From NCBI GenBank assembly GCA_022841345.1, contig JALHRR010000010.1:1-64000 (forward strand): a DNA stretch of 64,000 nucleotides, written 5' to 3'. The stretch comes from Saprospiraceae bacterium. Lineage in GTDB: Bacteria > Bacteroidota > Bacteroidia > Chitinophagales > Saprospiraceae. Positions within the stretch are counted from its first letter, which is position 1; the number at the start of each line of letters is the position of its first letter. The position numbers and the translations under genes were made by a program. Shown here one piece after another: positions 1 to 64,000 of the stretch. The notes beneath the pieces were generated by a model. That model searched no databases. It was not told the DNA's origin and was given only the letters and a program-made list of their open reading frames with translations.

Positions 1-486
1 AGCCCCCTTTTTGCTAGTCTGGCATCTCCATACAGACTAGTGCCATGTAGTTTGTTCATGATGAGCGTTTTTTAGTCTGTTACAAATATAATAAATTATT
101 TATGTATAAACGCTAGCTTGGAAAGAGAGGGGAGTTGCGCAACTTCCTAAAAGGCTGCTCTCCTTTACCTTCCCACTGGAAAGACCTCAAGGGTCCACTA
201 CCTCACTCACAACTCCCACCCATCTATTTCCTTTCCCTTCAAAAGGGAAAGGGCAGGGATAGGGTTCACACACGAAACTTTTCACTCACACCGGCTGTTC
301 GCCAGAAGCCAGAAGCTAGAAGCTAGAAGCGGCTGTTAACTACCAACTTCTTCCCGGCTTTTCAAACTAGCAACCAGCAACCAGCAACTAGCAACCAGCA
401 ACTTCTTCCCAGCTGTTTTCTCGCAGCTCAAAGCTCGAAGCTCGGGGCTTATTCTTACCTTTACCTCTCAATCCGAATTCAAAAGC
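1..486. other. Repeat-rich spacer, no gene seen
   Basis: No convincing coding frame. The stretch starts with an inverted repeat (CTAGTCTG / CAGACTAG around 14-40), has a hairpin of CCTTTCCCTT / AAGGGAAAGG type at about 231-254, then short tandem words: AGAAGCC/AGAAGCT copies at about 303-331 and AACCAGC/AACTAGC copies at about 366-403, separated by (C)GGCTGTT or close variants at about 293, 331, 354 and 410. The same style of spacer recurs several times in the window. Confidence 0.6.
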
Positions 487-1929
487 ATGAAACATATAGA
501 TAATTATATCAACGGATCTTATGTTCCTCCTATCTCTGGCAATTACCACGAAAACTTCGAGCCCGCTACGGGCAAATCATACAGCAAAGTAGCAGACTCA
601 GATTCCGAAGATGTGGAGAAGGCTTATCAGGCAGCTTCTGCAGCTTTCCCTGCATGGAGCAAAACTTCTCTGGAGGAGAGATTTCTCATCATGAATCGCA
701 TCGCCGAAGGAATCGAACGCCGTCTTGAAATGCTTTCCATTGCAGAATCCATCGATAATGGAAAGCCTGTTTCACTGGCCCGCAAAATGGACATCCCCCG
801 TGCCGCTGCTAATTTTCGCTTTTTTGCAACAGCAGCCATGCAATTTGCCAGTGAATCTCACGAAATGCCCGGTACAGCGATCAATTATACACTGCGTCAG
901 CCGATAGGAGTAGTCGGATGTATTTCCCCCTGGAATCTTCCTATTTATTTATTTACCTGGAAAATCGCCCCCGCAATTGCCACAGGTAATACCGTTGTGG
1001 CCAAGCCCTCTGAGATGACCCCCATGACCGCATTTTTATTAGGAGAGATTTGCACAGAAGCCGGATTACCGCCCGGAGTGCTCAATATTGTGCAGGGACT
1101 GGGCCCATCTGCCGGTCAGGCCATTGTGAGTCATCCCGGTATCAAAGCCATTTCTTTCACCGGCGGCACTGCTACAGGAGCCCATATCGCTGCCTCAGCT
1201 GCTCCGGTTTTCAAAAAACTATCGCTTGAATTAGGCGGCAAAAATGCATTTATTGTTTTTGAAGACGCAGATTTTGACAGAGTTGTCAGCGAAGCCGTTC
1301 GCGCTTCTTTCAGCAATCAGGGCCAGATCTGTCTTTGCGGTTCCCGCATCATTGTCCAGGAATCTATTTTTGAAAAATTCAACAATGCTTTTGTGGAGAA
1401 GGTCAAACAACTCCGCATCGGCGATCCGCAGGATGAAAGCACGCAGATCGGAGCACTTGTTTCAGAAGCGCATTTCCAGAAAGTGAGCAGCTATATAGCT
1501 CTGGCAAAGTCCGAAGGAGGCAAGATTCTCACGGGAGGCCATCCAGTCAAGTTATCGGGCCGTTGTTCTGAAGGCTGGTTCCTCGAGCCTACAGTCATCA
1601 CTAGTCTCTCACAAAAATGCCGCACCAATCAGGAGGAAATCTTCGGCCCCGTCGTCACCATTCAATCCTTCAAAGACGAAGTTGAAGCACTTGCCCTTAC
1701 AAATGACACCCGATATGGCCTGGCCACATCCCTCTGGACCCGCGATCTCAGCCGTACCCATCGCATGAGCGCTGCTATCCAAAGCGGTATCATCTGGGTC
1801 AACTGCTGGTTGCTCCGCGATCTCCGCACCCCGTTCGGCGGCGTAAAAGACTCAGGTGTAGGACGCGAAGGAGGCTGGGAAGCCATGCGCTTCTTCACAG
1901 AAGCCAGGAATGTCTGCATCGCCTATTAA
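487..1929 (+). CDS. NAD(P)-dependent aldehyde dehydrogenase
   Basis: 480-residue ALDH-superfamily enzyme, full length for the family, oxidising an aldehyde to the acid with NAD(P)+ in the cytoplasm. Visible motifs are the oxyanion/cofactor segment SPWNLP near residues 147-152 (Asn150), the cofactor-binding VAKPSEMTP near 171-179, the Rossmann turn FTGGTATG near 224-231, the general base in LELGGKN (Glu248), the catalytic Cys282 in NQGQIC, and the EEIFGPV motif near 385. The overall style, with SPWNLPIYLFTWKIAPAIA, resembles the 2-hydroxymuconic-semialdehyde dehydrogenase/ALDH8 branch, but no catabolic neighbours confirm a substrate. The ATG fits the usual N-terminus. It stands alone between repeat-rich spacers. 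Confidence 0.93.
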   Translation: MKHIDNYINGSYVPPISGNYHENFEPATGKSYSKVADSDSEDVEKAYQAASAAFPAWSKTSLEERFLIMNRIAEGIERRLEMLSIAESIDNGKPVSLARKMDIPRAAANFRFFATAAMQFASESHEMPGTAINYTLRQPIGVVGCISPWNLPIYLFTWKIAPAIATGNTVVAKPSEMTPMTAFLLGEICTEAGLPPGVLNIVQGLGPSAGQAIVSHPGIKAISFTGGTATGAHIAASAAPVFKKLSLELGGKNAFIVFEDADFDRVVSEAVRASFSNQGQICLCGSRIIVQESIFEKFNNAFVEKVKQLRIGDPQDESTQIGALVSEAHFQKVSSYIALAKSEGGKILTGGHPVKLSGRCSEGWFLEPTVITSLSQKCRTNQEEIFGPVVTIQSFKDEVEALALTNDTRYGLATSLWTRDLSRTHRMSAAIQSGIIWVNCWLLRDLRTPFGGVKDSGVGREGGWEAMRFFTEARNVCIAY

Positions 1930-1954
1930 CCCCAAAAAATACATTTGGGCGTGC

Positions 1955-2038
1955 CCGATATCCATTGAAACTATCACTCAGCTGACTAGGTGTAACGGTC
2001 ATTTCAGCCCACAATAAATGATCCGGAATGGATATCGG
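1955..2038. repeat. 12-bp inverted repeat pair in a GGGCGTGCCC-type element
   Basis: CCGATATCCATT at 1955-1966 is answered by AATGGATATCGG at 2027-2038. It sits just after TTTGGGCGTGCCCG. A related-looking start, TTTGGGCGTCCCCC, occurs at about 21633 and is also followed by a GGTCG-rich stretch, so these may be two diverged copies of one intergenic element. Confidence 0.5.
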
Positions 2039-2176
2039 TCGCTCCCTTTCATGGTTCACTTCGTTCCGCCCCCAATGCCTTGGCGGGCCTGTCGCTTTGC
2101 GCCAGCATTCCAGGCAGCTCACGCAATAGCAACTTCTGTTTATTTTACACTTTCAACGAATTAAGGCTGTTTCAAT

Positions 2177-2214
2177 CAGCGATTTTGCGAATTCGCGAAT
2201 TCGCAAAATCGCTG
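2177..2214. repeat. 38-bp perfect palindrome
   Basis: The 38 bases from CAGCGATTTTGCG to CGCAAAATCGCTG read the same on both strands with no central spacer; the centre is TTCGCGAA. It lies in a non-coding spacer downstream of the aldehyde dehydrogenase and follows a GGCTGTTTCA word. It has no U-run and is not an obvious terminator. Confidence 0.8.
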
Positions 2215-2384
2215 TTTAGAAATTCATTCGTCTGTACGACTTTCAACTTCTCCCCGGCTGTTCACTCATCATTCATAATTCATAACTCACAACTCATCGG
2301 TTTCAGTTACGAGCGCATTCACCACTCACACCTGACTGCCACTACATTTTTTTGCAGCTATTTCCGGAGGTTTGTCGAAGCGAG

Positions 2385-2539
2385 GTGATGTTTTTCTGCG
2401 CCTATGGCTTGAAAAGTGATGTTTTTCCAGGAGACAAGCCCTGAAAAAGTGATACCGAGGTTCGTTTCACTCACTATGGCACAAGTGTCTTACAACTTTT
2501 TTCAGCTCGCTTCAAAAGTTGCAAGGTGATGGCTGGCGC
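2385..2539. repeat. Hairpin array punctuated by GTGAT, copy A
   Basis: GTGAT occurs at 2385, 2416, 2449 and 2526. Between the words lie unrelated small inverted repeats: TTTTTC/GAAAA (2391-2415), TTTTT-CAGG/CCTG-AAAAA (2422-2448) and CAACTTTT/AAAAGTTG (2493-2521). The array ends with GGTGATGGCTGGCGC (2525-2539), matched by GGTGACAGCTGGCGC at the end of the array near 3.7 kb. Confidence 0.55.
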
Positions 2540-2982
2540 AAAAAACAAGTGGGCAACTTCTTTCGCGAGGTGCCCTTTTGTTCTACTCGCGATCCTTTGG
2601 ACCCGGCTGTTCAGACAGGAGCTAGAAGCCAGATACCAGAAGCAATAAGCGGCTGTTTCCACACTCTGCTCGAAGTAGCTTTCAGCTACGAGCACTCTCA
2701 CCACCCACACCCGGCTGATCACTCATCATTCTTAACTCAAAACTCATAACTCCTCCCCGGCTGTTCACTTACGACTTACTACTTACCCCTTAACCCTTTT
2801 CGGCTGTTCAACTCATAACTCACAACTCTCGTAAGTTCCTTGTTTTCAATAATTTACATCATTTTACATTGCAGGAATATTGTTTTCCATTTTTCTCTGT
2901 CATGAAATTGTCATAAACAATGAATGAAAATCCGTAGGATCAATGCCTGCGTTAGTAAGGGCAAATCAAAAAATTCAATATT

Positions 2983-3528
2983 ATGAAAACCAGTTTATTT
3001 TTGGCAATCGCCATCCTGTTCAGCACCATGACCCTTTCTGCACAAACAGTTATGGTGGGTGGAGAAAAAATGTATGCAAACAAAGACATCATTGACAATG
3101 CTGTCAATTCAAAAGATCACACTACACTTGTAGCAGCAGTTAAAGCCGCAGGTTTGGTAGAGACTTTAAAAGGTAAAGGTCCTTTCACTGTTTTCGCACC
3201 AAATGATGCAGCATTTGCAAAACTACCTGAAGGAACAGTAGGTACATTAGTGAAGCCTGAAAACAAAGCAACACTTACAGCTATCCTTACTTACCATGTG
3301 GTTTCAGGAAAGTATGACTATGACACAATTGCCAAAGCGATCAAAGACGGAAAAGGTAAGGCAGTATTAACTACTGTAAACGGTGGCAAACTTACCGCTT
3401 CTATGAACGGACCAAAAAATGTTGTGTTGACAGACGAAAAAGGAAACACGTCTAATATCAGCACTTACGACGTAATGCAAAGCAATGGAGTAATCCATGT
3501 AATTGACTCAGTTGTTATGCCGAAGTAA
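2983..3528 (+). CDS. Secreted fasciclin (FAS1) domain protein
   Basis: 181 residues: a typical signal peptide (basic start, hydrophobic core, cleavage after LSAQ near residue 21), then a single FAS1 domain covering the rest. The FAS1 hallmarks are visible: FTVFAPNDAAFAKLP in the first conserved block, LTYHVVSGKY in the middle and the terminal NGVIHVIDSVVMP. FAS1 domains act as extracellular or periplasmic adhesion and ligand-binding modules; no specific ligand can be read from sequence. The ATG precedes the signal peptide directly. A strong terminator follows, so it is probably a monocistronic transcript. Confidence 0.93.
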   Translation: MKTSLFLAIAILFSTMTLSAQTVMVGGEKMYANKDIIDNAVNSKDHTTLVAAVKAAGLVETLKGKGPFTVFAPNDAAFAKLPEGTVGTLVKPENKATLTAILTYHVVSGKYDYDTIAKAIKDGKGKAVLTTVNGGKLTASMNGPKNVVLTDEKGNTSNISTYDVMQSNGVIHVIDSVVMPK

Positions 3529-3551
3529 TCGGGGTTGACTTCGGTATCAGA

Positions 3552-3586
3552 GCCGGTTGGTGCATTGCATCAGCCGGTTTTTTTTA
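3552..3586 (+). terminator. Rho-independent terminator of the FAS1 gene
   Basis: The stem CCGGTTGG...TCAGCCGG, with an inner TGCA/TGCA pair, is followed by a run of eight T. It starts about 24 nt after the FAS1 stop codon. Confidence 0.8.
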
Positions 3587-3626
3587 TTATGGTAAAGAAC
3601 GCAACACCAGCTTTAGTCGTAAAACA

Positions 3627-3750
3627 GTGACGACACTTCCCCGCTTCGCCGGTGAAGTGGTGACGCCTTTTTACTATCGTAAAAAGGTGACATCTCCGAA
3701 ATAAATTGACTGCTTTGCAGCCAATTTATTTCGGAGGTGACAGCTGGCGC
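3627..3750. repeat. Hairpin array punctuated by GTGAC, copy B
   Basis: GTGAC occurs at 3627, 3660, 3687 and 3737. The three intervals each contain a different inverted repeat: CACTTC/GAAGTG (3634-3659), CCTTTTTAC/GTAAAAAGG (3666-3687), and a 15-bp perfect stem CTCCGAAATAAATTG / CAATTTATTTCGGAG (3694-3736) with a nested CTGC/GCAG in its loop. The array ends with GGTGACAGCTGGCGC (3736-3750), which matches the end of the array near 2.5 kb. Confidence 0.6.
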
Positions 3751-4363
3751 TTAATATTTGCAGGCAAGTATCAGTGCCCATACATGCTCGAAGTAACTTT
3801 CAGCAACGAGCACACACTCCACTCAAACCCGGCTGTTTTCTCCTTGCTAGCTGCTCAAAGCATTCAACTTCCATCAGATTCCCTGGCTTCATTTCTTACA
3901 TATTCTTCCGGCTGTTTGGCTTTTACACTCATAATACGATGGTCGAAGTCTTTGACTTCGATCCCATATTTCATGAATTTTTAATTCATCTACGACAAAA
4001 TCACTTCTTTACTCAAAATGGCCGTTCATTGGCTGTTTACGCTTTCCCGGCTGTTTCATTGGCTGTTTAATTCACCAATTCACCAACTCACCAATTCACC
4101 AATTCACCAACTCACTAATTCACCAACTCACCAACTCACTAATTCACCACTTCACCCATTCGGAGGTTCAACTGGCTGTTCCAGTGGTTGTTCATTTTCT
4201 CCCCAAAGCTTTGGGATCAACTTTCCTCTTTCAACTTTCAATTTTCAACTAACTACGGCTGTTTACGCTTCAACCTTTAAAACACTTACCGCTTAACCGG
4301 CTTTTCAATCTGATCCGCTCAAATATCTCAAAACTGAATCTGTTTTTACAATTCCCCTTCTTG
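3751..4363. repeat. Low-complexity spacer with TTCACCAA tandem repeat
   Basis: No gene seen. A tandem repeat of TTCACCAA/CTCACCAA/CTCACTAA octamers runs from about 4070 to 4160. GGCTGTT words occur at about 3831, 3908, 4027, 4048, 4060, 4173 and 4257. Small palindromes include TCGAAGTC-TTT-GACTTCGA near 3945, ATGAATT-TTT-AATTCAT near 3972, and CCCCAAAGCTTTGGG at 4201-4215, a one-base-short form of the 18-bp palindrome found elsewhere. Confidence 0.6.
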
Positions 4364-4371
4364 TAATTTTG
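4364..4371 (+). promoter_or_regulatory. -7 box of the GNAT-DinB gene
   Basis: TAATTTTG matches the Bacteroidota -7 consensus TAnnTTTG and lies 31 nt before the ATG at 4403. No clear TTTG is seen at -33. Confidence 0.5.
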
Positions 4372-4402
4372 TGCCTATATTTATGCTATAATTACATCAT
4401 CA

Positions 4403-5353
4403 ATGACCGCATCTATCAGCATCCGTCCTTTTGAAAGTCAGTACAGATCACATTTTGAAAGGCTTAACAGGATATGGCTCGAAGGATACGGACTCTTTGA
4501 AGATATTGATGCTACAGTACTAACAAATCCTGAAAAACATATCCTCGACCCCGGAGGAGAAATATACTTTGCATTCGCCGATCAACAAATTGTAGGAACT
4601 GTAGCCCTTGTGCCCATGCCAAATGGTGAATGGGAACTCACCAAACTGGCAGTAGATCCGAAATTCCGCGGACATGGTATTGGTAAAGCCATCATGCTGC
4701 ACATCCATCAGGCTGCGCTTGAAAAAGGATTGTCCAGCATTATCCTTTACTCCCAAACAATGCTCGAACCGGCAATCCGACTGTATCGCAAACTTGGATA
4801 TTATGAAGTTCCGGTAGATCAGTTGAAATATGCCCGTTGCGATATCAAGATGGAAATTCCATTGACCGGCGCATTTTCAAAAGAGATGCTCGAAATCTGG
4901 AAAAAAAGATTTTCTGAAGGCCCCGATTTATTGGAAAAAACCCTGAAAAACATCCCAAAGGAAATCTACAACTGGCAGGGACCCGACGGCAAATGGACCA
5001 TACAGCAAAACATCATCCACCTCGCTGACTCCGAGGCCAACTCTTACATCCGCCTGAGAAGAGGATTAGCAGAATCAGGAAAAGCAGTACTCGGATACGA
5101 TCAGGAGGCCTGGGCTTCTAATCTATTTTATGAAAAACAATCCGCCGACGACGCTATCCAATTATTTCGTCTCATGAGAAAAATGAGCTCAGCTCTGATA
5201 GAAAATATCCCTGATGAATCTTGGACCCGGAACACAATCAATCATTCAGAAAACGGCACAATGACCCTCTACGATTGGCTTCGAATCTACGCCCATCACA
5301 ATCATACCGGACAAATCACACGAGTATATAAACTTTGGACCTCTCTTCAATAA
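4403..5353 (+). CDS. GNAT acetyltransferase fused to a DinB-like domain
   Basis: 316 residues in two parts. Residues about 1-155 are a GNAT N-acetyltransferase fold; the acetyl-CoA pyrophosphate loop is LAVDPKFRGHGIGKAIM near 92-108 and the C-terminal strand holds AIRLYRKLGYYEV. Residues about 165-316 are a DinB/YfiT-like four-helix bundle; the metal-ligand histidines are likely in IIHLADSE near 205-212 and AHHNHTGQI near 297-305. The domain pairing is unusual but the frame is continuous, so it is one polypeptide. Substrate unknown. A -7 box lies just upstream and two other DinB-family genes are in this window. Confidence 0.85.
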   Translation: MTASISIRPFESQYRSHFERLNRIWLEGYGLFEDIDATVLTNPEKHILDPGGEIYFAFADQQIVGTVALVPMPNGEWELTKLAVDPKFRGHGIGKAIMLHIHQAALEKGLSSIILYSQTMLEPAIRLYRKLGYYEVPVDQLKYARCDIKMEIPLTGAFSKEMLEIWKKRFSEGPDLLEKTLKNIPKEIYNWQGPDGKWTIQQNIIHLADSEANSYIRLRRGLAESGKAVLGYDQEAWASNLFYEKQSADDAIQLFRLMRKMSSALIENIPDESWTRNTINHSENGTMTLYDWLRIYAHHNHTGQITRVYKLWTSLQ

Positions 5354-5655
5354 ATAAAATATATAAATAACTGTTCTTCAATTCGATAAACCTGAAAACT
5401 GATCCCCAAAGCTTTGGGGACTGAAAACTGAAAACTGAAATCTTCTCACACACAACTCCCACAACTCGCTACCATCCTGTTTTATTCGCTAATTTGCTAA
5501 TTCGCTAATTCGCTACACACTCTCACTCTTTCCCCACACTTAGCTTAAACGCTTAACCTATTCAACGCTTAAACGGCTGTTCCAATCGTAATTCGTAAAT
5601 CGTAATTCGTAAATTTCTCTCACGCACCATTTCTTCACTTAAATATCAAAACCAC
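5354..5655. repeat. Spacer with CTGAAAA, TTCGCTAA and CGTAATT tandem words
   Basis: No gene seen. CTGAAAA tandem copies flank the 18-bp palindrome TCCCCAAAGCTTTGGGGA at 5403-5420. TTCGCTAA copies occur at about 5486-5515, then CGTAATT/CGTAAAT copies at about 5586-5618, separated by GGCTGTTC near 5575. Confidence 0.65.
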
Positions 5656-6720
5656 ATGTACCCACTCACCGCCTTCCAAATCACAAAAGTCACCGAATCA
5701 AGACTAAAGCCCGGAATGTTGGATCAACCTGTTTTTGGTCAATTACCAACAGACCATATGTTCATGGCAAGATTTAGGAACGGACAGTGGGAACAAGGAG
5801 AAATTTTACCTTTTCAGCCTATACAATTGAGTCCTTTTACCTCTTGTTTGCATTATGCACAGACAGTTTTTGAAGGAATGAAAGCATTCAGGATGCAAGA
5901 TGGCAATGTGAATATTTTCAGATTGGACAGACATCATACCAGATTAGAATTATCATTGAAGCGAATGGCTATGCCTGCTTTACCTCAGGAACTTTTTCAG
6001 GAATCTATCCTGCAATTATTGGATCTTGACAGAGATTGGGTTCCGGGAGCTGAGGATTCTGCTTTATATGTAAGACCATTTGTATTTGCCTCAGAAGCTC
6101 AGGTGGGAGCAAAACCTGCATCAGAATTTTTATTCATGGTCGTTTGTTTTCCTGTAGTTCCTCTCTTTCAAAAATCAATCAGAGTAAAAGTAGAAACACA
6201 CTACAGAAGGGCAGCTCCGGGTGGAACAGGTGCGGCCAAATGTGGCGGCAATTATGCTGGCTCATTTTATCCGACCAAACTGGCACTCGAACAAGGATTC
6301 CAGCAGGTTATCTGGACAGATGGCAGTCCTGAGTTTCATGTAGAGGAATCAGGGACTATGAATCTGATGTTTGTGATCGACGGAAAACTAGTCACACCTC
6401 CTTTGTCCGATACGATATTGGATGGAATCACGAGAGATTCTCTTTTACATATCGCCAGGGCGGAAGGCATTCCTGTGGATGAACGGCAGATTTCCACAGT
6501 GGAGCTGTTTGAAGCATTCGACAAAGGAATTTTACAGGAAGCATTCGGAGCAGGAACTGCTGCAGTCGTAGCTCCAATAAGTGAAATAGTCTGGGATGAT
6601 CGCAGTATCCATTTACCTGAAGTATCCGCGGAAAGCATTCAAATGCGCCTTAAAAGAAATTTGGAGAACATTCGACGCGGAAATACAAATGATCCCTTTG
6701 GATGGAATAATATCGTTTGA
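5656..6720 (+). CDS. ilvE: Branched-chain-amino-acid aminotransferase
   Basis: 354-residue fold-type IV PLP enzyme of the larger (BCAT group II) class. It interconverts Leu/Ile/Val and their 2-oxo acids with glutamate/2-oxoglutarate in the cytoplasm. Visible: LHYAQTVFEGMKAFR near 65-79, YVRPFVFASE near 138-147, the PLP lysine in GGTGAAKCGGNYA (Lys195), VEESGTMNLMFV near 233-244, GITRDSLL near 262-269, and the terminal GTAAVVAPI block. It stands alone, with no other ilv genes in the window. Confidence 0.95.
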   Translation: MYPLTAFQITKVTESRLKPGMLDQPVFGQLPTDHMFMARFRNGQWEQGEILPFQPIQLSPFTSCLHYAQTVFEGMKAFRMQDGNVNIFRLDRHHTRLELSLKRMAMPALPQELFQESILQLLDLDRDWVPGAEDSALYVRPFVFASEAQVGAKPASEFLFMVVCFPVVPLFQKSIRVKVETHYRRAAPGGTGAAKCGGNYAGSFYPTKLALEQGFQQVIWTDGSPEFHVEESGTMNLMFVIDGKLVTPPLSDTILDGITRDSLLHIARAEGIPVDERQISTVELFEAFDKGILQEAFGAGTAAVVAPISEIVWDDRSIHLPEVSAESIQMRLKRNLENIRRGNTNDPFGWNNIV

Positions 6721-7149
6721 CTAGGGCCGCTGAAAAACTCTTATAGGAAACTTTAGCAGGTATGAAGTTGGAATTATCGCGCCTTTGAGATGAGCGACTA
6801 AAAAAAGTACTAAATGTACTTTTTGCAGGAGCGAACCGAACATCAAGTGAGCCCTGCGATCGCTGATGTGAGGCTACTCTAAACTAGAATAGTACACCTA
6901 GCGCAGCGAAAACGCATTTTTAGGATTAGGCTCAACAGCGCGAATGGTTTTTGCTTACTTTTTGCCATTTCAAAAAGTAAGAGCCCCACCGGCTTGAGGT
7001 GAATTAGAAGTAATCAATTCGAATATACTTTCTTGAAACTCTAAACCTAGCTTTCAAGATTTAGAGGAATAAGATTCCCTTCAGGTACAAGCTTTTTTAC
7101 TACTTTGTAATTACATCCTTTCACCAACATTACTTAAAATCAAATTAAA
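6721..7149. repeat. Dispersed structured element, copy 1
   Basis: Non-coding. Contains stem 1 AAAAAGTAC-TAAAT-GTACTTTTT (6802-6824), then GCGAACCGA, stem 2 ACATC...GATGT closing before GAGGCTAC (about 6840-6876), the block GCGAAAACGCATTTTTAGG (about 6905), stem 3 CTTACTTTTTG/CAAAAAGTAAG (6954-6981) and a tail AGCCCCACCGGCTTGAGG followed by TGAATTAGAAGTAA. The same blocks recur at 8.75-9.29, 20.7-21.0 and 23.5-24.0 kb, and partly at 16.5 and 35.8 kb. Confidence 0.75.
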
Positions 7150-7713
7150 ATGGAAACTCTCTCATCCAATTATTTGGAAAGCCTCCGCAAGCAATTTCAA
7201 TACTATAAAAAACTTGCAGATCAATCCATCCACAGATTGAATGAAGAACAATTACGCTGGCAATTCAATCCGGAAAGCAACTCTATCGCTATCATCATGC
7301 GGCATATTGCAGGAAATTTACATTCGCGATTCACCGATTTCCTGACTAGTGACGGAGAAAAACCGTGGCGCAACAGAGATCAGGAATTTGAAGCACCTTT
7401 ACTTACTTATGAGGAATTGCTTGATTATTGGGAACAAGGCTGGAGGATACTCTTTGAAGCAGTTGACATTTGTAAATCTGAAAATCTGGAAAAGCTGGTT
7501 TATATCCGCAATGAAGGACATACCATCATGGAAGCTTTCAATCGCCAATTGGCACATTATCCATACCACATCGGACAGATCGTATACATTGCCAGAATGA
7601 TACAGGGAGAATCCTGGCAAAGCCTCTCCATTCCGAAAAACCAATCAGCTTCCTACAATCAGGAAAAATTTGATCAGGACAAAGGAAGAAGACATTTCAC
7701 TGATGGAGTGTAA
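7150..7713 (+). CDS. DinB-superfamily protein (DUF1572-like)
   Basis: 187 residues, all helical. IIMRHIAGNLHSRF near 49-62 and RQLAHYPYHIGQIVYIARM near 132-150 supply the histidines expected of a metal-binding DinB four-helix bundle; the pattern fits the DUF1572 branch. The terminal segment after SIPKNQSASYN is charged and probably flexible. Function in this branch is unknown: DinB-like proteins include thiol-dependent transferases and damage-inducible proteins. It is convergent with the AbiEii-like gene 19 nt downstream. The ATG at 7150 gives the usual length. Confidence 0.8.
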   Translation: METLSSNYLESLRKQFQYYKKLADQSIHRLNEEQLRWQFNPESNSIAIIMRHIAGNLHSRFTDFLTSDGEKPWRNRDQEFEAPLLTYEELLDYWEQGWRILFEAVDICKSENLEKLVYIRNEGHTIMEAFNRQLAHYPYHIGQIVYIARMIQGESWQSLSIPKNQSASYNQEKFDQDKGRRHFTDGV

Positions 7714-7732
7714 TAGGATCGAAAAGGCTGTT

Positions 7733-8359
7733 TTAAACCAAATACTCCCTCACCTTCCCCGAAATAAAAGCCTTCACACTCTCCCAGCTTTGCCCTTTTA
7801 AACTAACCGGATCTTCACTTTCATCCGCATCGACATAATAGGTGAGCGCCTGAGGCACTGAAATCAATAGATTCTGAGTGGAATACTTCTCCTTGTGAAA
7901 ATTGACAAAATCTGCTACTGTATAATGCTGCAATAATTCAGCCACATCCCAGAAATCCTTCTTTTTACCTCTATTTAGAATTGCCTGAACCTTCATCGCA
8001 ATAATATCTTCTGTTGAGAAAAAGCGAATACCGTCAATCACCATGATTTTCCTTATTAATGGATGAGGATGACGAATTATATCTAGCTTCACATTATTCA
8101 CAAAACCCATCACTCCGAATCTGGGATTTATTGATCTGCTCACAAAATCTTCACCAAATTTATTAATTAGGGCATGGATTACTTCATCGGTTTCAAATGG
8201 GACATTTGAAAATAAGTCCAAATCTTCTGAAATTCTGTGCCCAAAATGAAGCGATAATGCAGTTCCTCCCACTAATGAAAAATCAGAGAGTTCAGGAATT
8301 GACTGCACTTCCTTTAATATGGAAAAAGTGTGGGGTTCGACTGTCTCAAGGTGTAGCAT
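7733..8359 (-). CDS. AbiEii-type nucleotidyltransferase, putative toxin
   Basis: 208 residues. LVGGTALSLHFGHRISEDLDLF near 28-49 carries the GG...D-x-D nucleotidyltransferase signature of the AbiEii/MNT family, and KLDIIRHPHP near 91-100 fits the third acidic position. AbiEii proteins are toxin halves of type IV toxin-antitoxin or abortive-infection pairs that transfer nucleotides to cellular targets. The start overlaps the end of the upstream DUF6922-like gene by 46 nt, so the two are translationally linked. The target cannot be read from sequence. Confidence 0.85.
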   Translation of the reverse strand: MLHLETVEPHTFSILKEVQSIPELSDFSLVGGTALSLHFGHRISEDLDLFSNVPFETDEVIHALINKFGEDFVSRSINPRFGVMGFVNNVKLDIIRHPHPLIRKIMVIDGIRFFSTEDIIAMKVQAILNRGKKKDFWDVAELLQHYTVADFVNFHKEKYSTQNLLISVPQALTYYVDADESEDPVSLKGQSWESVKAFISGKVREYLV

Positions 8360-8616
8360 CTAAAATCTGTTACAGGGCGACTAATAACTGCAGCTGCAAG
8401 ATACATAGTAATCTCAGGCAAAAATTTGGCATTTAATAAAGCTTCAGCCACCTTTTCATCTCCATAGTATCTCCTGCAATTTCGGATATCCGGAACATCT
8501 CCTCTTTCAAAAACCCGCTCGATCACAAAATTTGCTTTTGCATCGTAATCGAGATTTTCAAAATCCACATCCCAGAAAATCCGCTTGTGAAATATCGGTT
8601 TTGCCTTTTCCTCCAT
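8314..8616 (-). CDS. DUF6922-like protein, putative antitoxin partner
   Basis: 100 residues. HKRIFWDVDFENLDYDAK near the start, FVIERVFERGD and the RNCRRYYGDEKV helix match the small protein usually encoded just before AbiEii-type genes in Bacteroidota. The last 46 nt overlap the toxin reading frame. It is inferred to be the antitoxin or specificity partner; no DNA-binding motif is obvious beyond the short helices. The ATG is the only reasonable start. Confidence 0.7.
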   Translation of the reverse strand: MEEKAKPIFHKRIFWDVDFENLDYDAKANFVIERVFERGDVPDIRNCRRYYGDEKVAEALLNAKFLPEITMYLAAAVISRPVTDFRCYTLRQSNPTLFPY

Positions 8617-9396
8617 ACTTCAAAGTTATGCTATTAATTTTAATTACGATTTACACCCGTTTTATTTTCATTAATTTTCAACATAAGGCACAGTTATGAT
8701 TAACGCAAGGTAAAGAACCAAATCCAATAAGTCAAAGTGGAATCTCTACGTTGCTAAGAGTAGGTTCCCACCTTGTAGAATAAGACGTAAAAAATGGTTT
8801 TGAGTATGAACGAGCTAAAAAGGTACTAAATGTACCTTTTTAGTGAAGTGAACCGAACATCAAACGAGCTCAGTCGAGTGCAGATGTGAGGCTACTTAAA
8901 ATCATGAATGTAAAGAGAAAGCTACGATAAAGCAGAAATCCAATAATCCGACCGGTACTGTGTGAGCAATCAGAGAGGCCATGCAGATATAGAGATGACC
9001 TGTGAGCAATAAGCAGGAACATAAAATGCCACGGCGAGTTTAGCGGGCATAGCATGAGTGACGCGGAAAGGTGCTAAATGCACCTTTCAAGGAAGCGAAC
9101 CGAACCCCAAAGTGAGCTCAGTCGAACGCAGGGGTGAGGCTTGCTGAATCTCTCAAGAATGGAAACTACACAGTGGGCGGCTTTTTTTTGTTCTTTTTTT
9201 TGGCTGTAGAAAAAAAAGAAAAGCCCCCCCCAAAGCTTTGGGGATGAGGCGAATTAGAAGTTGTGAATTCTAATAAAATTCAGTTAGAAGTACAAGACAC
9301 ATTATTTTGATAGGAGAAATACACATCATAACATAGCTAAACACAATTCTCCCATTAGAAATTTCGTACATCCATACAAGAAATACTAAATTCACT
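8617..9396. repeat. Dispersed structured element, copy 2 (with two stem-1 units)
   Basis: Non-coding. It has two stem-1 units: CTAAAAAGGTAC-TAAAT-GTACCTTTTTAG (8815-8843, 12 bp perfect) and GAAAGGTGC-TAAAT-GCACCTTTC (9066-9088). Each is followed by GAACCGA and a co-varying stem 2 (ACATC/GATGT, then ACCCC/GGGGT). The middle block GGTACTGTGTGAGC...GGCGAGTTTAGCGGGCATAGC is at about 8960-9050. Stem 3 is TTCTTTTTTTT/AAAAAAAAGAA near 9191-9221. The tail has CCCCAAAGCTTTGGGG (9228-9243) where other copies have ACCGGCTTGAGG. The last 100 bp before the ThuA gene show nothing recognisable. Confidence 0.75.
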
Positions 9397-10170
9397 ATGA
9401 AATCTTCCACCTCAAAGTTCAAGTTCATGCAAGTGATTGCCTCATATATCTGCCTGCTTCCCATTTTACTCATGGTCAATTGCAAACAGGAACCTGATAT
9501 GGAGCCCCATCCTGTAGTTATTCCAAACGTTCTTGTTTTTTCCAAAACAGCTGGATTCAGACATGCATCCATTCCTGAAGGTGTCAAAATGTTTAAAGAG
9601 ATGGCAGCAGATAGCAGCATGACTATCGTTCACTCGGAAGATGCAGCCATATTCAACCATCATTCTCTTTCTGAATTTGATATTGTCGTATTTCTAAGTA
9701 CCACCGGAACTATCCTTGATGCAGGACAGAAAACGACTTTCCAGCAATACATGGAGTCCGGAGGAAAATTCCTGGGCATTCACTCGGCAACTGATACCGA
9801 ATATGACTGGCCATGGTTTGGCGAAATGGTAGGTGCTAGATTCAATGGCCATCCTCACATCCAGGAAGCAAGGCTTGAAACCACCAACAGACAACACCCC
9901 GCCATCATGGGTATGCCTGCAGTATGGAACCACACAGATGAATATTATAATTTCAGAGATTTACAAGGGGACAATATTACATTGGTGACAGTGGATGAAT
10001 CCACCTATGAAGGCGGAACCAACGGAGATTTTCACCCAATCTCCTGGGCCAAACCTGTCAAGGAAGGCAAAATGTTTTACACAGCTCTCGGACATACCGA
10101 TGAATCATTTTCTGACCCCATATTCAGACAACATATCAAAACAGGGCTCACCTGGTTGCTTAGTAAATAG
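9397..10170 (+). CDS. ThuA-domain lipoprotein
   Basis: 257 residues. The N-terminus has a hydrophobic stretch ending LLMVNC near residue 29, a plausible lipobox, so the protein is probably membrane-anchored. The rest is a ThuA (trehalose-utilisation type, class I glutamine amidotransferase-like) domain: VLVFSKTAGFRHASI near 44-58, DIVVFLSTTG, GGKFLGIHSATDTEYDWPWF near 126-145, GHPHI, and GKMFYTALGHTDESF near 227-241. ThuA homologues are associated with carbohydrate or glycoside turnover; the exact reaction is not known. A weak hairpin follows the stop. Confidence 0.9.
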   Translation: MKSSTSKFKFMQVIASYICLLPILLMVNCKQEPDMEPHPVVIPNVLVFSKTAGFRHASIPEGVKMFKEMAADSSMTIVHSEDAAIFNHHSLSEFDIVVFLSTTGTILDAGQKTTFQQYMESGGKFLGIHSATDTEYDWPWFGEMVGARFNGHPHIQEARLETTNRQHPAIMGMPAVWNHTDEYYNFRDLQGDNITLVTVDESTYEGGTNGDFHPISWAKPVKEGKMFYTALGHTDESFSDPIFRQHIKTGLTWLLSK

Positions 10171-10196
10171 TAATTAGAGATGCTTCTCTTGCCATT

Positions 10197-10230
10197 AACC
10201 GAATTCAGCATTTGATAACATTTCGGTTTT
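10197..10230 (+). terminator. Possible weak terminator after the ThuA gene
   Basis: AACCGAA (10197-10203) pairs with TTCGGTT (10222-10228), followed by TTG. The stem is only 7 bp and the T-run short. Confidence 0.4.
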
Positions 10231-10295
10231 GTCATTGTTATAAATTCCAGCACTTTACTTTTTTACTTTTCGCTAGCTTACTAATTCCTATTTCT

Positions 10296-10303
10296 TACAT
10301 TTG
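10296..10303 (+). promoter_or_regulatory. -7 box of the GNAT-nitrilase gene
   Basis: TACATTTG matches TAnnTTTG. It overlaps an in-frame TTG at 10301, which argues that translation starts at the later ATG at 10331. Confidence 0.6.
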
Positions 10304-10330
10304 CCCGATCAGGAAAAAAATCTGCATTCC

Positions 10331-11854
10331 ATGAATGAAACTGTTGAAAAAATTGAATTGCGCAATCTGCGTATGGATGACTATGCCGAATTGAAGACTA
10401 TCATGACAGCTGCATATGCTATGTGGCCGGGAGCATATTGGAAAGAGCATCATATTCAGAAACTGATCGATGTTTTTCCGCAGGGTCAAATTGCATTGAC
10501 TGTTAATGATGTGGTTGTCGGCTGTGCGCTAACTATTATGGTAGACTACAGTAAATTTGGCGACGAACACACTTATAAGCAGGTTACAGGAAATTATACT
10601 TTTAGTACACATTCCAATTCAGGAGATGTATTATATGGAGTTGAAGTTTTTATCAGACCTGAATACAGAGGAATGCGTATGGGACGCAGATTGTATGATG
10701 CGAGAAAAGAACTTTGTGAAGCACTAAATCTGAAAGCAATTGTTTTCGGGGGTAGAATTCCAAAATACCATGAGTATGCTGAGGAATTTTCACCAAAAGA
10801 ATATATTTCAAGAGTACGGGGTAAAGAAATCTACGATCCGGTACTAACTTTCCAGCTGGCCAATGATTTTCACGTGAAGAAAATTCTCACAGATTATCTT
10901 CCGGGAGATAAGGAATCCAAGGATTATGCTGTATTGATGCAGTGGGACAATATCTACCATACAAAAACGACTAACAACATCAATCGCAAAAAGACCTTTG
11001 TCCGGCTTGGATTGATTCAATGGCAGATGAGGTTATATAAATCCTTCGAAGATGTTATCGAACAAGTAGAATTTTTTGTAGATGCTGTTTCAGCATACAA
11101 GACTGACTTTGCATTATTCCCGGAATTTTTCAATGCACCACTTATGGCAGCATATAATGACCTCAGCGAGTCAAATGCAATCAGAGAATTAGCTCAATAC
11201 ACTCAGGCATTTAAAGAAAAATTTTCTGAACTGGCTGTAGCATATAATACCAATATTATCACCGGAAGTATGCCGGAATTAATAGGAAATGACTTGTACA
11301 ATGTTGGCTTTCTCTGCCGCAGGGACGGTACTGTCGATAAATTTGTAAAAATACACGTAACTCCTGATGAGTCCAGAGCCTGGGGCCTTAAAGGTGGAAA
11401 TGAAATCCAAACCTACGACACAGATTGTGGTAAAATTGGAATTCTGATTTGTTATGATGTTGAATTTCCTGAACTAAGCCGATTATTAGCTGATGAAGGT
11501 ATGCAGATACTTTTTGTGCCATTCCTTACCGATACACAGAACGGTTATTCCCGGGTCCGCCACTGTGCTCAGGCAAGAGCAATAGAAAATGAATGCTATG
11601 TTGCGATTGCAGGATCAGTTGGTAATTTACCTAAAGTACACAATATGGACATTCAATACGCCCGGTCTGTGGTCTTTACTCCATGTGATTTTGCTTTTCC
11701 AACAGATGGGGTGAAATCTGAAGCAACGCCCAATACAGAGATGATTGTGATTGCTGATGTGGATTTGGATGATTTAAAAGATCTGCATGAGTTTGGATCA
11801 GTACGTAATCTCAAAGACAGAAGATCAGATGTATATAAAGTTGTGAGGCAGTAA
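10331..11854 (+). CDS. GNAT acetyltransferase / carbon-nitrogen hydrolase fusion
   Basis: 507 residues from the ATG at 10331. An upstream in-frame TTG at 10301 overlaps a promoter box and is less likely. Residues about 1-210 are a GNAT domain with the acetyl-CoA loop VFIRPEYRGMRMGRRL. Residues about 225-507 are a nitrilase-superfamily domain with the E-K-C triad visible: Glu in FALFPEFF, Lys in DKFVKIHV and Cys in IGILICYDVEFPE. This fusion is a known, conserved architecture in Bacteroidota and others. It probably acts on an amide or nitrile and an amine, but the substrate is unestablished. Confidence 0.9.
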   Translation: MNETVEKIELRNLRMDDYAELKTIMTAAYAMWPGAYWKEHHIQKLIDVFPQGQIALTVNDVVVGCALTIMVDYSKFGDEHTYKQVTGNYTFSTHSNSGDVLYGVEVFIRPEYRGMRMGRRLYDARKELCEALNLKAIVFGGRIPKYHEYAEEFSPKEYISRVRGKEIYDPVLTFQLANDFHVKKILTDYLPGDKESKDYAVLMQWDNIYHTKTTNNINRKKTFVRLGLIQWQMRLYKSFEDVIEQVEFFVDAVSAYKTDFALFPEFFNAPLMAAYNDLSESNAIRELAQYTQAFKEKFSELAVAYNTNIITGSMPELIGNDLYNVGFLCRRDGTVDKFVKIHVTPDESRAWGLKGGNEIQTYDTDCGKIGILICYDVEFPELSRLLADEGMQILFVPFLTDTQNGYSRVRHCAQARAIENECYVAIAGSVGNLPKVHNMDIQYARSVVFTPCDFAFPTDGVKSEATPNTEMIVIADVDLDDLKDLHEFGSVRNLKDRRSDVYKVVRQ

Positions 11855-12640
11855 ATGTGGAACCAGCGAAAATAAGTATTTGCTGGTGCTGAAATCCAAA
11901 ACATACAAAGAATGCGTAATATTAGTTTTACGAATAACAAATCAATTACATGAGAGCTGTCGCATTCTATACATACAACGATAATTATATCCTTTCTAAC
12001 AATCCAATTAAAGGTTTCCAGGGAAAGAACTGCAAAAGCAGGCTCCCTTTCAAAATTAAAAGAAAGTTTCCTGCTTCCATTGAACGGAGAAACTCATCGA
12101 ATTCAAAGAAGACTTCAGAAAAATTTAAATATAAAAACCCTGAGCTCTTTGATATTTCGAAGGGATCCGATCCAATTGAAGATTGCATTTTCTATTATGC
12201 AAATGGTATTATTCAGATGGCAACTTTGCCCAAATCAGCAAACTAATCGTGGAGGGAAATAATTTTTCAAAGACACACACCTTAGTTGCACACAAGCTCC
12301 TAATGCCGTTTAATGAAATGGATTTGCCACACCAACGTTGACAGATTGAATATATACTCTCACAGAAGAAAAATCATTCCGTGAATCAGACTGATTACAT
12401 GATGCATCTTCATGCATACCACTCATTTCCGTGATACTCAAACTCCGAATGGAGTTTAACATAAATAACCCCGGCGCAAGCAGAGTACAGCCCGGGGTAC
12501 CAAATCTAAACCTAACGAACTCCGAAGGTGTTCAACTAAACAGTCCACCCACTCAAAAGGTGCAAAATCTATAAGACAAGCAGAAAGGTCCTTTCACTCC
12601 CCGCTTGCAACCTTTTCCCATTTCAGTCCATAATATTCCC
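11855..12640. other. Spacer with REP-like repeat; one doubtful ORF
   Basis: An open frame of 98 codons (11950-12246, plus strand; Lys/Asn-rich, no recognisable domain, no promoter seen) is probably chance. From 12441 to 12535 there is a REP-like unit: AACTCCGAATGGAGTT, ATAAATAACCCCGG...CCCGGGGT, then GAACTCCGAAGGTGTTCAA. The same words are found near 15.4-15.7 and 36.1-37.1 kb. Confidence 0.5.
12441..12535. repeat. REP-like palindromic unit
   Basis: AACTCC-GAAT-GGAGTT is a small hairpin. It is followed by AACCCCGG...CCCGGGGT and by GAACTCCGAAGGTGTTCAA, words shared with the large repeats at 36.1-36.8 kb. REP elements of this kind are often moved by RAYT (Y1) transposases, but none is encoded in the window. 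Confidence 0.6.
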
Positions 12641-12648
12641 TATTTTTG
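12641..12648 (+). promoter_or_regulatory. -7 box of valS
   Basis: TATTTTTG matches TAnnTTTG and lies 20 nt before the valS ATG. Confidence 0.55.
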
Positions 12649-12668
12649 CGCCTCAAAACAGATTTCAA

Positions 12669-15383
12669 ATGGAGTTGGATGCAAGATATAGCCCTCATGA
12701 CATTGAGGAAAAATGGTATAAATACTGGCTGGAAAACAAATATTTCAAATCAGTTCCGGATGAAAGAGAGCCATTTACGATTCTGATTCCTCCGCCCAAT
12801 GTGACAGGTGTACTGCACATGGGACACATGCTTAATAATACTATTCAGGATGTGCTCATCCGGCATGCCCGCGTGAATGGCAAAAATGCCTGTTGGGTGC
12901 CGGGTACGGACCATGCATCCATTGCCACAGAAGCTAAGGTTGTAGGCTTACTTCGTGAAAAAGGACTTAATAAATATGACATCGGCCGCGATGCATTTCT
13001 GGATTATGCATTCGAGTGGAAAGAAAAATACGGCGGAATTATCCTTGGGCAATTGCAAAAACTAGGCGCATCCTGTGACTGGGACCGCACAAGATTCACT
13101 ATGGAGCCTTCGCTTTCCAAAGCCGTCACCAAAGTTTTCGTCGACCTGCATAAGAAAGGTAAACTATATCGTGGCCTTCGCATGACTAACTGGGATCCGG
13201 AAGCAAAAACAGTGCTTTCGGGCGAAGAGGTAATCTATAAAGAAGAACAAGCTCAATTATTTCATATTTTCTATTCCCTTGTCGGAGATCCTGAACAGGG
13301 AATTACAATTGCCACCCAGCGACCTGAGACGATCATGGCCGATGTGGCTATTGCTGTTCATCCTGACGATCCGAGATACCAAAGCTGGGTCGGAAAGCAG
13401 GTTTTAATACCTTTGATTAACAAAGCCATTCCTATCATTGCTGACACTTATGTGGATATTGAATTTGGAACAGGTGCATTGAAAATTACTCCGGCACATG
13501 ATCAAAACGACAATGAAGTCGGCCAAAGACATGGATTGCCTGTTGTAGATATTCTGGATGAAAGCGGCAAACTCAATGCAGACGCTCAAATTCTTATAGG
13601 AGAAGACAGATTCGAGGCACGCAAAAAAATCAAGACCCTCCTGAAGGATGCAGGAAATTTGGTCAAAATTGAAGATTATCGCACGAATATCGGCCGTTCT
13701 GAAAGAACAAATGCTGTTGTCGAACCAAGACTCACTAAGCAATGGTTTCTTGACATGAAGTCATTTGCCGCTACGGCTTTATCCGCGGTGAAGTCCGGGG
13801 AGGTAAGATTCTTCCCGGAGAATATGTGGAATATGTACACTTCCTGGCTCAATGAAGAAAATATAAGAGATTGGTGTATTAGCCGTCAACTTTGGTGGGG
13901 ACAAAGAATTCCGGCATGGTATTACACTGACATTCTGGGCAATGATCACACATTCGTTGCAGAAACGGCTGAAGAAGCGCTGGAAATTGCAAAGGAAGCT
14001 CTGCAACTTCAGGGATTGCAGCTCTCAGATCTTAAGCAGGACCAGGATGTAGTGGATACATGGTTTTCATCCTGGTTGTGGCCGATTTCAGTTTTTGATG
14101 GCTTTGAGCATCAGGAGGAATTAAAATATTATTATCCAACCAATGTACTGGTGACAGGTTGGGATATCATGTTTTTTTGGGTGGCACGTATGATCATGGC
14201 GGGCTATGAATGGTCCTATGGCTTGCTCGGTCCTGAATTATCTGCGTCAAAAGGCAAACAGCCATTCCATGATGTGTACTTCACCGGAATGGTGCGGGAT
14301 AATAAGCGCAGAAAAATGAGCAAATCACTCGGCAATTCGCCGGATGCTTTGTCGCTCATTGAAACATATGGCGCAGATGGAGTTCGTTTCGGAATTTTGT
14401 CTTCTGCAGCAGCTGGAAATGATATTATTTTTGATGCGCCATTTGATCCGGCCACCGGCCAAATCAAAAATGAAAGCAAACTCTGCGAACAAGGCCGGAA
14501 TTTCTGTAATAAAATCTGGAATGCATTCAGATTGATTCAGGGATGGAATGAAGATGCAAACCTTGTTCAGTCTGATTCAGATCTTGCTGCCCAGTCATGG
14601 ATGGACAACAGAATCAGAGAAATCGCAGTTCAACTGGAGAATCTGTACAAACAATATCGGCTGTCCGAAGCCATCATGGAATTGTACAAATTGATATGGG
14701 ACGATTACTGTTCATGGTACCTGGAAATGATCAAGCCTGCATACGGCAGCCCGATTCACCCCGAGACCAAAGCAACTGCACTGAGAAATCTGGAAACACT
14801 GATGCAATATCTGCATCCTTTCATGCCATTTATCACTGAAGAAATCTGGCAACAAATTCAGAAAAGAGAGATCAATGAAGCCTTATGTGTATTTCCCTAT
14901 CCACAACCGGAAACTGCTGATCCGAAATTATCCAAAGACATGCAAATTGTCCTGGATATCATCAGTCAGGTGAGGAATCTGCGCAGCAGTCGTGGCCTGA
15001 GTCCTAAAGAGCCTTTGCAGTTGAGCATTAACTCTTCTCAACCGGACTTATATGCTAAGTACGGAAGTTTAATCATCAAACTGGGTTACCTGGATAGCCT
15101 TAATTTATCAGCTGAAAAGCCTGACAGCAGTGTCACCTTCCTGGTTCATACAGAAGAATGTCATGTTGTACTGCAGACTACCATCAATCCGGAAGAAGAA
15201 CGTGCCAAGCTCACTGAAGAACTGCAATACTTTGAAGGATTCCTTGAATCTGTCAATAAAAAACTGAGCAACGAGCGCTTTGTTCAAAACGCCAAACCAG
15301 AGATCGTCGCCAATGAGCAAAAGAAGAAAGCCGACGCGGAGTTAAAGATCAAAGCCATCAAAGAGAATTTATCGAATTTGTAA
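12669..15383 (+). CDS. valS: Valyl-tRNA synthetase
   Basis: 904-residue class I aminoacyl-tRNA synthetase that charges tRNA-Val. The HIGH-type motif is HMGH at residues 50-53 after PPPNVTGVL. The editing (CP1) domain is between about 190 and 340, with TQRPETIMADVA near 217-228. KMSKSLGNSPDAL lies near 548-560. GWDIMFFWVARMIM is typical of ValRS. The C-terminal anticodon-binding region is followed by a coiled-coil arm (about 835-904) rich in Lys/Glu. Length is normal. A -7 box lies 20 nt upstream, and REP-like hairpins follow the stop. Confidence 0.97.
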   Translation: MELDARYSPHDIEEKWYKYWLENKYFKSVPDEREPFTILIPPPNVTGVLHMGHMLNNTIQDVLIRHARVNGKNACWVPGTDHASIATEAKVVGLLREKGLNKYDIGRDAFLDYAFEWKEKYGGIILGQLQKLGASCDWDRTRFTMEPSLSKAVTKVFVDLHKKGKLYRGLRMTNWDPEAKTVLSGEEVIYKEEQAQLFHIFYSLVGDPEQGITIATQRPETIMADVAIAVHPDDPRYQSWVGKQVLIPLINKAIPIIADTYVDIEFGTGALKITPAHDQNDNEVGQRHGLPVVDILDESGKLNADAQILIGEDRFEARKKIKTLLKDAGNLVKIEDYRTNIGRSERTNAVVEPRLTKQWFLDMKSFAATALSAVKSGEVRFFPENMWNMYTSWLNEENIRDWCISRQLWWGQRIPAWYYTDILGNDHTFVAETAEEALEIAKEALQLQGLQLSDLKQDQDVVDTWFSSWLWPISVFDGFEHQEELKYYYPTNVLVTGWDIMFFWVARMIMAGYEWSYGLLGPELSASKGKQPFHDVYFTGMVRDNKRRKMSKSLGNSPDALSLIETYGADGVRFGILSSAAAGNDIIFDAPFDPATGQIKNESKLCEQGRNFCNKIWNAFRLIQGWNEDANLVQSDSDLAAQSWMDNRIREIAVQLENLYKQYRLSEAIMELYKLIWDDYCSWYLEMIKPAYGSPIHPETKATALRNLETLMQYLHPFMPFITEEIWQQIQKREINEALCVFPYPQPETADPKLSKDMQIVLDIISQVRNLRSSRGLSPKEPLQLSINSSQPDLYAKYGSLIIKLGYLDSLNLSAEKPDSSVTFLVHTEECHVVLQTTINPEEERAKLTEELQYFEGFLESVNKKLSNERFVQNAKPEIVANEQKKKADAELKIKAIKENLSNL

Positions 15384-15746
15384 ATTACAAATTCAGGAAA
15401 AAAATGTAGTAACCCCGAACGGGGTGCACCAAAGAGTAGTCCCCGGATCACATCCGGGGGTAAACAAAATTGAAGAAATAGTTTTGGCGAGATTTTTGCG
15501 CCTTGGCAAAAATTATGACAAAACCAATCCCATAACTCTGGAACAAATAAAAATTACTAAATCGTTTTAATTGAATTATTTAGTTTGAAATTGCTTCGAA
15601 AGCTGACAATAGTTGTAAATACCCCGAAGGGCTTACATATAAATAACCCGGGGTGAAACCCCGGGATTAAAAACTAATAACTCGTTTTGTCACGATTTTT
15701 GCTTCTGGTAAAAATCGTGACAAAACCACCCCATTTTAACGAGAGA
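15384..15746. repeat. REP-like hairpins and paired long hairpins between valS and rnh
   Basis: No gene. GC hairpins ACCCCG-AA-CGGGGT (15412-15425), CCCCGGAT/ATCCGGGG (15441-15459) and CCCGGGGT/ACCCCGGG (15647-15665) belong to the REP-like family. Two AT-rich hairpins of related sequence bracket the region: an imperfect one at about 15482-15525 and a perfect one at 15684-15726. Confidence 0.65.
15684..15726. repeat. 17-bp perfect hairpin upstream of rnh
   Basis: GTTTTGTCACGATTTTT (15684-15700) pairs perfectly with AAAAATCGTGACAAAAC (15710-15726) around a 9-nt loop. A degenerate relative, GTTTTGGCGAGATTTTT...AAAAATTATGACAAAAC, lies at about 15482-15525. Confidence 0.8.
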
Positions 15747-16391
15747 ATGAGCAAAAACAAACCCAAATATTACGTAGTCTGGGTCGGCGCCAAACCCGGC
15801 ATCTATCTCACCTGGGAGGATTGCAAAAAGCAAATCCACGGATATCCTCAGGCAAAGTACAAGTCCTTTGATTCCAGACCAGCCGCGGAAGCCGCTTTCA
15901 AGGGAGGTCCCCCAGCCTACTCTCCATCTAATTCAGGTTTAAAAAAGGCGAGCACCCAAAAACCTTCGGGTACATCTACCGGCATCATCAAACAAAGCCT
16001 CAGTGTAGATGCAGCCTGCAGCGGAAATCCGGGAGATATGGAATATCGTGGAGTGGACACTGCTAGCGGAAAAGAATACTTCAGAGTGGGACCTCTAAAA
16101 GACGGGACGAATAATATCGGAGAGTTCCTTGCTATCGTTCATGCACTGGCATTCTTAAAAAATAAAAATCTACCCAATTACCCCATATATACCGATTCCA
16201 AAACAGCTATTGGTTGGGTCCAGAAGGGCAAATGCAATACTAAACTGGAACATACCGGAAGAAATGACGCCATTTTCGAACTCATCCAGCGTGCAGAACA
16301 ATGGCTTTCACAGAATAAAGTGACGAACCCAATTCACAAGTGGGAAACTAAGTATTGGGGCGAGATTCCGGCAGATTTTGGAAGGAAGTAA
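15747..16391 (+). CDS. rnhA: Ribonuclease H with N-terminal viroplasmin-like domain
   Basis: 214 residues from the ATG at 15747. An in-frame TTG at 15687 would add 20 residues encoded inside a long hairpin and is rejected. Residues 1-50 form a caulimovirus viroplasmin/RNase H1 hybrid-binding domain: KYYVVWVGAKPGIYLTWEDC, then the conserved YKSFDSRPAAEAAF. A linker of about 35 Ser/Gly/Lys-rich residues leads to the RNase H domain; LSVDAACSGNPGDMEYRG gives the first acidic residue, GTNNIGEFLAIVHAL the second and IYTDSKTAIGWV the third. It degrades RNA in RNA-DNA hybrids. Confidence 0.9.
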   Translation: MSKNKPKYYVVWVGAKPGIYLTWEDCKKQIHGYPQAKYKSFDSRPAAEAAFKGGPPAYSPSNSGLKKASTQKPSGTSTGIIKQSLSVDAACSGNPGDMEYRGVDTASGKEYFRVGPLKDGTNNIGEFLAIVHALAFLKNKNLPNYPIYTDSKTAIGWVQKGKCNTKLEHTGRNDAIFELIQRAEQWLSQNKVTNPIHKWETKYWGEIPADFGRK

Positions 16392-16952
16392 ATAGCTTTG
16401 GCGGACCACACAGAAATTGTGTGAAACTAAAAGGGTATAGAATTGATTAATGCAATTACTTAAATTGCTTGAATAATCACATGGCTAATCTTATTTTACT
16501 TCAGCGTGCTTTACAATCTTCTTGTACTTTTGGCTTGATCCAAAAGAGTACCAAAAAATCAAGGCTCATTCTATTAAGGTAATGTAGAGTAGCCTCGCAG
16601 CGGCGTTCGGCGGGGCTCTCTTGCGGCTCGGTTCGCTTCCTTGCAAAGTACGTTTAGTACTTTCCTGCGTCGCTCATACTCCGCGCATGCAAAGCCGCTC
16701 GCTTTCATAATGTTAACTTTAAAAGAAAGTATGGATTCTAAATTTATTTTGAAGAACAACTGAGGCTAATTCTTTTGCTCGACTTCTGTGCCTGCTTGCT
16801 TTTCGTCAAATTCAGCCTGACAGCTGTGTTTCGAGCAGCTTGAAAAGCTACGGAAATTTTAAAAGGCCGAATAAAACAGCCTCGAGTATAGAAGAATTGT
16901 TCTTTCACAAATATTGGTTTTCTTACTTTAGTCAATATTTATAAGGAATTCC
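16392..16952. repeat. Dispersed structured element, minus-strand partial copy
   Basis: Non-coding. Read on the minus strand it has stem 1 AAAGTAC-TAAAC-GTACTTT (16645-16663), GCGAACCGA, a GC-rich version of stem 2, and GAGGCTACTC. The stem-3 equivalent TACTTTTGG/CCAAAAGAGTA is near 16524-16550. A second shared block, 16765-16880 (CTCGACTTCTGTGCCTGCTTG ... CTACGGAAATTTTAAAAGGCCG ... AACAGCC), recurs at about 35978-36090. Confidence 0.65.
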
Positions 16953-17507
16953 CTACCCCACAAACTTCATACGGTAATCCACCTCCACTTGTCCCTTACG
17001 GATGGCCTCCAGTTTTCTTTTTATTAATTGCTTTTTGAGCGGCTTCAATTTTTCAATGAAAAGTAGCCCTTCAATATGGTCATATTCGTGCTGAATGACT
17101 CTTGCATTCAGACCTTCATAGGTTTCAATATGCTCCACAAACTGTTCATCCAGGTACTTGATATGCACGATTTCAGGTCTGTCTACATCACCCCGGATCT
17201 GAGGTATACTCAAGCAACCTTCTTCATAAGGCTTGACTTCTCCTGTTTCTTCGATTTTGACAGGATTGATGAAGACCTTTTTGATTCCCTTTTCCTTTTC
17301 TCCTTCCTCCATTACCTGTATGGTATCCACGACAAACAAACGAATAGACAATCCTATCTGAGGAGCCGCTAGTCCCACACCATGAGCATGGTACATGGTT
17401 TCATACATATTGCTGATCAGCAAAGATAAGTCAGGATATTCAGCATCTATTTCCGATGCTTTCTTCTTCAATACTGGTTGGCCAAAGGCAAAAATCGGTA
17501 GAATCAT
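16953..17507 (-). CDS. def: Peptide deformylase
   Basis: 184 residues from the ATG at 17507 (MILPIFAFGQPVL, the usual Bacteroidota N-terminus). A TTG five codons earlier is less likely because the -7 box at 17534-17541 leaves almost no leader for it. All three metalloprotease motifs are present: GVGLAAPQ near 43-50, EGCLSIP near 96-102 with the metal Cys, and QHEYDH near 139-144 with two metal His and the catalytic Glu. It removes the formyl group from nascent proteins. It is last in a minus-strand run behind ruvX but has its own promoter box. Confidence 0.95.
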   Translation of the reverse strand: MILPIFAFGQPVLKKKASEIDAEYPDLSLLISNMYETMYHAHGVGLAAPQIGLSIRLFVVDTIQVMEEGEKEKGIKKVFINPVKIEETGEVKPYEEGCLSIPQIRGDVDRPEIVHIKYLDEQFVEHIETYEGLNARVIQHEYDHIEGLLFIEKLKPLKKQLIKRKLEAIRKGQVEVDYRMKFVG

Positions 17508-17533
17508 GTCTGATTTTTTCAAAAAAATGATGG

Positions 17534-17541
17534 CAAAGATA
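17534..17541 (-). promoter_or_regulatory. -7 box of def
   Basis: TATCTTTG on the minus strand matches TAnnTTTG and lies 26 nt before the def ATG at 17507. Confidence 0.6.
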
Positions 17542-17565
17542 CATTTCAGGAATAAATTAACCTAT

Positions 17566-17982
17566 TCAGTCCGGGAGACGTTCCATAAACTCCTGCAATA
17601 TGAGGACAGCACTGATTTTATCCACCAGCGATTTGTCTCGGCGCTTCTTTTGCCCGGCTCCACTCTGTAATATAATTTCTCTGGCTCTGATAGAACTGTA
17701 CGACTCATCCTGTCTCTCAATTTTGATGGCGGGAAAATGATTTTTAAAAAAAGATATCAAACTCTGAATATCCGCTTCTATCGCTGTAGGCGTGCCATCA
17801 ATATGGGCTGAGAAGCCAATTACCACGATATCAACCCCTTCCCGACCGAGATAATCCTTTAGAAAAGTATGAATTTGATTGGTTTCAATGGTGGGCAATC
17901 CATTGGCGGAAATACGCAGGGAGTCGCTGACTGCTATGCCACTTCGTTTTCTGCCATAATCAATTGCCATGATGCGTCCCAT
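17566..17982 (-). CDS. ruvX: RuvX/YqgF Holliday-junction resolvase-like nuclease
   Basis: 138-residue YqgF-family protein, normal length, RNase H fold. MAIDYGRKRSGIAVSD near 5-20 has the first catalytic Asp, VIGFSAHIDGT in the middle matches the usual VVGLP..DG strand, and the terminal KSLVDKISAVLILQEFM carries the last conserved Asp (of the usual D-xx-AA-x-ILQ-x-FL). Homologues act in 16S rRNA 5' maturation and resolve recombination junctions. It lies 22 nt after queE and just before def on the same strand. Confidence 0.9.
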   Translation of the reverse strand: MGRIMAIDYGRKRSGIAVSDSLRISANGLPTIETNQIHTFLKDYLGREGVDIVVIGFSAHIDGTPTAIEADIQSLISFFKNHFPAIKIERQDESYSSIRAREIILQSGAGQKKRRDKSLVDKISAVLILQEFMERLPD

Positions 17983-18004
17983 AAATTAGTCTGATTTGAA
18001 GTAT

Positions 18005-18652
18005 TTATGGAATTCCTACCAGCTTATGCGTCTGCACACTTAGTCGCCATTTCGGATTTGATTTACAGTATTCGACAGTAGCTGCAATATTTTCTGCTTG
18101 CTGAGGACTATCCATGGGCTGCAGGTAAAAATGCTCAAAGTCCAGCGCCTCATAAAGATGTGGCTCCGCACCGGCCTGAGGATAAACCAGCTTCAGCTCA
18201 TTTCCATGTAATTGTACCAAAGTCGATCCGGCTTTCGGACTTACGCAGATCCAGTCGATGCTATCCAAAACAGCTATTGTCCCATTTGTCTCAATAGCAA
18301 CCTCAATTCCCTGTTCATGAAATGCTTCTACCAAATCATCATCCATCTGCAACATAGGTTCACCACCCGTACAAACTACGTATGGCTTTCCGGCAGTATC
18401 TGCAGGCCATAGGGATATCACTTTTTCCGCCAGGGATGCCGCAGTAGGATAATGTCCGCCATTCAAGCCATCTGTACCCCAGAAATCGGTATCACAAAAC
18501 TGACAAATGGCTTTATGCCTGTCTTCCTCCCGACCTGTCCAGAGATTACACCCTGTGAATCTGCAAAATACGGCTGCCCTGCCCGTGTGAGCACCTTCTC
18601 CCTGAAGGGTATAATATATTTCCTTAACTTTATAAGCTGGCATGAGGGGCAA
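18005..18652 (-). CDS. queE: 7-carboxy-7-deazaguanine synthase (radical SAM)
   Basis: 215 residues. YTLQGEGAHTGRAAVFCRFTGCNLW near 13-37 is the QueE N-terminus. The cluster cysteines are in FTGCNLW and AICQFCDTDFWG; the spacing between first and second Cys is expanded relative to CX3CX2C, a feature seen in QueE (CX14CX2C). VVCTGGEPMLQMDD near 92-105 is the SAM GGEP motif. It converts 6-carboxytetrahydropterin to CDG in queuosine/preQ0 synthesis. No other que gene is in the window. It sits 54 nt after the ABC transporter on the same strand. Confidence 0.92.
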   Translation of the reverse strand: MPLMPAYKVKEIYYTLQGEGAHTGRAAVFCRFTGCNLWTGREEDRHKAICQFCDTDFWGTDGLNGGHYPTAASLAEKVISLWPADTAGKPYVVCTGGEPMLQMDDDLVEAFHEQGIEVAIETNGTIAVLDSIDWICVSPKAGSTLVQLHGNELKLVYPQAGAEPHLYEALDFEHFYLQPMDSPQQAENIAATVEYCKSNPKWRLSVQTHKLVGIP

Positions 18653-18706
18653 AGATAGGCAGGATTATTTTTCTTAATTGAATGTCTAGTATTGAAACTA
18701 TCTTTT

Positions 18707-20518
18707 CTACACCAAATCCCCCGCTGTCTGATATTGTAATCCCGCCAGCCTCCTGTAAAAACCATTCTCAACTTGCATCAGTTCATCATGCGTTCCGGTC
18801 TCAATGATCATTCCCTGATCCATGACATAGATTCTGTCTACTTCGCGGATGGTAGCCAATCTGTGTGCTATAATGATAGAAGTACGATTTTGCATCAGCG
18901 TATTCAGAGCTTCCTGTACTACTTTTTCTGAGGATGCATCCAGGGAAGATGTGGCTTCATCCAGGATCAAAATGGATGGATTTCTCAATATAGCCCTGGC
19001 AATGGCAATGCGCTGTCTCTGACCGCCCGACAACTTGACTCCCCGCTCTCCCACTATAGTTTCCAAACCTTCGGGGAAAGTGCTGATAAATTCCCATGAA
19101 TTGGATTGCTTAGCAGCTTCAATCACTTCCGCCTCGTTGGCTTCAGGCTTTCCATATAATATATTCTCGCGGATAGTGCCGCCGAACAACATCACCTCCT
19201 GCGGTACAATGGCCATATTAGACCTGTATGCACTCAGATCATAATCATAAACGGATTTACCATCCACAATGATGTCTCCTGATTTTATCTTATAAAACTG
19301 AAGCAACAGCTGTACAATCGTAGATTTTCCGGCTCCGCTGGAACCTACTAAAGCAACTCTCTCACCCTCCCGAATATCAATATCAATGCCTTTAAGGACA
19401 GGAACATCCTCTCTGGTGGGATAATTAAAATGAACATTTTTATACTGAATATTGCCTTTCAAATGGATCTTTGGAATGTCCTTATTTGCTGTAACGCTCA
19501 CTTCTGTTTCCATTTTCAAAATTTCTCGGATCCTTTCTGTGGCGCCAATGGCTCCTAATAATTCTGTATAAAAATTGCCAAGGCCCGCTATCGCCCCTCC
19601 CAAAATGGCCGTGTAGGAAACAAATGCAACTAGTTCTCCCACTGTAATAGCTTCATTCTTAACCATATTAGCTCCTTCCCAAATCACAAAAAAAAGCGCT
19701 CCAAAAAGTATAGCTACAATAAAAGCTGAAAACAAAGCCCTGGCTCTTGCAAACTTCAGTGATACAGTGATCACCTGATTCATGGATTTTGTGTATCGGA
19801 ATGACTCGAAAAGCTCATTCGTGAATGCTTTTACAGCTGAGATACTTTGAATAGTTTCATTCAATATAGTATTGGAATCTGCCAGAATGGCCTGCCTTTC
19901 TTTAGATAATTTTCGAATAAACCTTCCAAAAAACATAGCTCCTATCACTATTACAGGAAAACTCGCAAGCATAATCAGAGCAAGCCTTGGTGTGGTAATA
20001 GACAGGAAAATAATACCACTGATCAAAATGATAATCTGGCGCACAAACTCGGCAATGGTAATCGAAAAGGCACTATAGAGTTTTTCTATATCTGCAGTTA
20101 CTCTGCTCACCAAATTCCCAACTCTATTCTGTTCAAAAAAGACAATAGGCAGAGAAATCATCCTGTCATAAACACCTTTTCTTACATCTGCGATACCTCT
20201 CTCACTTACCTGGGCAAATAAAGTCACACGTGTATAAGCAAATATTCCCTGTAAAACCAAAAGAACAGCTAAAATCACTCCTATATCCCCCAGCGTCAAA
20301 TCGTACTCTGAGTTTTCTTGCGCAACATCTATCATTAAGCCCGACAAAAATGGGAATAGCATGAAACCAACACTTGACAAGAACAAAATACCCATCCCAA
20401 GGATAAGTGACCACTTGTAAGGCCTTATAAATTCAAAGATTTTAATTGCTTCCTTAAAACTTTCCTTCTTAAATACCGGCTTGGGCTGATCCGGACTTTC
20501 TGTAATAGCTTTTGCCAT
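18707..20518 (-). CDS. ABC exporter, fused permease-ATPase (MsbA-like)
   Basis: 603 residues, half-transporter size. Residues about 30-340 are a six-helix type IV exporter domain. The ATPase follows: Walker A GSSGAGKST near 390-398, Q-loop IVPQEVMLFGGTIRENILYG, signature LSGGQRQRIAIARAI, Walker B ILILDEATSSLD and H-loop IIIAHRLAT. The family includes lipid (MsbA), multidrug and peptide exporters; sequence alone does not decide the substrate. It heads a minus-strand run with queE, ruvX and def, and a -7 box lies 25 nt upstream. Confidence 0.93.
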   Translation of the reverse strand: MAKAITESPDQPKPVFKKESFKEAIKIFEFIRPYKWSLILGMGILFLSSVGFMLFPFLSGLMIDVAQENSEYDLTLGDIGVILAVLLVLQGIFAYTRVTLFAQVSERGIADVRKGVYDRMISLPIVFFEQNRVGNLVSRVTADIEKLYSAFSITIAEFVRQIIILISGIIFLSITTPRLALIMLASFPVIVIGAMFFGRFIRKLSKERQAILADSNTILNETIQSISAVKAFTNELFESFRYTKSMNQVITVSLKFARARALFSAFIVAILFGALFFVIWEGANMVKNEAITVGELVAFVSYTAILGGAIAGLGNFYTELLGAIGATERIREILKMETEVSVTANKDIPKIHLKGNIQYKNVHFNYPTREDVPVLKGIDIDIREGERVALVGSSGAGKSTIVQLLLQFYKIKSGDIIVDGKSVYDYDLSAYRSNMAIVPQEVMLFGGTIRENILYGKPEANEAEVIEAAKQSNSWEFISTFPEGLETIVGERGVKLSGGQRQRIAIARAILRNPSILILDEATSSLDASSEKVVQEALNTLMQNRTSIIIAHRLATIREVDRIYVMDQGMIIETGTHDELMQVENGFYRRLAGLQYQTAGDLV

Positions 20519-21078
20519 GAAATGTTATACTGATATAAGGTGCAAAATTACACCCATATCCGCAATTAACACGATATCAATTGTAAGGTTTCTGTCTGGG
20601 TTCTTATTTCAGATGGAAATACACAAGTAATCCACGAATGTTCTCACATTCTCTGTTTAATTATAATTAGTGCTACCATGACTTTTTTCAAAAATATAGT
20701 TTAATAAAAGCTTCATGTTTTATGAGTAGGCTCCCACCTTGTAGAATAAGACGTAAAAAATGGTTTTGAGTGAAGCGGCCATGACCGGTACTGTGTGAGC
20801 ACTCACTTATGTGAGGCAGATAAGGAGATGACCTGTAAGCAATAAGCAGGAACAGGAAATGCCACGGCGAGTTTAGCGGGCATAGCGAAGCGAAAACGCA
20901 TTTTTAGGCTTAGGCTACACAGTGGGCGGACTTTTTGCTTACTTTTTTGACTGCAGAAAAAAGTAAGAGCCCAGCCGGCTTGAGGCGAATTAGAAGTACT
21001 TAATTCCAATATTCAATAATAAAAAAAGTTAGCATTTTTTGATTTTGAATATCCTATATAATAAAGCTGAATTCTCAA
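20519..21078. repeat. Dispersed structured element, copy 3, and ABC gene promoter
   Basis: The -7 box TAATTTTG (minus strand) for the ABC gene is at 20543-20550. From about 20725 to 21010 is a copy of the dispersed element lacking stem 1/2: GTAGGCTCCCACCTTGTAGAATAAGACG, the middle block at about 20778-20886, GCGAAAACGCATTTTTAGG at about 20891 and stem 3 CTTACTTTTTT/AAAAAAGTAAG (about 20938-20967). In stem 3 the closing G-C pair of copy 1 is replaced by T-A. Confidence 0.7.
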
Positions 21079-21606
21079 TCAAATAGTTTTAATCCCATTC
21101 AGTTTACAAATCCAGCTCAGATGTCCGGTATGCAATCCCTCATGGCGAACCGCATGCATAATAGCACCGCGAATGCTCCCATCAGTCATAAAATTGAAAC
21201 CATTAATCGCAGGAGCATTTAACTGTTCCTCAGATAATCCGCTGACCCATTCCATACAGGTATTGTGGACAGACTTAAAAGTCTCCCACACCTCTTCAAA
21301 AGAAGGGGCAGAATCAGTGGAGGCGCCAGTACTTCCCAAACCATAATCCCGGGCCCATGGAATCGTAATTTTGGGTCCACCGGAACATCTTAAAACCAGA
21401 AAATTCTGTGTCACAGCAAGATGTGCAATCACCCAGAACGCGGAATTCAATTCAATCCCCTCTTCGGATTTAAACCGTCGTTTGATATCAGTATCTCTGA
21501 GAATATTAAAATACATTTTGCTTAATTCTCTGGCACTGGCCAGGAAGTCGGCTATAATTGCTCCTTCTGATTTCATTGTATTTCTAAAACTTAATATTTT
21601 GATCAA
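21079..21606 (-). CDS. DinB-like putative metalloprotein
   Basis: 175 residues; translation may start at the internal Met11 (MKSEGAIIADFL), which is a more usual N-terminus. Helical four-helix-bundle pattern. FWVIAHLAVTQNFLV near 57-71 and AVRHEGLHTGHLSWI near 152-166 supply the three His expected at the metal site. The biochemical role is unknown. It is the third DinB-family protein in 17 kb and shows little obvious sequence similarity to the other two, so it is unlikely to be a recent duplicate. Confidence 0.75.
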   Translation of the reverse strand: MIKILSFRNTMKSEGAIIADFLASARELSKMYFNILRDTDIKRRFKSEEGIELNSAFWVIAHLAVTQNFLVLRCSGGPKITIPWARDYGLGSTGASTDSAPSFEEVWETFKSVHNTCMEWVSGLSEEQLNAPAINGFNFMTDGSIRGAIMHAVRHEGLHTGHLSWICKLNGIKTI

Positions 21607-22444
21607 TTAATCTGCTGCTATTTTAATCCATATTTGGGCGTCCCCCTTCCTCCCTTTGGTCGTCCGGGTCGTTACGTTGCGGGGCTCCCTTACGGTCGGT
21701 CCACCTGCCCCATTTGAGATGGTTCAGGCGGACTGGCTTCGCCACCCACTCCACATCACTGACGCATGCACCTCTGCCACCTTCAATCCCCTCAATCCTG
21801 TCAATTCCCCTTAGTTCATGAAAGATCGATTTAGATTGAGATATATTGAAAAGATTGAGAAAGCCAGGATTGAAGCAGATGCAAAAGAAATGTGTGGAAC
21901 TACAAATTGTATCAGAAAAAAATTAATTATCCCCATCACTCTCTCCTACTGGTAATCTCCTTCAATTTTATCAATCTCATCATTCCTTTCAATCTTCCCG
22001 CACTCTAAACTCCTCACTCACTCCCGGCTGTTAAAATCGGCTGTTTCATTGGCTGTTTGGCTGTTTCATCCCGAGGTTACGCTTTGCTTCACTCGCGATC
22101 TTCGATTCACCAATTCACCAATCCGCCAATTTTATTAGGCACACCATCAATCTTCCCACTCTCATAACCTCGTACCCTCACTCACACAACAATCTTTTTC
22201 AATCTTCCCACACTGCTCACTCCACACACTCCACACACCCCATCTCGCACTCAAACACCGCTTCAACGCATACACGCTTACACGCTTTAACGAACCACAC
22301 CCGAAACCATTCACCCACACCCACACACCCTGCACACCATCCATCCCATCAATCTTCCCACACTCATAACCCCGATCCCCCTCCCACACAACAATCTTTA
22401 TCAATCTTCCCCAACTCACCACTCTACACACACTACTCACACCC
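21607..22444. repeat. Spacer: GGGCGTCCC element, GGCTGTT words and a G-poor repeat
   Basis: No gene seen. About 21633-21775 begins TTTGGGCGTCCCCC and resembles the element at 1.95 kb. GGCTGTT words cluster at 22027-22068. From about 22130 to 22440 the plus strand is almost free of G; an imperfect direct repeat of about 66 bp (starting CATCAATCTTCCCAC) occupies about 22146-22212 and 22346-22412. A 92-codon open frame on the minus strand here is a by-product of this composition. Confidence 0.6.
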
Positions 22445-23179
22445 TCAATGAATCTCCCCCAGAAACCAACTGGGCCTTTTAGTTCTCAATCCAAATTTGT
22501 CAATAGCATGCTTCTTCAGATGCTCGATCGCCTCATCAATATCATCTGTAAATAGCAATAAATCCATGTCCTTAGGACTGATCGTCCCTTCATCCAGCAT
22601 TTTTTCAATCATTTTGATGGTATCCTGATAGAAATCTGTGCCCATTACAATAATTGGAAAATTGGCCATTTTGCCAGTCTGAATCAAAGTCATCGCTTCA
22701 AACATCTCATCCATTGTCCCGAATCCTCCCGGGAATGTGATAAAAGCATAGGAGTACTTGGCAAGTAATACTTTTCTCACAAAAAAGAACTCCATATCGA
22801 CCCAGGAATCCAGGTATGGATTGGGAGCCTGTTCAAAAGGCAAAATAATATTACATCCGATTGATCTTCCATTGACATCCTTCGCACCGCGGTTGGAGGC
22901 TTCCATAATACCCGGCCCTCCGCCAGTCATGACTGTAAATCCCAGCTTGGCAACTTCTGCTCCCATTGCCCGGGCTAGCTTATAGTACCTGTGATCCTCC
23001 TTGAATCTGGCCGACCCGAACATCGTCACACATGGTCCCTTAAAATGTAGGGCCCGAAAACCCTTCACAAATTCGGACATCACTGATAATGAAAACTTGA
23101 ATTCTTCCCACCTGGATCGGGGTCCTTCCAAAAATTCTATCTCCTTGATGACTATTTCTTTCTTTTCTTTATTATCCAT
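22445..23179 (-). CDS. LOG-family Rossmann-fold nucleotide hydrolase
   Basis: 244 residues, TIGR00730/LOG type. VTMFGSARF near 48-56 starts the Rossmann fold, VMTGGGPGIMEASNRGA near 78-94 is the nucleotide-binding loop and FPGGFGTMDEMFEA near 148-161 is the PGGxGTxxE catalytic motif. Characterised members cleave nucleoside 5'-monophosphates (including cytokinin riboside monophosphates) to base and ribose phosphate. In a Bacteroidota cell a general nucleotide-salvage role is a reasonable inference. It is divergent from the nqrM-like gene on the other side. Confidence 0.9.
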   Translation of the reverse strand: MDNKEKKEIVIKEIEFLEGPRSRWEEFKFSLSVMSEFVKGFRALHFKGPCVTMFGSARFKEDHRYYKLARAMGAEVAKLGFTVMTGGGPGIMEASNRGAKDVNGRSIGCNIILPFEQAPNPYLDSWVDMEFFFVRKVLLAKYSYAFITFPGGFGTMDEMFEAMTLIQTGKMANFPIIVMGTDFYQDTIKMIEKMLDEGTISPKDMDLLLFTDDIDEAIEHLKKHAIDKFGLRTKRPSWFLGEIH

Positions 23180-23229
23180 ATTTCTCTATTGATTTCGATT
23201 CTATATGCATCGAATAGCACTAAGAATCG

Positions 23230-23237
23230 TAATTTTG
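23230..23237 (+). promoter_or_regulatory. -7 box of the nqrM-like gene
   Basis: TAATTTTG matches TAnnTTTG and lies 42 nt before the ATG at 23280. It falls inside the longer open frame starting at 23205, which supports the shorter protein. Confidence 0.6.
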
Positions 23238-23279
23238 CAACTTCGTTCCGGTAAGGAATGTTGTAAATATAAAAAAATT

Positions 23280-23504
23280 ATGTTCTTCACCGTCGCTTTA
23301 CTGTCCATTGCAATTGTTGGTTTAGCCTTTCTATTATTTTCAGTGCGGATACTTTTCAAGAAAAATGGAGAGTTCAAGGGCACATGCGCCAACAATAATC
23401 CTTTCATGCAAAAAGCAGGCGTAACCTGTGGAGTATGCGGCAAAACAGCGGGCGAAGATTGCAAAAAAGAGGATGTGCCAGAAGTTCAGACAAGCAAAAG
23501 TTAA
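23280..23504 (+). CDS. nqrM: NqrM-like membrane protein (DUF539 type)
   Basis: 74 residues from the ATG at 23280. One membrane helix (residues about 2-24) is followed by a short soluble tail with four Cys: GTC36A, then TC50GVC53G and C61KK. This matches the small Cys protein NqrM, which is needed to deliver iron or assemble the metal centre in NqrD/NqrE. It lies on the opposite strand, about 550 bp from the end of the nqr-apbE operon, which supports the call. An earlier in-frame start (23205) would put the promoter box inside the gene and spoil the N-terminal helix. Confidence 0.7.
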   Translation: MFFTVALLSIAIVGLAFLLFSVRILFKKNGEFKGTCANNNPFMQKAGVTCGVCGKTAGEDCKKEDVPEVQTSKS

Positions 23505-24057
23505 ATAGATTCTGCTTTTAAACTGCAAATGGAAACTTAAGCAGGTATGAAGTTGAAATAATCGCGCCTTTGAGAATAATCCGTAAAAAATGGTTTTGAG
23601 TATGAACGAGCTAAAAAGGTACTAAATGTACCTTATTAGTGAAGTGAACCGAACATCAAACGATCCCCAAAGCTTTGGGGACGAGTGCAGATGTGAGGCT
23701 TGTTGCATCAAAAATATGAGGAGCAAGGCTCGTATAAATACAGGTTAATAAGGGTACTGTGTGAGCATTATGAGAGGCTATGCAGATATTGTGATGACCT
23801 GTGAGCAATAAATTGGAACAAGAATGGCCAAGGCGAGTTTGACAGACTTAACGCAACGAAAACGCATTTTTAGGATTAGGCTCAACAGCGTGAATGGTTT
23901 TTGCTTACTTTTTGCCATCTCAAAAAGTAAGAGCCCCACCGGCTTGGGGTGAATTAGAAGTAACAAATTCGAATAAACTTTTTAGGTGTTCAGAACCTAC
24001 TTCTATTCTGATTTTAAGGAATAATAGTGCCTAAAAGTGCAAGATAATATACCATTA
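23505..24057. repeat. Dispersed structured element, copy 4, carrying the 18-bp palindrome
   Basis: Non-coding. Stem 1 CTAAAAAGGTAC/GTACCTTATTAG is at 23611-23639 with one mismatch. After GAACCGAACATCAAACGA, the palindrome TCCCCAAAGCTTTGGGGA (23664-23681) stands where copy 2 has GCTCAGT; the flank then continues CGAGTGCAGATGTGAGGCT as in copy 2. The middle block is at about 23750-23851 and stem 3 CTTACTTTTTG/CAAAAAGTAAG at about 23905-23932. Confidence 0.75.
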
Positions 24058-25065
24058 TTATTCAAAAACATCTTCCAGAATATATTTTTGAAAGCCGGGG
24101 GTCATCTCCACATGCAGTCCTCCTTCTTCATCACTGTATATAAAATATGCATCCAGTGGTAATTCTTGAAGAAGTGCTTTTGATTCTTCCATACCCAGGA
24201 TTAATAATGTAGTTGCCCAGGCATCAGCTGTCATGCAGTCATCAGCCAAAACGGAAACACTTAATATATTATGCGTTACTGAATATCCGGTTCTGGGATC
24301 GATGGCATGAGAATATTTTCTCCCATCACGTTCTTTAAATTTACGGTAACTGCCGGATGTAGCCAAAGCTTTATTGCTAAGTTTTAATATGACCTGAAGT
24401 GGTCTGTTTTCCGAAAATGCAACCGGCTTATCAATTCCTATTCTCCATTCCTTACCTTCTGCATTTTTCCCTTTTGTCAGCACTTCTCCACCCAGTTCGA
24501 TCATATATTGATTTACACCGTTGGATTCCAGCAATTCTGCTAAAAGATCCACTGTATATCCTTGCGCAATTGCGTTAAAATCTATTTGCATCCCCTTCAA
24601 AGAAAACTTAAGCCTGTCGCTCTCTACTTTTATTTTATCTGTTCCGATTAATTGTTTCAGACTATCCACAGTAGTACTATCCAGGCGATCCATTCCCTGT
24701 TTGTATCCAAACCCCCAGGCATTCACCAACGGGGCGATACTTACATCAAAAACACCACCACTTTGCTCAAAAACTTCTGCTGATTTTCGCCAAACTGCCA
24801 GAAAATGATCATCCAAAGCTACATCCTCCCCTCTATTCACTGCTGAGATAATACTCTTCGGATCGTATGTCGACATACTTCTATCAATCACTTTTAAGAG
24901 TGAGTCTATAGAAGACTGGAAGTCCCGCATTTTTTTGTCAACATAAATGACAGAATAGGTGGAACCCTGCGCTTCCCCAAACAATCTGACTACTTTTTGT
25001 TTCTTAGAAATGCAAGAGGCCAGGATCAACAGAATCCCGGCCAATGCAAAGATATTTTTTCTCAT
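24058..25065 (-). CDS. apbE: FAD:protein FMN transferase (flavinyltransferase)
   Basis: 335-residue ApbE lipoprotein: the signal ends LILASC (Cys18). It transfers FMN from FAD onto a Thr of target proteins, here surely NqrB and NqrC. Visible are GEAQGSTYSVIY near 30-41, the SMSTYDPKSIISAVNRG segment, FDVSIAPLVNAWGFG near 101-115, DFNAIAQGYTVDLLAE near 161-176, the GGEVLTKGKN block, HAIDPRTGYSV near 250-260 and the SVLADDCMTADAWATTLLILG block with the metal-binding residues. It is the last gene of the nqr operon, 20 nt after nqrF. Confidence 0.95.
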   Translation of the reverse strand: MRKNIFALAGILLILASCISKKQKVVRLFGEAQGSTYSVIYVDKKMRDFQSSIDSLLKVIDRSMSTYDPKSIISAVNRGEDVALDDHFLAVWRKSAEVFEQSGGVFDVSIAPLVNAWGFGYKQGMDRLDSTTVDSLKQLIGTDKIKVESDRLKFSLKGMQIDFNAIAQGYTVDLLAELLESNGVNQYMIELGGEVLTKGKNAEGKEWRIGIDKPVAFSENRPLQVILKLSNKALATSGSYRKFKERDGRKYSHAIDPRTGYSVTHNILSVSVLADDCMTADAWATTLLILGMEESKALLQELPLDAYFIYSDEEGGLHVEMTPGFQKYILEDVFE

Positions 25066-25085
25066 TATGATTGAAAAGATTCAGA

Positions 25086-26336
25086 TCAGCCTCCGAAATC
25101 ATCAAATGCTATCATCTCAGGAGGTACGCCCAGATCATCCAGCATTTTAAATACTGCCGCGTTCATCATCGGAGGTCCGCATAGATAGTATTCGATTTCT
25201 TCAGGTTCCGGATGCTTGCTTAAGTAATTATCCAAAACCACTTTGTGAATAAACCCTACATAACCCTCCCAATTGTCATCAGGCAATGGTTCAGAGAGTG
25301 CAATATTGAACTGGAAATTAGGGTGTTTTGCTTCAATGTCCCTGAAGTGTTCCTCGTAGAAAATCTCTCGTTTACTACGCGCACCATACCAGTAAGATAC
25401 TTTACGGTCTGTACCCTGAGTGTGAAACAAGTGGAAGATGTGAGAGCGCAAAGGAGCCATACCAGCACCACCACCGATATACACCATTTCCTTTTTCGTA
25501 GGTTTGATATGGAATTCACCGTAAGGTCCGGAGATCATCACTTTATCTCCCGGCTTACGGGTAAAAATATAAGAAGAACACAGTCCAGGCGGAACATCTG
25601 CAAATGCATTCTTAGTTCTGTCCCATGGAGGAGTTGCCAGACGTATATTCAACATTACAATATTTCCTTCAGCAGGGTGATTAGCCATTGAATAAGCTCT
25701 GAATACCGGCTCATCCACCTTCAATTTGAGATCCCAGATTTTAAATTTATCATAATCATCTTTGAACTTCTCGGGTATGCTGTACAAATCTCTTTTGAAA
25801 TCCAGATCCAGTTCAGGTACATCAATCTGGATATAGCCGCCAGAATGAAAATCCAGAATTTCACCTTCAGGTAATCTAACTACAAATTCTTTGATATAAG
25901 TAGAAACATTATCGTTTGAAATCACTTCGCACTCCCATTTTTTCACTCCAAACACTTCATCCGGAACGCGGATTTCCATATTTTCTTTTACCTTAACCTG
26001 ACAGGCAAGACGCTGTTTATCTGCTACCTCTTTACGATTCAGGTGATTGGTCTCAGTAGGTAAAACTTCTCCTCCACCTTCGAGCACCTGACAAATACAC
26101 ATAGCGCAGGTTCCACCGCCACCGCATGCTGAGGCAAGAAATAAATTCTTTTCCGCAAGAGTGTTTAAAAGAGTACTTCCCGGTTTTACCGTAAGTGCAT
26201 TTGCCGTGTCGCCATTGACGATTATCTGAACATCCCCCTGTGGCAATAACCGTTCCTTCGCCTGGATGATCAGGAATACAAACAGCATGATGATCATTAT
26301 GAAAATAATCGCACTGGAAATAATGACTGGTAACAT
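25086..26336 (-). CDS. nqrF: Na+-NQR subunit F (NADH dehydrogenase, FAD/2Fe-2S)
   Basis: 416 residues. One N-terminal membrane helix (about 5-26), then a plant-type ferredoxin domain with cluster Cys in [15 protein letters not shown] (near 69-83) and LACQ (near 112), then an FNR-like domain: FAD contact RAYSMANHP near 214-222, NAD-side [13 protein letters not shown] near 289-301 and the terminal [12 protein letters not shown]. It takes electrons from NADH into the complex. It lies 94 nt downstream of nqrE. Confidence 0.96.
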
Positions 26337-26430
26337 ATGTTTTCAAAGTTATAAGCTGGAACTAAATATGATATTCAGATCAAACTTTAATTATCATGTA
26401 ATGTTTTTCTAACAATTGATTTTCAAAGAC

Positions 26431-27045
26431 TTACAGCTGAATTCCTGCAAAGCTTAAGAAGGCCATTCCCATTAAACCGGTAATCAGCATAGCCAGACCC
26501 AAGCCTTTCAACGGATCAGGTACATTGGAGTAAGTCAATTTCTCGCGAATCGCAGCCAATGCCACAATAGCCAAAAAGAATCCTACTCCGGAGCCTCCTG
26601 CAAATACTACTGTCTCAGGTAAATTATACGCCCTTTCCTGCATGAATAAAGAAGACCCTAAAATCGCACAATTCACTGTGATGAGGGGTAAAAATATACC
26701 TAAGGAACTGTAAAGAGCAGGTAGATATTTTTCAATTATCATCTCCACCAGCTGCACCGTTCCGGCTATAACCGAGATAAATAATATAAATGATAAGAAT
26801 GTCAGATCGACATCTGCGAGGGAAGGATCGATCCAGCTAAGGGCTCCCTTCTCTAACATTACAGACAGTATGATGTAATTAAATGGCGCTGTAATTATAT
26901 TTACAAAAACAACAGCAATTCCAAGACCAAAAGCAGTCTTGAGTGACTTGGAAACCGCTAAAAATGAGCACATTCCAAGAAAGAATGCGAAAACCATATT
27001 TTCAATAAATACAGCCTTGATAAAGAGGTTGATATATTCTACCAT
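26431..27045 (-). CDS. nqrE: Na+-NQR subunit E
   Basis: 204-residue integral membrane subunit with six hydrophobic segments. The two conserved Cys that with NqrD hold the intramembrane iron centre are in [11 protein letters not shown] near 22-32 and [11 protein letters not shown] near 118-128. The inverted-topology fold shared with NqrD is evident from the two half-repeats. Confidence 0.95.
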
Positions 27046-27066
27046 GATTGATTAATTCTTTATTGT

Positions 27067-27744
27067 TTAAGAAACATTCACCAGACTCTTGTTGAGACTG
27101 CGTTGAATCCATATGTAAATTCCAATTAAAAATAATGCTGCCGGGGGAAGCATCATCAAACCATTATTGACATACCCCATTTCATAGGCCCAATCAGGAA
27201 CTATTTTATATCCCATCAATGATCCTGAGCCAAACAACTCTCTGAACACTCCAATGAATAATAATACCAAACCGTACCCTGCACCACTTCCAATTCCATC
27301 CAGGAAGGAAGGCCATGGTTTTTTCTGCATGGCAAAAGCTTCCAAACGACCCATGATGATACAGTTTGTTATAATCAAACCGACGAATACTGAAAGCTTT
27401 TTACTTACATCATACATATATGCCTTCAATACCTGATCCACAAGCGTCACCAGTGTAGCAATAACAACAAGCTGAACGATGATACGTATCCTGTTTGGAA
27501 TACCATTTCTGATTGCGGATATAATCAGATTGGAAAAAGCGGATACGAAAATCACACTAATGGCCATGATTAGTGAGGGCATGACTTGAGTAGTAACAGC
27601 GAGTGCTGAACATATACCCAATACCTGAACCGTTACCGGATTATTGTCACTCAGTGGATCCTTAAGTACCTTGATATTCTTTTTAGAAAAAAGAGGTTCA
27701 GAAGGTGCTTTAATTACAGTAGCTGATTGAACTTCAGTACTCAT
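27067..27744 (-). CDS. nqrD: Na+-NQR subunit D
   Basis: 225-residue membrane subunit with a cytosolic N-terminal extension of about 35 residues. The two iron-centre Cys are in VLGICSALAVTT near 41-52 and IITNCIIMGR near 124-133. FRELFGSGSLMG near 168-179 is typical of NqrD. It is separated from nqrC by 18 nt and from nqrE by 21 nt. Confidence 0.95.
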   Translation of the reverse strand: MSTEVQSATVIKAPSEPLFSKKNIKVLKDPLSDNNPVTVQVLGICSALAVTTQVMPSLIMAISVIFVSAFSNLIISAIRNGIPNRIRIIVQLVVIATLVTLVDQVLKAYMYDVSKKLSVFVGLIITNCIIMGRLEAFAMQKKPWPSFLDGIGSGAGYGLVLLFIGVFRELFGSGSLMGYKIVPDWAYEMGYVNNGLMMLPPAALFLIGIYIWIQRSLNKSLVNVS

Positions 27745-27762
27745 ATCTTAGTTTTTTTATTA

Positions 27763-28542
27763 TTAATTTTCAAGTACTCCGGATGTATCAATAGTGGTAC
27801 CTCCTGAATTGTCCCGCGGATTTTGCTGAGGAATTGGCGTAGTTTTAATTTTACCAAAATAGGGTTGGTACAAAGCTATACAATCCCGGATCATATTGCT
27901 GGTTCCTACTGTAGTAATGGTTCCTCCACTGATACCATCTACTCTATATTCTGCGGGAATGTCCTTGCCGGTGCCAAATTTGACAACTTTCAAAGAAACT
28001 TCCTGAGATTCTCCTTCGTATAATTTCTTCTCGGGAAACTGATCTGAAAACATTGTAGTGGAAATCTCTGCTCCGAGCCCCGGTGTTTCTCCCTTATGAT
28101 CGAAATTTGCTCCATAGATGGTATTGAAATCATCCTCGATTGAAATAAAGCCCCAAATCGGCCCCCAAAGACCCACTCCATGTAAAGGAAGTATGTAGAT
28201 TTTCTTACCATCTTCTTTTTCAAATATGTACAGCGGCAAACTTCTTTCTGAATCCGGCTTGGACAGCTCATCCTTCAGATTGAGGTTAAAGGCTGATAAA
28301 CCGTCTTTGGGATTTCCTGAAGCATCTATGACCACTTCCTCCACACTGCTATTGTAGAGATCACTTAATTTAGATTTATCAGATACATCTATCCTTGCAG
28401 CTTTCAGAATGTTCGCTTTCTTTTCAAGAATAATATTGACTTGCTGTTGAGGCTTCAAGCCTTCAGCAGCAAAAGCCAGTAGCAGCGCAGCGATGATCGT
28501 CAGCACAGCTGCATATATAAAAGTATATTTATTGGTATGCAC
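27763..28542 (-). CDS. nqrC: Na+-NQR subunit C (covalent FMN)
   Basis: 259 residues. One N-terminal membrane helix (residues about 7-26) is followed by a periplasmic FMN-binding domain. GISGGTITTVGTSNM near 208-222 is the ApbE acceptor motif (consensus SGAT with the FMN-bearing Thr); here the third position is Gly rather than Ala. It overlaps nqrB by 14 nt, so translation is likely coupled. Confidence 0.94.
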   Translation of the reverse strand: MHTNKYTFIYAAVLTIIAALLLAFAAEGLKPQQQVNIILEKKANILKAARIDVSDKSKLSDLYNSSVEEVVIDASGNPKDGLSAFNLNLKDELSKPDSERSLPLYIFEKEDGKKIYILPLHGVGLWGPIWGFISIEDDFNTIYGANFDHKGETPGLGAEISTTMFSDQFPEKKLYEGESQEVSLKVVKFGTGKDIPAEYRVDGISGGTITTVGTSNMIRDCIALYQPYFGKIKTTPIPQQNPRDNSGGTTIDTSGVLEN

Positions 28543-29689
28543 TTTTCAGTCTGGTTTTGATGTGTCTCTGAACGACCATATAGTCTATCAGTGGAGCAAA
28601 CACGTTAAAGAATAAGATACTCAACATCATAGCCTCAGGATATGCAGGATTGAACACTCTCAGAATCACTGTAAATGCTCCGATGGCCAGTCCATAAATC
28701 CATTTGCCTCTGTTTGTTTGGGCTGCTGAAACAGGATCCGTCGCCATGAATACAGCACCAAATGCAAATCCACCAATGATCAGGTGAAAATGTGCCGGCA
28801 CTGCCATTCCCGGATAGGCTGAGCCTGCCAGGAAATTAAACAGTAATCCCATCAAATATCCTCCCGCAAATACTCCTGTCATGATTCTCCAGGAACCCAC
28901 TCCGGTATAAATCAAATACAATCCGCCCAGCAAAATAGCCAGCGTAGACGTCTCTCCTATAGAGCCTTTTATGGTTCCCATAAACATATCAGTGGTGCTG
29001 ATATTGGAAGTCAAAGCGCTTGCTCCTTCGTCAAAATAAACTAAAGAAGTCGCACCGGAATAACCATCTACGAGGGTTTTTGCCGGATCCATTGCGACCC
29101 AGATTTCACCACTCATATAAGCAGGAAAAGCAAAAAACAAGAACGCTCTTGCCAGTAATGCCGGATTCATGATATTGAATCCTGTTCCTCCAAATACCTC
29201 TTTTCCAATGATTACCGTAAATGCACTGGCAAAAGCCACCATCCATAAAGGAACAGTCACCGGCAGTATCAATGGAATCAGCATCCCGGTCACGAGATAA
29301 CCTTCATTGATACTATGCCCTTTCATTCCGGCTACCAGGAATTCAATGCCCAGACCCACACCATAGGAAACAATAATGATAGGCAATACTTTAATAGCCC
29401 CAAAAATGAAATTATCCATCAATGTGGAGGCTTCTCCATATGCAGTATAATGCTGGTATCCCACATTCCACATTCCAAAAAGCAGTGCAGGAATCATAGC
29501 AATGATGACAGTAAACATGGTTCTCTTCAGGTCTATACCATCTCTGACATGTACTCCGTTGTGATTGGCATGTTTAGGTACAAACAAGAATGTCTCCAAC
29601 CCATCAAATACTACCCAAAATTTTTCGAGCTTCCCACCTTTTTCAAAGTTGGGCTTTATTTTATCAATTAATGATCGTAACGCTTTCAC
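28529..29689 (-). CDS. nqrB: Na+-NQR subunit B (membrane, covalent FMN)
   Basis: 386 residues with about ten membrane helices. Landmarks are the FMN acceptor motif YSGATSLVYF near 212-221, the GKEVFGGTGFNIMNPALLARAFLFF block near 156-180 and the terminal GFAFGAVFMATDPVSAAQTNRGKW block. NqrB carries FMN on Thr plus riboflavin and is the core Na+-translocating subunit. It follows nqrA by 24 nt. Confidence 0.96.
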   Translation of the reverse strand: MKALRSLIDKIKPNFEKGGKLEKFWVVFDGLETFLFVPKHANHNGVHVRDGIDLKRTMFTVIIAMIPALLFGMWNVGYQHYTAYGEASTLMDNFIFGAIKVLPIIIVSYGVGLGIEFLVAGMKGHSINEGYLVTGMLIPLILPVTVPLWMVAFASAFTVIIGKEVFGGTGFNIMNPALLARAFLFFAFPAYMSGEIWVAMDPAKTLVDGYSGATSLVYFDEGASALTSNISTTDMFMGTIKGSIGETSTLAILLGGLYLIYTGVGSWRIMTGVFAGGYLMGLLFNFLAGSAYPGMAVPAHFHLIIGGFAFGAVFMATDPVSAAQTNRGKWIYGLAIGAFTVILRVFNPAYPEAMMLSILFFNVFAPLIDYMVVQRHIKTRLKSAYQ

Positions 29690-29713
29690 TATACTTTCGA
29701 ATTTTATGATGAA

Positions 29714-31066
29714 TTATCCTTCTTTTCTCATTATCTCCAGTCCACGGGAAACGATTTGTTGCACAGGCATTTTGGAGGTGCAGACAAACTCGCAAAGAGC
29801 AAAATCTTCCTCAGAAATCTCATAAATACCCAGCTTTTCCATCATCTCAAAATCCTTTGCCAAAATTGCTTTCAGTAACTGAACGGGCAAAATATTCATC
29901 GGCAATACCTTTTCATATTCGCCTGTGACTACAAATGCTCGTTCTTCTCCGTTCTGGGAGCTATTCAGCTTGTATTCTTTATCTTTATTCAACCAGGAGA
30001 AAAAAGTCCTTGATAAGGAAAGCTTATGGAATCCGGGAAGTAACCAACCCAGAAACTCTGATTCGCTGCTCTCAGGTATGACAGTGATTTGCTGATCATA
30101 AAAGCCAATGTATCCTTCAGCTTTGACATGCTGCCCTGTCAGGACATTACCCAGAATATATCTGTTGTAACCTTCACTCACATTGCCTTCTAATATAGCA
30201 TTATAAGAATTTCCAACGATCGTTCGATAATAAGCAGTCTCTTTCACTTCAGAGCCACTAAGTGAAACAATTCTCTCCGGTTTATACTTACCGGTAGTAA
30301 ATAGATTACCAATGGTAACAACCTGCTGAGGATCCAGATACCAAACAACCTGACCCGGAAGGATAGGACTAATATGATGTATCTGTATCCCAACGTTTCC
30401 TGCAGGATGTGGACCTTCAAAATAGTGAATCTTCACCCCTTTGACAGAGCTGAATACTTCATTTCCGGTTACATTATTTCTAAGAGATAAATGAATAGGC
30501 ACATTAAATGCCTGAAGCACACGGATACCGGCTTCAAATGCATCTTTGTTTTGTAAAATAACCAGATTTAAATCGGGAGCCAAAGGAGCTGAATCAAAGC
30601 AGGAGATGAATATACCTTTGGGATTGTCATCGACTTTGGCAATGGTAGAAAAAGGTCTTTGTCTGATCATATTCCATGCGCCACTGTCCAGCAATACTTC
30701 AGTCACTGAATCACGGGTCCATGGCTGAGAAGCACGTGCACTAAAATCACGATATTTCTGTTCCTTATCTGCCAAAATTTTGACTTCAAGAATCTTTCGC
30801 TTTTCTCCTCTGAAAACCTCAACGATCTCCCCACTAACAGGAGCAGTAAACTTCAGTTCCGGACGATCTTTTTCGTAGAAAAGATGATCTCCCGCTTTAA
30901 CCTCATCACCGGCCTGAACCAGCATTTTTGGAATTACCTCCAAAAAGTCTGTAGGCTTCACCGCAACGATCTCAGAAAGGGGTAAATCTTTAATGACAGG
31001 ATTGGTCTTTCCAACCAATTTGATGTCAAATCCACGCTTAATCTTGATAACTCCGTTTTCAGACAT
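29714..31066 (-). CDS. nqrA: Na+-NQR subunit A (quinone site)
   Basis: 450-residue cytosolic subunit and first gene of the operon. The N-terminus IKIKRGFDIKLVGK, the biotinyl/lipoyl-like barrel with VQAGDEVKAGDHLFYEKDRP near 51-70, and ISCFDSAPLAPDLN in the middle are typical; AVTTEYEK-type ending VVTGEYEKVLPMNILPVQLL is near 376-395. A -7/-33 promoter pair lies about 97-126 nt upstream. Confidence 0.96.
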   Translation of the reverse strand: MSENGVIKIKRGFDIKLVGKTNPVIKDLPLSEIVAVKPTDFLEVIPKMLVQAGDEVKAGDHLFYEKDRPELKFTAPVSGEIVEVFRGEKRKILEVKILADKEQKYRDFSARASQPWTRDSVTEVLLDSGAWNMIRQRPFSTIAKVDDNPKGIFISCFDSAPLAPDLNLVILQNKDAFEAGIRVLQAFNVPIHLSLRNNVTGNEVFSSVKGVKIHYFEGPHPAGNVGIQIHHISPILPGQVVWYLDPQQVVTIGNLFTTGKYKPERIVSLSGSEVKETAYYRTIVGNSYNAILEGNVSEGYNRYILGNVLTGQHVKAEGYIGFYDQQITVIPESSESEFLGWLLPGFHKLSLSRTFFSWLNKDKEYKLNSSQNGEERAFVVTGEYEKVLPMNILPVQLLKAILAKDFEMMEKLGIYEISEEDFALCEFVCTSKMPVQQIVSRGLEIMRKEG

Positions 31067-31162
31067 CTGTTCTTAAAATTATTGTATAAAAATAGACTTC
31101 GATAGGTACACTGCTGGCATTGATAACCCAAAATATAAGTCAAAGTTCTCTGAATTCCGGCG

Positions 31163-31192
31163 CAAAATTAACAGATTCTTCCTGATTTCAAA
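31163..31192 (-). promoter_or_regulatory. Promoter of the nqr operon
   Basis: On the minus strand, TTTG at 31192-31189 is followed after 18 bp by TAATTTTG at 31170-31163, matching the Bacteroidota -33/-7 arrangement. This leaves a leader of about 90 nt before nqrA. Confidence 0.7.
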
Positions 31193-31415
31193 GCCTTTTG
31201 CCCAATCTTGGCGGCTTAAAGATTTTAAAATTCGCGCTCATATCAAAGTATTGAGTCAATTATCATATAATTTATTGAGATGTATTTCTTTTACGCTTGC
31301 TATATAACTTTTTTTTAAGCCGGGAATCGTAGATTATGCTCAAACTATTCAGTTTTTGACTTTCTTAGTATCTGAATTGAAATAGTGAATCAAATGAATT
31401 CTAAATAGTACCACC

Positions 31416-33194
31416 TTGAGTATAGAGATTATCATACTGCTGTCGATTATAATTTTTGCAATGGCAAGTTTTATATTTGAATGGTTGCCGGTTGATCATA
31501 TTTCTGTACTCATAATGGTAAGTTTGGTATTGACAGGTCTGGTTACGACTGCTCAGGGTGTATCGGGATTTAGTAATGAGGCTACGCTCACTGTACTGTT
31601 TCTCATGATTTTAAGTATAGGGATGGAGACTACCGGAGTAGTCCATGTCATGGGTCAGCGGCTCAGCACATTGCTGCAGGGTTCAGAATTAAAGTCGACT
31701 TTAGTAATTATGGTCAGTGCAGCAGTGATGTCTGCATTTATACCGACTACGGCTGTAGTTATTGTATTTATGAGGATATTGCTAAAGCTTGGACCGATTA
31801 TTAAGGTGCCATTGTCCAGACTCCTGATTCCTCTATCATTTGGTGGAATACTTGGGGGATCTTCTACTATTATGGGGACTTCAACAAATATTTTAGTTGG
31901 CTCATTTGCTAAAACGAGCGGACTTGAGCCGTTTGGAATATTTGAATTTACGCCTATTGGAGTGATAGTCTTTGTAGCAGCTCTAATATATATGCTGTTC
32001 ATTGGGCGAAAAATGCTGCCATCACACAAGTCCAAAAATCAGGACGATGATTCCAGCAGTCCTTCCCAATTCATGACAGAAATCTATCTGGAAAGCTCCA
32101 GCAGTCTCATAGGAGTCCACCCACAAAAAACCAGTTTCTTTAAAAATATGGGGCTTCATTTGGTCGATATTCGCAAAGGCCCCAAACAATATTATTTACC
32201 GGAATTTGTTGATACATTCGAAACAGGTGATGTGCTGTTGCTGGAAGGAAGCTATGAAAACATAACATTACTTTTAAAAACTCCGGGAATTCTGGTCATG
32301 TCAAGGGGGGCAGAGGAAGCTAAAGTGGTGCAGGAAAAAACAGTGCTCTGCGAATTGTATGTCAAAGCCAATAGTCGCTTGCTGCAGCAGAAAATTGATA
32401 AAGTACTAATAAAAACTACATATGGATTTGATGTGATTGCTATCAAAAAAGGCAGTCACTATGTCAATGCCAAAAACAAATGGAGGACTATCCACAGCGG
32501 TGATACATTGCTGGCCTCAGTTCCTGCCAATCAGATTACCCGAATTTCAAATTTGAACGAATTTGTGCTGCTTCAGGAATTGGAAGAATTCACACAGCCA
32601 CCAAGAATGAGATATCTGGCAGGCGGTATATTTCTGATGGTGATACTGCTATCTGCTACCAATTTACTATCACTAATGGTAAGTTCTATGCTGGGTTGCG
32701 TTGTCATGTTTCTGACCGGATGCCTGAGTCTTCAGCGATCATACAGAAGGATTGACTGGAGTATATTTTTTCTTTTGGCTGGAATGATACCACTTGGTGC
32801 TGCAATTGTCAACACAGGGCTTGATGTGATGGTGGCGACAAATTTTCTGAAAGCCTTCAGTGAGCTCAATCCTGTATTTATTCTGGCAGGACTTTTTCTG
32901 GTGACATCCGCTATCACGTCCGTCATGTCCAATAATGCCACGGCGATTTTGCTTTCCCCCATTGCACTATCGATTGCGAATCAACTGGGCCTGGATCCCC
33001 GGCCATTTCTGGTCATTGTGATGTATGGGGCAAGCACCTGCTATTTCACTCCTATCGGTTATCAAACCAATATGTTGATTTATGGGCCTGGAAAATATTC
33101 ATTTAAGGACTTTTTCAAAGTCGGGGGCTTGCTGACTTTGATTGTGTGTGTCTGTATTACGGTTTTGGTGTATTGGTTTTATTTGAGGGGGTAG
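31416..33194 (+). CDS. SLC13-family transporter with TrkA-C regulatory domains
   Basis: 592 residues from a TTG start; no upstream in-frame ATG exists and the first ATG would cut the first helix. An N-terminal membrane half (about 1-195) with GTSTNILVGS, the SNT-type substrate/Na+ motif, is followed by two RCK-C/TrkA-C domains (about 215-390) inserted in the loop, then a C-terminal membrane half with SVMSNNATAILLSPIALSIA and ASTCYFTPIGYQTN. The family moves sulfate, dicarboxylates and other anions with Na+. Its position beside Na+-NQR is suggestive only. Substrate unknown. Confidence 0.88.
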   Translation: MSIEIIILLSIIIFAMASFIFEWLPVDHISVLIMVSLVLTGLVTTAQGVSGFSNEATLTVLFLMILSIGMETTGVVHVMGQRLSTLLQGSELKSTLVIMVSAAVMSAFIPTTAVVIVFMRILLKLGPIIKVPLSRLLIPLSFGGILGGSSTIMGTSTNILVGSFAKTSGLEPFGIFEFTPIGVIVFVAALIYMLFIGRKMLPSHKSKNQDDDSSSPSQFMTEIYLESSSSLIGVHPQKTSFFKNMGLHLVDIRKGPKQYYLPEFVDTFETGDVLLLEGSYENITLLLKTPGILVMSRGAEEAKVVQEKTVLCELYVKANSRLLQQKIDKVLIKTTYGFDVIAIKKGSHYVNAKNKWRTIHSGDTLLASVPANQITRISNLNEFVLLQELEEFTQPPRMRYLAGGIFLMVILLSATNLLSLMVSSMLGCVVMFLTGCLSLQRSYRRIDWSIFFLLAGMIPLGAAIVNTGLDVMVATNFLKAFSELNPVFILAGLFLVTSAITSVMSNNATAILLSPIALSIANQLGLDPRPFLVIVMYGASTCYFTPIGYQTNMLIYGPGKYSFKDFFKVGGLLTLIVCVCITVLVYWFYLRG

Positions 33195-33325
33195 GGATTA
33201 CTTGTAATCTGGTTCACTAAGTGAATATCTTTGTTTCTAAATGAGCTTGTTTAATTACAAAATCTTGTTTCCAGTGAAACTTTACTGTTTCTATCACCAT
33301 TATGTCCTGTTTTCACTTAATTCTT

Positions 33326-33333
33326 TAAGTTTG
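33326..33333 (+). promoter_or_regulatory. -7 box abutting the rpn start codon
   Basis: TAAGTTTG matches TAnnTTTG and ends 4 nt before the ATG at 33338. If used, the transcript would start at or just inside the start codon and be leaderless. Confidence 0.4.
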
Positions 33334-33337
33334 TAAA

Positions 33338-34243
33338 ATGGGTAAGAAACTGAACAATATCCACGATGCTTATTTTAAGGCTATGATGGAAGAGCCTGAA
33401 GTGGCGATGGATTTTGTTAAGTGGGTACTTCCGGCTGAAGTTTTACACCTTCTCAAGCTCAGCACACTGAGATTAATGAAAGACAGCTTTATTGATAATC
33501 GTCTTAGCTCAAGCTTCTCAGATGCATTGTTCAGTGTAGAATATAGCTCGGATATAGATGAGAAAGCTTTGATATGCATATTGATGGAACACAAAAGTAG
33601 CCCTCAGAAACATACCTCTTTTCAAACACTATCTTATCTGGCTAGTGCATACCTTTCCCAGATTAAGCAGAAAAATCCATTGAGCATAATCATACCGGTT
33701 GTGTATTATCACGGTAAGGAAAACTGGACATTAAAGCATCCCATTGATTTTTTTCAAAACACCCCGGAAAAGCTGCGGAATTACATTCCTGTATTCAATA
33801 TAGAATTCGTAGATCTTTCTAATATGGCTGACAAGGAACTGATCGCGTTGAGAAATAGTATGCTATATTCGGCCTTAAGTGTGCAGCGATTCAGCCACAA
33901 CAGCCCTGGCCTGATAGATCAACTGAGCAATATTATACAAACTATTGCCGGGCAACTGAGCGGGAACTTCCTCGATCAAACCATCGTTTACGTTTTAGAA
34001 ATCATAGATAAAGAACCGGAATTCATCATGAAGATAACAGAGAACATACAAGAACCATTAAAAGAAAAAATCATGTCCACTTATCAGAAATTTATTCAAA
34101 AAGGAAAGCTGGAAGGTAAATCAGAGATCGTGATTAATCTCCATGAAACCGGAATGGATATTGATTTCATAGTCAAAGTGACCGGATTAAGTAAAAAGAC
34201 TGTAGAGGATATAATCCGGGAAAAAGAAGTGAAAGAACGTTGA
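33338..34243 (+). CDS. Rpn-family recombination-promoting nuclease
   Basis: 301 residues of the Rpn/transposase_31 (PD-(D/E)XK nuclease) family. The N-terminus HDAYFKAMMEEPEVAMDFVKWVLP is typical; FSDALFSVEY (near 60-69) gives the Asp, and ILMEHKSSPQKHTSFQTLSYL (near 83-103) the E-x-K and following Gln/Tyr. In E. coli, Rpn proteins are toxic DNA endonucleases in phage defence and are restrained by short C-terminal products made from the same gene. Here the C-terminal 56 codons from the internal ATG at 34073 (IMSTYQKFIQKGKLEGKSE, then GMDIDFIVKVTGLSKKTVEDII) recur as a separate gene downstream. Confidence 0.88.
   Translation: MGKKLNNIHDAYFKAMMEEPEVAMDFVKWVLPAEVLHLLKLSTLRLMKDSFIDNRLSSSFSDALFSVEYSSDIDEKALICILMEHKSSPQKHTSFQTLSYLASAYLSQIKQKNPLSIIIPVVYYHGKENWTLKHPIDFFQNTPEKLRNYIPVFNIEFVDLSNMADKELIALRNSMLYSALSVQRFSHNSPGLIDQLSNIIQTIAGQLSGNFLDQTIVYVLEIIDKEPEFIMKITENIQEPLKEKIMSTYQKFIQKGKLEGKSEIVINLHETGMDIDFIVKVTGLSKKTVEDIIREKEVKER
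34073..34243 (+). other. Internal reading frame for the Rpn C-terminal module
   Basis: An in-frame ATG at 34073 would give a 56-residue C-terminal product of the rpn gene, starting MSTYQKFIQK. It corresponds exactly to the part duplicated downstream. An internal start of this kind is known for Rpn small isoforms in E. coli; here it is inferred only. Confidence 0.4.
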
Positions 34244-34286
34244 TCAGGTATATCTAACTGATTTTTTTTCTCAATATAATAAACAG

Positions 34287-34472
34287 ATGACTAAAAGAGA
34301 AATCATGTCCACCTATCAAAAATTTATTCAGAAAGGTAAGCTGGAGGGTAAATCAGAGATCGTTATAAATCTCCATGAAACCGGAATGGATATTGATTTT
34401 ATTGTAAAAGTGACCGGATTAAGTAAAAAGATTGTAGAGGAAATAATCCTGGAAGAAGAAAAAGGGAAGTGA
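34287..34472 (+). CDS. Stand-alone copy of the Rpn C-terminal module
   Basis: 61 residues from the ATG at 34287, or 55 from the ATG at 34305. From MSTYQKF onward it is identical in protein sequence to the Rpn C-terminus for 42 residues, then diverges slightly. At DNA level the same 42 codons differ at ten, all synonymous, so selection has kept the protein. The module is two short basic/charged helices plus GMDIDFIVKVTGLSKK, reminiscent of a helix-turn-helix. It lies 43 nt after rpn in the same direction. Its likely role is an antitoxin or oligomerisation partner for the nuclease. Confidence 0.75.
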   Translation: MTKREIMSTYQKFIQKGKLEGKSEIVINLHETGMDIDFIVKVTGLSKKIVEEIILEEEKGK

Positions 34473-34475
34473 TAA

Positions 34476-34991
34476 CTACATCCTCTGAATGACTTCCATA
34501 TTTGAAATAAAGGACCAAACAGTATCCGCAATATATCTGGGACTTAAATCCATTCCATCATCAAATGTGAATAAAATCGAATATACTTTCCCTAAAGTAG
34601 CATCATCTTTCACACTGATCACAATATCGCCATCTGATACGCTTTCTGCTATAGGGACTAGCGAATTTCTTAGAAAAAAACCTTTTGCATCAAAATCTAC
34701 TGATCGAATTCGTTCCAGAATATCATGGGTATTATAGAATTTAGCAAATGCTAAATACTCAATTCCATTAACCCCATTAAAAACAATCTCTCCTTTTTCA
34801 AAATCAGTATTAGCAGGGTAATTCTTTTCATCTAAAAAATCTACAGGATCAAAATGCATCAAATATTGTTGAAGATCAGCTGGAAACCTGGTATTGAAGT
34901 AATCCATTATTTCTTGAAAAGGAAGTTCATAAGCATTATGCTTGATAGTAAAAAACTCAAATCCCTTTATGAATAGACTAGTGTATTTCAT
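34476..34991 (-). CDS. SUKH (SMI1/KNR4)-like protein, possible immunity protein
   Basis: 171 residues from the ATG at 34991 (MKYTSLFIKG); an earlier ATG would add 15 atypical residues. FPADLQQYLMHFDPVDFL near 35-52 and the later GDIVISVKDDATLGKVYSILF near 124-144 follow the SUKH pattern (a PxDxxxF/Y helix, then D-x-I-x-hydrophobic and G-x-V-Y strands). SUKH proteins often neutralise contact-dependent toxins. It converges on the Rpn module gene with only 3 nt between the stop codons. I am not sure of the family; it could be another small alpha/beta protein. Confidence 0.5.
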   Translation of the reverse strand: MKYTSLFIKGFEFFTIKHNAYELPFQEIMDYFNTRFPADLQQYLMHFDPVDFLDEKNYPANTDFEKGEIVFNGVNGIEYLAFAKFYNTHDILERIRSVDFDAKGFFLRNSLVPIAESVSDGDIVISVKDDATLGKVYSILFTFDDGMDLSPRYIADTVWSFISNMEVIQRM

Positions 34992-35036
34992 AATTTTATA
35001 ATGGAGATATTGGGCCAACTTAAACGATTGATGCAA

Positions 35037-35400
35037 AATTAAGTTATTGTTCCCTCTACAATTCCCCCTTCACATACCCACAAAAAAAAACAAGTCATAT
35101 TGCATTCAATATGACTTGCCCCAACAAATTATAATCCCATGAACATATCCAAAACTAAAAGCTAAAATATATATTAAACGAGCTTTACTTCTTCGTGTGT
35201 AGTGGGGAGCCATAATCTTTTTTACGGCTCCCTACTCTTAAATTTTAATCCCATGAACATATCCAAAAACAACTAATAAAATCTGTCACTTGACTGTGAG
35301 AGCTTCTATAGCTGAATTCACAATACAATAATCTAGCTTTTCTATGCACGAAACAATAACAAAAAAATGCCCTTGTTACATATAAATATTCGTAATGTGT
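35037..35400. repeat. Tandem 114-bp leader-like unit with two hairpins
   Basis: TAATCCCATGAACATATCC followed by AAAA occurs twice, at 35132 and 35246 (114 bp apart). Each copy contains a tiny ATG frame (8 and 7 codons). A 12-bp perfect hairpin CAAGTCATATTG/CAATATGACTTG (35091-35118) precedes the first copy; on the minus strand it is followed by nine T, so it could terminate a minus-strand transcript. GGGGAGCC/GGCTCCCT (about 35204-35233) lies between the copies. Confidence 0.55.
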
Positions 35401-36150
35401 TTTGGGGCTTTCGGAGAGTGTCTATTTTCAATATGAAGAGTCATAAATCAAGAGGACACATTACCACCTCTTGTGAAAATAATAATAAAATAAAGCAATT
35501 TTCGCTGAAAAAAAATCTTCATTTTCTTCATCTTTTTTCTTCAAAAACTGCTTTTCAGGCGAAAAAAATGATAATGAGATTCAAAATGAGTCAAAAAATC
35601 TTTTCAGCGTATCCATTCATATAATGGATTTGATGGGGTAAATGTATGATTTCTGTTTGGAATAGAGAGGTGCAGAAGGTCAGAAATTATACGTTGATTT
35701 GTCTATATATTTATATGAAGTTCATTCCACTTAAGAAAGTCTTTTTCTTTTGTGCATTATTCATGGCATTCCGAATGATGATTTTAAGGTACTGCTTATT
35801 CAATGCTTTCTCTACTTTTGGCTTGATCCAAAAGTAGCAAAAGATCAAGGCTGTTTAAAATTTCCTTGTTTTCTACGCTGCTCTTCACCCAGCGCATGCA
35901 AAGCCGCTCGCTTACAATGAATCCAACTTGTACTAGAATCTTGAATAAAAACTTTTTGCCGCGATAATCGAAGCTTATTCCTTAGCTCGACTTCTGTGCC
36001 TGCTTGTTTGTCGTCAAATTCAGCTTGACAACTGTGTTTCAAGCAGCTTGAAAAGCTACGGAAATTTTAAAAGGCCGGGTTTAACAGCCAAACAGCCGAA
36101 AGAATATCAGTGATATATTGTCGATTAACCGTGTAATACACAAACTTCGT
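35401..36150. repeat. Spacer with partial dispersed element (plus-strand copy of 16.5-kb block)
   Basis: Two open frames (85 codons at 35367-35624, 63 codons at 35646-35837) have no recognisable content and the second runs into a repeat; I do not call them. From about 35811, CTACTTTTGG/CCAAAAGTAG (10-bp stem 3 equivalent) is followed by CAAAAGATCAAGGCTG, GCGCATGCAAAGCCGCTCGCTT and, from 35978 to 36090, a block shared with 16765-16880. Confidence 0.6.
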
Positions 36151-36167
36151 AGGAGTTTAACATGGAT

Positions 36168-36390
36168 AACCCCGTGCAAGTGAAACGCAGCTCGGGGTCA
36201 TTAGGCACACCTAAAAGAACTCCGAAGGTGTTCAATGTCCTATGACAACTGAAAGTTTTTGCTTGGTTGATAATTCCATTTTAGCCCTTCCATTGTTCCC
36301 TGTCTCATTCTCTCCATTTTGTTGAACACCTTCGGAGTTCTTTCTTAGGGACATTCTTACCCCGGGTTACACTGCGTTCACCCGGGGTTA
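36168..36390. repeat. 223-bp nested inverted repeat, copy 1
   Basis: Outer arms AACCCCGTGCAAGTGAAACG and CGTTCACCCGGGGTTA are roughly complementary. Inner arms are a perfect 22-nt inverted repeat (36214-36235 with 36322-36343, core GAACTCCGAAGGTGTTCAA) around an 86-nt centre. It is nearly identical to the copy at 36534-36756. The arm words also occur near 12.5 and 37.1 kb. Confidence 0.85.
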
Positions 36391-36533
36391 TTTATTTTAA
36401 ACACCTATCGGTGTTTTAAGAAATTTTTCACATCAATTTAAGGTAAGCAAGGCATGTCTGTCAATTCACCGCACAATCAAAATACTTCCTGCTGCTTCGT
36501 GACACTCATACTCCGAAGGAGTTAAATGTAAAT

Positions 36534-36756
36534 AACCCCGTGCAAGTGAAACGCAGCTCGGGGTCATAAGGCACACCTAAAAGAACTCCGAAGGTGTTCA
36601 ATGTCCTATGACAACTGAAAGTTCTTGCTTGGTTGATAATTCCATTTTAGCCCTTCCAGTGTTCCCTGTCTCATTCTCTCCATTTTGTTGAACACCTTCG
36701 GAGTTCTTTCTTAGGGACATTCTTACCCCGGGTTACACTGCGTTCACCCGGGGTTA
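36534..36756. repeat. 223-bp nested inverted repeat, copy 2
   Basis: Same length as the first copy, 366 bp downstream. I count three base differences in 223. It has the same inner 22-nt inverted arms and the same centre. No transposase gene is nearby. Confidence 0.85.
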
Positions 36757-37275
36757 TCGAGGTTTAATGCCTTCCGGCATATTTCAAGTTCATATCACAT
36801 GATTACTTTTAATAATATTGATTTACCCCTCCGGATTTCATTTCTTCCATTTGACGCTCATTTATAAAAACACCATCAGGAGTTTTCACCACCTCATTTG
36901 GCTCGTTTCGCGGTCTCTGACCCGAAACACATCGTCTGCAAGTCTCCGACTTGTACTATACTTGGCTTATGCTCCATCGCTACTACACTATCAATCATTC
37001 TGGCACTATTTCTTATTTCCCCGAAGCGGGTAAAATGTAAATACCCCGTGCAATCGCAGCGCAGCTTGGGGTAGCTCGGGGTAGAATAGCCCCCACAAAG
37101 AACTCCGTAGGTGTACAATCAAAAGGCTGTTTTTCGGCTGTTCAATCTGAAAACTGATCCCCAAAGCTTTGGGGACTGAAAACTGACATCTGAAATCTTC
37201 ATGCCCCGCAGTGTTACTTAAAATCGAATGTCAACATTTCGGGGACGGGGTCTAGAGCAAAATTATCCAACTTTC
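36757..37275. repeat. Spacer with further REP-like words and the 18-bp palindrome
   Basis: No gene. CCCCGAAGCGGGTAAAATG, TACCCCGTGCAATCGCAGCG and AAGAACTCCGTAGGTGTACA (about 37020-37120) are a worn third version of the repeat. GGCTGTT occurs at about 37123 and 37134. TCCCCAAAGCTTTGGGGA (37158-37175) is flanked on both sides by CTGAAAACTGA, as at 5.4 kb. Confidence 0.65.
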
Positions 37276-38691
37276 TTAATCCGGAAATATCTTCCCCGGA
37301 TTCAGAATCCCTTTCGGATCAAATACCGCTTTAATTCCTTTCATCAGATTCAATTCCACCTGATTAAACATAATAGGCATATAGTTTTTCTGAACATAGC
37401 CGATACCGTGCTCGCCGGAGAGGGTTCCATTCAAGGATTTAACTACCTGAAAAATTTCAACGATCCCATCCTGAATCACATTATTCCACATTTCGTCTGA
37501 TAATTCCTCTTTTACGATATTTACATGAAGGTTACCATCACCTGCATGGCCATAACATACTGAGCGGAATCCATACTTTGCTCCTATCTCTTTCACAGCT
37601 CTGAGCAATGTTGGTAATTCCGCCCGGGGAACGACAGTATCCTCTTCTTTATAAATAGAGTTGAGCTTGACTGCATGTGCGACATTTCTCCTTAAGCGCC
37701 ATAGTTCCGTTTTCTGTGCATCATTGTCGGCGAAGAGGATTTCACCACATCCAAAGCCCTCTACAACTTCTGTTATCTTTTCACAATCAGAAAATAGCTG
37801 ATCCATGTGATTGCCATCCACCTCAATCAATAAATGAGCCTGGACTTCTGGGCCGATATCCAACTGAACATCCTTGAGATATGCCACTGCCCAATCAATA
37901 GCTTCCCTTTCCATGAACTCCAAAGCAGATGGAATCACTCCGGCTCTGAATATTGCAGATACAGCAGCACAGGCATTTTCTGAAGAATTAAATGGTACTA
38001 ACAAGAGCAGGTTAAAAGGAGGATCCGGTAATAATTTTAGGACTATTTTGGTAATGATTCCTAAGGTTCCTTCACTACCCACCATCAGTTGGGTGAGATT
38101 ATAACCAGTAGAATTTTTCAGGGTATTGGCTCCTGTCCAAATGATTTCACCATTAGGAAGTACTACCTCCAGGTTTAGAACATAGTCTTTGACTACTCCA
38201 TACTTGACAGCTTTTGGGCCACCAGCATTAGTAGCCACATTCCCGCCGATGAAACAGATTCCGCGGCTGGAAGGATCCGGTGGATAAAAGAGACCGTATT
38301 CTTTTACTTTATTTTGCAGAACTTCTGTGATAACTCCAGGCTCTACAGTGACTTGCAAATTTTTCTCATCGATCAGAAGAATTTGATTGAATTTTTCCAT
38401 TGAAATCAACAAACCAGCCTTGACAGGTAATGCTCCTCCTGCTAATCCGCTTCCAGCTCCCCTAACAGTAACATATATGTTGTTCTCGTTGGCATAGCTC
38501 ATGACTTTGCTGAGTGCTTCTACTGTATGGGGTATAATAACTGCATCAGGAAGAAACACAAAATCCTCAGTCTCGTCATGACCGTATTTTGCCAGCGCTT
38601 CCGGATCTGAATAAATAGTAATATCGCCGGAGAGCATTAAAACTTCATTAAGGTCAGGCTTAATTGACAGGCTTTCTAAAGTAGAATTCAT
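37276..38691 (-). CDS. FAD-linked oxidase, GlcD / D-lactate dehydrogenase type
   Basis: 471 residues. FAD_binding_4 domain: VTVRGAGSGLAGGALPVKAG near 74-93 is the FAD pyrophosphate loop, and CFIGGNVATNAGGPKAVKYG near 146-165 the second FAD contact. The C-terminal FAD-oxidase domain ends with the conserved YGHAGDGNLHVN (near 370-381), GEHGIGYVQKNYM and DPKGILNPGKIF. Such enzymes oxidise D-2-hydroxy acids (glycolate, D-lactate, D-2-hydroxyglutarate). No Fe-S partner subunit is adjacent, so the D-lactate type is favoured. Confidence 0.92.
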   Translation of the reverse strand: MNSTLESLSIKPDLNEVLMLSGDITIYSDPEALAKYGHDETEDFVFLPDAVIIPHTVEALSKVMSYANENNIYVTVRGAGSGLAGGALPVKAGLLISMEKFNQILLIDEKNLQVTVEPGVITEVLQNKVKEYGLFYPPDPSSRGICFIGGNVATNAGGPKAVKYGVVKDYVLNLEVVLPNGEIIWTGANTLKNSTGYNLTQLMVGSEGTLGIITKIVLKLLPDPPFNLLLLVPFNSSENACAAVSAIFRAGVIPSALEFMEREAIDWAVAYLKDVQLDIGPEVQAHLLIEVDGNHMDQLFSDCEKITEVVEGFGCGEILFADNDAQKTELWRLRRNVAHAVKLNSIYKEEDTVVPRAELPTLLRAVKEIGAKYGFRSVCYGHAGDGNLHVNIVKEELSDEMWNNVIQDGIVEIFQVVKSLNGTLSGEHGIGYVQKNYMPIMFNQVELNLMKGIKAVFDPKGILNPGKIFPD

Positions 38692-38777
38692 TGCTTATTT
38701 TCTCGGGAGTTGCAACTGATACAACTTGATTAAAGATGTGATTTCAGTGCAAAGTTAAGCTATAAAATAATGCGCTA

Positions 38778-38860
38778 TCAATCAAAAGGATTTTTGAATG
38801 CAGGATTATTTATAAATGCAGTATCGGTGAGGGTATTTAGAAACTTAATCAACTTATCCT
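38778..38860 (-). pseudogene. 3' remnant of a di-heme cytochrome c peroxidase gene
   Basis: The last 26 codons before the stop at 38778 read KLIKFLNTLTDTAFINNPAF then KNPFD, closely matching the C-terminus of the peroxidase at 42274-43392 (FLLTLTDSTFITNPEFSNPFD). The codons upstream in the same frame (to 38975) have no heme motif or peroxidase similarity and run into the outer-membrane gene. So only the tail of a third peroxidase gene survives at the end of this cluster. Confidence 0.7.
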
Positions 38861-38907
38861 TTTCAGAAGCTGAGACAAGGATAGCCCAATAAGATGAATT
38901 CTTCTTT

Positions 38908-39828
38908 TTACAACTCATGAAAATATTGAATAGAAAATAAACCAGTTGGATAGGGCTGATTTTCGGGAAGTACATTTTTAATTGGTTTTAGATATTGAAC
39001 ACTGAATATAGATTGCTTATACTTTATATCAAATCTTAAAATTCCATAATTCACTCTGCCCCCTGTATTTTCTTCAAGCTCAGAAAACAAGCTGTCCTTT
39101 TCAATAATATCCCAGCGCATACCCAGATTTAAATTAAACTGGATTGAGCCGACATTTGACATGTAAAACCCTTGAATTGAGTTATTATAAGTATTACCCC
39201 AACTATAACCCAGTTCATTTGTACTGAAAAAATGCATTTGGGATTCTGCTTGTGCCCCCCAATGTTCATTATGTATAAAGAAATTTAGCGAAGGTCTTAA
39301 CCCATAACTTCCCCTTCCTACCTGGAAGTTTGGAGGCAAAATCTGGGCGTGGAGATCACGTTGTTGATATTTACCGGTTGGCAGGACAAGGCCTGCTCCA
39401 GCCCAGAGTCCTAATTTCCAATTTCCCCACTTATGGTCAATGGCTTCATAATTGAGCATGACAGACAAATCTCCCAATCCATTAATACTGGAAGTTCCCG
39501 CATCCTCCATCCTTTGATGAAACTTCAAAGGTAACTGGAAAACCAACTGCCATCTTTTTGCGAATCTTGTTCTATAATTCAAATCTAAAGAGTGCATCCG
39601 GTCTTCATAAACTCTGCTGTTCCCATTCATAGAGGCCTCAACATTATTATGAATAAACCTGTTGAACTGATAACCAGCTCCATAAAAAGGACTATTAATT
39701 CTGCTCATTACACCAGATTGCATAATGCTGATGCCGCACCCACATACATCACAAGCATTAACTTTTGATGTGGAAAAACCTGCAAATAGAAATATTAGTC
39801 CAACATAAAGTCTATATTTATTTTTCAT
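38908..39828 (-). CDS. Outer-membrane barrel protein with N-terminal CDVCGCG motif
   Basis: 306 residues. Signal peptide (about 1-25), then CDVCGCGISIM right at the mature N-terminus, then alternating beta-strand segments typical of an outer-membrane barrel (LDLNYRTRFAKRWQLVFQLPLKF, LGDLSVMLNYEAI, LGLWAGAGLVLPTGKYQQRD) ending in a terminal aromatic strand GLFSIQYFHEL. The LPTGKY phrase is common in transporter-type barrels. The Cys pair could bind a metal. Its ATG overlaps the stop of the upstream peroxidase by 4 nt (ATGA), so the two proteins are probably made together. Confidence 0.8.
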   Translation of the reverse strand: MKNKYRLYVGLIFLFAGFSTSKVNACDVCGCGISIMQSGVMSRINSPFYGAGYQFNRFIHNNVEASMNGNSRVYEDRMHSLDLNYRTRFAKRWQLVFQLPLKFHQRMEDAGTSSINGLGDLSVMLNYEAIDHKWGNWKLGLWAGAGLVLPTGKYQQRDLHAQILPPNFQVGRGSYGLRPSLNFFIHNEHWGAQAESQMHFFSTNELGYSWGNTYNNSIQGFYMSNVGSIQFNLNLGMRWDIIEKDSLFSELEENTGGRVNYGILRFDIKYKQSIFSVQYLKPIKNVLPENQPYPTGLFSIQYFHEL

Positions 39829-40856
39829 TTTTTGAATGGATAATCAGGTTTTGAATAGTATGGATTTCGAGTCAACCTGTAGTCAGTCAGCGTCGTTAAA
39901 AATTCTTTGAGTTGAAATACTTCTTCATTGCTTAAACTCATTGACTTCAATCGGGGATCAAGATTCACTATTTCTTTATTTGCAAGTGATTGATAATGCG
40001 TCAAAACTGCATCCAGATCACCCAAACTTCCATCTGTCATATATGGTGCACTAAGTGATATATTTCTGAGTGAAGGCACCTTGAACCGGTTTATGTCTTC
40101 CGGCTTTTGTGTAACTAGAGCTCTTCCCTGATCAGACACAAAATAACCATTGAAGGCAAAAGTATGATCCGTAAAAAGAGGCAAAGAGTGGCAGCTCGAG
40201 CATTTAATTTTAAACACTTCAAATCCAAGCCTTTGCGATTCATTCCTCCAGGTTTGCTTCCCGGTCTGAATACTGTCAAATGCACTATTAAATGAATTTA
40301 GTTTTGATTGGAAGGCAGCTAAGGCGAGGAGTAAATCTCTGTCAGTAATTGTATCTTTTCCTGTAAGCTCAGAGAATCTGCTTCTGTAATAAGCGTGACT
40401 ATTAAGTTTTAAATTCACCTGAGCCATAGTGATGCCCATTTCCAAACTATCAGATATAGGGGCTATCGGCATTGTCTCGAGGTGAATGATTCCACCATCT
40501 CTCATATATGATGGACTATATGAAAGATTAAACAATGGAGGACTGTTTCTCCTTCCCAATTTCCCCTGAATTCCTTTACTTAAATCACTATCATCTGAAA
40601 AGGCTAGGTCAATTTTGTGGCATGAAGCACATGAGATTGTAGAATCCAGCGAAAGCACAGGGTCGTAAAACAGTTTTCTTCCTAGTTCATACCAGTGGTA
40701 ATGCTGATCGGGATATGGAAATTCATATTGTTTTTCCAAAAAGCCTGAAGGGGTATCTTCGAAGATAGGATGATCCCCGGTTGAATTTTCAACCTGGTTG
40801 CATGAGAAAAATAGTGTGGGCACGAAGGCCCACACCAATAAACTCCTAAATTTCAT
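39825..40856 (-). CDS. Di-heme cytochrome c peroxidase / MbnH-like lipoprotein
   Basis: 343 residues. Lipobox LFFSC (Cys19), then two class I heme sites: CASCH at 76-80 and CSSCH at 219-223. RRNSPPLFNLSYSPSYMRDGG near 102-122 and VPSLRNISLSAPYMTDGSLG fit the MauG/CCP/MbnH group. In methanotrophs, MbnH oxidises a Trp of its partner MbnP; the gene just upstream is an MbnP-like protein with overlapping stop/start (TAATG), which favours MbnH function over simple peroxide removal. It acts in the periplasm or at the outer membrane. Confidence 0.9.
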   Translation of the reverse strand: MKFRSLLVWAFVPTLFFSCNQVENSTGDHPIFEDTPSGFLEKQYEFPYPDQHYHWYELGRKLFYDPVLSLDSTISCASCHKIDLAFSDDSDLSKGIQGKLGRRNSPPLFNLSYSPSYMRDGGIIHLETMPIAPISDSLEMGITMAQVNLKLNSHAYYRSRFSELTGKDTITDRDLLLALAAFQSKLNSFNSAFDSIQTGKQTWRNESQRLGFEVFKIKCSSCHSLPLFTDHTFAFNGYFVSDQGRALVTQKPEDINRFKVPSLRNISLSAPYMTDGSLGDLDAVLTHYQSLANKEIVNLDPRLKSMSLSNEEVFQLKEFLTTLTDYRLTRNPYYSKPDYPFKK

Positions 40857-41626
40857 TAATTATGAATATGATCCAGCACAAACATATTTGCTATATTATC
40901 AGCTAACTTCAAAGCATTTTCACCGGGCATATGCAGTCTGACCATATCTTTTACATTAATAGGATGCACTGTATTTTGATACATTTTGTCCACCTGAATG
41001 TGCATATGCACAGAAGGTGCTCCATCCGGGCGTGCTCTAAGATCCTGGCCAAAATTAAATGTCATTTCTCTGACAGCAGAATTCTCAGGTCTGAAACCAC
41101 CAACATGGTGGATGAACGTCTTATTATCATCTGCAATTTGCTCACAACTACCTTCAGATTTGATAAAAATATATCCAGAATTCCAACTCCAGAACATGTC
41201 ATTCGAAGGGCTCAATGCCCCTTCCTGTGCACCTGAAACATTTCTGGTAGAGTCAACTCCGAAATTAAACTTAATGTCTGTGTATTCTCCTGTTGGAGCA
41301 TCGCTGATTACAATTACCGGAGCAGTTTTTCCTGCATCAACTATGTGATAGCTTTCAGGTTGGGCCCACCAGGTTCCATTTTTAGCTTTTAGCTGAATAT
41401 TACTTATATAATATTTGAATTGCGTAAACTTAAGTGATTCACCATTAGGCAGCGTATAAATTGTAACAGAATCAGCCCTGAAGCTTTGTGTGAGAAATTG
41501 GTGATCCATCTTAAGTGTTACTGATCCTTTTGTATTATTGTGATCATCATCAACATCATGTTTGTGACAAGCGGAAATGACAAGCATTGTTGACATTAGA
41601 AATAGAAATAAAAAATTATTTTTCAT
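40856..41626 (-). CDS. MbnP-like copper-binding lipoprotein
   Basis: 256 residues from the ATG at 41626 (MKNNFLFLF, signal ending VISAC); an ATG 11 codons earlier is less typical. A HKHDVDDDHNN stretch follows the lipid-anchor Cys. The MbnP domain is recognisable from FTQFKYYISNIQLKAKNG, DMFWSWNSGYIFIKSEG (the W-x-W region next to the GYxF strand), HHVGGFRPEN and the later VHMHIQVDKMY. In studied homologues a Trp is converted to kynurenine by MbnH and helps bind copper. The gene ends inside the start codon of the di-heme gene. Confidence 0.82.
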   Translation of the reverse strand: MKNNFLFLFLMSTMLVISACHKHDVDDDHNNTKGSVTLKMDHQFLTQSFRADSVTIYTLPNGESLKFTQFKYYISNIQLKAKNGTWWAQPESYHIVDAGKTAPVIVISDAPTGEYTDIKFNFGVDSTRNVSGAQEGALSPSNDMFWSWNSGYIFIKSEGSCEQIADDNKTFIHHVGGFRPENSAVREMTFNFGQDLRARPDGAPSVHMHIQVDKMYQNTVHPINVKDMVRLHMPGENALKLADNIANMFVLDHIHN

Positions 41627-41767
41627 TTTGTGAAATTGATATTGTGAAAGTAAGTGCACATATGTACATTACTTTCCAGTTTAAAATTGAAAGCGACCTC
41701 AGCATAAGCATCCATTAGTCTGGAAAATTAATTAAATGCTCTACTCAGAAGTTATAATTAAAGTCAA

Positions 41768-42187
41768 TTAGCAGAGAATTGGCTCTTGCGGGGGTTTCAA
41801 CAATCTACTGAAATGGAATTTAGAATGCATATCAGAATACATGAAATTCCTTTGGTTATCAGACTTAGAAATAAGACTGATCGGACTGAAACTGTTCTTT
41901 GATAAGAAAACAGGTATTTCCAATTGATAAATAAAATTCGGTATGGTACTCTCTCTTTCCCTCTCCTGCTCTTTTATTTTCTCAATAGCCTGCATAAAAA
42001 AGCACTGGCCATTGCATTTTAGTTCGGGTCTGTCTTTGTTCACACAATGTTCTTCCGTGATGTTCTGTCGATTTATATGAAAATACGCAATAAATCCAAT
42101 TTTGAACATACCCGGACCAACCAAGATCAGTGCTAACAATAAACTGAAAGCAAATTTATACAAATTAATTTGAAGGTTGGTGCCCAT
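41768..42187 (-). CDS. Small membrane protein with Cys motif (possible metal handling)
   Basis: 139 residues. N-terminal membrane helix (about 10-31), then INRQNITEEHCVNKDRPELK followed by CNGQCFF near residues 39-63. This C-x2-K-x2-P-x-L-x-C-x-G-x-C pattern recurs in uncharacterised Bacteroidota proteins found beside copper or TonB genes. A charged helix (KIKEQERERES) and a tail ending KPPQEPILC follow. It lies between the two peroxidase/MbnP groups on the same strand. Function not established; copper binding is inferred from context and the Cys pattern. Confidence 0.65.
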   Translation of the reverse strand: MGTNLQINLYKFAFSLLLALILVGPGMFKIGFIAYFHINRQNITEEHCVNKDRPELKCNGQCFFMQAIEKIKEQERERESTIPNFIYQLEIPVFLSKNSFSPISLISKSDNQRNFMYSDMHSKFHFSRLLKPPQEPILC

Positions 42188-42273
42188 TCTTATTTATAAA
42201 CTAATACAAAATTATCTCTTTTGTTTAAATCATAAACTAAAATCAAATCTATTCATTTGTCAAATTCCCACCA

Positions 42274-43392
42274 CTAATTGTCAAAAGGATTGCTAAATTC
42301 AGGATTAGTAATGAATGTGCTGTCTGTCAAAGTCAGTAAAAACAGTTTGACTTTTCGTTTATGATCTTCATTCAAATTGGTTCTTTTCAAGTCACTTATT
42401 AATGGATCCTTTCTGGGATTTTCCTGACCACCGCTGCCATAATGATCCAGTACACCATCCAAATCAGAAATCCTTCCATCATGCATGTAGGGAGCCGTAA
42501 CGGCAATATTCCTTAAAGTTACAGCTCTGAATTTGCCTTTATCTGATTCGAATCCAGTAAAATTAAATCTTGTTTCGGTTTGATTTTCTTCTTCAGTTGT
42601 CAGTAGACCATTATGAAAAAAATTGTCCAGTGCAAATATCCCAATAGTAGCTTTATGGCAATGATCACATTCCGCATCTGCCAAAATACCACTTGCACCA
42701 TCAATGAACATGGTATATCCTTCGAATTCATCATTGGTCAAATCCAACAGTTCTTGTCTGATAAATTTGTCAAATTTCGAATCCGCACTTACTAAAGTCC
42801 TCTGAAATTGGGCTAAAGCTTTTGCTACCAACTCTTTCGTAATTTCTTTGTTGTTTTTTATGCCAAAGGCTTTCCTGAACATTTCATGATAGCCAGAATG
42901 CAGCTGAAGTTTCCGAATGACATTTGGCCATTTTTCATCCATTTCGTTGGGATCCTCCACAGGGTGTAATGCCTGAATTTCGAGAGTAGACACTCTTCCC
43001 TCCCAAAACAGGCCACGATTTGCAAATCCAACATTAGCAAGGCTCATTGCGCTTCGCTTTCCAACCCTTCCATCTATTCCTATGCTTTTTGCAAGTCCAT
43101 CTGTAAAAGCCAACTCTTGTTTGTGACAACTAGCACACGAAATACTGGAATCACGTGAAAGAATCGGATCATAAAAAAGAAATCTGCCTAATATTACACC
43201 TTCTTTGGTTGTAGGATTATCCGAAGGAATTTCCATTTTAGGAAATAAAGGGGGAATTAGTATAGGATGAGAAGTGGGATCAAAAGCTATGCCCTGAAGA
43301 TCAAAAAGCGGCACATCACTATTTGGATCTTCTTTTTTACAAGATGAAAAAGTAATAACCACTATGACAACAAAAAGAGTAACTATTTTCAT
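42274..43392 (-). CDS. Di-heme cytochrome c peroxidase family lipoprotein
   Basis: 372 residues. Lipobox TFSSC (Cys18). Heme sites CASCH at 86-90 and CDHCH at 242-246. RSAMSLANVGFANRGLFWEG near 113-132 and LHPVEDPNEM near 142-151 are classic bacterial CCP features, and TLRNIAVTAPYMHDGRISDL near 300 is the second-domain motif. The C-terminus LTLTDSTFITNPEFSNPFD also appears as an orphan fragment at 38.8 kb. First gene of the minus-strand cluster; the Cys-motif membrane protein follows after 86 nt. Confidence 0.92.
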   Translation of the reverse strand: MKIVTLFVVIVVITFSSCKKEDPNSDVPLFDLQGIAFDPTSHPILIPPLFPKMEIPSDNPTTKEGVILGRFLFYDPILSRDSSISCASCHKQELAFTDGLAKSIGIDGRVGKRSAMSLANVGFANRGLFWEGRVSTLEIQALHPVEDPNEMDEKWPNVIRKLQLHSGYHEMFRKAFGIKNNKEITKELVAKALAQFQRTLVSADSKFDKFIRQELLDLTNDEFEGYTMFIDGASGILADAECDHCHKATIGIFALDNFFHNGLLTTEEENQTETRFNFTGFESDKGKFRAVTLRNIAVTAPYMHDGRISDLDGVLDHYGSGGQENPRKDPLISDLKRTNLNEDHKRKVKLFLLTLTDSTFITNPEFSNPFDN

Positions 43393-43947
43393 TTAACTAG
43401 TTGATTATGATAACTTGTCTTGCACAAAATGCGAGTTGTATTAACTTCATGCATAGATACGCTTATAACGCCTTTAAAGTTCAATATCATATTGTTAAGG
43501 AAGAGAAATATTGGTAAAAAGAGATTGATGGTGTGAGTTGGAGTGAGATGAGTGTGAGTGTGGGTTAGATTGAGAAGATTGTCGTGCGGGTGTTGTGTTG
43601 AAGTGAGTGAGTGTGTGAAGATTGATGGGATTGAGATAAATCAAGCCCATTTCAACAAGTTAGGGACATGCCTACATATGTTTCGGGTCATGAGACCGCG
43701 AAATGGGTGAGGAAATTGAAATTCGGCTTTTTTTAAATTTGATGTTTTAATGGCTGTTCGGCTGTTTCATGCACCAATTCACCAACTCTGCAATTCGGCT
43801 GTTAATTGGCTGTTCAACTGGCTGTTAATTTTCAACTTTCCTCTTTCAACTTTCAACTAAACAAGGCTGTCCACATACCCCTTTTTACTGACTACTTATC
43901 CCTATTTTGGCTGTTTCAATTTTCAACTTTCAACTTTCAATTTAGCT
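43393..43947. repeat. Low-complexity spacer, GT-rich then GGCTGTT words
   Basis: No gene. About 43525-43640 is rich in GAGTG/GTGTG and contains GAAGATTGATGGGATTGAG, the reverse-complement style of the G-poor spacer at 22.1-22.4 kb. From 43735 come GGCTGTT at about 43753, 43760, 43799, 43811, 43823, 43864 and 43908, and TTTCAAC tandem words (about 43830-43945). Confidence 0.6.
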
Positions 43948-44778
43948 TTACTCTTCAACACTTATAAACGCTTCAATATTACCATACAATTTCTCAGATA
44001 CCACCTGGTCTGAATCCACATCAAAATCAATCCCTGCTATCAAATCTCTAAAATTTAATTCTAAAACAATAGTCCTGTCTACTCCCCTGGTTGAAGTAAA
44101 ATTGATATCTCTTTCAATAAGAAAACTATTTGCATCACCTTTTATGATAAAGGTTCGCACTATATCGGTCTCCTGAAAATACATAACTAGTTTGAGAAAA
44201 ATGTAACCACCATCTGGAGTCAGTGTATGGAGACTATCTGATACTTCTCCAAGAACTGAACCCAGGGGATAATCTTCAACAGGGCCGTTGTTGAGCTCAG
44301 CATCCAGTCCAAATCTGAAACGCAGCTTTTCAAACATTCCGGTATATGGGAATAAACCTGCACTAGAGGAAGGACTGTTTCTTCGGATTATATTAATATT
44401 TCGAACCTGAATTGTCGAGTCCAGATCCGGATTCCTGCTGTAAATTTTTAATGAATCTTCTCCGATGATAAAGTTGCCATTTTGGACAAGTCCGACATCA
44501 GAAATGTACATAGCAAAGTTTCTGAACTGGATTGTATCTCCATTTTCCAATGTATAATTGACACCCAAATTAAAATTTGGCATAGTGTCATTATCGTAGA
44601 AATATCGATAGCTTAATATCAGCTGTGGATATGTACAGCAGCAATCTTCATCCGCAGCCGCATCAAAATTTGTGGCTTCCAAATCCAGACAGCCTTCACT
44701 TGGATCCTGGCAGGCAGCTACAGCAAATATCAGAAAAACCAAATAGAAAAAACTATGCTTTTTTATGCGCATCCTCAT
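43948..44778 (-). CDS. Diverged MbnP-family lipoprotein
   Basis: 276 residues. Lipobox AVAAC (Cys23), then a GCLDLEATNFDAAADEDCCC segment resembling the short Cys/Asp repeat common in Bacteroidota surface proteins (GC-D-x-ATNF-D..C.Y). The MbnP-like domain follows: IQFRNFAMYISDVGLVQNG, LRFRFGLDAE and HTLTPDGGYIFLKLVMYF. Where the MbnP in the neighbouring cluster has FWSW, this protein has TLTPD, so the candidate modified Trp is missing. It starts inside the end of the exonuclease gene (26-nt overlap). Confidence 0.7.
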   Translation of the reverse strand: MRMRIKKHSFFYLVFLIFAVAACQDPSEGCLDLEATNFDAAADEDCCCTYPQLILSYRYFYDNDTMPNFNLGVNYTLENGDTIQFRNFAMYISDVGLVQNGNFIIGEDSLKIYSRNPDLDSTIQVRNINIIRRNSPSSSAGLFPYTGMFEKLRFRFGLDAELNNGPVEDYPLGSVLGEVSDSLHTLTPDGGYIFLKLVMYFQETDIVRTFIIKGDANSFLIERDINFTSTRGVDRTIVLELNFRDLIAGIDFDVDSDQVVSEKLYGNIEAFISVEE

Positions 44779-45577
44779 ACTCCTTTACAAGCTTTTTCAC
44801 TGCTTGTTTTACTTGTTGGGAAAACTCCTTTTCCAGTATCCAAAAATAATATTGCTTGTCCCTGGCCAGTGATTCTGCTACAGGAAGACCATTATATTTT
44901 CCAAAATTAAAAATTACCACACCGTTATGATCATATTTCAATCTCTGCGTGGCATCAATCATATTAGGATCAGAAGTGAATTCATAAATTACCTGCATAT
45001 CATTCTTGACAGGCTGAGGCACTACATTTCCATCTTCATCGATCATGTCAACATTCTGATAACGATCTAACTGACCTTTAAATACATCGATGGTAGCTTT
45101 AACATCTGCCAGAGCATCGTGTGCATTCTCCATTTCCTGATTGCAATAGAACTTGTATGCCGCTTTCAATGTGCGGGGCTCCATTTTGTAGAAAATACGC
45201 TGTATATCAATCGTCCTGCGGGAATCAACATCAAATTCGATTTCTGCTCTGTGAAATTCTTCAAGCAACATAGGAATATCAAATCTGTTGGAATTGTATC
45301 CTGCAAGATCTGCATTGCCTATAAAATCAAAAATCTTCTGAGAAACCTGGATAAATGTAGGTTTGTTAGCTACCATCTGGGGAGTAATTCCATGGACCGC
45401 CATTGCTTCCTCAGAAATAGGAACTCCCGGATTAATGAGCGTTTCAAATTCTACCGGATCGCGTCCATCTTTGAAATATTTGATCATACCGATCTGAACG
45501 ATTCGATCCCGCAATACATGAAGGCCTGTAGCTTCCAAATCAAAAAATACCAAATCATTGGTCAGATTAAATTGCAT
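44753..45577 (-). CDS. DEDDh 3'-5' exonuclease (DnaQ/epsilon-like)
   Basis: 274 residues. The DEDDh catalytic set is visible: FFDLEATGL near 12-20 (Asp, Glu), AGYNSNRFDIPML near 92-104 (Asp), and HDALADVKATIDVF near 153-166 (His, Asp). The C-terminal part (about 185-274), with GVVIFNFGKYNGLPVAESL and YYFWILEKEFSQQVK, is a small domain seen in Bacteroidota exonucleases with this arrangement. It processes or proofreads DNA or RNA 3' ends. It overlaps the MbnP-like gene by 26 nt and follows the doxX-like gene by 3 nt. Confidence 0.92.
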   Translation of the reverse strand: MQFNLTNDLVFFDLEATGLHVLRDRIVQIGMIKYFKDGRDPVEFETLINPGVPISEEAMAVHGITPQMVANKPTFIQVSQKIFDFIGNADLAGYNSNRFDIPMLLEEFHRAEIEFDVDSRRTIDIQRIFYKMEPRTLKAAYKFYCNQEMENAHDALADVKATIDVFKGQLDRYQNVDMIDEDGNVVPQPVKNDMQVIYEFTSDPNMIDATQRLKYDHNGVVIFNFGKYNGLPVAESLARDKQYYFWILEKEFSQQVKQAVKKLVKEYEDAHKKA

Positions 45578-45580
45578 AAT

Positions 45581-46000
45581 TTACTTTTTAATGAGCGCAT
45601 CCACGCTCCATTTACCCGGGCCGGAAAAAAGCAAAGCTACGAAAATCACGGCATACATGGCTGCCAGTTCTATTTCCTCAACGGGGTCACCAGCATGCAC
45701 TACAAATAATATTACCAGCATTGTGACGATCAATGGTATGACAGCCAGACGAGTAAATAGTCCCAGGATCAGTAGTGCTGAACATAAAAATTCAGAGAAA
45801 ATGGCTAAGATCAGTGAATTGAATTCTCCAATACCCAAAGGGTCTCCAAATTTAATAGGCCCATTACCACTAAGTTTCATCAATTTTGGATAACCATGCT
45901 GCATCATCATCAATCCGCCACCGATGACCCTGAGTAATAATGCTGCTAAATCAAGACTCAATGGTTGTATGCCCAGAATGGAGTTTTTTCGCTTTGTCAT
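45581..46000 (-). CDS. DoxX-family membrane protein
   Basis: 139 residues from the ATG at 46000 (MTKRKNSILGIQPL); an ATG 14 codons earlier gives an odd N-terminus. Four membrane helices; ALLLRVIGGGLMMMQHGYPKLMKL near 18-41 and SALLILGLFTRLAVIPLIVTML are DoxX-type. DoxX-like proteins are quinone-associated or redox-related membrane proteins; the role here is unknown. The stop is 3 nt before the exonuclease start codon, so the two are probably co-transcribed. Confidence 0.85.
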   Translation of the reverse strand: MTKRKNSILGIQPLSLDLAALLLRVIGGGLMMMQHGYPKLMKLSGNGPIKFGDPLGIGEFNSLILAIFSEFLCSALLILGLFTRLAVIPLIVTMLVILFVVHAGDPVEEIELAAMYAVIFVALLFSGPGKWSVDALIKK

Positions 46001-46042
46001 CGTTTTCAGATTTTGATAAAGAATGAAGATTGCAATATTCAA

Positions 46043-46389
46043 TACGAACTTAAGTCTTTTGCAAATCGAAATCGATACTTATGTAATATTTTTTTAATAT
46101 TAAAGTGATTTCTACCCGCTATTATGCCCCATGCAATTAAACCCTTTTCTGATATTTTACATATGAAATGAATTAAGAGAAAATAATTTCAAACAATAAA
46201 ATCGAAAGGCTATTGTGAATAGTTGGAGCATTATCTTATTTCTCAATTGATTAAATACTATAAAAAAATTGCATTTAATATTCCAAAGCCAATACCAAGG
46301 GTAACACATTAATTGTCAATGTAATATGAAAAAAATGTAGCATCATTATTGCAGGACTCTGCGATATAAGATGTGAAAAACTAAATAGT
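46043..46389. other. AT-rich spacer, nothing recognised
   Basis: About 350 bp, AT-rich, between divergent genes (doxX-like on the minus strand and the GNAT-like gene on the plus strand). I see no TAnnTTTG box with a convincing upstream partner and no repeat of the families described elsewhere. Confidence 0.5.
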
Positions 46390-47289
46390 ATGAAGTTTGA
46401 TTTTCTACCCTATACACTGACCCGCGAGGATAGAATTGCAGAATGGCTTGAAGATAAATCCATTCCATTCCTGAGACACGATGGAATCATTTGGTACAAA
46501 GAAATGAATATTGCCCAACCACTGGCACCATTTTCTACCAAGATTCAAATGAGTCCGGCTGACAGCACAAATATTCTCCAGAAGCTGGATGCCGGAACAC
46601 TGCGCTACACAAGCAAGCTCAGCCAATCAACTAAAATTAAAAACACGTATTATATAGTCAGTGCACTTCAGCCCATATTTTTGGAAGATTTGGATCCTGC
46701 ATCCCGAAAAGAAATAGAACTGGGTATGCGGCTATGCACAGTTAGAAGAATTGAATCCGGAGAAATAGCCAGAAATGGCTGGTTGATCCAGATGAGACAT
46801 CAGTCGGCTTTGGAGGATTACCGGTCATTGTTGTTCTTTAAAAATGAGGAAGATTTTATAGAATTTGTCCTTCCTGAGAGTAAATATGATGATGTTATTC
46901 ACTATTTTGGAATATACTACGGCTCCCGTTTGATTGGATTTAGCAGATGCCTGAATCTCCCTTCCAACGAAGTTCATATCACCCATATAGCAATAGATCC
47001 TGCTTATCAGGGTTACAGGTCTATGGAAGCGCTCAACTGGTTTATGATTCAGTATTATATGGAATGTAATGACGCTAAAACTATTGTTTCATGCGCAAGA
47101 CCCATGGATCCCACCTCCACAGAGCAGGATTTCTATATCCAGTCGCTCAATTTTGAAAAAATCTCATTAGACTTAAAAGTCGTATTCAGAAGAAACCTGT
47201 CCAGACAAATTCCTTTCGGTATACCTTTCAAAAAAGTCAGCACCAGAATTCATCCTTCCATGCATACTATCTCACCAGTCCAAATGTAA
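46390..47289 (+). CDS. GNAT-like protein of unknown function
   Basis: 299 residues. The N-terminal half (about 1-130) is not recognised; FLRHDGIIWYKEMNIAQPLAP and RRIESGEIARNGWLIQMRH stand out. The C-terminal half (about 170-270) reads as a GNAT fold: IYYGSRLIGFSRCLNLPSNE, then HITHIAIDPAYQGYRSMEAL as the acetyl-CoA loop strand, and QDFYIQSLNFEKISLDLKVVF as the closing strand. The loop lacks the usual Gly-x-Gly/Ala, so acetyltransferase activity is uncertain. No signal peptide. It stands alone. Confidence 0.55.
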   Translation: MKFDFLPYTLTREDRIAEWLEDKSIPFLRHDGIIWYKEMNIAQPLAPFSTKIQMSPADSTNILQKLDAGTLRYTSKLSQSTKIKNTYYIVSALQPIFLEDLDPASRKEIELGMRLCTVRRIESGEIARNGWLIQMRHQSALEDYRSLLFFKNEEDFIEFVLPESKYDDVIHYFGIYYGSRLIGFSRCLNLPSNEVHITHIAIDPAYQGYRSMEALNWFMIQYYMECNDAKTIVSCARPMDPTSTEQDFYIQSLNFEKISLDLKVVFRRNLSRQIPFGIPFKKVSTRIHPSMHTISPVQM

Positions 47290-47809
47290 GTCATCAAAAG
47301 ATCAAAATTCAATTTCTGAATTTCAGCCCCATATTTTTTTTATGTCTTCCAAACCATAGAATAATAATATTCGTCACTTAGACAATATAACTGCAGATGA
47401 TGACCTTTTTAATATTGATCCTATCGTCACCTGACAGATATACAAAATAGTATTTTACTTATATTGTAATACAACTACACCCAAATTATATTTCGATTTG
47501 GAAAAGCTGATGCACTATTCAGCTTTATGGGACTACTATTTTTTTTAATAATAAGCAATTAAATATATATATAGCTGAATATATGTGTATTATGAATTAA
47601 AAGGAATAAAAAAGCAATTAATTAATGGAAACATGACAATAAATACATTTAGTATTAACGTTAATACCATAGTTTTGTTTTAATATTATTAAATTATTCT
47701 AAATATTATATTCTGTAAATTATTCAAACTGATCATACTTATTTTTCAATTGAACAAAAATAACATATTAAATACCCTTTATTTCTCAGCAACCAAACTA
47801 ATCTAAACT
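47290..47809. other. AT-rich spacer with a possible promoter
   Basis: 520 bp, very AT-rich, no gene. TAGTTTTG at 47670-47677 matches TAnnTTTG and is the only such box noted; it lies about 130 nt before the barrel gene. Several TATA-type runs (about 47560-47600) show no organised repeat. Confidence 0.4.
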
Positions 47810-48514
47810 ATGAAAGCACAATCGATCTTACTTTTCCTTCTCCTGAGCAGCCCATTTATGGCATCAGCTCAATGGCATTTGGGATTTTCAGGAGGCCCCG
47901 TGATGGGAAACTTCAATGTATTCAGCAGCGTTGATGATGCCCCCCGCGGAAATACCATGAGTGTCTCTACTACCAACGGAACCGGTTTTCAATTTAACCT
48001 TCCGGTTCAATATTCCATTTCCCGGTTTATCGCCATCCAAACGGAAATCGGATATCAACGCCAAGTGGCAGGAATCAACAGAACTTATTCCACAAATGAT
48101 CAGTTCCTCATGAACTATACTACGCAGGACAGATATCAGATGAACCAATTCCAGAGCTCACTGCTTTTAAAAATCAGTACAGGAGGCTCTAAATTCCAAC
48201 TTTACGGAATGGCAGGACCGAACATGTCATTTTTTCTGGGAGGGAATAAAGAAAGAACAGAAATATCTGAATATCAGGGTGGTGAGATAGACGAACATTG
48301 GTTTGGCAATCCGATCAACGCTCAGGATGAAAACTTGCAGAAAGGCGTATTTTCATTTACAGGTGGAATCGGAGCAAATATCATCCTTCCGGCTTACACA
48401 GTTTTTGTGGAAGGCAGACAAAGTTTTGGTACAAAAAATGTAATGTCTACGCCGACAGAGACCATCAAGTTCAGAAACAGAGGCATCCAGTTAGGCGTGC
48501 TATTTAACTTGTAA
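47810..48514 (+). CDS. PorT-like outer-membrane beta-barrel protein
   Basis: 234 residues: signal peptide to ASAQ (about 1-20), then alternating strands with WHLGFSGGPVMGNFNVFSS, NLPVQYSISRFIAIQTEIGYQRQ and LYGMAGPNMSFFLGGNKE, ending GIQLGVLFNL with a terminal aromatic. This is the pattern of PorT/OmpW-type outer-membrane barrels (beta-barrel domain family 2), structural or adhesin roles unknown. It converges on uvrA with 9 nt between the stops. Confidence 0.8.
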   Translation: MKAQSILLFLLLSSPFMASAQWHLGFSGGPVMGNFNVFSSVDDAPRGNTMSVSTTNGTGFQFNLPVQYSISRFIAIQTEIGYQRQVAGINRTYSTNDQFLMNYTTQDRYQMNQFQSSLLLKISTGGSKFQLYGMAGPNMSFFLGGNKERTEISEYQGGEIDEHWFGNPINAQDENLQKGVFSFTGGIGANIILPAYTVFVEGRQSFGTKNVMSTPTETIKFRNRGIQLGVLFNL

Positions 48515-48523
48515 GAGACTAAT

Positions 48524-51424
48524 TTATTTAGCGGATTTGGCGGTCTTATTCGGTTTTGCTTTTTGAATCCCCACAGGAAGCACATCGTGGAGTGCCAATT
48601 CTCTTTTCAAAAAATACCCTGTGTAGCTGGTCGCATGATCAGCTACCATTTCAGGGGTTCCTTCACAAACGATATACCCTCCTCCTGATCCACCTTCCGG
48701 ACCCAGATCAATGATATGATCTGCCACTTTGATGACATCCATATTGTGTTCTATGACGATGACTGTATTTCCTTTGTTTACCAATTTGTGCAATACATCC
48801 AATAAGTGCCGGATATCTTCAAAATGCAAACCAGTGGTAGGCTCATCCAGTATGTATAGTGTTTTACCAGTATCCTTTTTAGATAATTCTTCGGCTAATT
48901 TGACCCTCTGAGCTTCACCACCAGAAAGGGTTGTAGCCTGCTGCCCCAAAGTGATATAGCCTAATCCGACCTCCAGAAGCGTTCTGACCTTTCTGTATAT
49001 GGATGGAACATTTTCGAAAAATGTAGCTGCTTCTTCAACCGTCATATCCAATACATCACTGATGGATTTGCCCTTGAACAAAATCTCCAGTGTCTCTCTG
49101 TTGTATCTTTTACCCAGACAGGATTCACAATCGACCAGAACATCCGGAAGAAAATTCATTTCGATGACCCTTTTACCCCCGCCTTCACACATTTCACATC
49201 TGCCTCCTTTCACATTGAACGAAAATCTCCCGGGCTTGTATCCTCTGATCTTTGCCTCAGGTAAATCAGAAAATATCTTTCGAATATCACTGAACACATT
49301 AGTATATGTCGCCGGATTCGATCTGGGCGTTCGGCCTATCGGTGACTGGTCAATCTCAACTACCTTATCTATATGTTCGAGACCATGAATGGCTCCAAAT
49401 GGCAATGGCTCCTGAATCGATCTGTAAAAATGCTTTCTCAGAATCGGATATAAAGTGTCGTTGATCAATGAAGATTTACCACTTCCCGAAACGCCTGTGA
49501 TACACATGAATGTGCCAAGTGGAATTTTCAGTGTAACATGCTTGAGGTTGTTGCCGGTAGCACCTTCCAGTATCAGGAATTTTTCGATATCTGTTCGTCT
49601 GCCTGCGGGCAATGCTACCTGTTGTTTATTGGACAAATATTCTGCAGTTAAAGTATCCAGCCGCAGGAATTCTTCAGGCGTACCTTGTCCGACCAATTCA
49701 CCACCATGAGAGCCTGCACCCGGACCTAAATCTATGATAAAATCGGAAGCCAGCATGATATCTTTATCATGCTCCACCACTATTACTGAATTCCCAATTG
49801 CCGTGAGATTGAGAAGCGATTTAATCAGTTTTTGATTGTCTCTTTGGTGAAGTCCTATGCTGGGCTCATCCATGATATATGTAATTCCTGTCAGCTGAGA
49901 ACCTATCTGATTGGCCAGTCGTGTTCGTTGAGACTCTCCACCTGAAAGTGTTCTGGCTTGTCTGTCCAGCGTTAAATATTCAAGTCCAACATCCAGCAGA
50001 AACTGGAGTCTTAATCTGATTTCTTTTAGAACATCCCTTGCAATCTGTCTTTGCTTTTCACTGATTCTGTCTTCCAGACCAGTCAACCATTTCTGAAGGA
50101 CATCGAGATCCATTTGAGTTAGCTCGGAAATATTTTTTTCATCAATGCGAAAACTAAGCGATGATTGTTTCAAACGCATTCCTTTGCAATCCGGACAGGT
50201 GGACTGATGCAGAAAATCCTCTGCCCAGGATCTGATTTTCTCTGAAGAAGTGTCACTATACCATTTATACAACATCTTATTGAGCCCTTCATGAAGCAGA
50301 TTGTATCCATATTCAGATTTGGCCAGATTCAATGTTGCATCTGCCTGATCACCTGCTCCATTCAGAATAATATCCATGGCTTCCTCAGGAATTTCTTTTA
50401 TTGGAGTGGCAAATGAAAATTTATATTTCTTTGACAGCGTGCGCAACTGCGTAAATATCATATTATCCCTGGGTTCTCCCAATGGAACAATCCCTGCATC
50501 ATTGATGGATTTGCTGTCATCCGGAATGACTTTTTGCATATCCACCTGTTGAATCACTGCCAATCCATCACAAGTCGGACATGCACCATAAGGCGTATTG
50601 AAAGAAAAGGAATTGGGATTTGGTTCTTCATACGAAAGACCATTTTCTGCATCCATTAAATTTTTACTGAACCATGCCGATTCATCTGTATCAATATTGG
50701 TTATCATCAGAATGCCCTCCCCCATTTTCAGGGCAGTTTGTAAAGATTGAACCATGCGCTCTTCTTTTGAACGCTCCGCTTTGATACGATCCACCACTAC
50801 TTCTATGTCATGTGTCTTGTATCTGTCAGCCATCAATCCGGGCTTCAATTCCAGCCATTCGCCATCTATGCGAATCTTTGTAAAGCCTTGCTTTCTGATA
50901 GACTCCAGTAATTCCCGGTAATGACCTTTACGACCTTTCACTATAGGTGCAAGTATGGCAATCGGTTTGCCTTCAAATTGCTGCCAGATCTGATCAATGA
51001 TTTCATCTTCCGTATATTTCACCATTTTTCTACCGCTCAGATATGAATAAGCATCCGAGGCTCTTGCAAACAAAAGTCGCATAAAGTCATAGATCTCAGT
51101 GACGGTACCGACGGTAGATCGCGGGTTCCAACCAGTCGTTTTTTGCTCAATAGAAATGACGGGGCTCAGACCATCAATGCTTTCCACATTGGGTCTTTCC
51201 AGTTTGCCGATAAACTGCCTGACATAGGCCGAGAAGGTTTCCATATACCGGCGCTGACCTTCTGCATAAATTGTATCAAAAGCCAGAGAAGATTTACCGG
51301 ATCCGCTGATACCGGTGATGACAACCAATTTATTTCGCGGGATTTTGACGTCAATGTCTTTGAGATTGTGTTCTTTGGCCCCAATGACTATGATGTTATC
51401 CAACGATTCTTCCAAAGTATTCAT
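48524..51424 (-). CDS. uvrA: Excinuclease ABC subunit A
   Basis: 966 residues, full length. The N-terminal ATPase has Walker A GISGSGKSSLAFDT near 38-51; the first zinc site is CPTCDG and CPDCKG; LSGGESQRTRLANQIGSQL and VEHDKD follow. The second ATPase has GVSGSGKSSLINDT, the zinc hairpin CEMCEGGG ... CESCLGKRY, LSGGEAQRVKLAEEL and LYILDEPTTGLHFED. It recognises bulky DNA damage with UvrB. Last gene in an mqnC-punA-uvrA run, 42 nt after punA. Confidence 0.97.
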   Translation of the reverse strand: MNTLEESLDNIIVIGAKEHNLKDIDVKIPRNKLVVITGISGSGKSSLAFDTIYAEGQRRYMETFSAYVRQFIGKLERPNVESIDGLSPVISIEQKTTGWNPRSTVGTVTEIYDFMRLLFARASDAYSYLSGRKMVKYTEDEIIDQIWQQFEGKPIAILAPIVKGRKGHYRELLESIRKQGFTKIRIDGEWLELKPGLMADRYKTHDIEVVVDRIKAERSKEERMVQSLQTALKMGEGILMITNIDTDESAWFSKNLMDAENGLSYEEPNPNSFSFNTPYGACPTCDGLAVIQQVDMQKVIPDDSKSINDAGIVPLGEPRDNMIFTQLRTLSKKYKFSFATPIKEIPEEAMDIILNGAGDQADATLNLAKSEYGYNLLHEGLNKMLYKWYSDTSSEKIRSWAEDFLHQSTCPDCKGMRLKQSSLSFRIDEKNISELTQMDLDVLQKWLTGLEDRISEKQRQIARDVLKEIRLRLQFLLDVGLEYLTLDRQARTLSGGESQRTRLANQIGSQLTGITYIMDEPSIGLHQRDNQKLIKSLLNLTAIGNSVIVVEHDKDIMLASDFIIDLGPGAGSHGGELVGQGTPEEFLRLDTLTAEYLSNKQQVALPAGRRTDIEKFLILEGATGNNLKHVTLKIPLGTFMCITGVSGSGKSSLINDTLYPILRKHFYRSIQEPLPFGAIHGLEHIDKVVEIDQSPIGRTPRSNPATYTNVFSDIRKIFSDLPEAKIRGYKPGRFSFNVKGGRCEMCEGGGKRVIEMNFLPDVLVDCESCLGKRYNRETLEILFKGKSISDVLDMTVEEAATFFENVPSIYRKVRTLLEVGLGYITLGQQATTLSGGEAQRVKLAEELSKKDTGKTLYILDEPTTGLHFEDIRHLLDVLHKLVNKGNTVIVIEHNMDVIKVADHIIDLGPEGGSGGGYIVCEGTPEMVADHATSYTGYFLKRELALHDVLPVGIQKAKPNKTAKSAK

Positions 51425-51466
51425 TTAGTGTAGTCTATCTTAAAGTTAGTTCAAATGCCTGAATGA

Positions 51467-52297
51467 TCAGGCTAATTTTTGTACGAGATGCTGAATGACA
51501 CGGATGGCCTTATGTGTATTTTCTTTTACTACATTCACTACATCCTCCCCGGAGGTCTCCTGAATGCGATCAGGTGGATAGCATACATTGCTGATCACAG
51601 ATAAAACAGCCAGTCTGATTCCGGCGTGCCTTGCGACAATTACTTCCGGCACAGTAGACATGCCAACCAGATCTCCACCTATCCTGTGTAAAAAGTCATA
51701 TTCCGCAGGTGTCTCAAGATTAGGTCCCTGAAGGGATACATATACACCTTCGTGGATTCTGATATTTTGTGATCTTGCAAAATCCAATCCCAATTTCCTG
51801 ATTTCCGGATCGTAGGAATTTGTCATATCAGGGAACCGGACTCCCAGCCTTGAATCATTTTTTCCACGGAGAGGATGCTCCGGCAACAGATTTATGTGAT
51901 CCCTGACCAACACCAAATCACCCATTTCAAAATTCTCATTGGTACCGCCTGAAGCATTTGTAATTAAAAGAATTTCGACTCCCAGTTGCTGCAGCACCCT
52001 GACAGGAAAAGTTACTTCCTGCATGGAATATCCCTCATAATAATGAAATCTTCCAGCCAGAATAATAACAGGCTTACCCTCCCACATGCCTTCCATATAA
52101 GCGCCTCTGTGTCCTTCAACAGTAGATTGCTTGAAGTGCGGAATCTCTGTGTAAGAGACTTCAAAATGCTTTTCAAATTGAGAACTGAGAGCATCCAGAC
52201 CGGTTCCCAGAACTATAGCCAGTTTTGGCTGAAGTGTGCTCCTTGTCCTGATCCATGCTGCTGCTGCTTGCGCCTGTTCAAATATATCTTGTGCCAT
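51467..52297 (-). CDS. punA: Purine nucleoside phosphorylase
   Basis: 276 residues, trimeric PNP family. IVLGTGLDALSSQF near 28-41 is the phosphate-binding start, VEGHRGAYMEG and GRFHYYEGYSMQEVTFPVRV near 82-101 give the phosphate His, ITNASGGTNENFEMGDLVLV near 115-134 follows, and YVSLQGPNLETPAEYDFL and GGDLVGMSTVPEVIVARHAG near 207-226 carry the purine-site Glu/Met. It cleaves purine nucleosides with phosphate. It begins 8 nt after mqnC. Confidence 0.95.
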   Translation of the reverse strand: MAQDIFEQAQAAAAWIRTRSTLQPKLAIVLGTGLDALSSQFEKHFEVSYTEIPHFKQSTVEGHRGAYMEGMWEGKPVIILAGRFHYYEGYSMQEVTFPVRVLQQLGVEILLITNASGGTNENFEMGDLVLVRDHINLLPEHPLRGKNDSRLGVRFPDMTNSYDPEIRKLGLDFARSQNIRIHEGVYVSLQGPNLETPAEYDFLHRIGGDLVGMSTVPEVIVARHAGIRLAVLSVISNVCYPPDRIQETSGEDVVNVVKENTHKAIRVIQHLVQKLA

Positions 52298-52305
52298 ATA
52301 AGTAT

Positions 52306-53448
52306 TTAGTCTACGATCATTGTTGCATGATCAAGTTGCTGTTGTTGGATGGAGGCCGGAATTTCTCTGGCTTCGTATTGCTGCGTTCTCAATTGCGGCT
52401 CGAATCCGGCATCTTTGATGGCCGCCTGAATCCCATCTGCGGTGAACCTGAATGCTGCACCCGCAGCACTTACTACATTTTCTTCTATCATAATGCTGCC
52501 AAAATCATTGGCGCCGGCATGCAAACAAAGTTGCGCAACAGGTTTGCCTACTGTCAACCAGGATGCCTGTATATTAATGACATTGGGCAGCATGATTCTG
52601 CTCATGGCTATCATTCGAACATATTCATCCCCGGTGCAGGTATTCCTGGCTCTTTTTAATTTTTTCAATATTGTGTCCTCATCCATAAATGGCCAGGGAA
52701 TAAATGCCAGAAATCCTTTTGCATTTGCAGGCTTTTCAGATTGAACCTGACGCAACGCAGCAAAATGCTCCATTCTTTCCCGATTGGTCTCAATGTGTCC
52801 AAACATCATAGTAGCGGATGTGGTAATATTCAGTTGATGTGCAGCTCTCATCACATCCAGCCATTCCTGACCACCGCATTTGCCTTTGGAAATTAATCTT
52901 CTTACTCTGTCAGAAAGAATTTCAGCTCCAGCTCCCGGAAGAGAATCCAGTCCTGAAGTCTTCAAAGCCGCCAGCACATCATAATGAGACATATTTTCCA
53001 GCTTAGCAATGTGGGCAATTTCAGGTGGACCCAGTGCATGAAGCTTCAGTGCGGGAAATTCTTTCTTCAAATTGGCAAATAACTCCGTGTAAAAAGCAAG
53101 ACCCAAATCAGGATGATGACCACCCTGTAATAAAAGTTGATCTCCACCCAGCTTGAAAGTCTCTTCAATTTTCACCCGGTACTCTTCCATACTGGTGATA
53201 TATGCCTCATCATGTCCGGGTCTTCTGTAAAAATTACAGAACTTACAGTTGGCTATACAGACATTTGTTGTATTGGAGTTTCTATCGATGATCCATGTAA
53301 CAGTATTACCCGGAACATGGTGCTGCCGGAGTTTCCAGCCTGCTTCCATCAGAAGCGCAGTCGGAGCATTTTCAAACAGAAAAAGTCCTTCATCTACACT
53401 GAGCCACTCCAGCTTCAGGGCTTTCTCCAGCAATTGGTTAATGTTCAT
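52306..53448 (-). CDS. mqnC: Cyclic dehypoxanthine futalosine synthase (radical SAM)
   Basis: 380 residues. ITWIIDRNSNTTNVC-type stretch VTWIIDRNSNTTNVCIANCK near 50-69 leads into the cluster motif CIANCKFC (CX3CX2C), then NFYRRPGHDEAY, which distinguishes MqnC from CofH/MqnE. LQGGHHPDLGLAFY near 109-122, SLPGAGAEIL and MMFGHIET are shared by the group. It performs the cyclisation step of the futalosine menaquinone pathway. First gene of an mqnC-punA-uvrA run; a -7 box TATCTTTG lies at 53475-53482 (minus). Confidence 0.95.
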   Translation of the reverse strand: MNINQLLEKALKLEWLSVDEGLFLFENAPTALLMEAGWKLRQHHVPGNTVTWIIDRNSNTTNVCIANCKFCNFYRRPGHDEAYITSMEEYRVKIEETFKLGGDQLLLQGGHHPDLGLAFYTELFANLKKEFPALKLHALGPPEIAHIAKLENMSHYDVLAALKTSGLDSLPGAGAEILSDRVRRLISKGKCGGQEWLDVMRAAHQLNITTSATMMFGHIETNRERMEHFAALRQVQSEKPANAKGFLAFIPWPFMDEDTILKKLKRARNTCTGDEYVRMIAMSRIMLPNVINIQASWLTVGKPVAQLCLHAGANDFGSIMIEENVVSAAGAAFRFTADGIQAAIKDAGFEPQLRTQQYEAREIPASIQQQQLDHATMIVD

Positions 53449-53474
53449 TACACTTGATTTTCAGCAATTAACAA

Positions 53475-53482
53475 CAAAGATA
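53475..53482 (-). promoter_or_regulatory. -7 box of mqnC
   Basis: TATCTTTG on the minus strand matches TAnnTTTG, 26 nt before the mqnC start. A TTTG lies only 16 bp further upstream, closer than usual. Confidence 0.5.
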
Positions 53483-53609
53483 AAATATTCCTGTTCAGCA
53501 AAGCCATCTATCAAAGCCGATAATGTGTTTCATATGAAGTCGGAATATAAAATAAACATGTGATAATCAAACGTTTTAAGCACTATTGCGCTTTGGTTTA
53601 CAATTAGAT

Positions 53610-53640
53610 TTTGTTTATTCAATTAATGATATTATCTTTG
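53610..53640 (+). promoter_or_regulatory. Promoter of the rimP-nusA transcript
   Basis: TTTG at 53610-53613, a 19-bp spacer, then TATCTTTG at 53633-53640: the best match to the Bacteroidota promoter pattern in this window. Confidence 0.8.
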
Positions 53641-53655
53641 CACCAGGAATTTGAA

Positions 53656-53688
53656 AAAGGGGGGAGCCGGGAAGGTTCCCCCCTTTCA
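53656..53688 (+). promoter_or_regulatory. GC-rich hairpin in the rimP leader
   Basis: AAAGGGGGGAGCC pairs with GGTTCCCCCCTTT (one G-T) around a short loop, just after the transcription start and before the TTG start of rimP at 53716. No T-run follows, so it is not a simple terminator; it may be a leader element controlling the operon. Confidence 0.55.
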
Positions 53689-53715
53689 ATTATAGGTGTT
53701 TAAGGTATTATCGAT

Positions 53716-54192
53716 TTGAATCAGGTAGAAGAAAAAATCAAAGTATTGTTGAATGAGAAATGGCAGGAGCCTGATTTCTCAGATTGTTTTCTGGTAGAAA
53801 TCATTCTCAAAGGCAATAAGTTGGAAGTTTATCTGGACAGTGATACTGCGATTACATTTGAAAAGTGCAAGAAGGTCAGCAGAGTATTGGAAGCATATCT
53901 GGATGAGACGAAAGTTCTGGGAGCAGAATATACATTGGAAGTTTCATCTGCAGGAGTAGGAAAACCACTTTTGTTACCCAGACAATTTGTAAAAAATAAG
54001 TCTCGGGAGCTGGAGATACAGAAAGCTGACGGAACGAATATCAGCGGTATATTATCTGAAGTTACAGATACTAATATTGTTGTGACAGAATCAGTGAAGA
54101 TAAAGGAAGGTAAAAAGCAAGTGAAGAAAGATCTGATACATGAAATACCCTTCCGGGAAATAAAAAAAGCAATTGTTAGAATAAGATTTTAA
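53716..54192 (+). CDS. rimP: Ribosome maturation factor RimP
   Basis: 158 residues from TTG (MNQVEEKIKVLL); no nearby ATG fits. FLVEIILKGNKLEVYLDSD near 25-43, ITFEKCKKVSRVLEAYLDE near 46-64 and YTLEVSSAGVGKPLLLPRQF near 76-95 follow the RimP pattern (the family's EVSSPG becomes EVSSAG). The C-terminal SH3-like part ends in KDLIHEIPFREIKKAIVRI. It matures the 30S subunit. nusA follows after 12 nt. Confidence 0.93.
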   Translation: MNQVEEKIKVLLNEKWQEPDFSDCFLVEIILKGNKLEVYLDSDTAITFEKCKKVSRVLEAYLDETKVLGAEYTLEVSSAGVGKPLLLPRQFVKNKSRELEIQKADGTNISGILSEVTDTNIVVTESVKIKEGKKQVKKDLIHEIPFREIKKAIVRIRF

Positions 54193-54204
54193 TACATAAC
54201 AACT

Positions 54205-55449
54205 ATGAATCTGGTAGAAACCTTTGCGGATTTCAAAATGGGCAAAGACATAGATCGTCCCACGATGGTCCGGGTGTTGGAAGATGTATTCCGGACACTC
54301 ATTAAGAAAAAATTCGGTTCAGACGAGAACTTCGACGTGATCGTCAACACACAAAAAGGTGACCTTGAACTCTGGAGAGTTCGTGCGATCGTCCCGGACG
54401 GTGAGGTTACTGATGAGAGTGCAGAGATATCCATTTCAGAGGCGAAAGCTATTGATGCCGATTACGAAGTAAGTGACGAGTGCTACGAACAGTTGCATCT
54501 CGAAGATTTCGGCAGGAGAGCTATCATGGCTGCAAGACAGACCTTGATTTCCAGAATCATGGAATTGGAAAAAGACGAAGTGTACCGCAGATATATCGAT
54601 CGTGTAGGTGAGTTAGTAATTGGTGAAGTACAACAGATCCTGAAGAAGGAAATATTGATACTCGATGATGCTACTTCCAATGAATTGATATTACCGCGTA
54701 CTGAGATGATCAAAGGAGATTTCTTCCGCAAAGGGGACATGGTGAGAGCCGTCATCCGCAGGGTAGAAATGAAAAATAATACACCGGTGGTAATTATTTC
54801 AAGAACTGATAATACGTTCCTTGAGAAATTAATGGAGCAGGAAGTTCCTGAGATAGAGGATGGATTGATCACGATTAAGAAAATAGTACGTATACCGGGA
54901 GAAAGAGCAAAAGTCGCTGTTGAATCCTATGATGACAGAATTGATCCTGTTGGCGCTTGCGTCGGTATGAAAGGATCACGTATCCATGGAATCGTTCGTG
55001 AATTACGCAATGAAAATATTGACATCGTTAATTTCACAACTAATGATACACTGTTTATTCAAAGATCACTGACTCCTGCCAAGATAAGCAGTATTAACCT
55101 GGACAGCAATACTATGAGAGCTTCAGTATATCTGAAGCCAGATCAGGTATCTCTGGCCATTGGAAAAAGTGGATCAAACATTAAGCTGGCAAGTAAACTG
55201 ACAGGATATGAAATAGATGTGTTCAGAGATACTGAAGAATTTGAAGTAGATGACGTAGATCTGGATGAATTCAAAGATGAAATCGAAGAGTGGATCTTGA
55301 ATGAGCTCAAAGGAATAGGCTGCGATACCGCTCGCAGCGTATTGGATTTGAGTGTCAATGAATTGGTCCGCAGAACTGACCTCGAACAAGAAACAGTTGA
55401 AGAAGTACTTAAAATACTGGCATCAGAATTCGACGAGGAAGAAGAATAA
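54205..55449 (+). CDS. nusA: Transcription termination/antitermination factor NusA
   Basis: 414 residues. N-terminal RNA-polymerase-binding domain (about 1-125), S1 domain (about 130-200, VRAVIRRVEMKNNTPVVIISRT), then KH domains: VGACVGMKGSRIHGIVRELRNENIDIV near 251-277 and VSLAIGKSGSNIKLASKLTG near 315-334. A short acidic C-terminal helical region ends in FDEEEE; the extra AR repeats of E. coli are absent, as usual in this phylum. It partners RNA polymerase in pausing and antitermination. Confidence 0.96.
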   Translation: MNLVETFADFKMGKDIDRPTMVRVLEDVFRTLIKKKFGSDENFDVIVNTQKGDLELWRVRAIVPDGEVTDESAEISISEAKAIDADYEVSDECYEQLHLEDFGRRAIMAARQTLISRIMELEKDEVYRRYIDRVGELVIGEVQQILKKEILILDDATSNELILPRTEMIKGDFFRKGDMVRAVIRRVEMKNNTPVVIISRTDNTFLEKLMEQEVPEIEDGLITIKKIVRIPGERAKVAVESYDDRIDPVGACVGMKGSRIHGIVRELRNENIDIVNFTTNDTLFIQRSLTPAKISSINLDSNTMRASVYLKPDQVSLAIGKSGSNIKLASKLTGYEIDVFRDTEEFEVDDVDLDEFKDEIEEWILNELKGIGCDTARSVLDLSVNELVRRTDLEQETVEEVLKILASEFDEEEE

Positions 55450-55455
55450 ATATGG

Positions 55456-55491
55456 GAGATACAGCCTGTTAGTAGACTGTATCTCTTTTTT
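55456..55491 (+). terminator. Terminator between nusA and infB
   Basis: GAGATACAG (55456-55464) pairs perfectly with CTGTATCTC (55477-55485), followed by six T. It would end or attenuate the rimP-nusA transcript before infB. Confidence 0.8.
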
Positions 55492-55494
55492 GCA

Positions 55495-55502
55495 TACATT
55501 TG
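55495..55502 (+). promoter_or_regulatory. -7 box of infB
   Basis: TACATTTG matches TAnnTTTG, 42 nt before the infB ATG and immediately after the terminator, so infB probably has its own promoter. Confidence 0.6.
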
Positions 55503-55544
55503 CAGCGTTTTCAGAGATGAAAACAGATAATTTAAAGTCAAAGC

Positions 55545-58388
55545 ATGGATAGACGCTTAGTCAAAGTAGCGAAAGAATTAAACGTAGGAACTACCACAAT
55601 CGTTGAATATCTCACGAGCAAAGGCTACGAGATAGACAATAAGCCTACAGCCAAAATTGGCGACGATATGTACCTGGATCTTGTGAAAGAATTCCAGGGC
55701 TCTATCGACGTAAAAGAAAAAGCAGATCAATTAATTATTGGCAACAGGCCAGCTACTAAGAAAGAAGGTGAGGAAGAAAGATCCATCTTCAACAGAACTG
55801 AAAGAGTTACAGAAACTCCTGCAGCAACTCCGCCTGTAGTCACTCCGCCTGCGCCACCGGTGGTTGCCAAGGATCCTGAACCGGAACCAGACAGAGTACC
55901 AGAAGAGAACAAACCCAAGCTAAAAGTCATGGGCAAAATCGATCTGGATGCTGATAAAAACAGGAAAAAAGTTGTTGAAACCCCCAAAGTTGAGGAAAAA
56001 CAACCTAAAATACAACCTGAACCGGAGCCAGAAAAAGAAGAAGAAAAGGTAAATATTGAACCCATTGCAGATAAAACTGAAAAGGATGTAAATGCACCTG
56101 GTTTTGATGATCTCACCGAATATTCCAGTCCGCTGGAAGAAATGGTAAGAGCTGAAACTCCCCAATTAAAAGGATTGAAAATTCAGGGTAAAATTGACAT
56201 CGAGAAATTCGATCGTGCCAAAAAGAAACCAGAAGAAGCACCTAAAGTTGCTCCAAAATCTGATGCAAGTACTTTATCTCAAAGTGAAGCCAATAAACGC
56301 AAACGAAAAAGAAAGAAAGTCAGCTCAGATCAGTTAGCTCAATCCAATAGACCTGCCAACAGCGGAACAGGAGGACAAGGTGGACAAGGTGGATCAGGCG
56401 GACATGGAGCTCAGGGAAACAACCCGGATCTTAAGAAAAAACCCGGATTCAAACCTGCAGAGAATAAAGAAATTTCCAAAAAAGAAGTCGAAGATAAAAT
56501 CAAGGCGACAATGGCCCGCCTCAGCGTGGGAACCAAAAATAAAAGAGGAAAAATTCGCAGGGATAATCGCGAGAGAATCCGTGAGAAACAAGAATTGGCC
56601 ATGGATCATGGCGACAATAATAAACTACAAGTGACTGAATTCATTTCAGTTTCTGAGTTGGCCAGTTTGATGAACGTACCTGTAATCAATGTGATCACCA
56701 CATGTATGAACGTGGGTGTAATCGTTTCAATTAACCAGAGGCTTGACGCAGAAATTATTGAATTAGTGGCGAATGAATTCGGTTACGAAATTGAATTTAT
56801 TGGTGCGGATGAAACCATAGTAGAAGAAGAAGAAATAATAGATGCTCCGGAAGATTTGGTTCCTCGTGCGCCAGTCGTCACAGTCATGGGACACGTCGAT
56901 CACGGTAAAACATCTTTGCTCGATTATATTCGCAGCGCCAATGTCGTATCCGGTGAAGCCGGTGGTATTACTCAGCATATTGGTGCATACGAAGTTATTG
57001 TTAATGGCAAACCAATTACATTCCTGGACACTCCTGGTCACGAAGCGTTTACAGCAATGCGTGCAAGGGGAGCAAAAGTGACAGATGTTGCCGTTATTAT
57101 TGTTGCAGCTGATGATAATATCATGCCTCAGACCAAAGAAGCAATCAGTCACGCACAAGCTGCAAATGTACCGATCGTTTTTGCAATCAATAAAATCGAT
57201 AAACCGGGTGCAGATCCGGAAAGAATTAAAAATGAACTTGCCCAGCTAAATTTCCTTGTTGAAGAATGGGGCGGGAAATATCAGTCACAGGATATTTCAG
57301 CCAAAACAGGCTTGAATATCGATTTACTGTGTGAAAAAATTCAATTGGAAGCAGAATTGCTTGACCTCAAAGCAAATCCAAAGAGAAATGCCCTTGGTAC
57401 TGTTATAGAAGCCTCCCTTGAAAAAGGCAGAGGTTATGTAGCCAAAATGCTTGTCCAAAGCGGAACCCTTAAAGTGGGCGATATGATGGTCGCCGGTGAA
57501 TATGCAGGAAGGGTAAAAGCAATGTTCAACGAAAGGGGTAAAAAAGTAAAAGAAGCTGGTCCGGCCACACCGGTACTGGTTTTGGGCTTGAGCGGTGCGC
57601 CTCAGGCAGGTGAGATATTTAAAGTAACTGCTGAAGAAGGTGATGCTAAAATTCTTGCGGCCAAACGGGCACAAATCAACAGAGAGCAGGCAACGAGAGC
57701 TAAGAAACGTATTTCACTGGATGAAATAGGAAGACGTCTTGCATTAGGAACTTTCAAAGAATTGAACCTGATTGTGAAGGCAGACTTTGATGGTTCTGTA
57801 GAAGCCCTCTCCGATGCACTTATCAAACTTTCAGTAGAAACAATCCAGGTTAATGTAATACACAAGGCAGTGGGTCAGATCATTGAATCTGATGTGTTGC
57901 TGGCCTCTGCTTCTGACGCAATCGTAATTGGTTTCCAGGTGAGACCTTCTACAGGAGCACGGAAACTTGCAGAAAAAGAAGGAGTTCAGGTCAAATTGTA
58001 TTCCATCATTTATGAAGCCATTGAGGAAATCAAAATGGCGATGGAAGGTATGCTTGAACCTACCAAAGAAGAGAAAATTACTTCACAGGTACTTATTCGT
58101 GAAGTATTCAAAATTTCTAAAGTGGGTAGCGTAGCCGGATGTTTCGTGGAAGAAGGTAAAATATCTAAAAACTCCATGATTCGTGTCATTCGTGATGGTA
58201 TCGTTGTTTATCCAACCAGAGAAGGTGTTAATGGAGAATTGAGCTCATTGAAGCGCTTCAAGGAAGACGTGAAAGAAGTCAGAAATGGTTTTGAATGCGG
58301 TCTGACTATCAAAAACTTCAATGACATCAAAGAAGGAGACATCGTTGAAGGATATGAAATCACTGAAGTGAAACAGAGATTGGAGTAA
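55545..58388 (+). CDS. infB: Translation initiation factor IF-2
   Basis: 947 residues. The N-terminal IF2-N helix ([20 protein letters not shown]) is followed by a long Pro/Glu/Lys-rich unstructured region (about 85-340) including a Gly-rich [15 protein letters not shown] stretch. A second IF2-N-like segment (about 365-420) leads to the G domain: G1 GHVDHGKTS near 450-458, G2/G3 DTPGHEAF near 497-504 and G4 NKID near 551-554. Domains II-IV follow to [13 protein letters not shown]. It places initiator tRNA on the 30S subunit. Confidence 0.97.
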
Positions 58389-58420
58389 TTATTTCTTCTA
58401 TAATTTTCTCCTTTAAAAGA

Positions 58421-58459
58421 AAAAGCGTTCTATGGCATCAAAAACTGTAGGACGCTTTT
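58421..58459. terminator. Bidirectional terminator between infB and the barrel gene
   Basis: AAAAGCGTTCTA (58421-58432) pairs with TAGGACGCTTTT (58448-58459) with one G-T. T-runs or A-runs on both sides suit both strands. The stop codon of the minus-strand gene lies in the loop. Confidence 0.7.
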
Positions 58460-59235
58460 ATATTTAATAGCCACCCAATAGCTGAATTATCATATGCAAA
58501 AGTTTGCTCAGCTCCATTGCCATCCAGCAAGGTCAATGCTTCTGTCCGGTAAATATCGCTCAGAAAATATTGGAATTGTCCTCCAAATATTATGTTGAAA
58601 TTGCCTTCAAACAATATAACCTCAAGTCCCCCCAACAAATAAAATGGCATGCTGTCCGGGTTTTTACCACGGATTTCTCCAAATTTAAAAACTTTAGTTT
58701 CCCCATTTTGATCCATATAGACTGTTGTTAGCTCATGATCTACAGCAGCGTCATGCCATTGTCTTCCTATTCCTGCGGATGTTCCGATTCTTAAATTCTT
58801 TACTAATTTGAATTTTTTCGATGCTCCTGCACTTAGTTGCAGAAATCCTGCTTTACTACCACTCATATGAATACCAGAAAAATCTCGGCTAGCACTGAGC
58901 TGTATGGGAGGATTGATTTTAAATTCTTCTGTGGGTCCAAAGCTATTTCCAAATCCTGCATGCAACCAGGCCGCCCATCCGAAGTTAAAATTTCTCTGAT
59001 ATCCTACTGTATATCCGGCCTCTGCTCCGGTCCTTTGTTCCGAAACATTTATTGTTGCAGGATTTCCGGGAAAATTCCTTGCTTTCAAATTCCAGAAATT
59101 GAATTGTCTGCCTGCTGAGACAGTATTCTTCTGAGCCTGAGCTTGGATGACAGGAAAAAGGAGTAGAATAATTAATGCTACATACAGGTAATTAATTCTC
59201 AGAAATGCTCTTTTCATATTAATCAGGTTTTCCAT
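58438..59235 (-). CDS. Secreted beta-barrel-type protein, unknown
   Basis: 265 residues; the start may be Met7 (MKRAFLRINYLYVALI), which gives a clean signal peptide ending QAQAQ. The mature part has alternating strands: VSAGRQFNFWNLKARNF, GYTVGYQRNFNFGWAAWLHAG, FLQLSAGASKKFKLVKNLRI, LLGGLEVILFEGNFNIIFGG and terminal GWLLNIKASYSF, ending in Phe as outer-membrane barrels do. No named family recognised. Its stop lies in a terminator hairpin shared with infB. Confidence 0.7.
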   Translation of the reverse strand: MENLINMKRAFLRINYLYVALIILLLFPVIQAQAQKNTVSAGRQFNFWNLKARNFPGNPATINVSEQRTGAEAGYTVGYQRNFNFGWAAWLHAGFGNSFGPTEEFKINPPIQLSASRDFSGIHMSGSKAGFLQLSAGASKKFKLVKNLRIGTSAGIGRQWHDAAVDHELTTVYMDQNGETKVFKFGEIRGKNPDSMPFYLLGGLEVILFEGNFNIIFGGQFQYFLSDIYRTEALTLLDGNGAEQTFAYDNSAIGWLLNIKASYSF

Positions 59236-59441
59236 ATGCTTATTGACTCAAATGCTTGAATAAATATGCAGTAATTCACCCGTTCTGCCAAAGAATAAAT
59301 AAAGCTTAACTAAAATTAAGTACTTTAATTAGCATATACTGTTTAACCCTTAATTTATTTATAACTTGAGACGCAAGGATTGCAAAATTCTCTCCCTGCC
59401 AATACATAATGAATCTCAATATTTTCCTGTAATTAATTCAT

Positions 59442-59474
59442 AAAAAAACCCTCCCCGGTCTATACCGGAGAGGG
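59442..59474 (-). terminator. Terminator of the giant T9SS gene
   Basis: On the minus strand CCCTCTCCGGT pairs with ACCGGGGAGGG (one G-T), followed by seven T. It lies about 45 nt after the stop codon at 59520. Confidence 0.85.
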
Positions 59475-59519
59475 TCAACATCCCAAAAAAACAGTAACAG
59501 ATTTTACTGAGTCTGCGTC

Positions 59520-62500
59520 TTAGTTAAGAAGAACCATCTTCTTAGTCGCTGTTGCGTAAGTAGTTTTCAATTCATAGTAAAGTACACCAGGAGTGGTTCC
59601 CAATTCTGTTGCATTTACCTGAACTTCATTGTATCCACGGGCAAAGTCATTATCGATTACTCTGATTACTTTACCTGTCATGTCATATATAGTAATAGTT
59701 GCATTACCAGCTTCCGGTAGATTGAATCCGATAGTAGTGTTAGCATTGAAAGGGTTTGGTCTGTTTTGGAACAGTTCGAAACCATTGCTTGCAACTCCAC
59801 TGTTTTCATTCTGGAAGTTAAGGTTAACACCTAGTACTGGTGTATTTACGTCTGTATAAGCTTCTGCTTTTGTATAAGCTGAGTTGATGCTTAATACATC
59901 ACTCAATTTAGCTGATTGATTAGCTTTGAAAGTCAGGCTAAACAATACATCATCTGCACCAAGACTGATAGCTTCGATATCATTCCAGCTTGTAGTCATG
60001 AAACCTTCATCTAATCTGGTAAGACCAAAGTTGCTTTCATTAACTCTCAATGTACCTGGTTTGATATCCTTTAAAGAAAGAGTAGAAGGATTGAATTTCA
60101 AAGTGAACTGATAACCAGCAATCTGCTGGAAGTCAGAAGATCTGAAATCTACAGTGTACTCTTTTCCTGCTGCAAGTTGAGCATCAGCTACATCAAATAC
60201 AAGAGATTTGCTGCTTCTGTTTTCTACATTTCCAGTAAGACTGCTATTAGCTGCAACACTACCATTCATGTCACCTACTTTGATAGCTATGAATTTCAAC
60301 ATTGGAACATTTCCGTAGAAATTAGCAATATCAATTTTCTCAGCGAAGTTTTCATTTAATGGATTTGTTGGATCTATGAATGAATATTTTTCATCCACAA
60401 ATCTCCATGAAGTGTTATTGCTGAATGCCGGAATAGAAGCAAGAATTAATTTACGTAATTCAACTAAATCCGCAGCAGACAACTTCTTATCATTATTGAC
60501 ATCAGCACCAATGATTTTATATGGAGTACCCAGGTTTACATTTCCTAGTATATGACGTTGAATCATTACTAAATCAGCAGTGGATATACCATTATCATGC
60601 ATGTCATCTCTCTTAGGAGTTACAGTGAAGTCACTTCCGAATAGCAAGCTGCTGAATTGGAAGTTACCATCATTGCCAGTCATCCAGTAGTTGTTAATGT
60701 CACCTGTAAGTTTCACTTCTACTTTCTCTACATTCTCAGTAAATTCAGTGTAAATAAGACCTTCGATTCCACCACCATTGACTGGAGGACAATCTGCACC
60801 CATGTTGTTTTGAACGACCATGAATGTTTCACAATAATCCCAGTTTCCATCAGCATCACCGACCCACATTCTTACAGGTACAGAACCAAGGTCAGCACAA
60901 GTAAACAGAATGTTTGCAGCGGATGGACCAGGAGGGTTGATACCGTCTCCTGAAGTAAGTCTCTCCACACGGATGATTAGGTTTGCATTCGCAGTGCAAT
61001 TATCAAAAGAGTTATTATTCCAGCGTGTAGCAGGAACAGTTACCTGACCATTATTTGGCATTAGATCTACTGAAAGACCAAAGAAGCAAATTGGTGTTGG
61101 TTTTTTACAATCTCTCACTCTTACAATTGTAGTACATGCGTCAGTATTGCCGCATTTATCTTCAACAATGAATCTTAACACATGTGTACCTACCGGGAAG
61201 TTTCTTGCTACAGTTGCACCAACACCTACAACTGTTGGAGTTGTACTTGCAGGAACAAAAGTTTCTGGATTTGCAACATTTGCAAATAATTGCCATGTCC
61301 ACTGGAAATCATCAGCATCTGTACAGTCATCTGTAGCAGTTGCAGTCAATGACAGGAATTCTCCTGTAGAGCATATTGGCTGGAATGAACAAACATTCAC
61401 ATCAGCAGGGCAAGTAATTACAGGATCAATGTTGTTCATGATCTTGATTACCTGTACATCGCGATAGATATAAGATTCAATATTAGAACCCAAAGCTCCG
61501 CCTTCATAAGCACACCAGTCAATGATTTTCCACTCTCTAAGGATTTTGTAACAAGCGCTATCCTGAATCTCAAAAACGTGGTCTTTGTATGTAATACCAA
61601 CTTGAGTACATTCATTATCCAAAAATGTAGGTCTGTCATAGAAAGCAGGTATTCCAATATGGCAAGATACACCTGTTCCATTGAATTGCTCCAGTACATC
61701 CGGGGTCAATTCCAATTCTGGATTGGTTACGCAGAAGTTGGTCAATGTAAGGTCACAAGGCCATAGAATGGAAGCAGGTAATACATTCACATCATTTATA
61801 ACAGTGATTCTTTGAGTACATCTTGCAATGGCAAGGTTTCCGGAAAGAGCTCTTGCTTCAAAATATCTTTCGATATAACCAGCTCCACAAGAATTCAGAG
61901 ATACTAAAGGAGTAAGCTCCACCACTCTGAGATTACAATTGTCAGCTGCAAATCCGTCCAGGAAGCGGAATACGCCACCAACAAATACACTATCTCTTGT
62001 TTCACCATTGTTCAGATTTACAATTTTTCCAAACACTGATAAATCATCAAGGTTAAATCCACAATTCACAGTAAGGTTGGGCAGGCAAGAAATAGTTGCA
62101 GGTATTTTATCCTGAACTTCAAGTGATACCATACATTCATTTGTATTTCCACTTGAGTCCCATACTCTCATAATAACAATCACTGGCAGACCAGTATCAT
62201 CGCAGCAAACCGGTACATAGTCACGGAATACTGGAACAGGATCACAAGACTGGCTAGGAGTCATTCTTCTCACTCTGATAGAATCGATTCCGCAATTGTC
62301 ATAACTTCCATCATTGAATGAAGAAGTGTAAACTCTTGCTGTACCATCAAGTCCCAAAGATACTGTAGTGTTTGTCTGGCAAACAGCGATTGGCGCAATC
62401 TCATCTACCACTGTAATTACTCTCGTACATGAAGATGAATTTCCACATGCGTCATAAGCTCTGAAAATAAGTGTGTTTGGACCAGCTTCAAAACCAGTTA

Positions 62501-64000
62501 CCGTTCCACCCTGGAAATTATCAAAAAATCCAACCCCATTTACAGTAAGTGTTACTCTGATAGCTGAAGCAGCAGTACAGTTATCTGTCACTGTTGGTTT
62601 GGCTATAAATAAATCACTTGAGCAAGAGTAAGGATTTGTCCATACAGTCTGAGCTCCCGGTGCACAATTGATTACTGGGGCAACATTGTCAACCAGTGAA
62701 ATCATCTGAGAACCAACAATTTTTGGTACCAGGACACCACAATATAATTCAGTAATTGTCCACAGACGCATGATTTCGCGAGTTCCGCCACATCCGCCGG
62801 TCAATTCCATATCATCAAACTTGATCAATAAATTACATACTAAAGCTGCATTTGTAGGATCCAATACAATTGGAGTACCACCTGCAGTATAGATTGGATA
62901 ACCTGTTACAGATGGATGATACTGAGCAGGTGTAGCATTGCATGAAAGTTGAACATCTGCAGGCATTTGGTAATGAGCCATATTAGCAGAAGGTCTTCTT
63001 ACCCAGATAGTATCAATACACTGAGAAACATTTCCAAAAATATCAGTCAATCTCCATGTTCTTTGAATCAGGGAAGTGAAATTTACTTCTGCAGGATTCA
63101 GGCAATTTGCAGGACGGATCGTCTCATCAATCAATACATTGTTTACATCCTGGCAACCATCACACATTTGAGAAACATCTCCAAGGAAACCAATCTCAAG
63201 TGCTTCAAAACACTCTAAAGTATCACGTCCGCAAGAAAGGAACAATGTTCTCTTATCTTCTACTACTAAATTACCCCAGCAAGGACTGAAAGGTGCAACT
63301 ACCCCAGGTGCCAATGTAACCATATATGTATATGTTCCACAAGTAGATATTGTGTTCGTTGTAACACCATTGATCTGAATAACAAAGTCATCAGCATCCA
63401 AACATCCAAAAGAACCATTCAATAACATAGCAGGAGTAATCACTACTTCACAGTCATCATTTAGGGAAGTATTTACATTACCAACACATGCCAAAGATAC
63501 CGGCGGTACGTTTGGAACAGCATAATTTACTTGTATAGACGGAACTGAATTGATACCCTGATAAGTAATTGTAGGGAAAAATGTTCCGGCAGTCACATCA
63601 CCTCTTACTTCGAAGTAAACTGCATTACAAGGTAAACCTGCGCAACCTACTGCTTCAGTAAAGAAGAATCCAGCTCCATTTAAATTTGGTAAGCCAGAAC
63701 CACCTCCATTGAATTGAACTTGCGCAATATTTATTGGTGCACAATCGTCAACAATTGTAAATCCATAAATAATGTCAACAGATTGTTCACAGAATGGGAT
63801 TGTCCATTGTGCAGGGAAAGCATATATAGTTGGTGGCGCATCAACACTTGTTGGTTCTACTTCTACTATTATATCAAAGAACCCGACATTTCCAAAGAAA
63901 TCAGTATATGAAGCTGAGAACAAGTAATTTCCAGGTGCATTAAATGTTACTAAAAATTCACGGTAGTTATTTCCTGTGAAATTTACAACTCCGGTTGCAC
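59520..64000 (-). CDS. Giant secreted T9SS protein with dockerin/cohesin-like tail (5' end outside window)
   Basis: The frame is open to the window edge, so at least 1,490 residues are seen and the start is not; the TTG at 63923 is an internal Leu codon. From the left: many Cys-rich immunoglobulin-like or HYR-like repeats with recurring DNC/CGNxxxCT motifs (for example ACGNSSSCTRVITVVDEIAP, then SYDNCGIDSIRVRRM); then NDGNFQFSSL with a dockerin-like pair, NGISTADLVMIQRHILG and NNDKKLSAADLVELRKLIL (two Ca-loop/helix motifs); then a cohesin-like strand region (SLVFDVADAQLAAGKEYTV ...); and last a type IX secretion C-terminal domain, ELFQNRPNPFNANTTIGF to KKMVLLN. It is exported by T9SS and surface-held. 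A strong terminator follows. Confidence 0.9.
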   Translation of the reverse strand, partial: ATGVVNFTGNNYREFLVTFNAPGNYLFSASYTDFFGNVGFFDIIVEVEPTSVDAPPTIYAFPAQWTIPFCEQSVDIIYGFTIVDDCAPINIAQVQFNGGGSGLPNLNGAGFFFTEAVGCAGLPCNAVYFEVRGDVTAGTFFPTITYQGINSVPSIQVNYAVPNVPPVSLACVGNVNTSLNDDCEVVITPAMLLNGSFGCLDADDFVIQINGVTTNTISTCGTYTYMVTLAPGVVAPFSPCWGNLVVEDKRTLFLSCGRDTLECFEALEIGFLGDVSQMCDGCQDVNNVLIDETIRPANCLNPAEVNFTSLIQRTWRLTDIFGNVSQCIDTIWVRRPSANMAHYQMPADVQLSCNATPAQYHPSVTGYPIYTAGGTPIVLDPTNAALVCNLLIKFDDMELTGGCGGTREIMRLWTITELYCGVLVPKIVGSQMISLVDNVAPVINCAPGAQTVWTNPYSCSSDLFIAKPTVTDNCTAASAIRVTLTVNGVGFFDNFQGGTVTGFEAGPNTLIFRAYDACGNSSSCTRVITVVDEIAPIAVCQTNTTVSLGLDGTARVYTSSFNDGSYDNCGIDSIRVRRMTPSQSCDPVPVFRDYVPVCCDDTGLPVIVIMRVWDSSGNTNECMVSLEVQDKIPATISCLPNLTVNCGFNLDDLSVFGKIVNLNNGETRDSVFVGGVFRFLDGFAADNCNLRVVELTPLVSLNSCGAGYIERYFEARALSGNLAIARCTQRITVINDVNVLPASILWPCDLTLTNFCVTNPELELTPDVLEQFNGTGVSCHIGIPAFYDRPTFLDNECTQVGITYKDHVFEIQDSACYKILREWKIIDWCAYEGGALGSNIESYIYRDVQVIKIMNNIDPVITCPADVNVCSFQPICSTGEFLSLTATATDDCTDADDFQWTWQLFANVANPETFVPASTTPTVVGVGATVARNFPVGTHVLRFIVEDKCGNTDACTTIVRVRDCKKPTPICFFGLSVDLMPNNGQVTVPATRWNNNSFDNCTANANLIIRVERLTSGDGINPPGPSAANILFTCADLGSVPVRMWVGDADGNWDYCETFMVVQNNMGADCPPVNGGGIEGLIYTEFTENVEKVEVKLTGDINNYWMTGNDGNFQFSSLLFGSDFTVTPKRDDMHDNGISTADLVMIQRHILGNVNLGTPYKIIGADVNNDKKLSAADLVELRKLILASIPAFSNNTSWRFVDEKYSFIDPTNPLNENFAEKIDIANFYGNVPMLKFIAIKVGDMNGSVAANSSLTGNVENRSSKSLVFDVADAQLAAGKEYTVDFRSSDFQQIAGYQFTLKFNPSTLSLKDIKPGTLRVNESNFGLTRLDEGFMTTSWNDIEAISLGADDVLFSLTFKANQSAKLSDVLSINSAYTKAEAYTDVNTPVLGVNLNFQNENSGVASNGFELFQNRPNPFNANTTIGFNLPEAGNATITIYDMTGKVIRVIDNDFARGYNEVQVNATELGTTPGVLYYELKTTYATATKKMVLLN

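Follow-up and report, generated by a model that had tools for sequence, protein, structure and literature searches.

Two described systems with leader peptides come closest to the locus analyzed here: CruR, an upstream ORF of Bordetella pertussis (DUF2946, PF11162), and CutF. Operons that begin with a CruR homolog are reported to contain TBDT, PepSY_TM, Sco, PCuAC, and MbnPH-like genes (PMC9426467). For CutF, the corresponding study describes sensing of copper outside the cytoplasm and gives a list of 5,334 CutF-like proteins, 19% of them from Bacteroidota (PMC9973294), which may already hold the protein family described below. A 2025 survey of RAPP/RGPP leaders reports TonB-related leaders in Gram-negatives generally and lists Bacteroidota with the groups in which copper genes lack leaders of this kind (PMC12992588). 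In our literature search, no paper was found on copper uptake by Bacteroidota via genes such as those considered here, nor any experimental work on the family of small cysteine proteins to which one of them belongs.

In the present locus, from a Saprospiraceae bacterium, such a small protein (the Cys protein) is encoded ahead of an MbnP protein, a di-heme enzyme (CCP2), and a barrel protein. We lean towards the view that Cys-MbnP1-CCP2-barrel would be a copper-acquisition operon under translational control by a copper-responsive leader peptide.

Gene layout of the locus

The window (the whole stretch of 64,000 nucleotides that was analyzed) carries five genes at 38778-43392, all on the minus strand and all confirmed. 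The di-heme, Cys, MbnP, di-heme, and barrel genes listed in the preliminary description are present on one strand, as are the overlaps claimed for the last three genes (TAATG, 1 nt; ATGA, 4 nt), WSW in MbnP1, and CDVCGCG in the barrel. MbnP2 and the remnant of a third di-heme gene were both absent from that description; the latter fragment explains why its interval starts at 38778.

43948..44778, minus strand: MbnP2, PF20243 match of 36 bits, without WxW, outside the conserved module
42274..43392, minus strand: CCP1, 372 aa, di-heme enzyme of MbnH/MauG type; bridging Trp (FWEGR) and axial Tyr present
41768..42187, minus strand: Cys protein gene, 139 aa, proposed copper-sensing leader peptide (uORF; alignments A1, A6)
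40856..41626, minus strand: MbnP1, ATG start, predicted lipoprotein with W146-S-W148 and H174
41183..41191, minus strand: WSW motif of MbnP1 (WxW...Y is common in MbnP proteins)
39825..40856, minus strand: CCP2, 343 aa, di-heme enzyme of the conserved module with Arg (YMRDGG) in place of the bridging Trp
38908..39828, minus strand: barrel, 306 aa, predicted FapF/COG4313-type outer-membrane channel with N-terminal CDVCGCG tail
39736..39753, minus strand: CDVCGC at the mature N-terminus of the barrel, both CDxC Cys invariant in alignment A2
38778..38879, minus strand: C-terminal fragment left from a third di-heme gene, 33 codons, ending ...NNPAFKNPFD*

MbnP1 matched PF20243 with 168.2 bits (MbnP2, 36 bits; Pfam cut-off 27), and scored 46.2 bits against the copper-binding equivalog TIGR04052, below the cut-off of 140. 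Its structure model (pLDDT 92.4) aligned with the solved MbnP 7L6G at Z 17.4 and 3.0 Å over 208 residues. WxW...Y was present in 50 of 66 MbnP proteins shorter than 350 aa. WxW was looked for in MbnP2 and was absent, and a quick tree grouped this protein with three WxW-less MbnPs belonging to the other locus type of the same family (SH-aLRT 96). A GTG at 41659 is a possible alternative start for MbnP1. The top MbnP match is that of locus L233 (Owenweeksia).

The barrel showed a weak Phenol_MetA_deg match (23.8 bits; Pfam cut-off 22), and its predicted structure (pLDDT 87.8, tail residues 1-15 below 50) matches an outer-membrane channel of the FapF/COG4313 type, the 20 best PDB folds all being FapF or COG4313 channels (TMq 0.66-0.72). 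Such channels are barrels of 12 strands; the model has 13 strand elements. The two Cys of CDxC are invariant among the 25 barrel sequences of alignment A2. Of 53 barrel calls from the named loci, 48 contain the motif, and some of those lacking it have truncated starts.

Features of the Cys protein

A Pfam search with the Cys protein returned no family match. The family occurs in 79 of 198 sampled Bacteroidota genomes, and its members were grouped into 80 clusters at 60% identity for counting. The following elements were located in the window copy.

42207..42214, minus strand: TAATTTTG, TAnnTTTG match (Bacteroidota -7 element) upstream of the proposed leader gene
42002..42046, minus strand: CVNKDRPELKCNGQC, proposed Cu(I) site (C48, C58, C62 of the Cys protein)
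41789..41794, minus strand: codons of Pro132-Pro133, where stalling is proposed, 6 residues ahead of the stop
41627..41767, minus strand: gap from the proposed leader's stop to the MbnP1 ATG, 141 nt, without TAnnTTTG element

Members carry the motif CxN..CxGxC, with C48, C58, G60, and C62 invariant in 30 sequences (A1), and 121 of 125 have a hydrophobic (export) helix, called as such and not by a signal-peptide predictor. Near the C-terminus lies a Pro-Pro pair, which is invariant in 24 sequences (A6), is placed 1-4 residues from the end in 115 of 125 proteins, and, in 79 of 80 clusters, is part of the final 15 residues (controls: 20 of 522 for small genes, 45 of 2,540 for others). The pair is mostly preceded by FH or FR (F[HR]PP); the window copy reads LKPP. 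The distance from CxGxC to PP is 67.1 ± 2.8 residues (78 clusters) across sequence that is itself unconserved, which makes the idea of a translational arrest directly testable.

Between the Cys gene and the next gene, the median gap is 117 nt (74 clusters), compared with 1 nt in 131 MbnP-CCP pairs and -4 nt in 60 CCP-barrel pairs. TAnnTTTG, which we take to be the consensus of the Bacteroidota -7 element, was found within 200 nt upstream of the Cys gene in 41 of 80 cases (100 shuffles: mean 12.4, maximum 20) and was depleted in the gap that follows it (1 of 77; shuffles: mean 8.7, minimum 2). RNA folding of the gap was no stronger than that of controls (median z -1.98, n = 110, versus -2.02, n = 100). 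Several copies of the Cys gene were present in 21 of the 79 genomes having the family, and each of the tandem clusters L098, L109, and L110 contained its own copy, as is expected of a cis-acting element. Most MbnPs lacking a Cys gene have no comparable leader: any leader candidate was observed for only 9 of 75 (control: 28 of 1,302 genes).

The preliminary description had seen the Cys protein as a component of a possible copper route. Its co-occurrence with the other genes holds up; as to its role, a regulatory leader peptide seems likelier than such a component. That it is instead an ordinary, stable, membrane-anchored copper chaperone, binding Cu(I) on three Cys while the rest of the operon stays as described, appears unlikely. 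The helix and the invariant Cys fit an anchored chaperone, and being the first gene is by itself no proof of regulation, but a chaperone leaves unexplained why PP sits so close to the C-terminus, why the spacing is nearly fixed, and why a long promoter-depleted gap follows and one copy is kept per operon.

The conserved module and its di-heme enzymes

Judged by sequence and gene order, the Cys gene, MbnP, di-heme enzyme, and CDVCGCG barrel are a conserved module in many Bacteroidota. Strong barrel matches (E below 1e-40) in the 198 genomes adjoin MbnP in 22 of 25 cases (21 of 24 without the window), and the remaining 3 of 25 adjoin a Cys gene; the strict order Cys-MbnP-CCP-Barrel was seen in 35 of the best 80 named MbnP loci. 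The MbnP/MbnH-type cluster of the preliminary description, which was to be abandoned if its genes did not co-occur in other genomes, is sustained in this respect: both the Cys protein and the barrel accompany MbnP elsewhere.

Both di-heme enzymes matched CCP_MauG (Pfam; CCP1 189 bits, CCP2 147 bits), and neither reached the MbnH cut-off of 362.85 (TIGR04039; 262.5 and 175.1, respectively). The best PDB sequence match of CCP1 was 6e1c (E 5.6e-47), presumably MbnH. CCP1 and CCP2 each contain two CxxCH motifs and an axial Tyr instead of Met; this Tyr is found in 67 of 69 named relatives, and Phe in 4 of 72 enzymes of the sample. At the bridging position, CCP1 has Trp and CCP2 has Arg. In the named loci, Trp occupies this position in 63 of 69 enzymes that adjoin MbnP or barrel, and among the 21 module enzymes of the sample it was Trp in 15, Tyr in 3, and Phe, Ala, and Arg in 1 each. 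Because CCP2 is without the bridging Trp, Trp-to-kynurenine conversion of MbnP1 is uncertain.

The preliminary description had combined two oxidases and two extra Cys proteins into a single copper route that extends to the outer membrane and includes conversion of a Trp of MbnP to kynurenine. We regard this as improbable, even though all genes lie on one strand, CCP1 keeps Trp and Tyr, and MbnP1 keeps WxW. Two oxidases are no feature of the module, given that a second di-heme gene was present in only 2 of 21 barrel loci (L077 and the window; sample loci fetched, window included); moreover, CCP1 groups with five B-type rows (tree support 99/95), that is, with another locus type, and the bridging Trp of CCP2 is lost. 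CCP1 and MbnP2 both resemble that other locus type.

Neighbors of the Cys gene

Twenty-six Cys genes (L206-L232) were fetched irrespective of MbnP or barrel, and 23 of them have a TonB-dependent receptor downstream. TonB receptors are commonplace in Bacteroidota. Across the 80 clusters, downstream versus upstream counts were 24/2 for the TonB receptor, 9/4 for SCO1, 5/1 for YtkA, 4/0 for PCuAC, and 3/0 for PepSY_TM; those for MbnP (48/1) and barrel (48/0) are inflated, since most loci were found via them. A copper-type gene of any kind lies downstream in 75 of 80 clusters and is lacking in 5, with ascertainment partly via MbnP. The link to copper drawn in the preliminary description is strengthened by SCO1 and PCuAC as neighbors and by a TonB receptor beside the Cys gene of L109 that matched the copper-receptor model TIGR01778, although at 81.5 bits it stays far below the cut-off of 472.

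It is quite improbable that copper export or detoxification is the task of the operon, with MbnP and the Cys proteins sequestering excess copper and the barrel releasing it. Metal-export neighbors do exist: a ZntA-like ATPase upstream of the Cys gene in L106, a CDF-like gene (assigned by reading its sequence) at L193, L194, and L197, and, next to an MbnP-MbnP-CCP locus that has neither Cys gene nor barrel (L125), a CusA/CzcA efflux pump. CutF-like leaders, too, are reported to be often upstream of efflux genes (PMC9973294). However, TonB receptors, YtkA, SCO1, and PCuAC, which usually lie downstream where MbnP is not part of the locus, fit supply, and CorA/MopE pairs, functionally similar although not markedly like MbnP in sequence, are reported to be down-regulated by copper (PMC3621798). 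L108 has a gene comparable in length to the ZntA-like ATPase gene of L106.

Least credible, we think, is that the window copy is decaying, with a fast-evolving, Trp-less CCP2 no longer modifying MbnP1 and CCP1 or nothing substituting for it: among 72 end branches, that of CCP2 is the longest (2.05; median 0.38), the enzyme has Arg at the Trp position, and the third di-heme gene is a remnant, but CCP2 retains both CxxCH motifs as well as its axial Tyr and distal Glu, the genes overlap without frameshift, and the enzyme of L233 (Owenweeksia) also lost the bridging Trp while its cluster was kept.

Proposed mechanism

If the Cys protein is a leader peptide, its nascent chain would thread into the Sec channel, and the ribosome would slow or stop at Pro-Pro, few codons ahead of the stop. 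The last Cys would then be ∼67 residues from the peptidyl-transferase center. The ribosomal tunnel plus the translocon has roughly this length, which would place the Cys motif on the periplasmic side, and sensing would lie outside the cytoplasm, as is reported for CutF. When copper is scarce, the stall would keep the message open, and MbnP, di-heme enzyme, and channel would be made; Cu(I) bound to the three Cys would relieve the stall and thereby shut off the downstream genes, the sign reported for CruR (PMC9426467, PMC12992588). MbnP1 would bind Cu(I), and a di-heme enzyme (CCP1, less likely CCP2) may oxidize the first of the two Trp in WxW. Copper could cross the outer membrane through the channel, whose CDxCGC tail would offer it a docking site in the periplasm; from there SCO1/PCuAC, for which some relatives have genes close by, could carry it to cytochrome oxidase.

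More broadly, we put forward tentatively that Bacteroidota may own a family of copper-sensing arrest-peptide leaders, unrelated to CruR in sequence and missed by RAPP searches, which would read periplasmic copper during export and control most copper-acquisition operons of the phylum, one of them with a new outer-membrane copper channel docking copper on its CDxCGC tail. As a copper leader, the Cys family would fill the Bacteroidota gap in the RAPP/RGPP survey, and its operons point to a candidate outer-membrane copper channel.

Comparison with known systems

The barrel shares the fold of FapF/COG4313 channels (5o65, 4rl8; PF13557; TM about 0.7), from which it differs by the N-terminal CDxC(GC), its copper gene neighbors, and an identity of only 11-16%. 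With MbnP/MbnH of Methylosinus trichosporium (7L6G; 6E1C), the window has in common the MbnP fold, WxW, and an adjoining MauG-type di-heme enzyme; it adds the barrel and the putative leader gene, remains below the NCBIfam cut-offs, and has Arg in CCP2.

The published rules for CutF-like proteins (PMC9973294) are a length <150 aa, an export signal, PP in the last 15 aa, and a same-strand neighbor at <1000 nt; the window Cys protein has 139 aa, PP 6 from the end, a 141-nt gap, and, as signal, a hydrophobic helix. CutF itself contains CxxxC, and because the genes downstream of the Cys family look like acquisition or supply, the expected sign of regulation is opposite to that of CutF.

No sequence relation between the Cys family and CruR was detected: the PF11162/DUF2946 profile recovered none of 30 members with an E limit of 0.05 and had no match in the window's own genome, and a profile comparison with five Bacteroidota DUF2946-like proteins gave a probability of 0.24 percent. 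The two differ in motif (CXXC in CruR, CxN..CxGxC here), in the residues around the proline pair (RAPP versus mostly F[HR]PP), and in spacing (45 versus about 67). Nevertheless, both head copper operons, with an export signal, a Cys metal motif, Pro-Pro near the extreme C-terminus at a conserved spacing, and a long gap to the next gene, and both share the downstream families TBDT, PepSY_TM, Sco, PCuAC, and MbnPH-like.

Gene content of the cluster

The five cluster genes of the preliminary description are present on the minus strand, with overlaps of 1 nt and 4 nt, and its di-heme and MbnP identities agree with Pfam, which gives CCP_MauG for both di-heme proteins, CCP1 (42274-43392) and CCP2 (39825-40856), and MbnP for the lipoprotein (MbnP1, 40856-41626). 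The barrel (38908-39828) has a weak PF13557 score. The 139-aa Cys protein (41768-42187) has no Pfam match, and its assignment to any Pfam or NCBIfam family was rejected, no match being credible (best, DAN at 0.001). Further features are as follows.

43948-44778, minus strand: MbnP2, an MbnP-family gene lacking WxW and with a CCC run near the N-terminus, upstream of CCP1
42214-42207, minus strand: match to the -7 element before the Cys gene, TAATTTTG
38778-38879, minus strand: di-heme gene remnant of 33 codons directly after the barrel, aligning to the C-terminal ends of other di-heme proteins

Judged by this alignment, the remnant is the C-terminal piece of a third di-heme peroxidase gene and a trace of past rearrangement. 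The intergenic stretch between MbnP2 and CCP1 (43400-43940) carries the repeated words ttgaaagttgaaag and cagcca, and an Rfam search of 37000-46500 gave no match at gathering score. A DoxX-family gene near the cluster (45581-46042) matches the copper-RiPP maturation protein HvfX with 59 bits, below the cut-off of 80.

Conservation of the module

A sample of 198 genomes of the phylum of the window, taken to be Bacteroidota on the basis of the named loci described below, was searched. PF20243 was found at 71 places in 51 of the 198 genomes, of which 65 were fetched and six left out. With E below 1e-40, the barrel profile (A2) matched strongly at 25 places; the Cys-protein profile (A1) matched at 105 places in 79 genomes, 21 of them with two or more. 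Weak matches may be missing from both counts, since in many genomes not all first-look candidates were scored. The preliminary description would have been contradicted by genes lying apart in other genomes; they co-occur, as 22 of the 25 strong barrel places, including the window, lie within ∼3 kb of an MbnP gene, and the remaining three adjoin a Cys gene. Gene order was compared in named loci, which are the best 80 of 553 confirmed MbnP-profile matches in genome contigs (L-numbers denote loci of this set and of the sample alike); family labels throughout come from profiles built for the analysis and checked against Pfam/NCBIfam on single representatives. The strict order Cys-MbnP-CCP-barrel occurs in 35 of these 80, among them loci of Pedobacter, Hymenobacter and metagenome-assembled Bacteroidota. 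Because this order is so frequent, that of the window is the common one, except for CCP1 at its head. Chance co-location is ruled out by the 22 of 25 adjacent barrels together with the 35 of 80 strictly ordered loci. In many Pedobacter loci among the best 80 of 553, SCO1 is encoded one to three genes further downstream; since Pedobacter accounts for 23 of the 80, Cys-gene statistics were calculated on clusters at 60% identity. Leader, MbnP and CCP genes are also carried by a 'Glaciecola amylolytica' record (L239, CP034120.1), which may be mislabelled; spread to Gammaproteobacteria is not claimed from it, as its flanking genes look Bacteroidota-like.

MbnP and the di-heme enzymes

The structure prediction proposed in the preliminary description was run for MbnP1; the model (pLDDT 92.4) has the fold of the solved MbnP 7L6G, the six chains of this M. 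trichosporium protein being its six best matches (Z 17.4, 3.0 Å over 208 residues). In the work of Manesis et al. of 2021, M. trichosporium MbnP is said to bind Cu(I), and MbnH reportedly turns the first Trp of WxW into kynurenine. The pattern WxW...Y is present in 50 of 66 MbnPs (MbnP-labelled proteins of at least 350 aa were left out), and G123, G151, G159 and H174 are invariant in those 50; the constancy of W146, W148 and Y152 follows from the selection, as the 50 sequences were picked with this pattern.

The best PDB match of CCP1 is 6e1c, which we take to be MbnH. Both CCP1 and CCP2 keep two CxxCH motifs and a Tyr at the position of the axial Tyr of MauG (Tyr294), and CCP2 has Arg at the site of the bridging Trp of others. 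Of 69 enzymes encoded next to MbnP or a barrel in the named loci (best 80 of 553), 63 retain this Trp, as do 15 of the 21 module enzymes in the sample; in the other six the residue is Tyr (3), Phe, Ala or, in the window, Arg. The top MbnP match among the best 80 of 553 (L233, Owenweeksia) has Ala. As the Trp is mostly kept elsewhere and replaced by Arg in CCP2, modification of MbnP1 by CCP2 is doubtful, and CCP1 appears to be the better candidate. The sample contains eight MbnP-CCP-CCP arrays (leaving out L107, with the order MbnP-CCP-MbnP-CCP); the Trp is missing from the first CCP in seven and present in the second in all eight; one array is in the genome of the window itself (L118, G000:C14:16100-30800), with Arg in the first CCP and Trp in the second. 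This arrangement suggests a division of labour between the paired enzymes.

A probable second locus type in the window

Two oxidases, taken in the preliminary description as part of the system, did not hold up as a conserved feature: a second di-heme gene is present in only two of 21 sample barrel loci, L077 and the window. Among the best 80 of 553 it also occurs in L237, L265, L272, L292 and L311 (Hymenobacter, Pseudarcicella). A careful tree built from 72 di-heme proteins places CCP1 together with five enzymes that come from four loci in the same family (support 99/95). An exonuclease and a DoxX-type gene, which the window neighbors at 44753-45577 and 45581-46042 resemble, are also present in three of these loci (L122, L125, L130), and MbnP2 clusters with the WxW-less MbnPs of those three (SH-aLRT 96, in a quick tree only). 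CCP2 belongs to a starred set of 35 rows, of which 17 lie next to a barrel, six next to a Cys gene only and 12 next to neither; its position is unsure because its end branch (2.05) is the longest in the tree. The simplest reading of these trees and neighborhoods is that in the window a piece of that other locus type is joined to the module.

The outer-membrane barrel

The 20 best matches of the barrel model (pLDDT 87.8, CDVCGCG tail of low confidence) are FapF and the COG4313 channel, with TM about 0.7. The two Cys of CDxC show no variation across the 25 aligned A2 barrels, and 48 of the 53 barrels called in the named loci (best 80 of 553) have the motif. As a family rule, a lipobox was rejected, the motif lying well past the signal peptide in L088, L091, L092, L094, L095, L098, L106 and L108. 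Because CDxC is thus internal in members with an N-terminal extension, it would serve as a metal motif and not as a lipid anchor. Barrels of L198-L200 have CAACGC, and those of L193-L197 and L205 are distant and without CDxC; all were scored as barrel in the Cys-gene neighbor counts. The distant ones, which follow a leader gene, start near GRPDGHA.I.VMGDH.H, with small variations, and are possibly a second type of copper channel (SCO1 and PCuAC lie downstream in L193-L197).

The Cys protein as a putative leader peptide

A hydrophobic helix is present in 121 of 125 Cys proteins (genes in relatives were called by simple open-frame picking, and some leader starts are too short), and the motif is C48, C58-x-G60-x-C62. 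In 79 of 80 Cys clusters, Pro-Pro is found among the final 15 residues, compared with 45 of 2540 other genes; it is preceded by His (40 of 79) or Arg (16), with Phe one residue further back in 53, and in the window the sequence reads LKPP. CxGxC and PP are 67.1 ± 2.8 residues apart, the sequence in between being otherwise little conserved (alignment A6). The gap after the Cys gene is long, and later genes of the operon abut or overlap. Using what we take to be the consensus of the Bacteroidota -7 element, matches are overrepresented upstream of the Cys gene (41 of 80; shuffled mean 12.4) and underrepresented in the gap that follows it (1 of 77; shuffled mean 8.7), these promoter and spacing statistics resting on 80 clusters still related to each other. 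A conserved RNA structure in the gap between leader and MbnP was dismissed, folding being no stronger than in control gaps, as was a leader for all MbnP genes, a candidate being found at nine of 75 MbnPs without a Cys gene versus 28 of 1302 control genes. On balance, these features favor a leader peptide. From the 67-residue spacing, and with the lengths of ribosome tunnel and translocon underlying this geometry, the leader would sense copper in the periplasm.

Copper-type genes lie downstream of the Cys gene in 75 of 80 clusters (60% identity), a count biased by most Cys loci having been found through MbnP, and seldom upstream. Forty Cys regions outside MbnP loci were fetched from the 105 places, 13 chosen for an adjacent barrel match (L193-L205) and 27 without that criterion (L206-L232); L230 gave no Cys call, which leaves 26 Cys genes in the latter set. 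A same-strand TonB-dependent receptor is downstream in 23 of these 26, in four with a YtkA-like lipoprotein in between, and in L219, L228 and L229 none of the neighbor families was found after the Cys gene. In five loci of one family, the genes after the Cys gene encode a distant CDxC-less barrel, SCO1 and PCuAC. On this entirely comparative evidence, the cluster is quite likely a copper module, and, because TonB receptors, YtkA, SCO1 and PCuAC are neighbors, it probably serves acquisition rather than export.

Comparison with known copper-sensing leaders

In open-access literature on MbnP families, CruR, CutF-like/DUF2946 proteins and Bacteroidota copper acquisition (titles and abstract openings, among the matches listed), no description of the module or the Cys leader family was found. 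A DUF2946 match for the Cys protein was not found either, and profile comparison of its family with five Bacteroidota DUF2946-like proteins ending in RAPP/RGPP revealed no relation. Four His-rich Bacteroidota DUF2946-like proteins end in SRAPP plus two or three residues (L319:6922-7245, L320:6991-7347, L321:6837-7220, L322:6914-7270); on reading the sequence, the genes of L320-L322 are followed by a small protein and an apparent TonB receptor, that of L319 by a CobW-like GTPase, and they are possibly zinc leaders.

CruR is described as an exported DUF2946 protein that stands first in operons containing TBDT, PepSY_TM, Sco, PCuAC and MbnPH-like genes; its CXXC senses copper and RAPP forms part of the arrest peptide (PMC9426467). 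Its arrest was demonstrated in vitro in PMC12992588, where TonB-related RAPP/RGPP leaders are reported across Gram-negatives generally and Bacteroidota are listed as one of the groups in which copper-related genes have no leaders of this kind. The CruR-headed copper TonB receptor of B. pertussis is the subject of PMC12914433. For CutF, with CxxxC and a proline-rich end, copper sensing outside the cytoplasm is reported in PMC9973294, along with a rule-based list of 5,334 CutF-like proteins; as 19% of these are from Bacteroidota, members of the Cys-protein family may already be in it. By the rules as given there, the Cys protein of the window is CutF-like, and it resembles CruR in its export helix, Cys motif, C-terminal PP, long gap and place at the head of copper-type genes.
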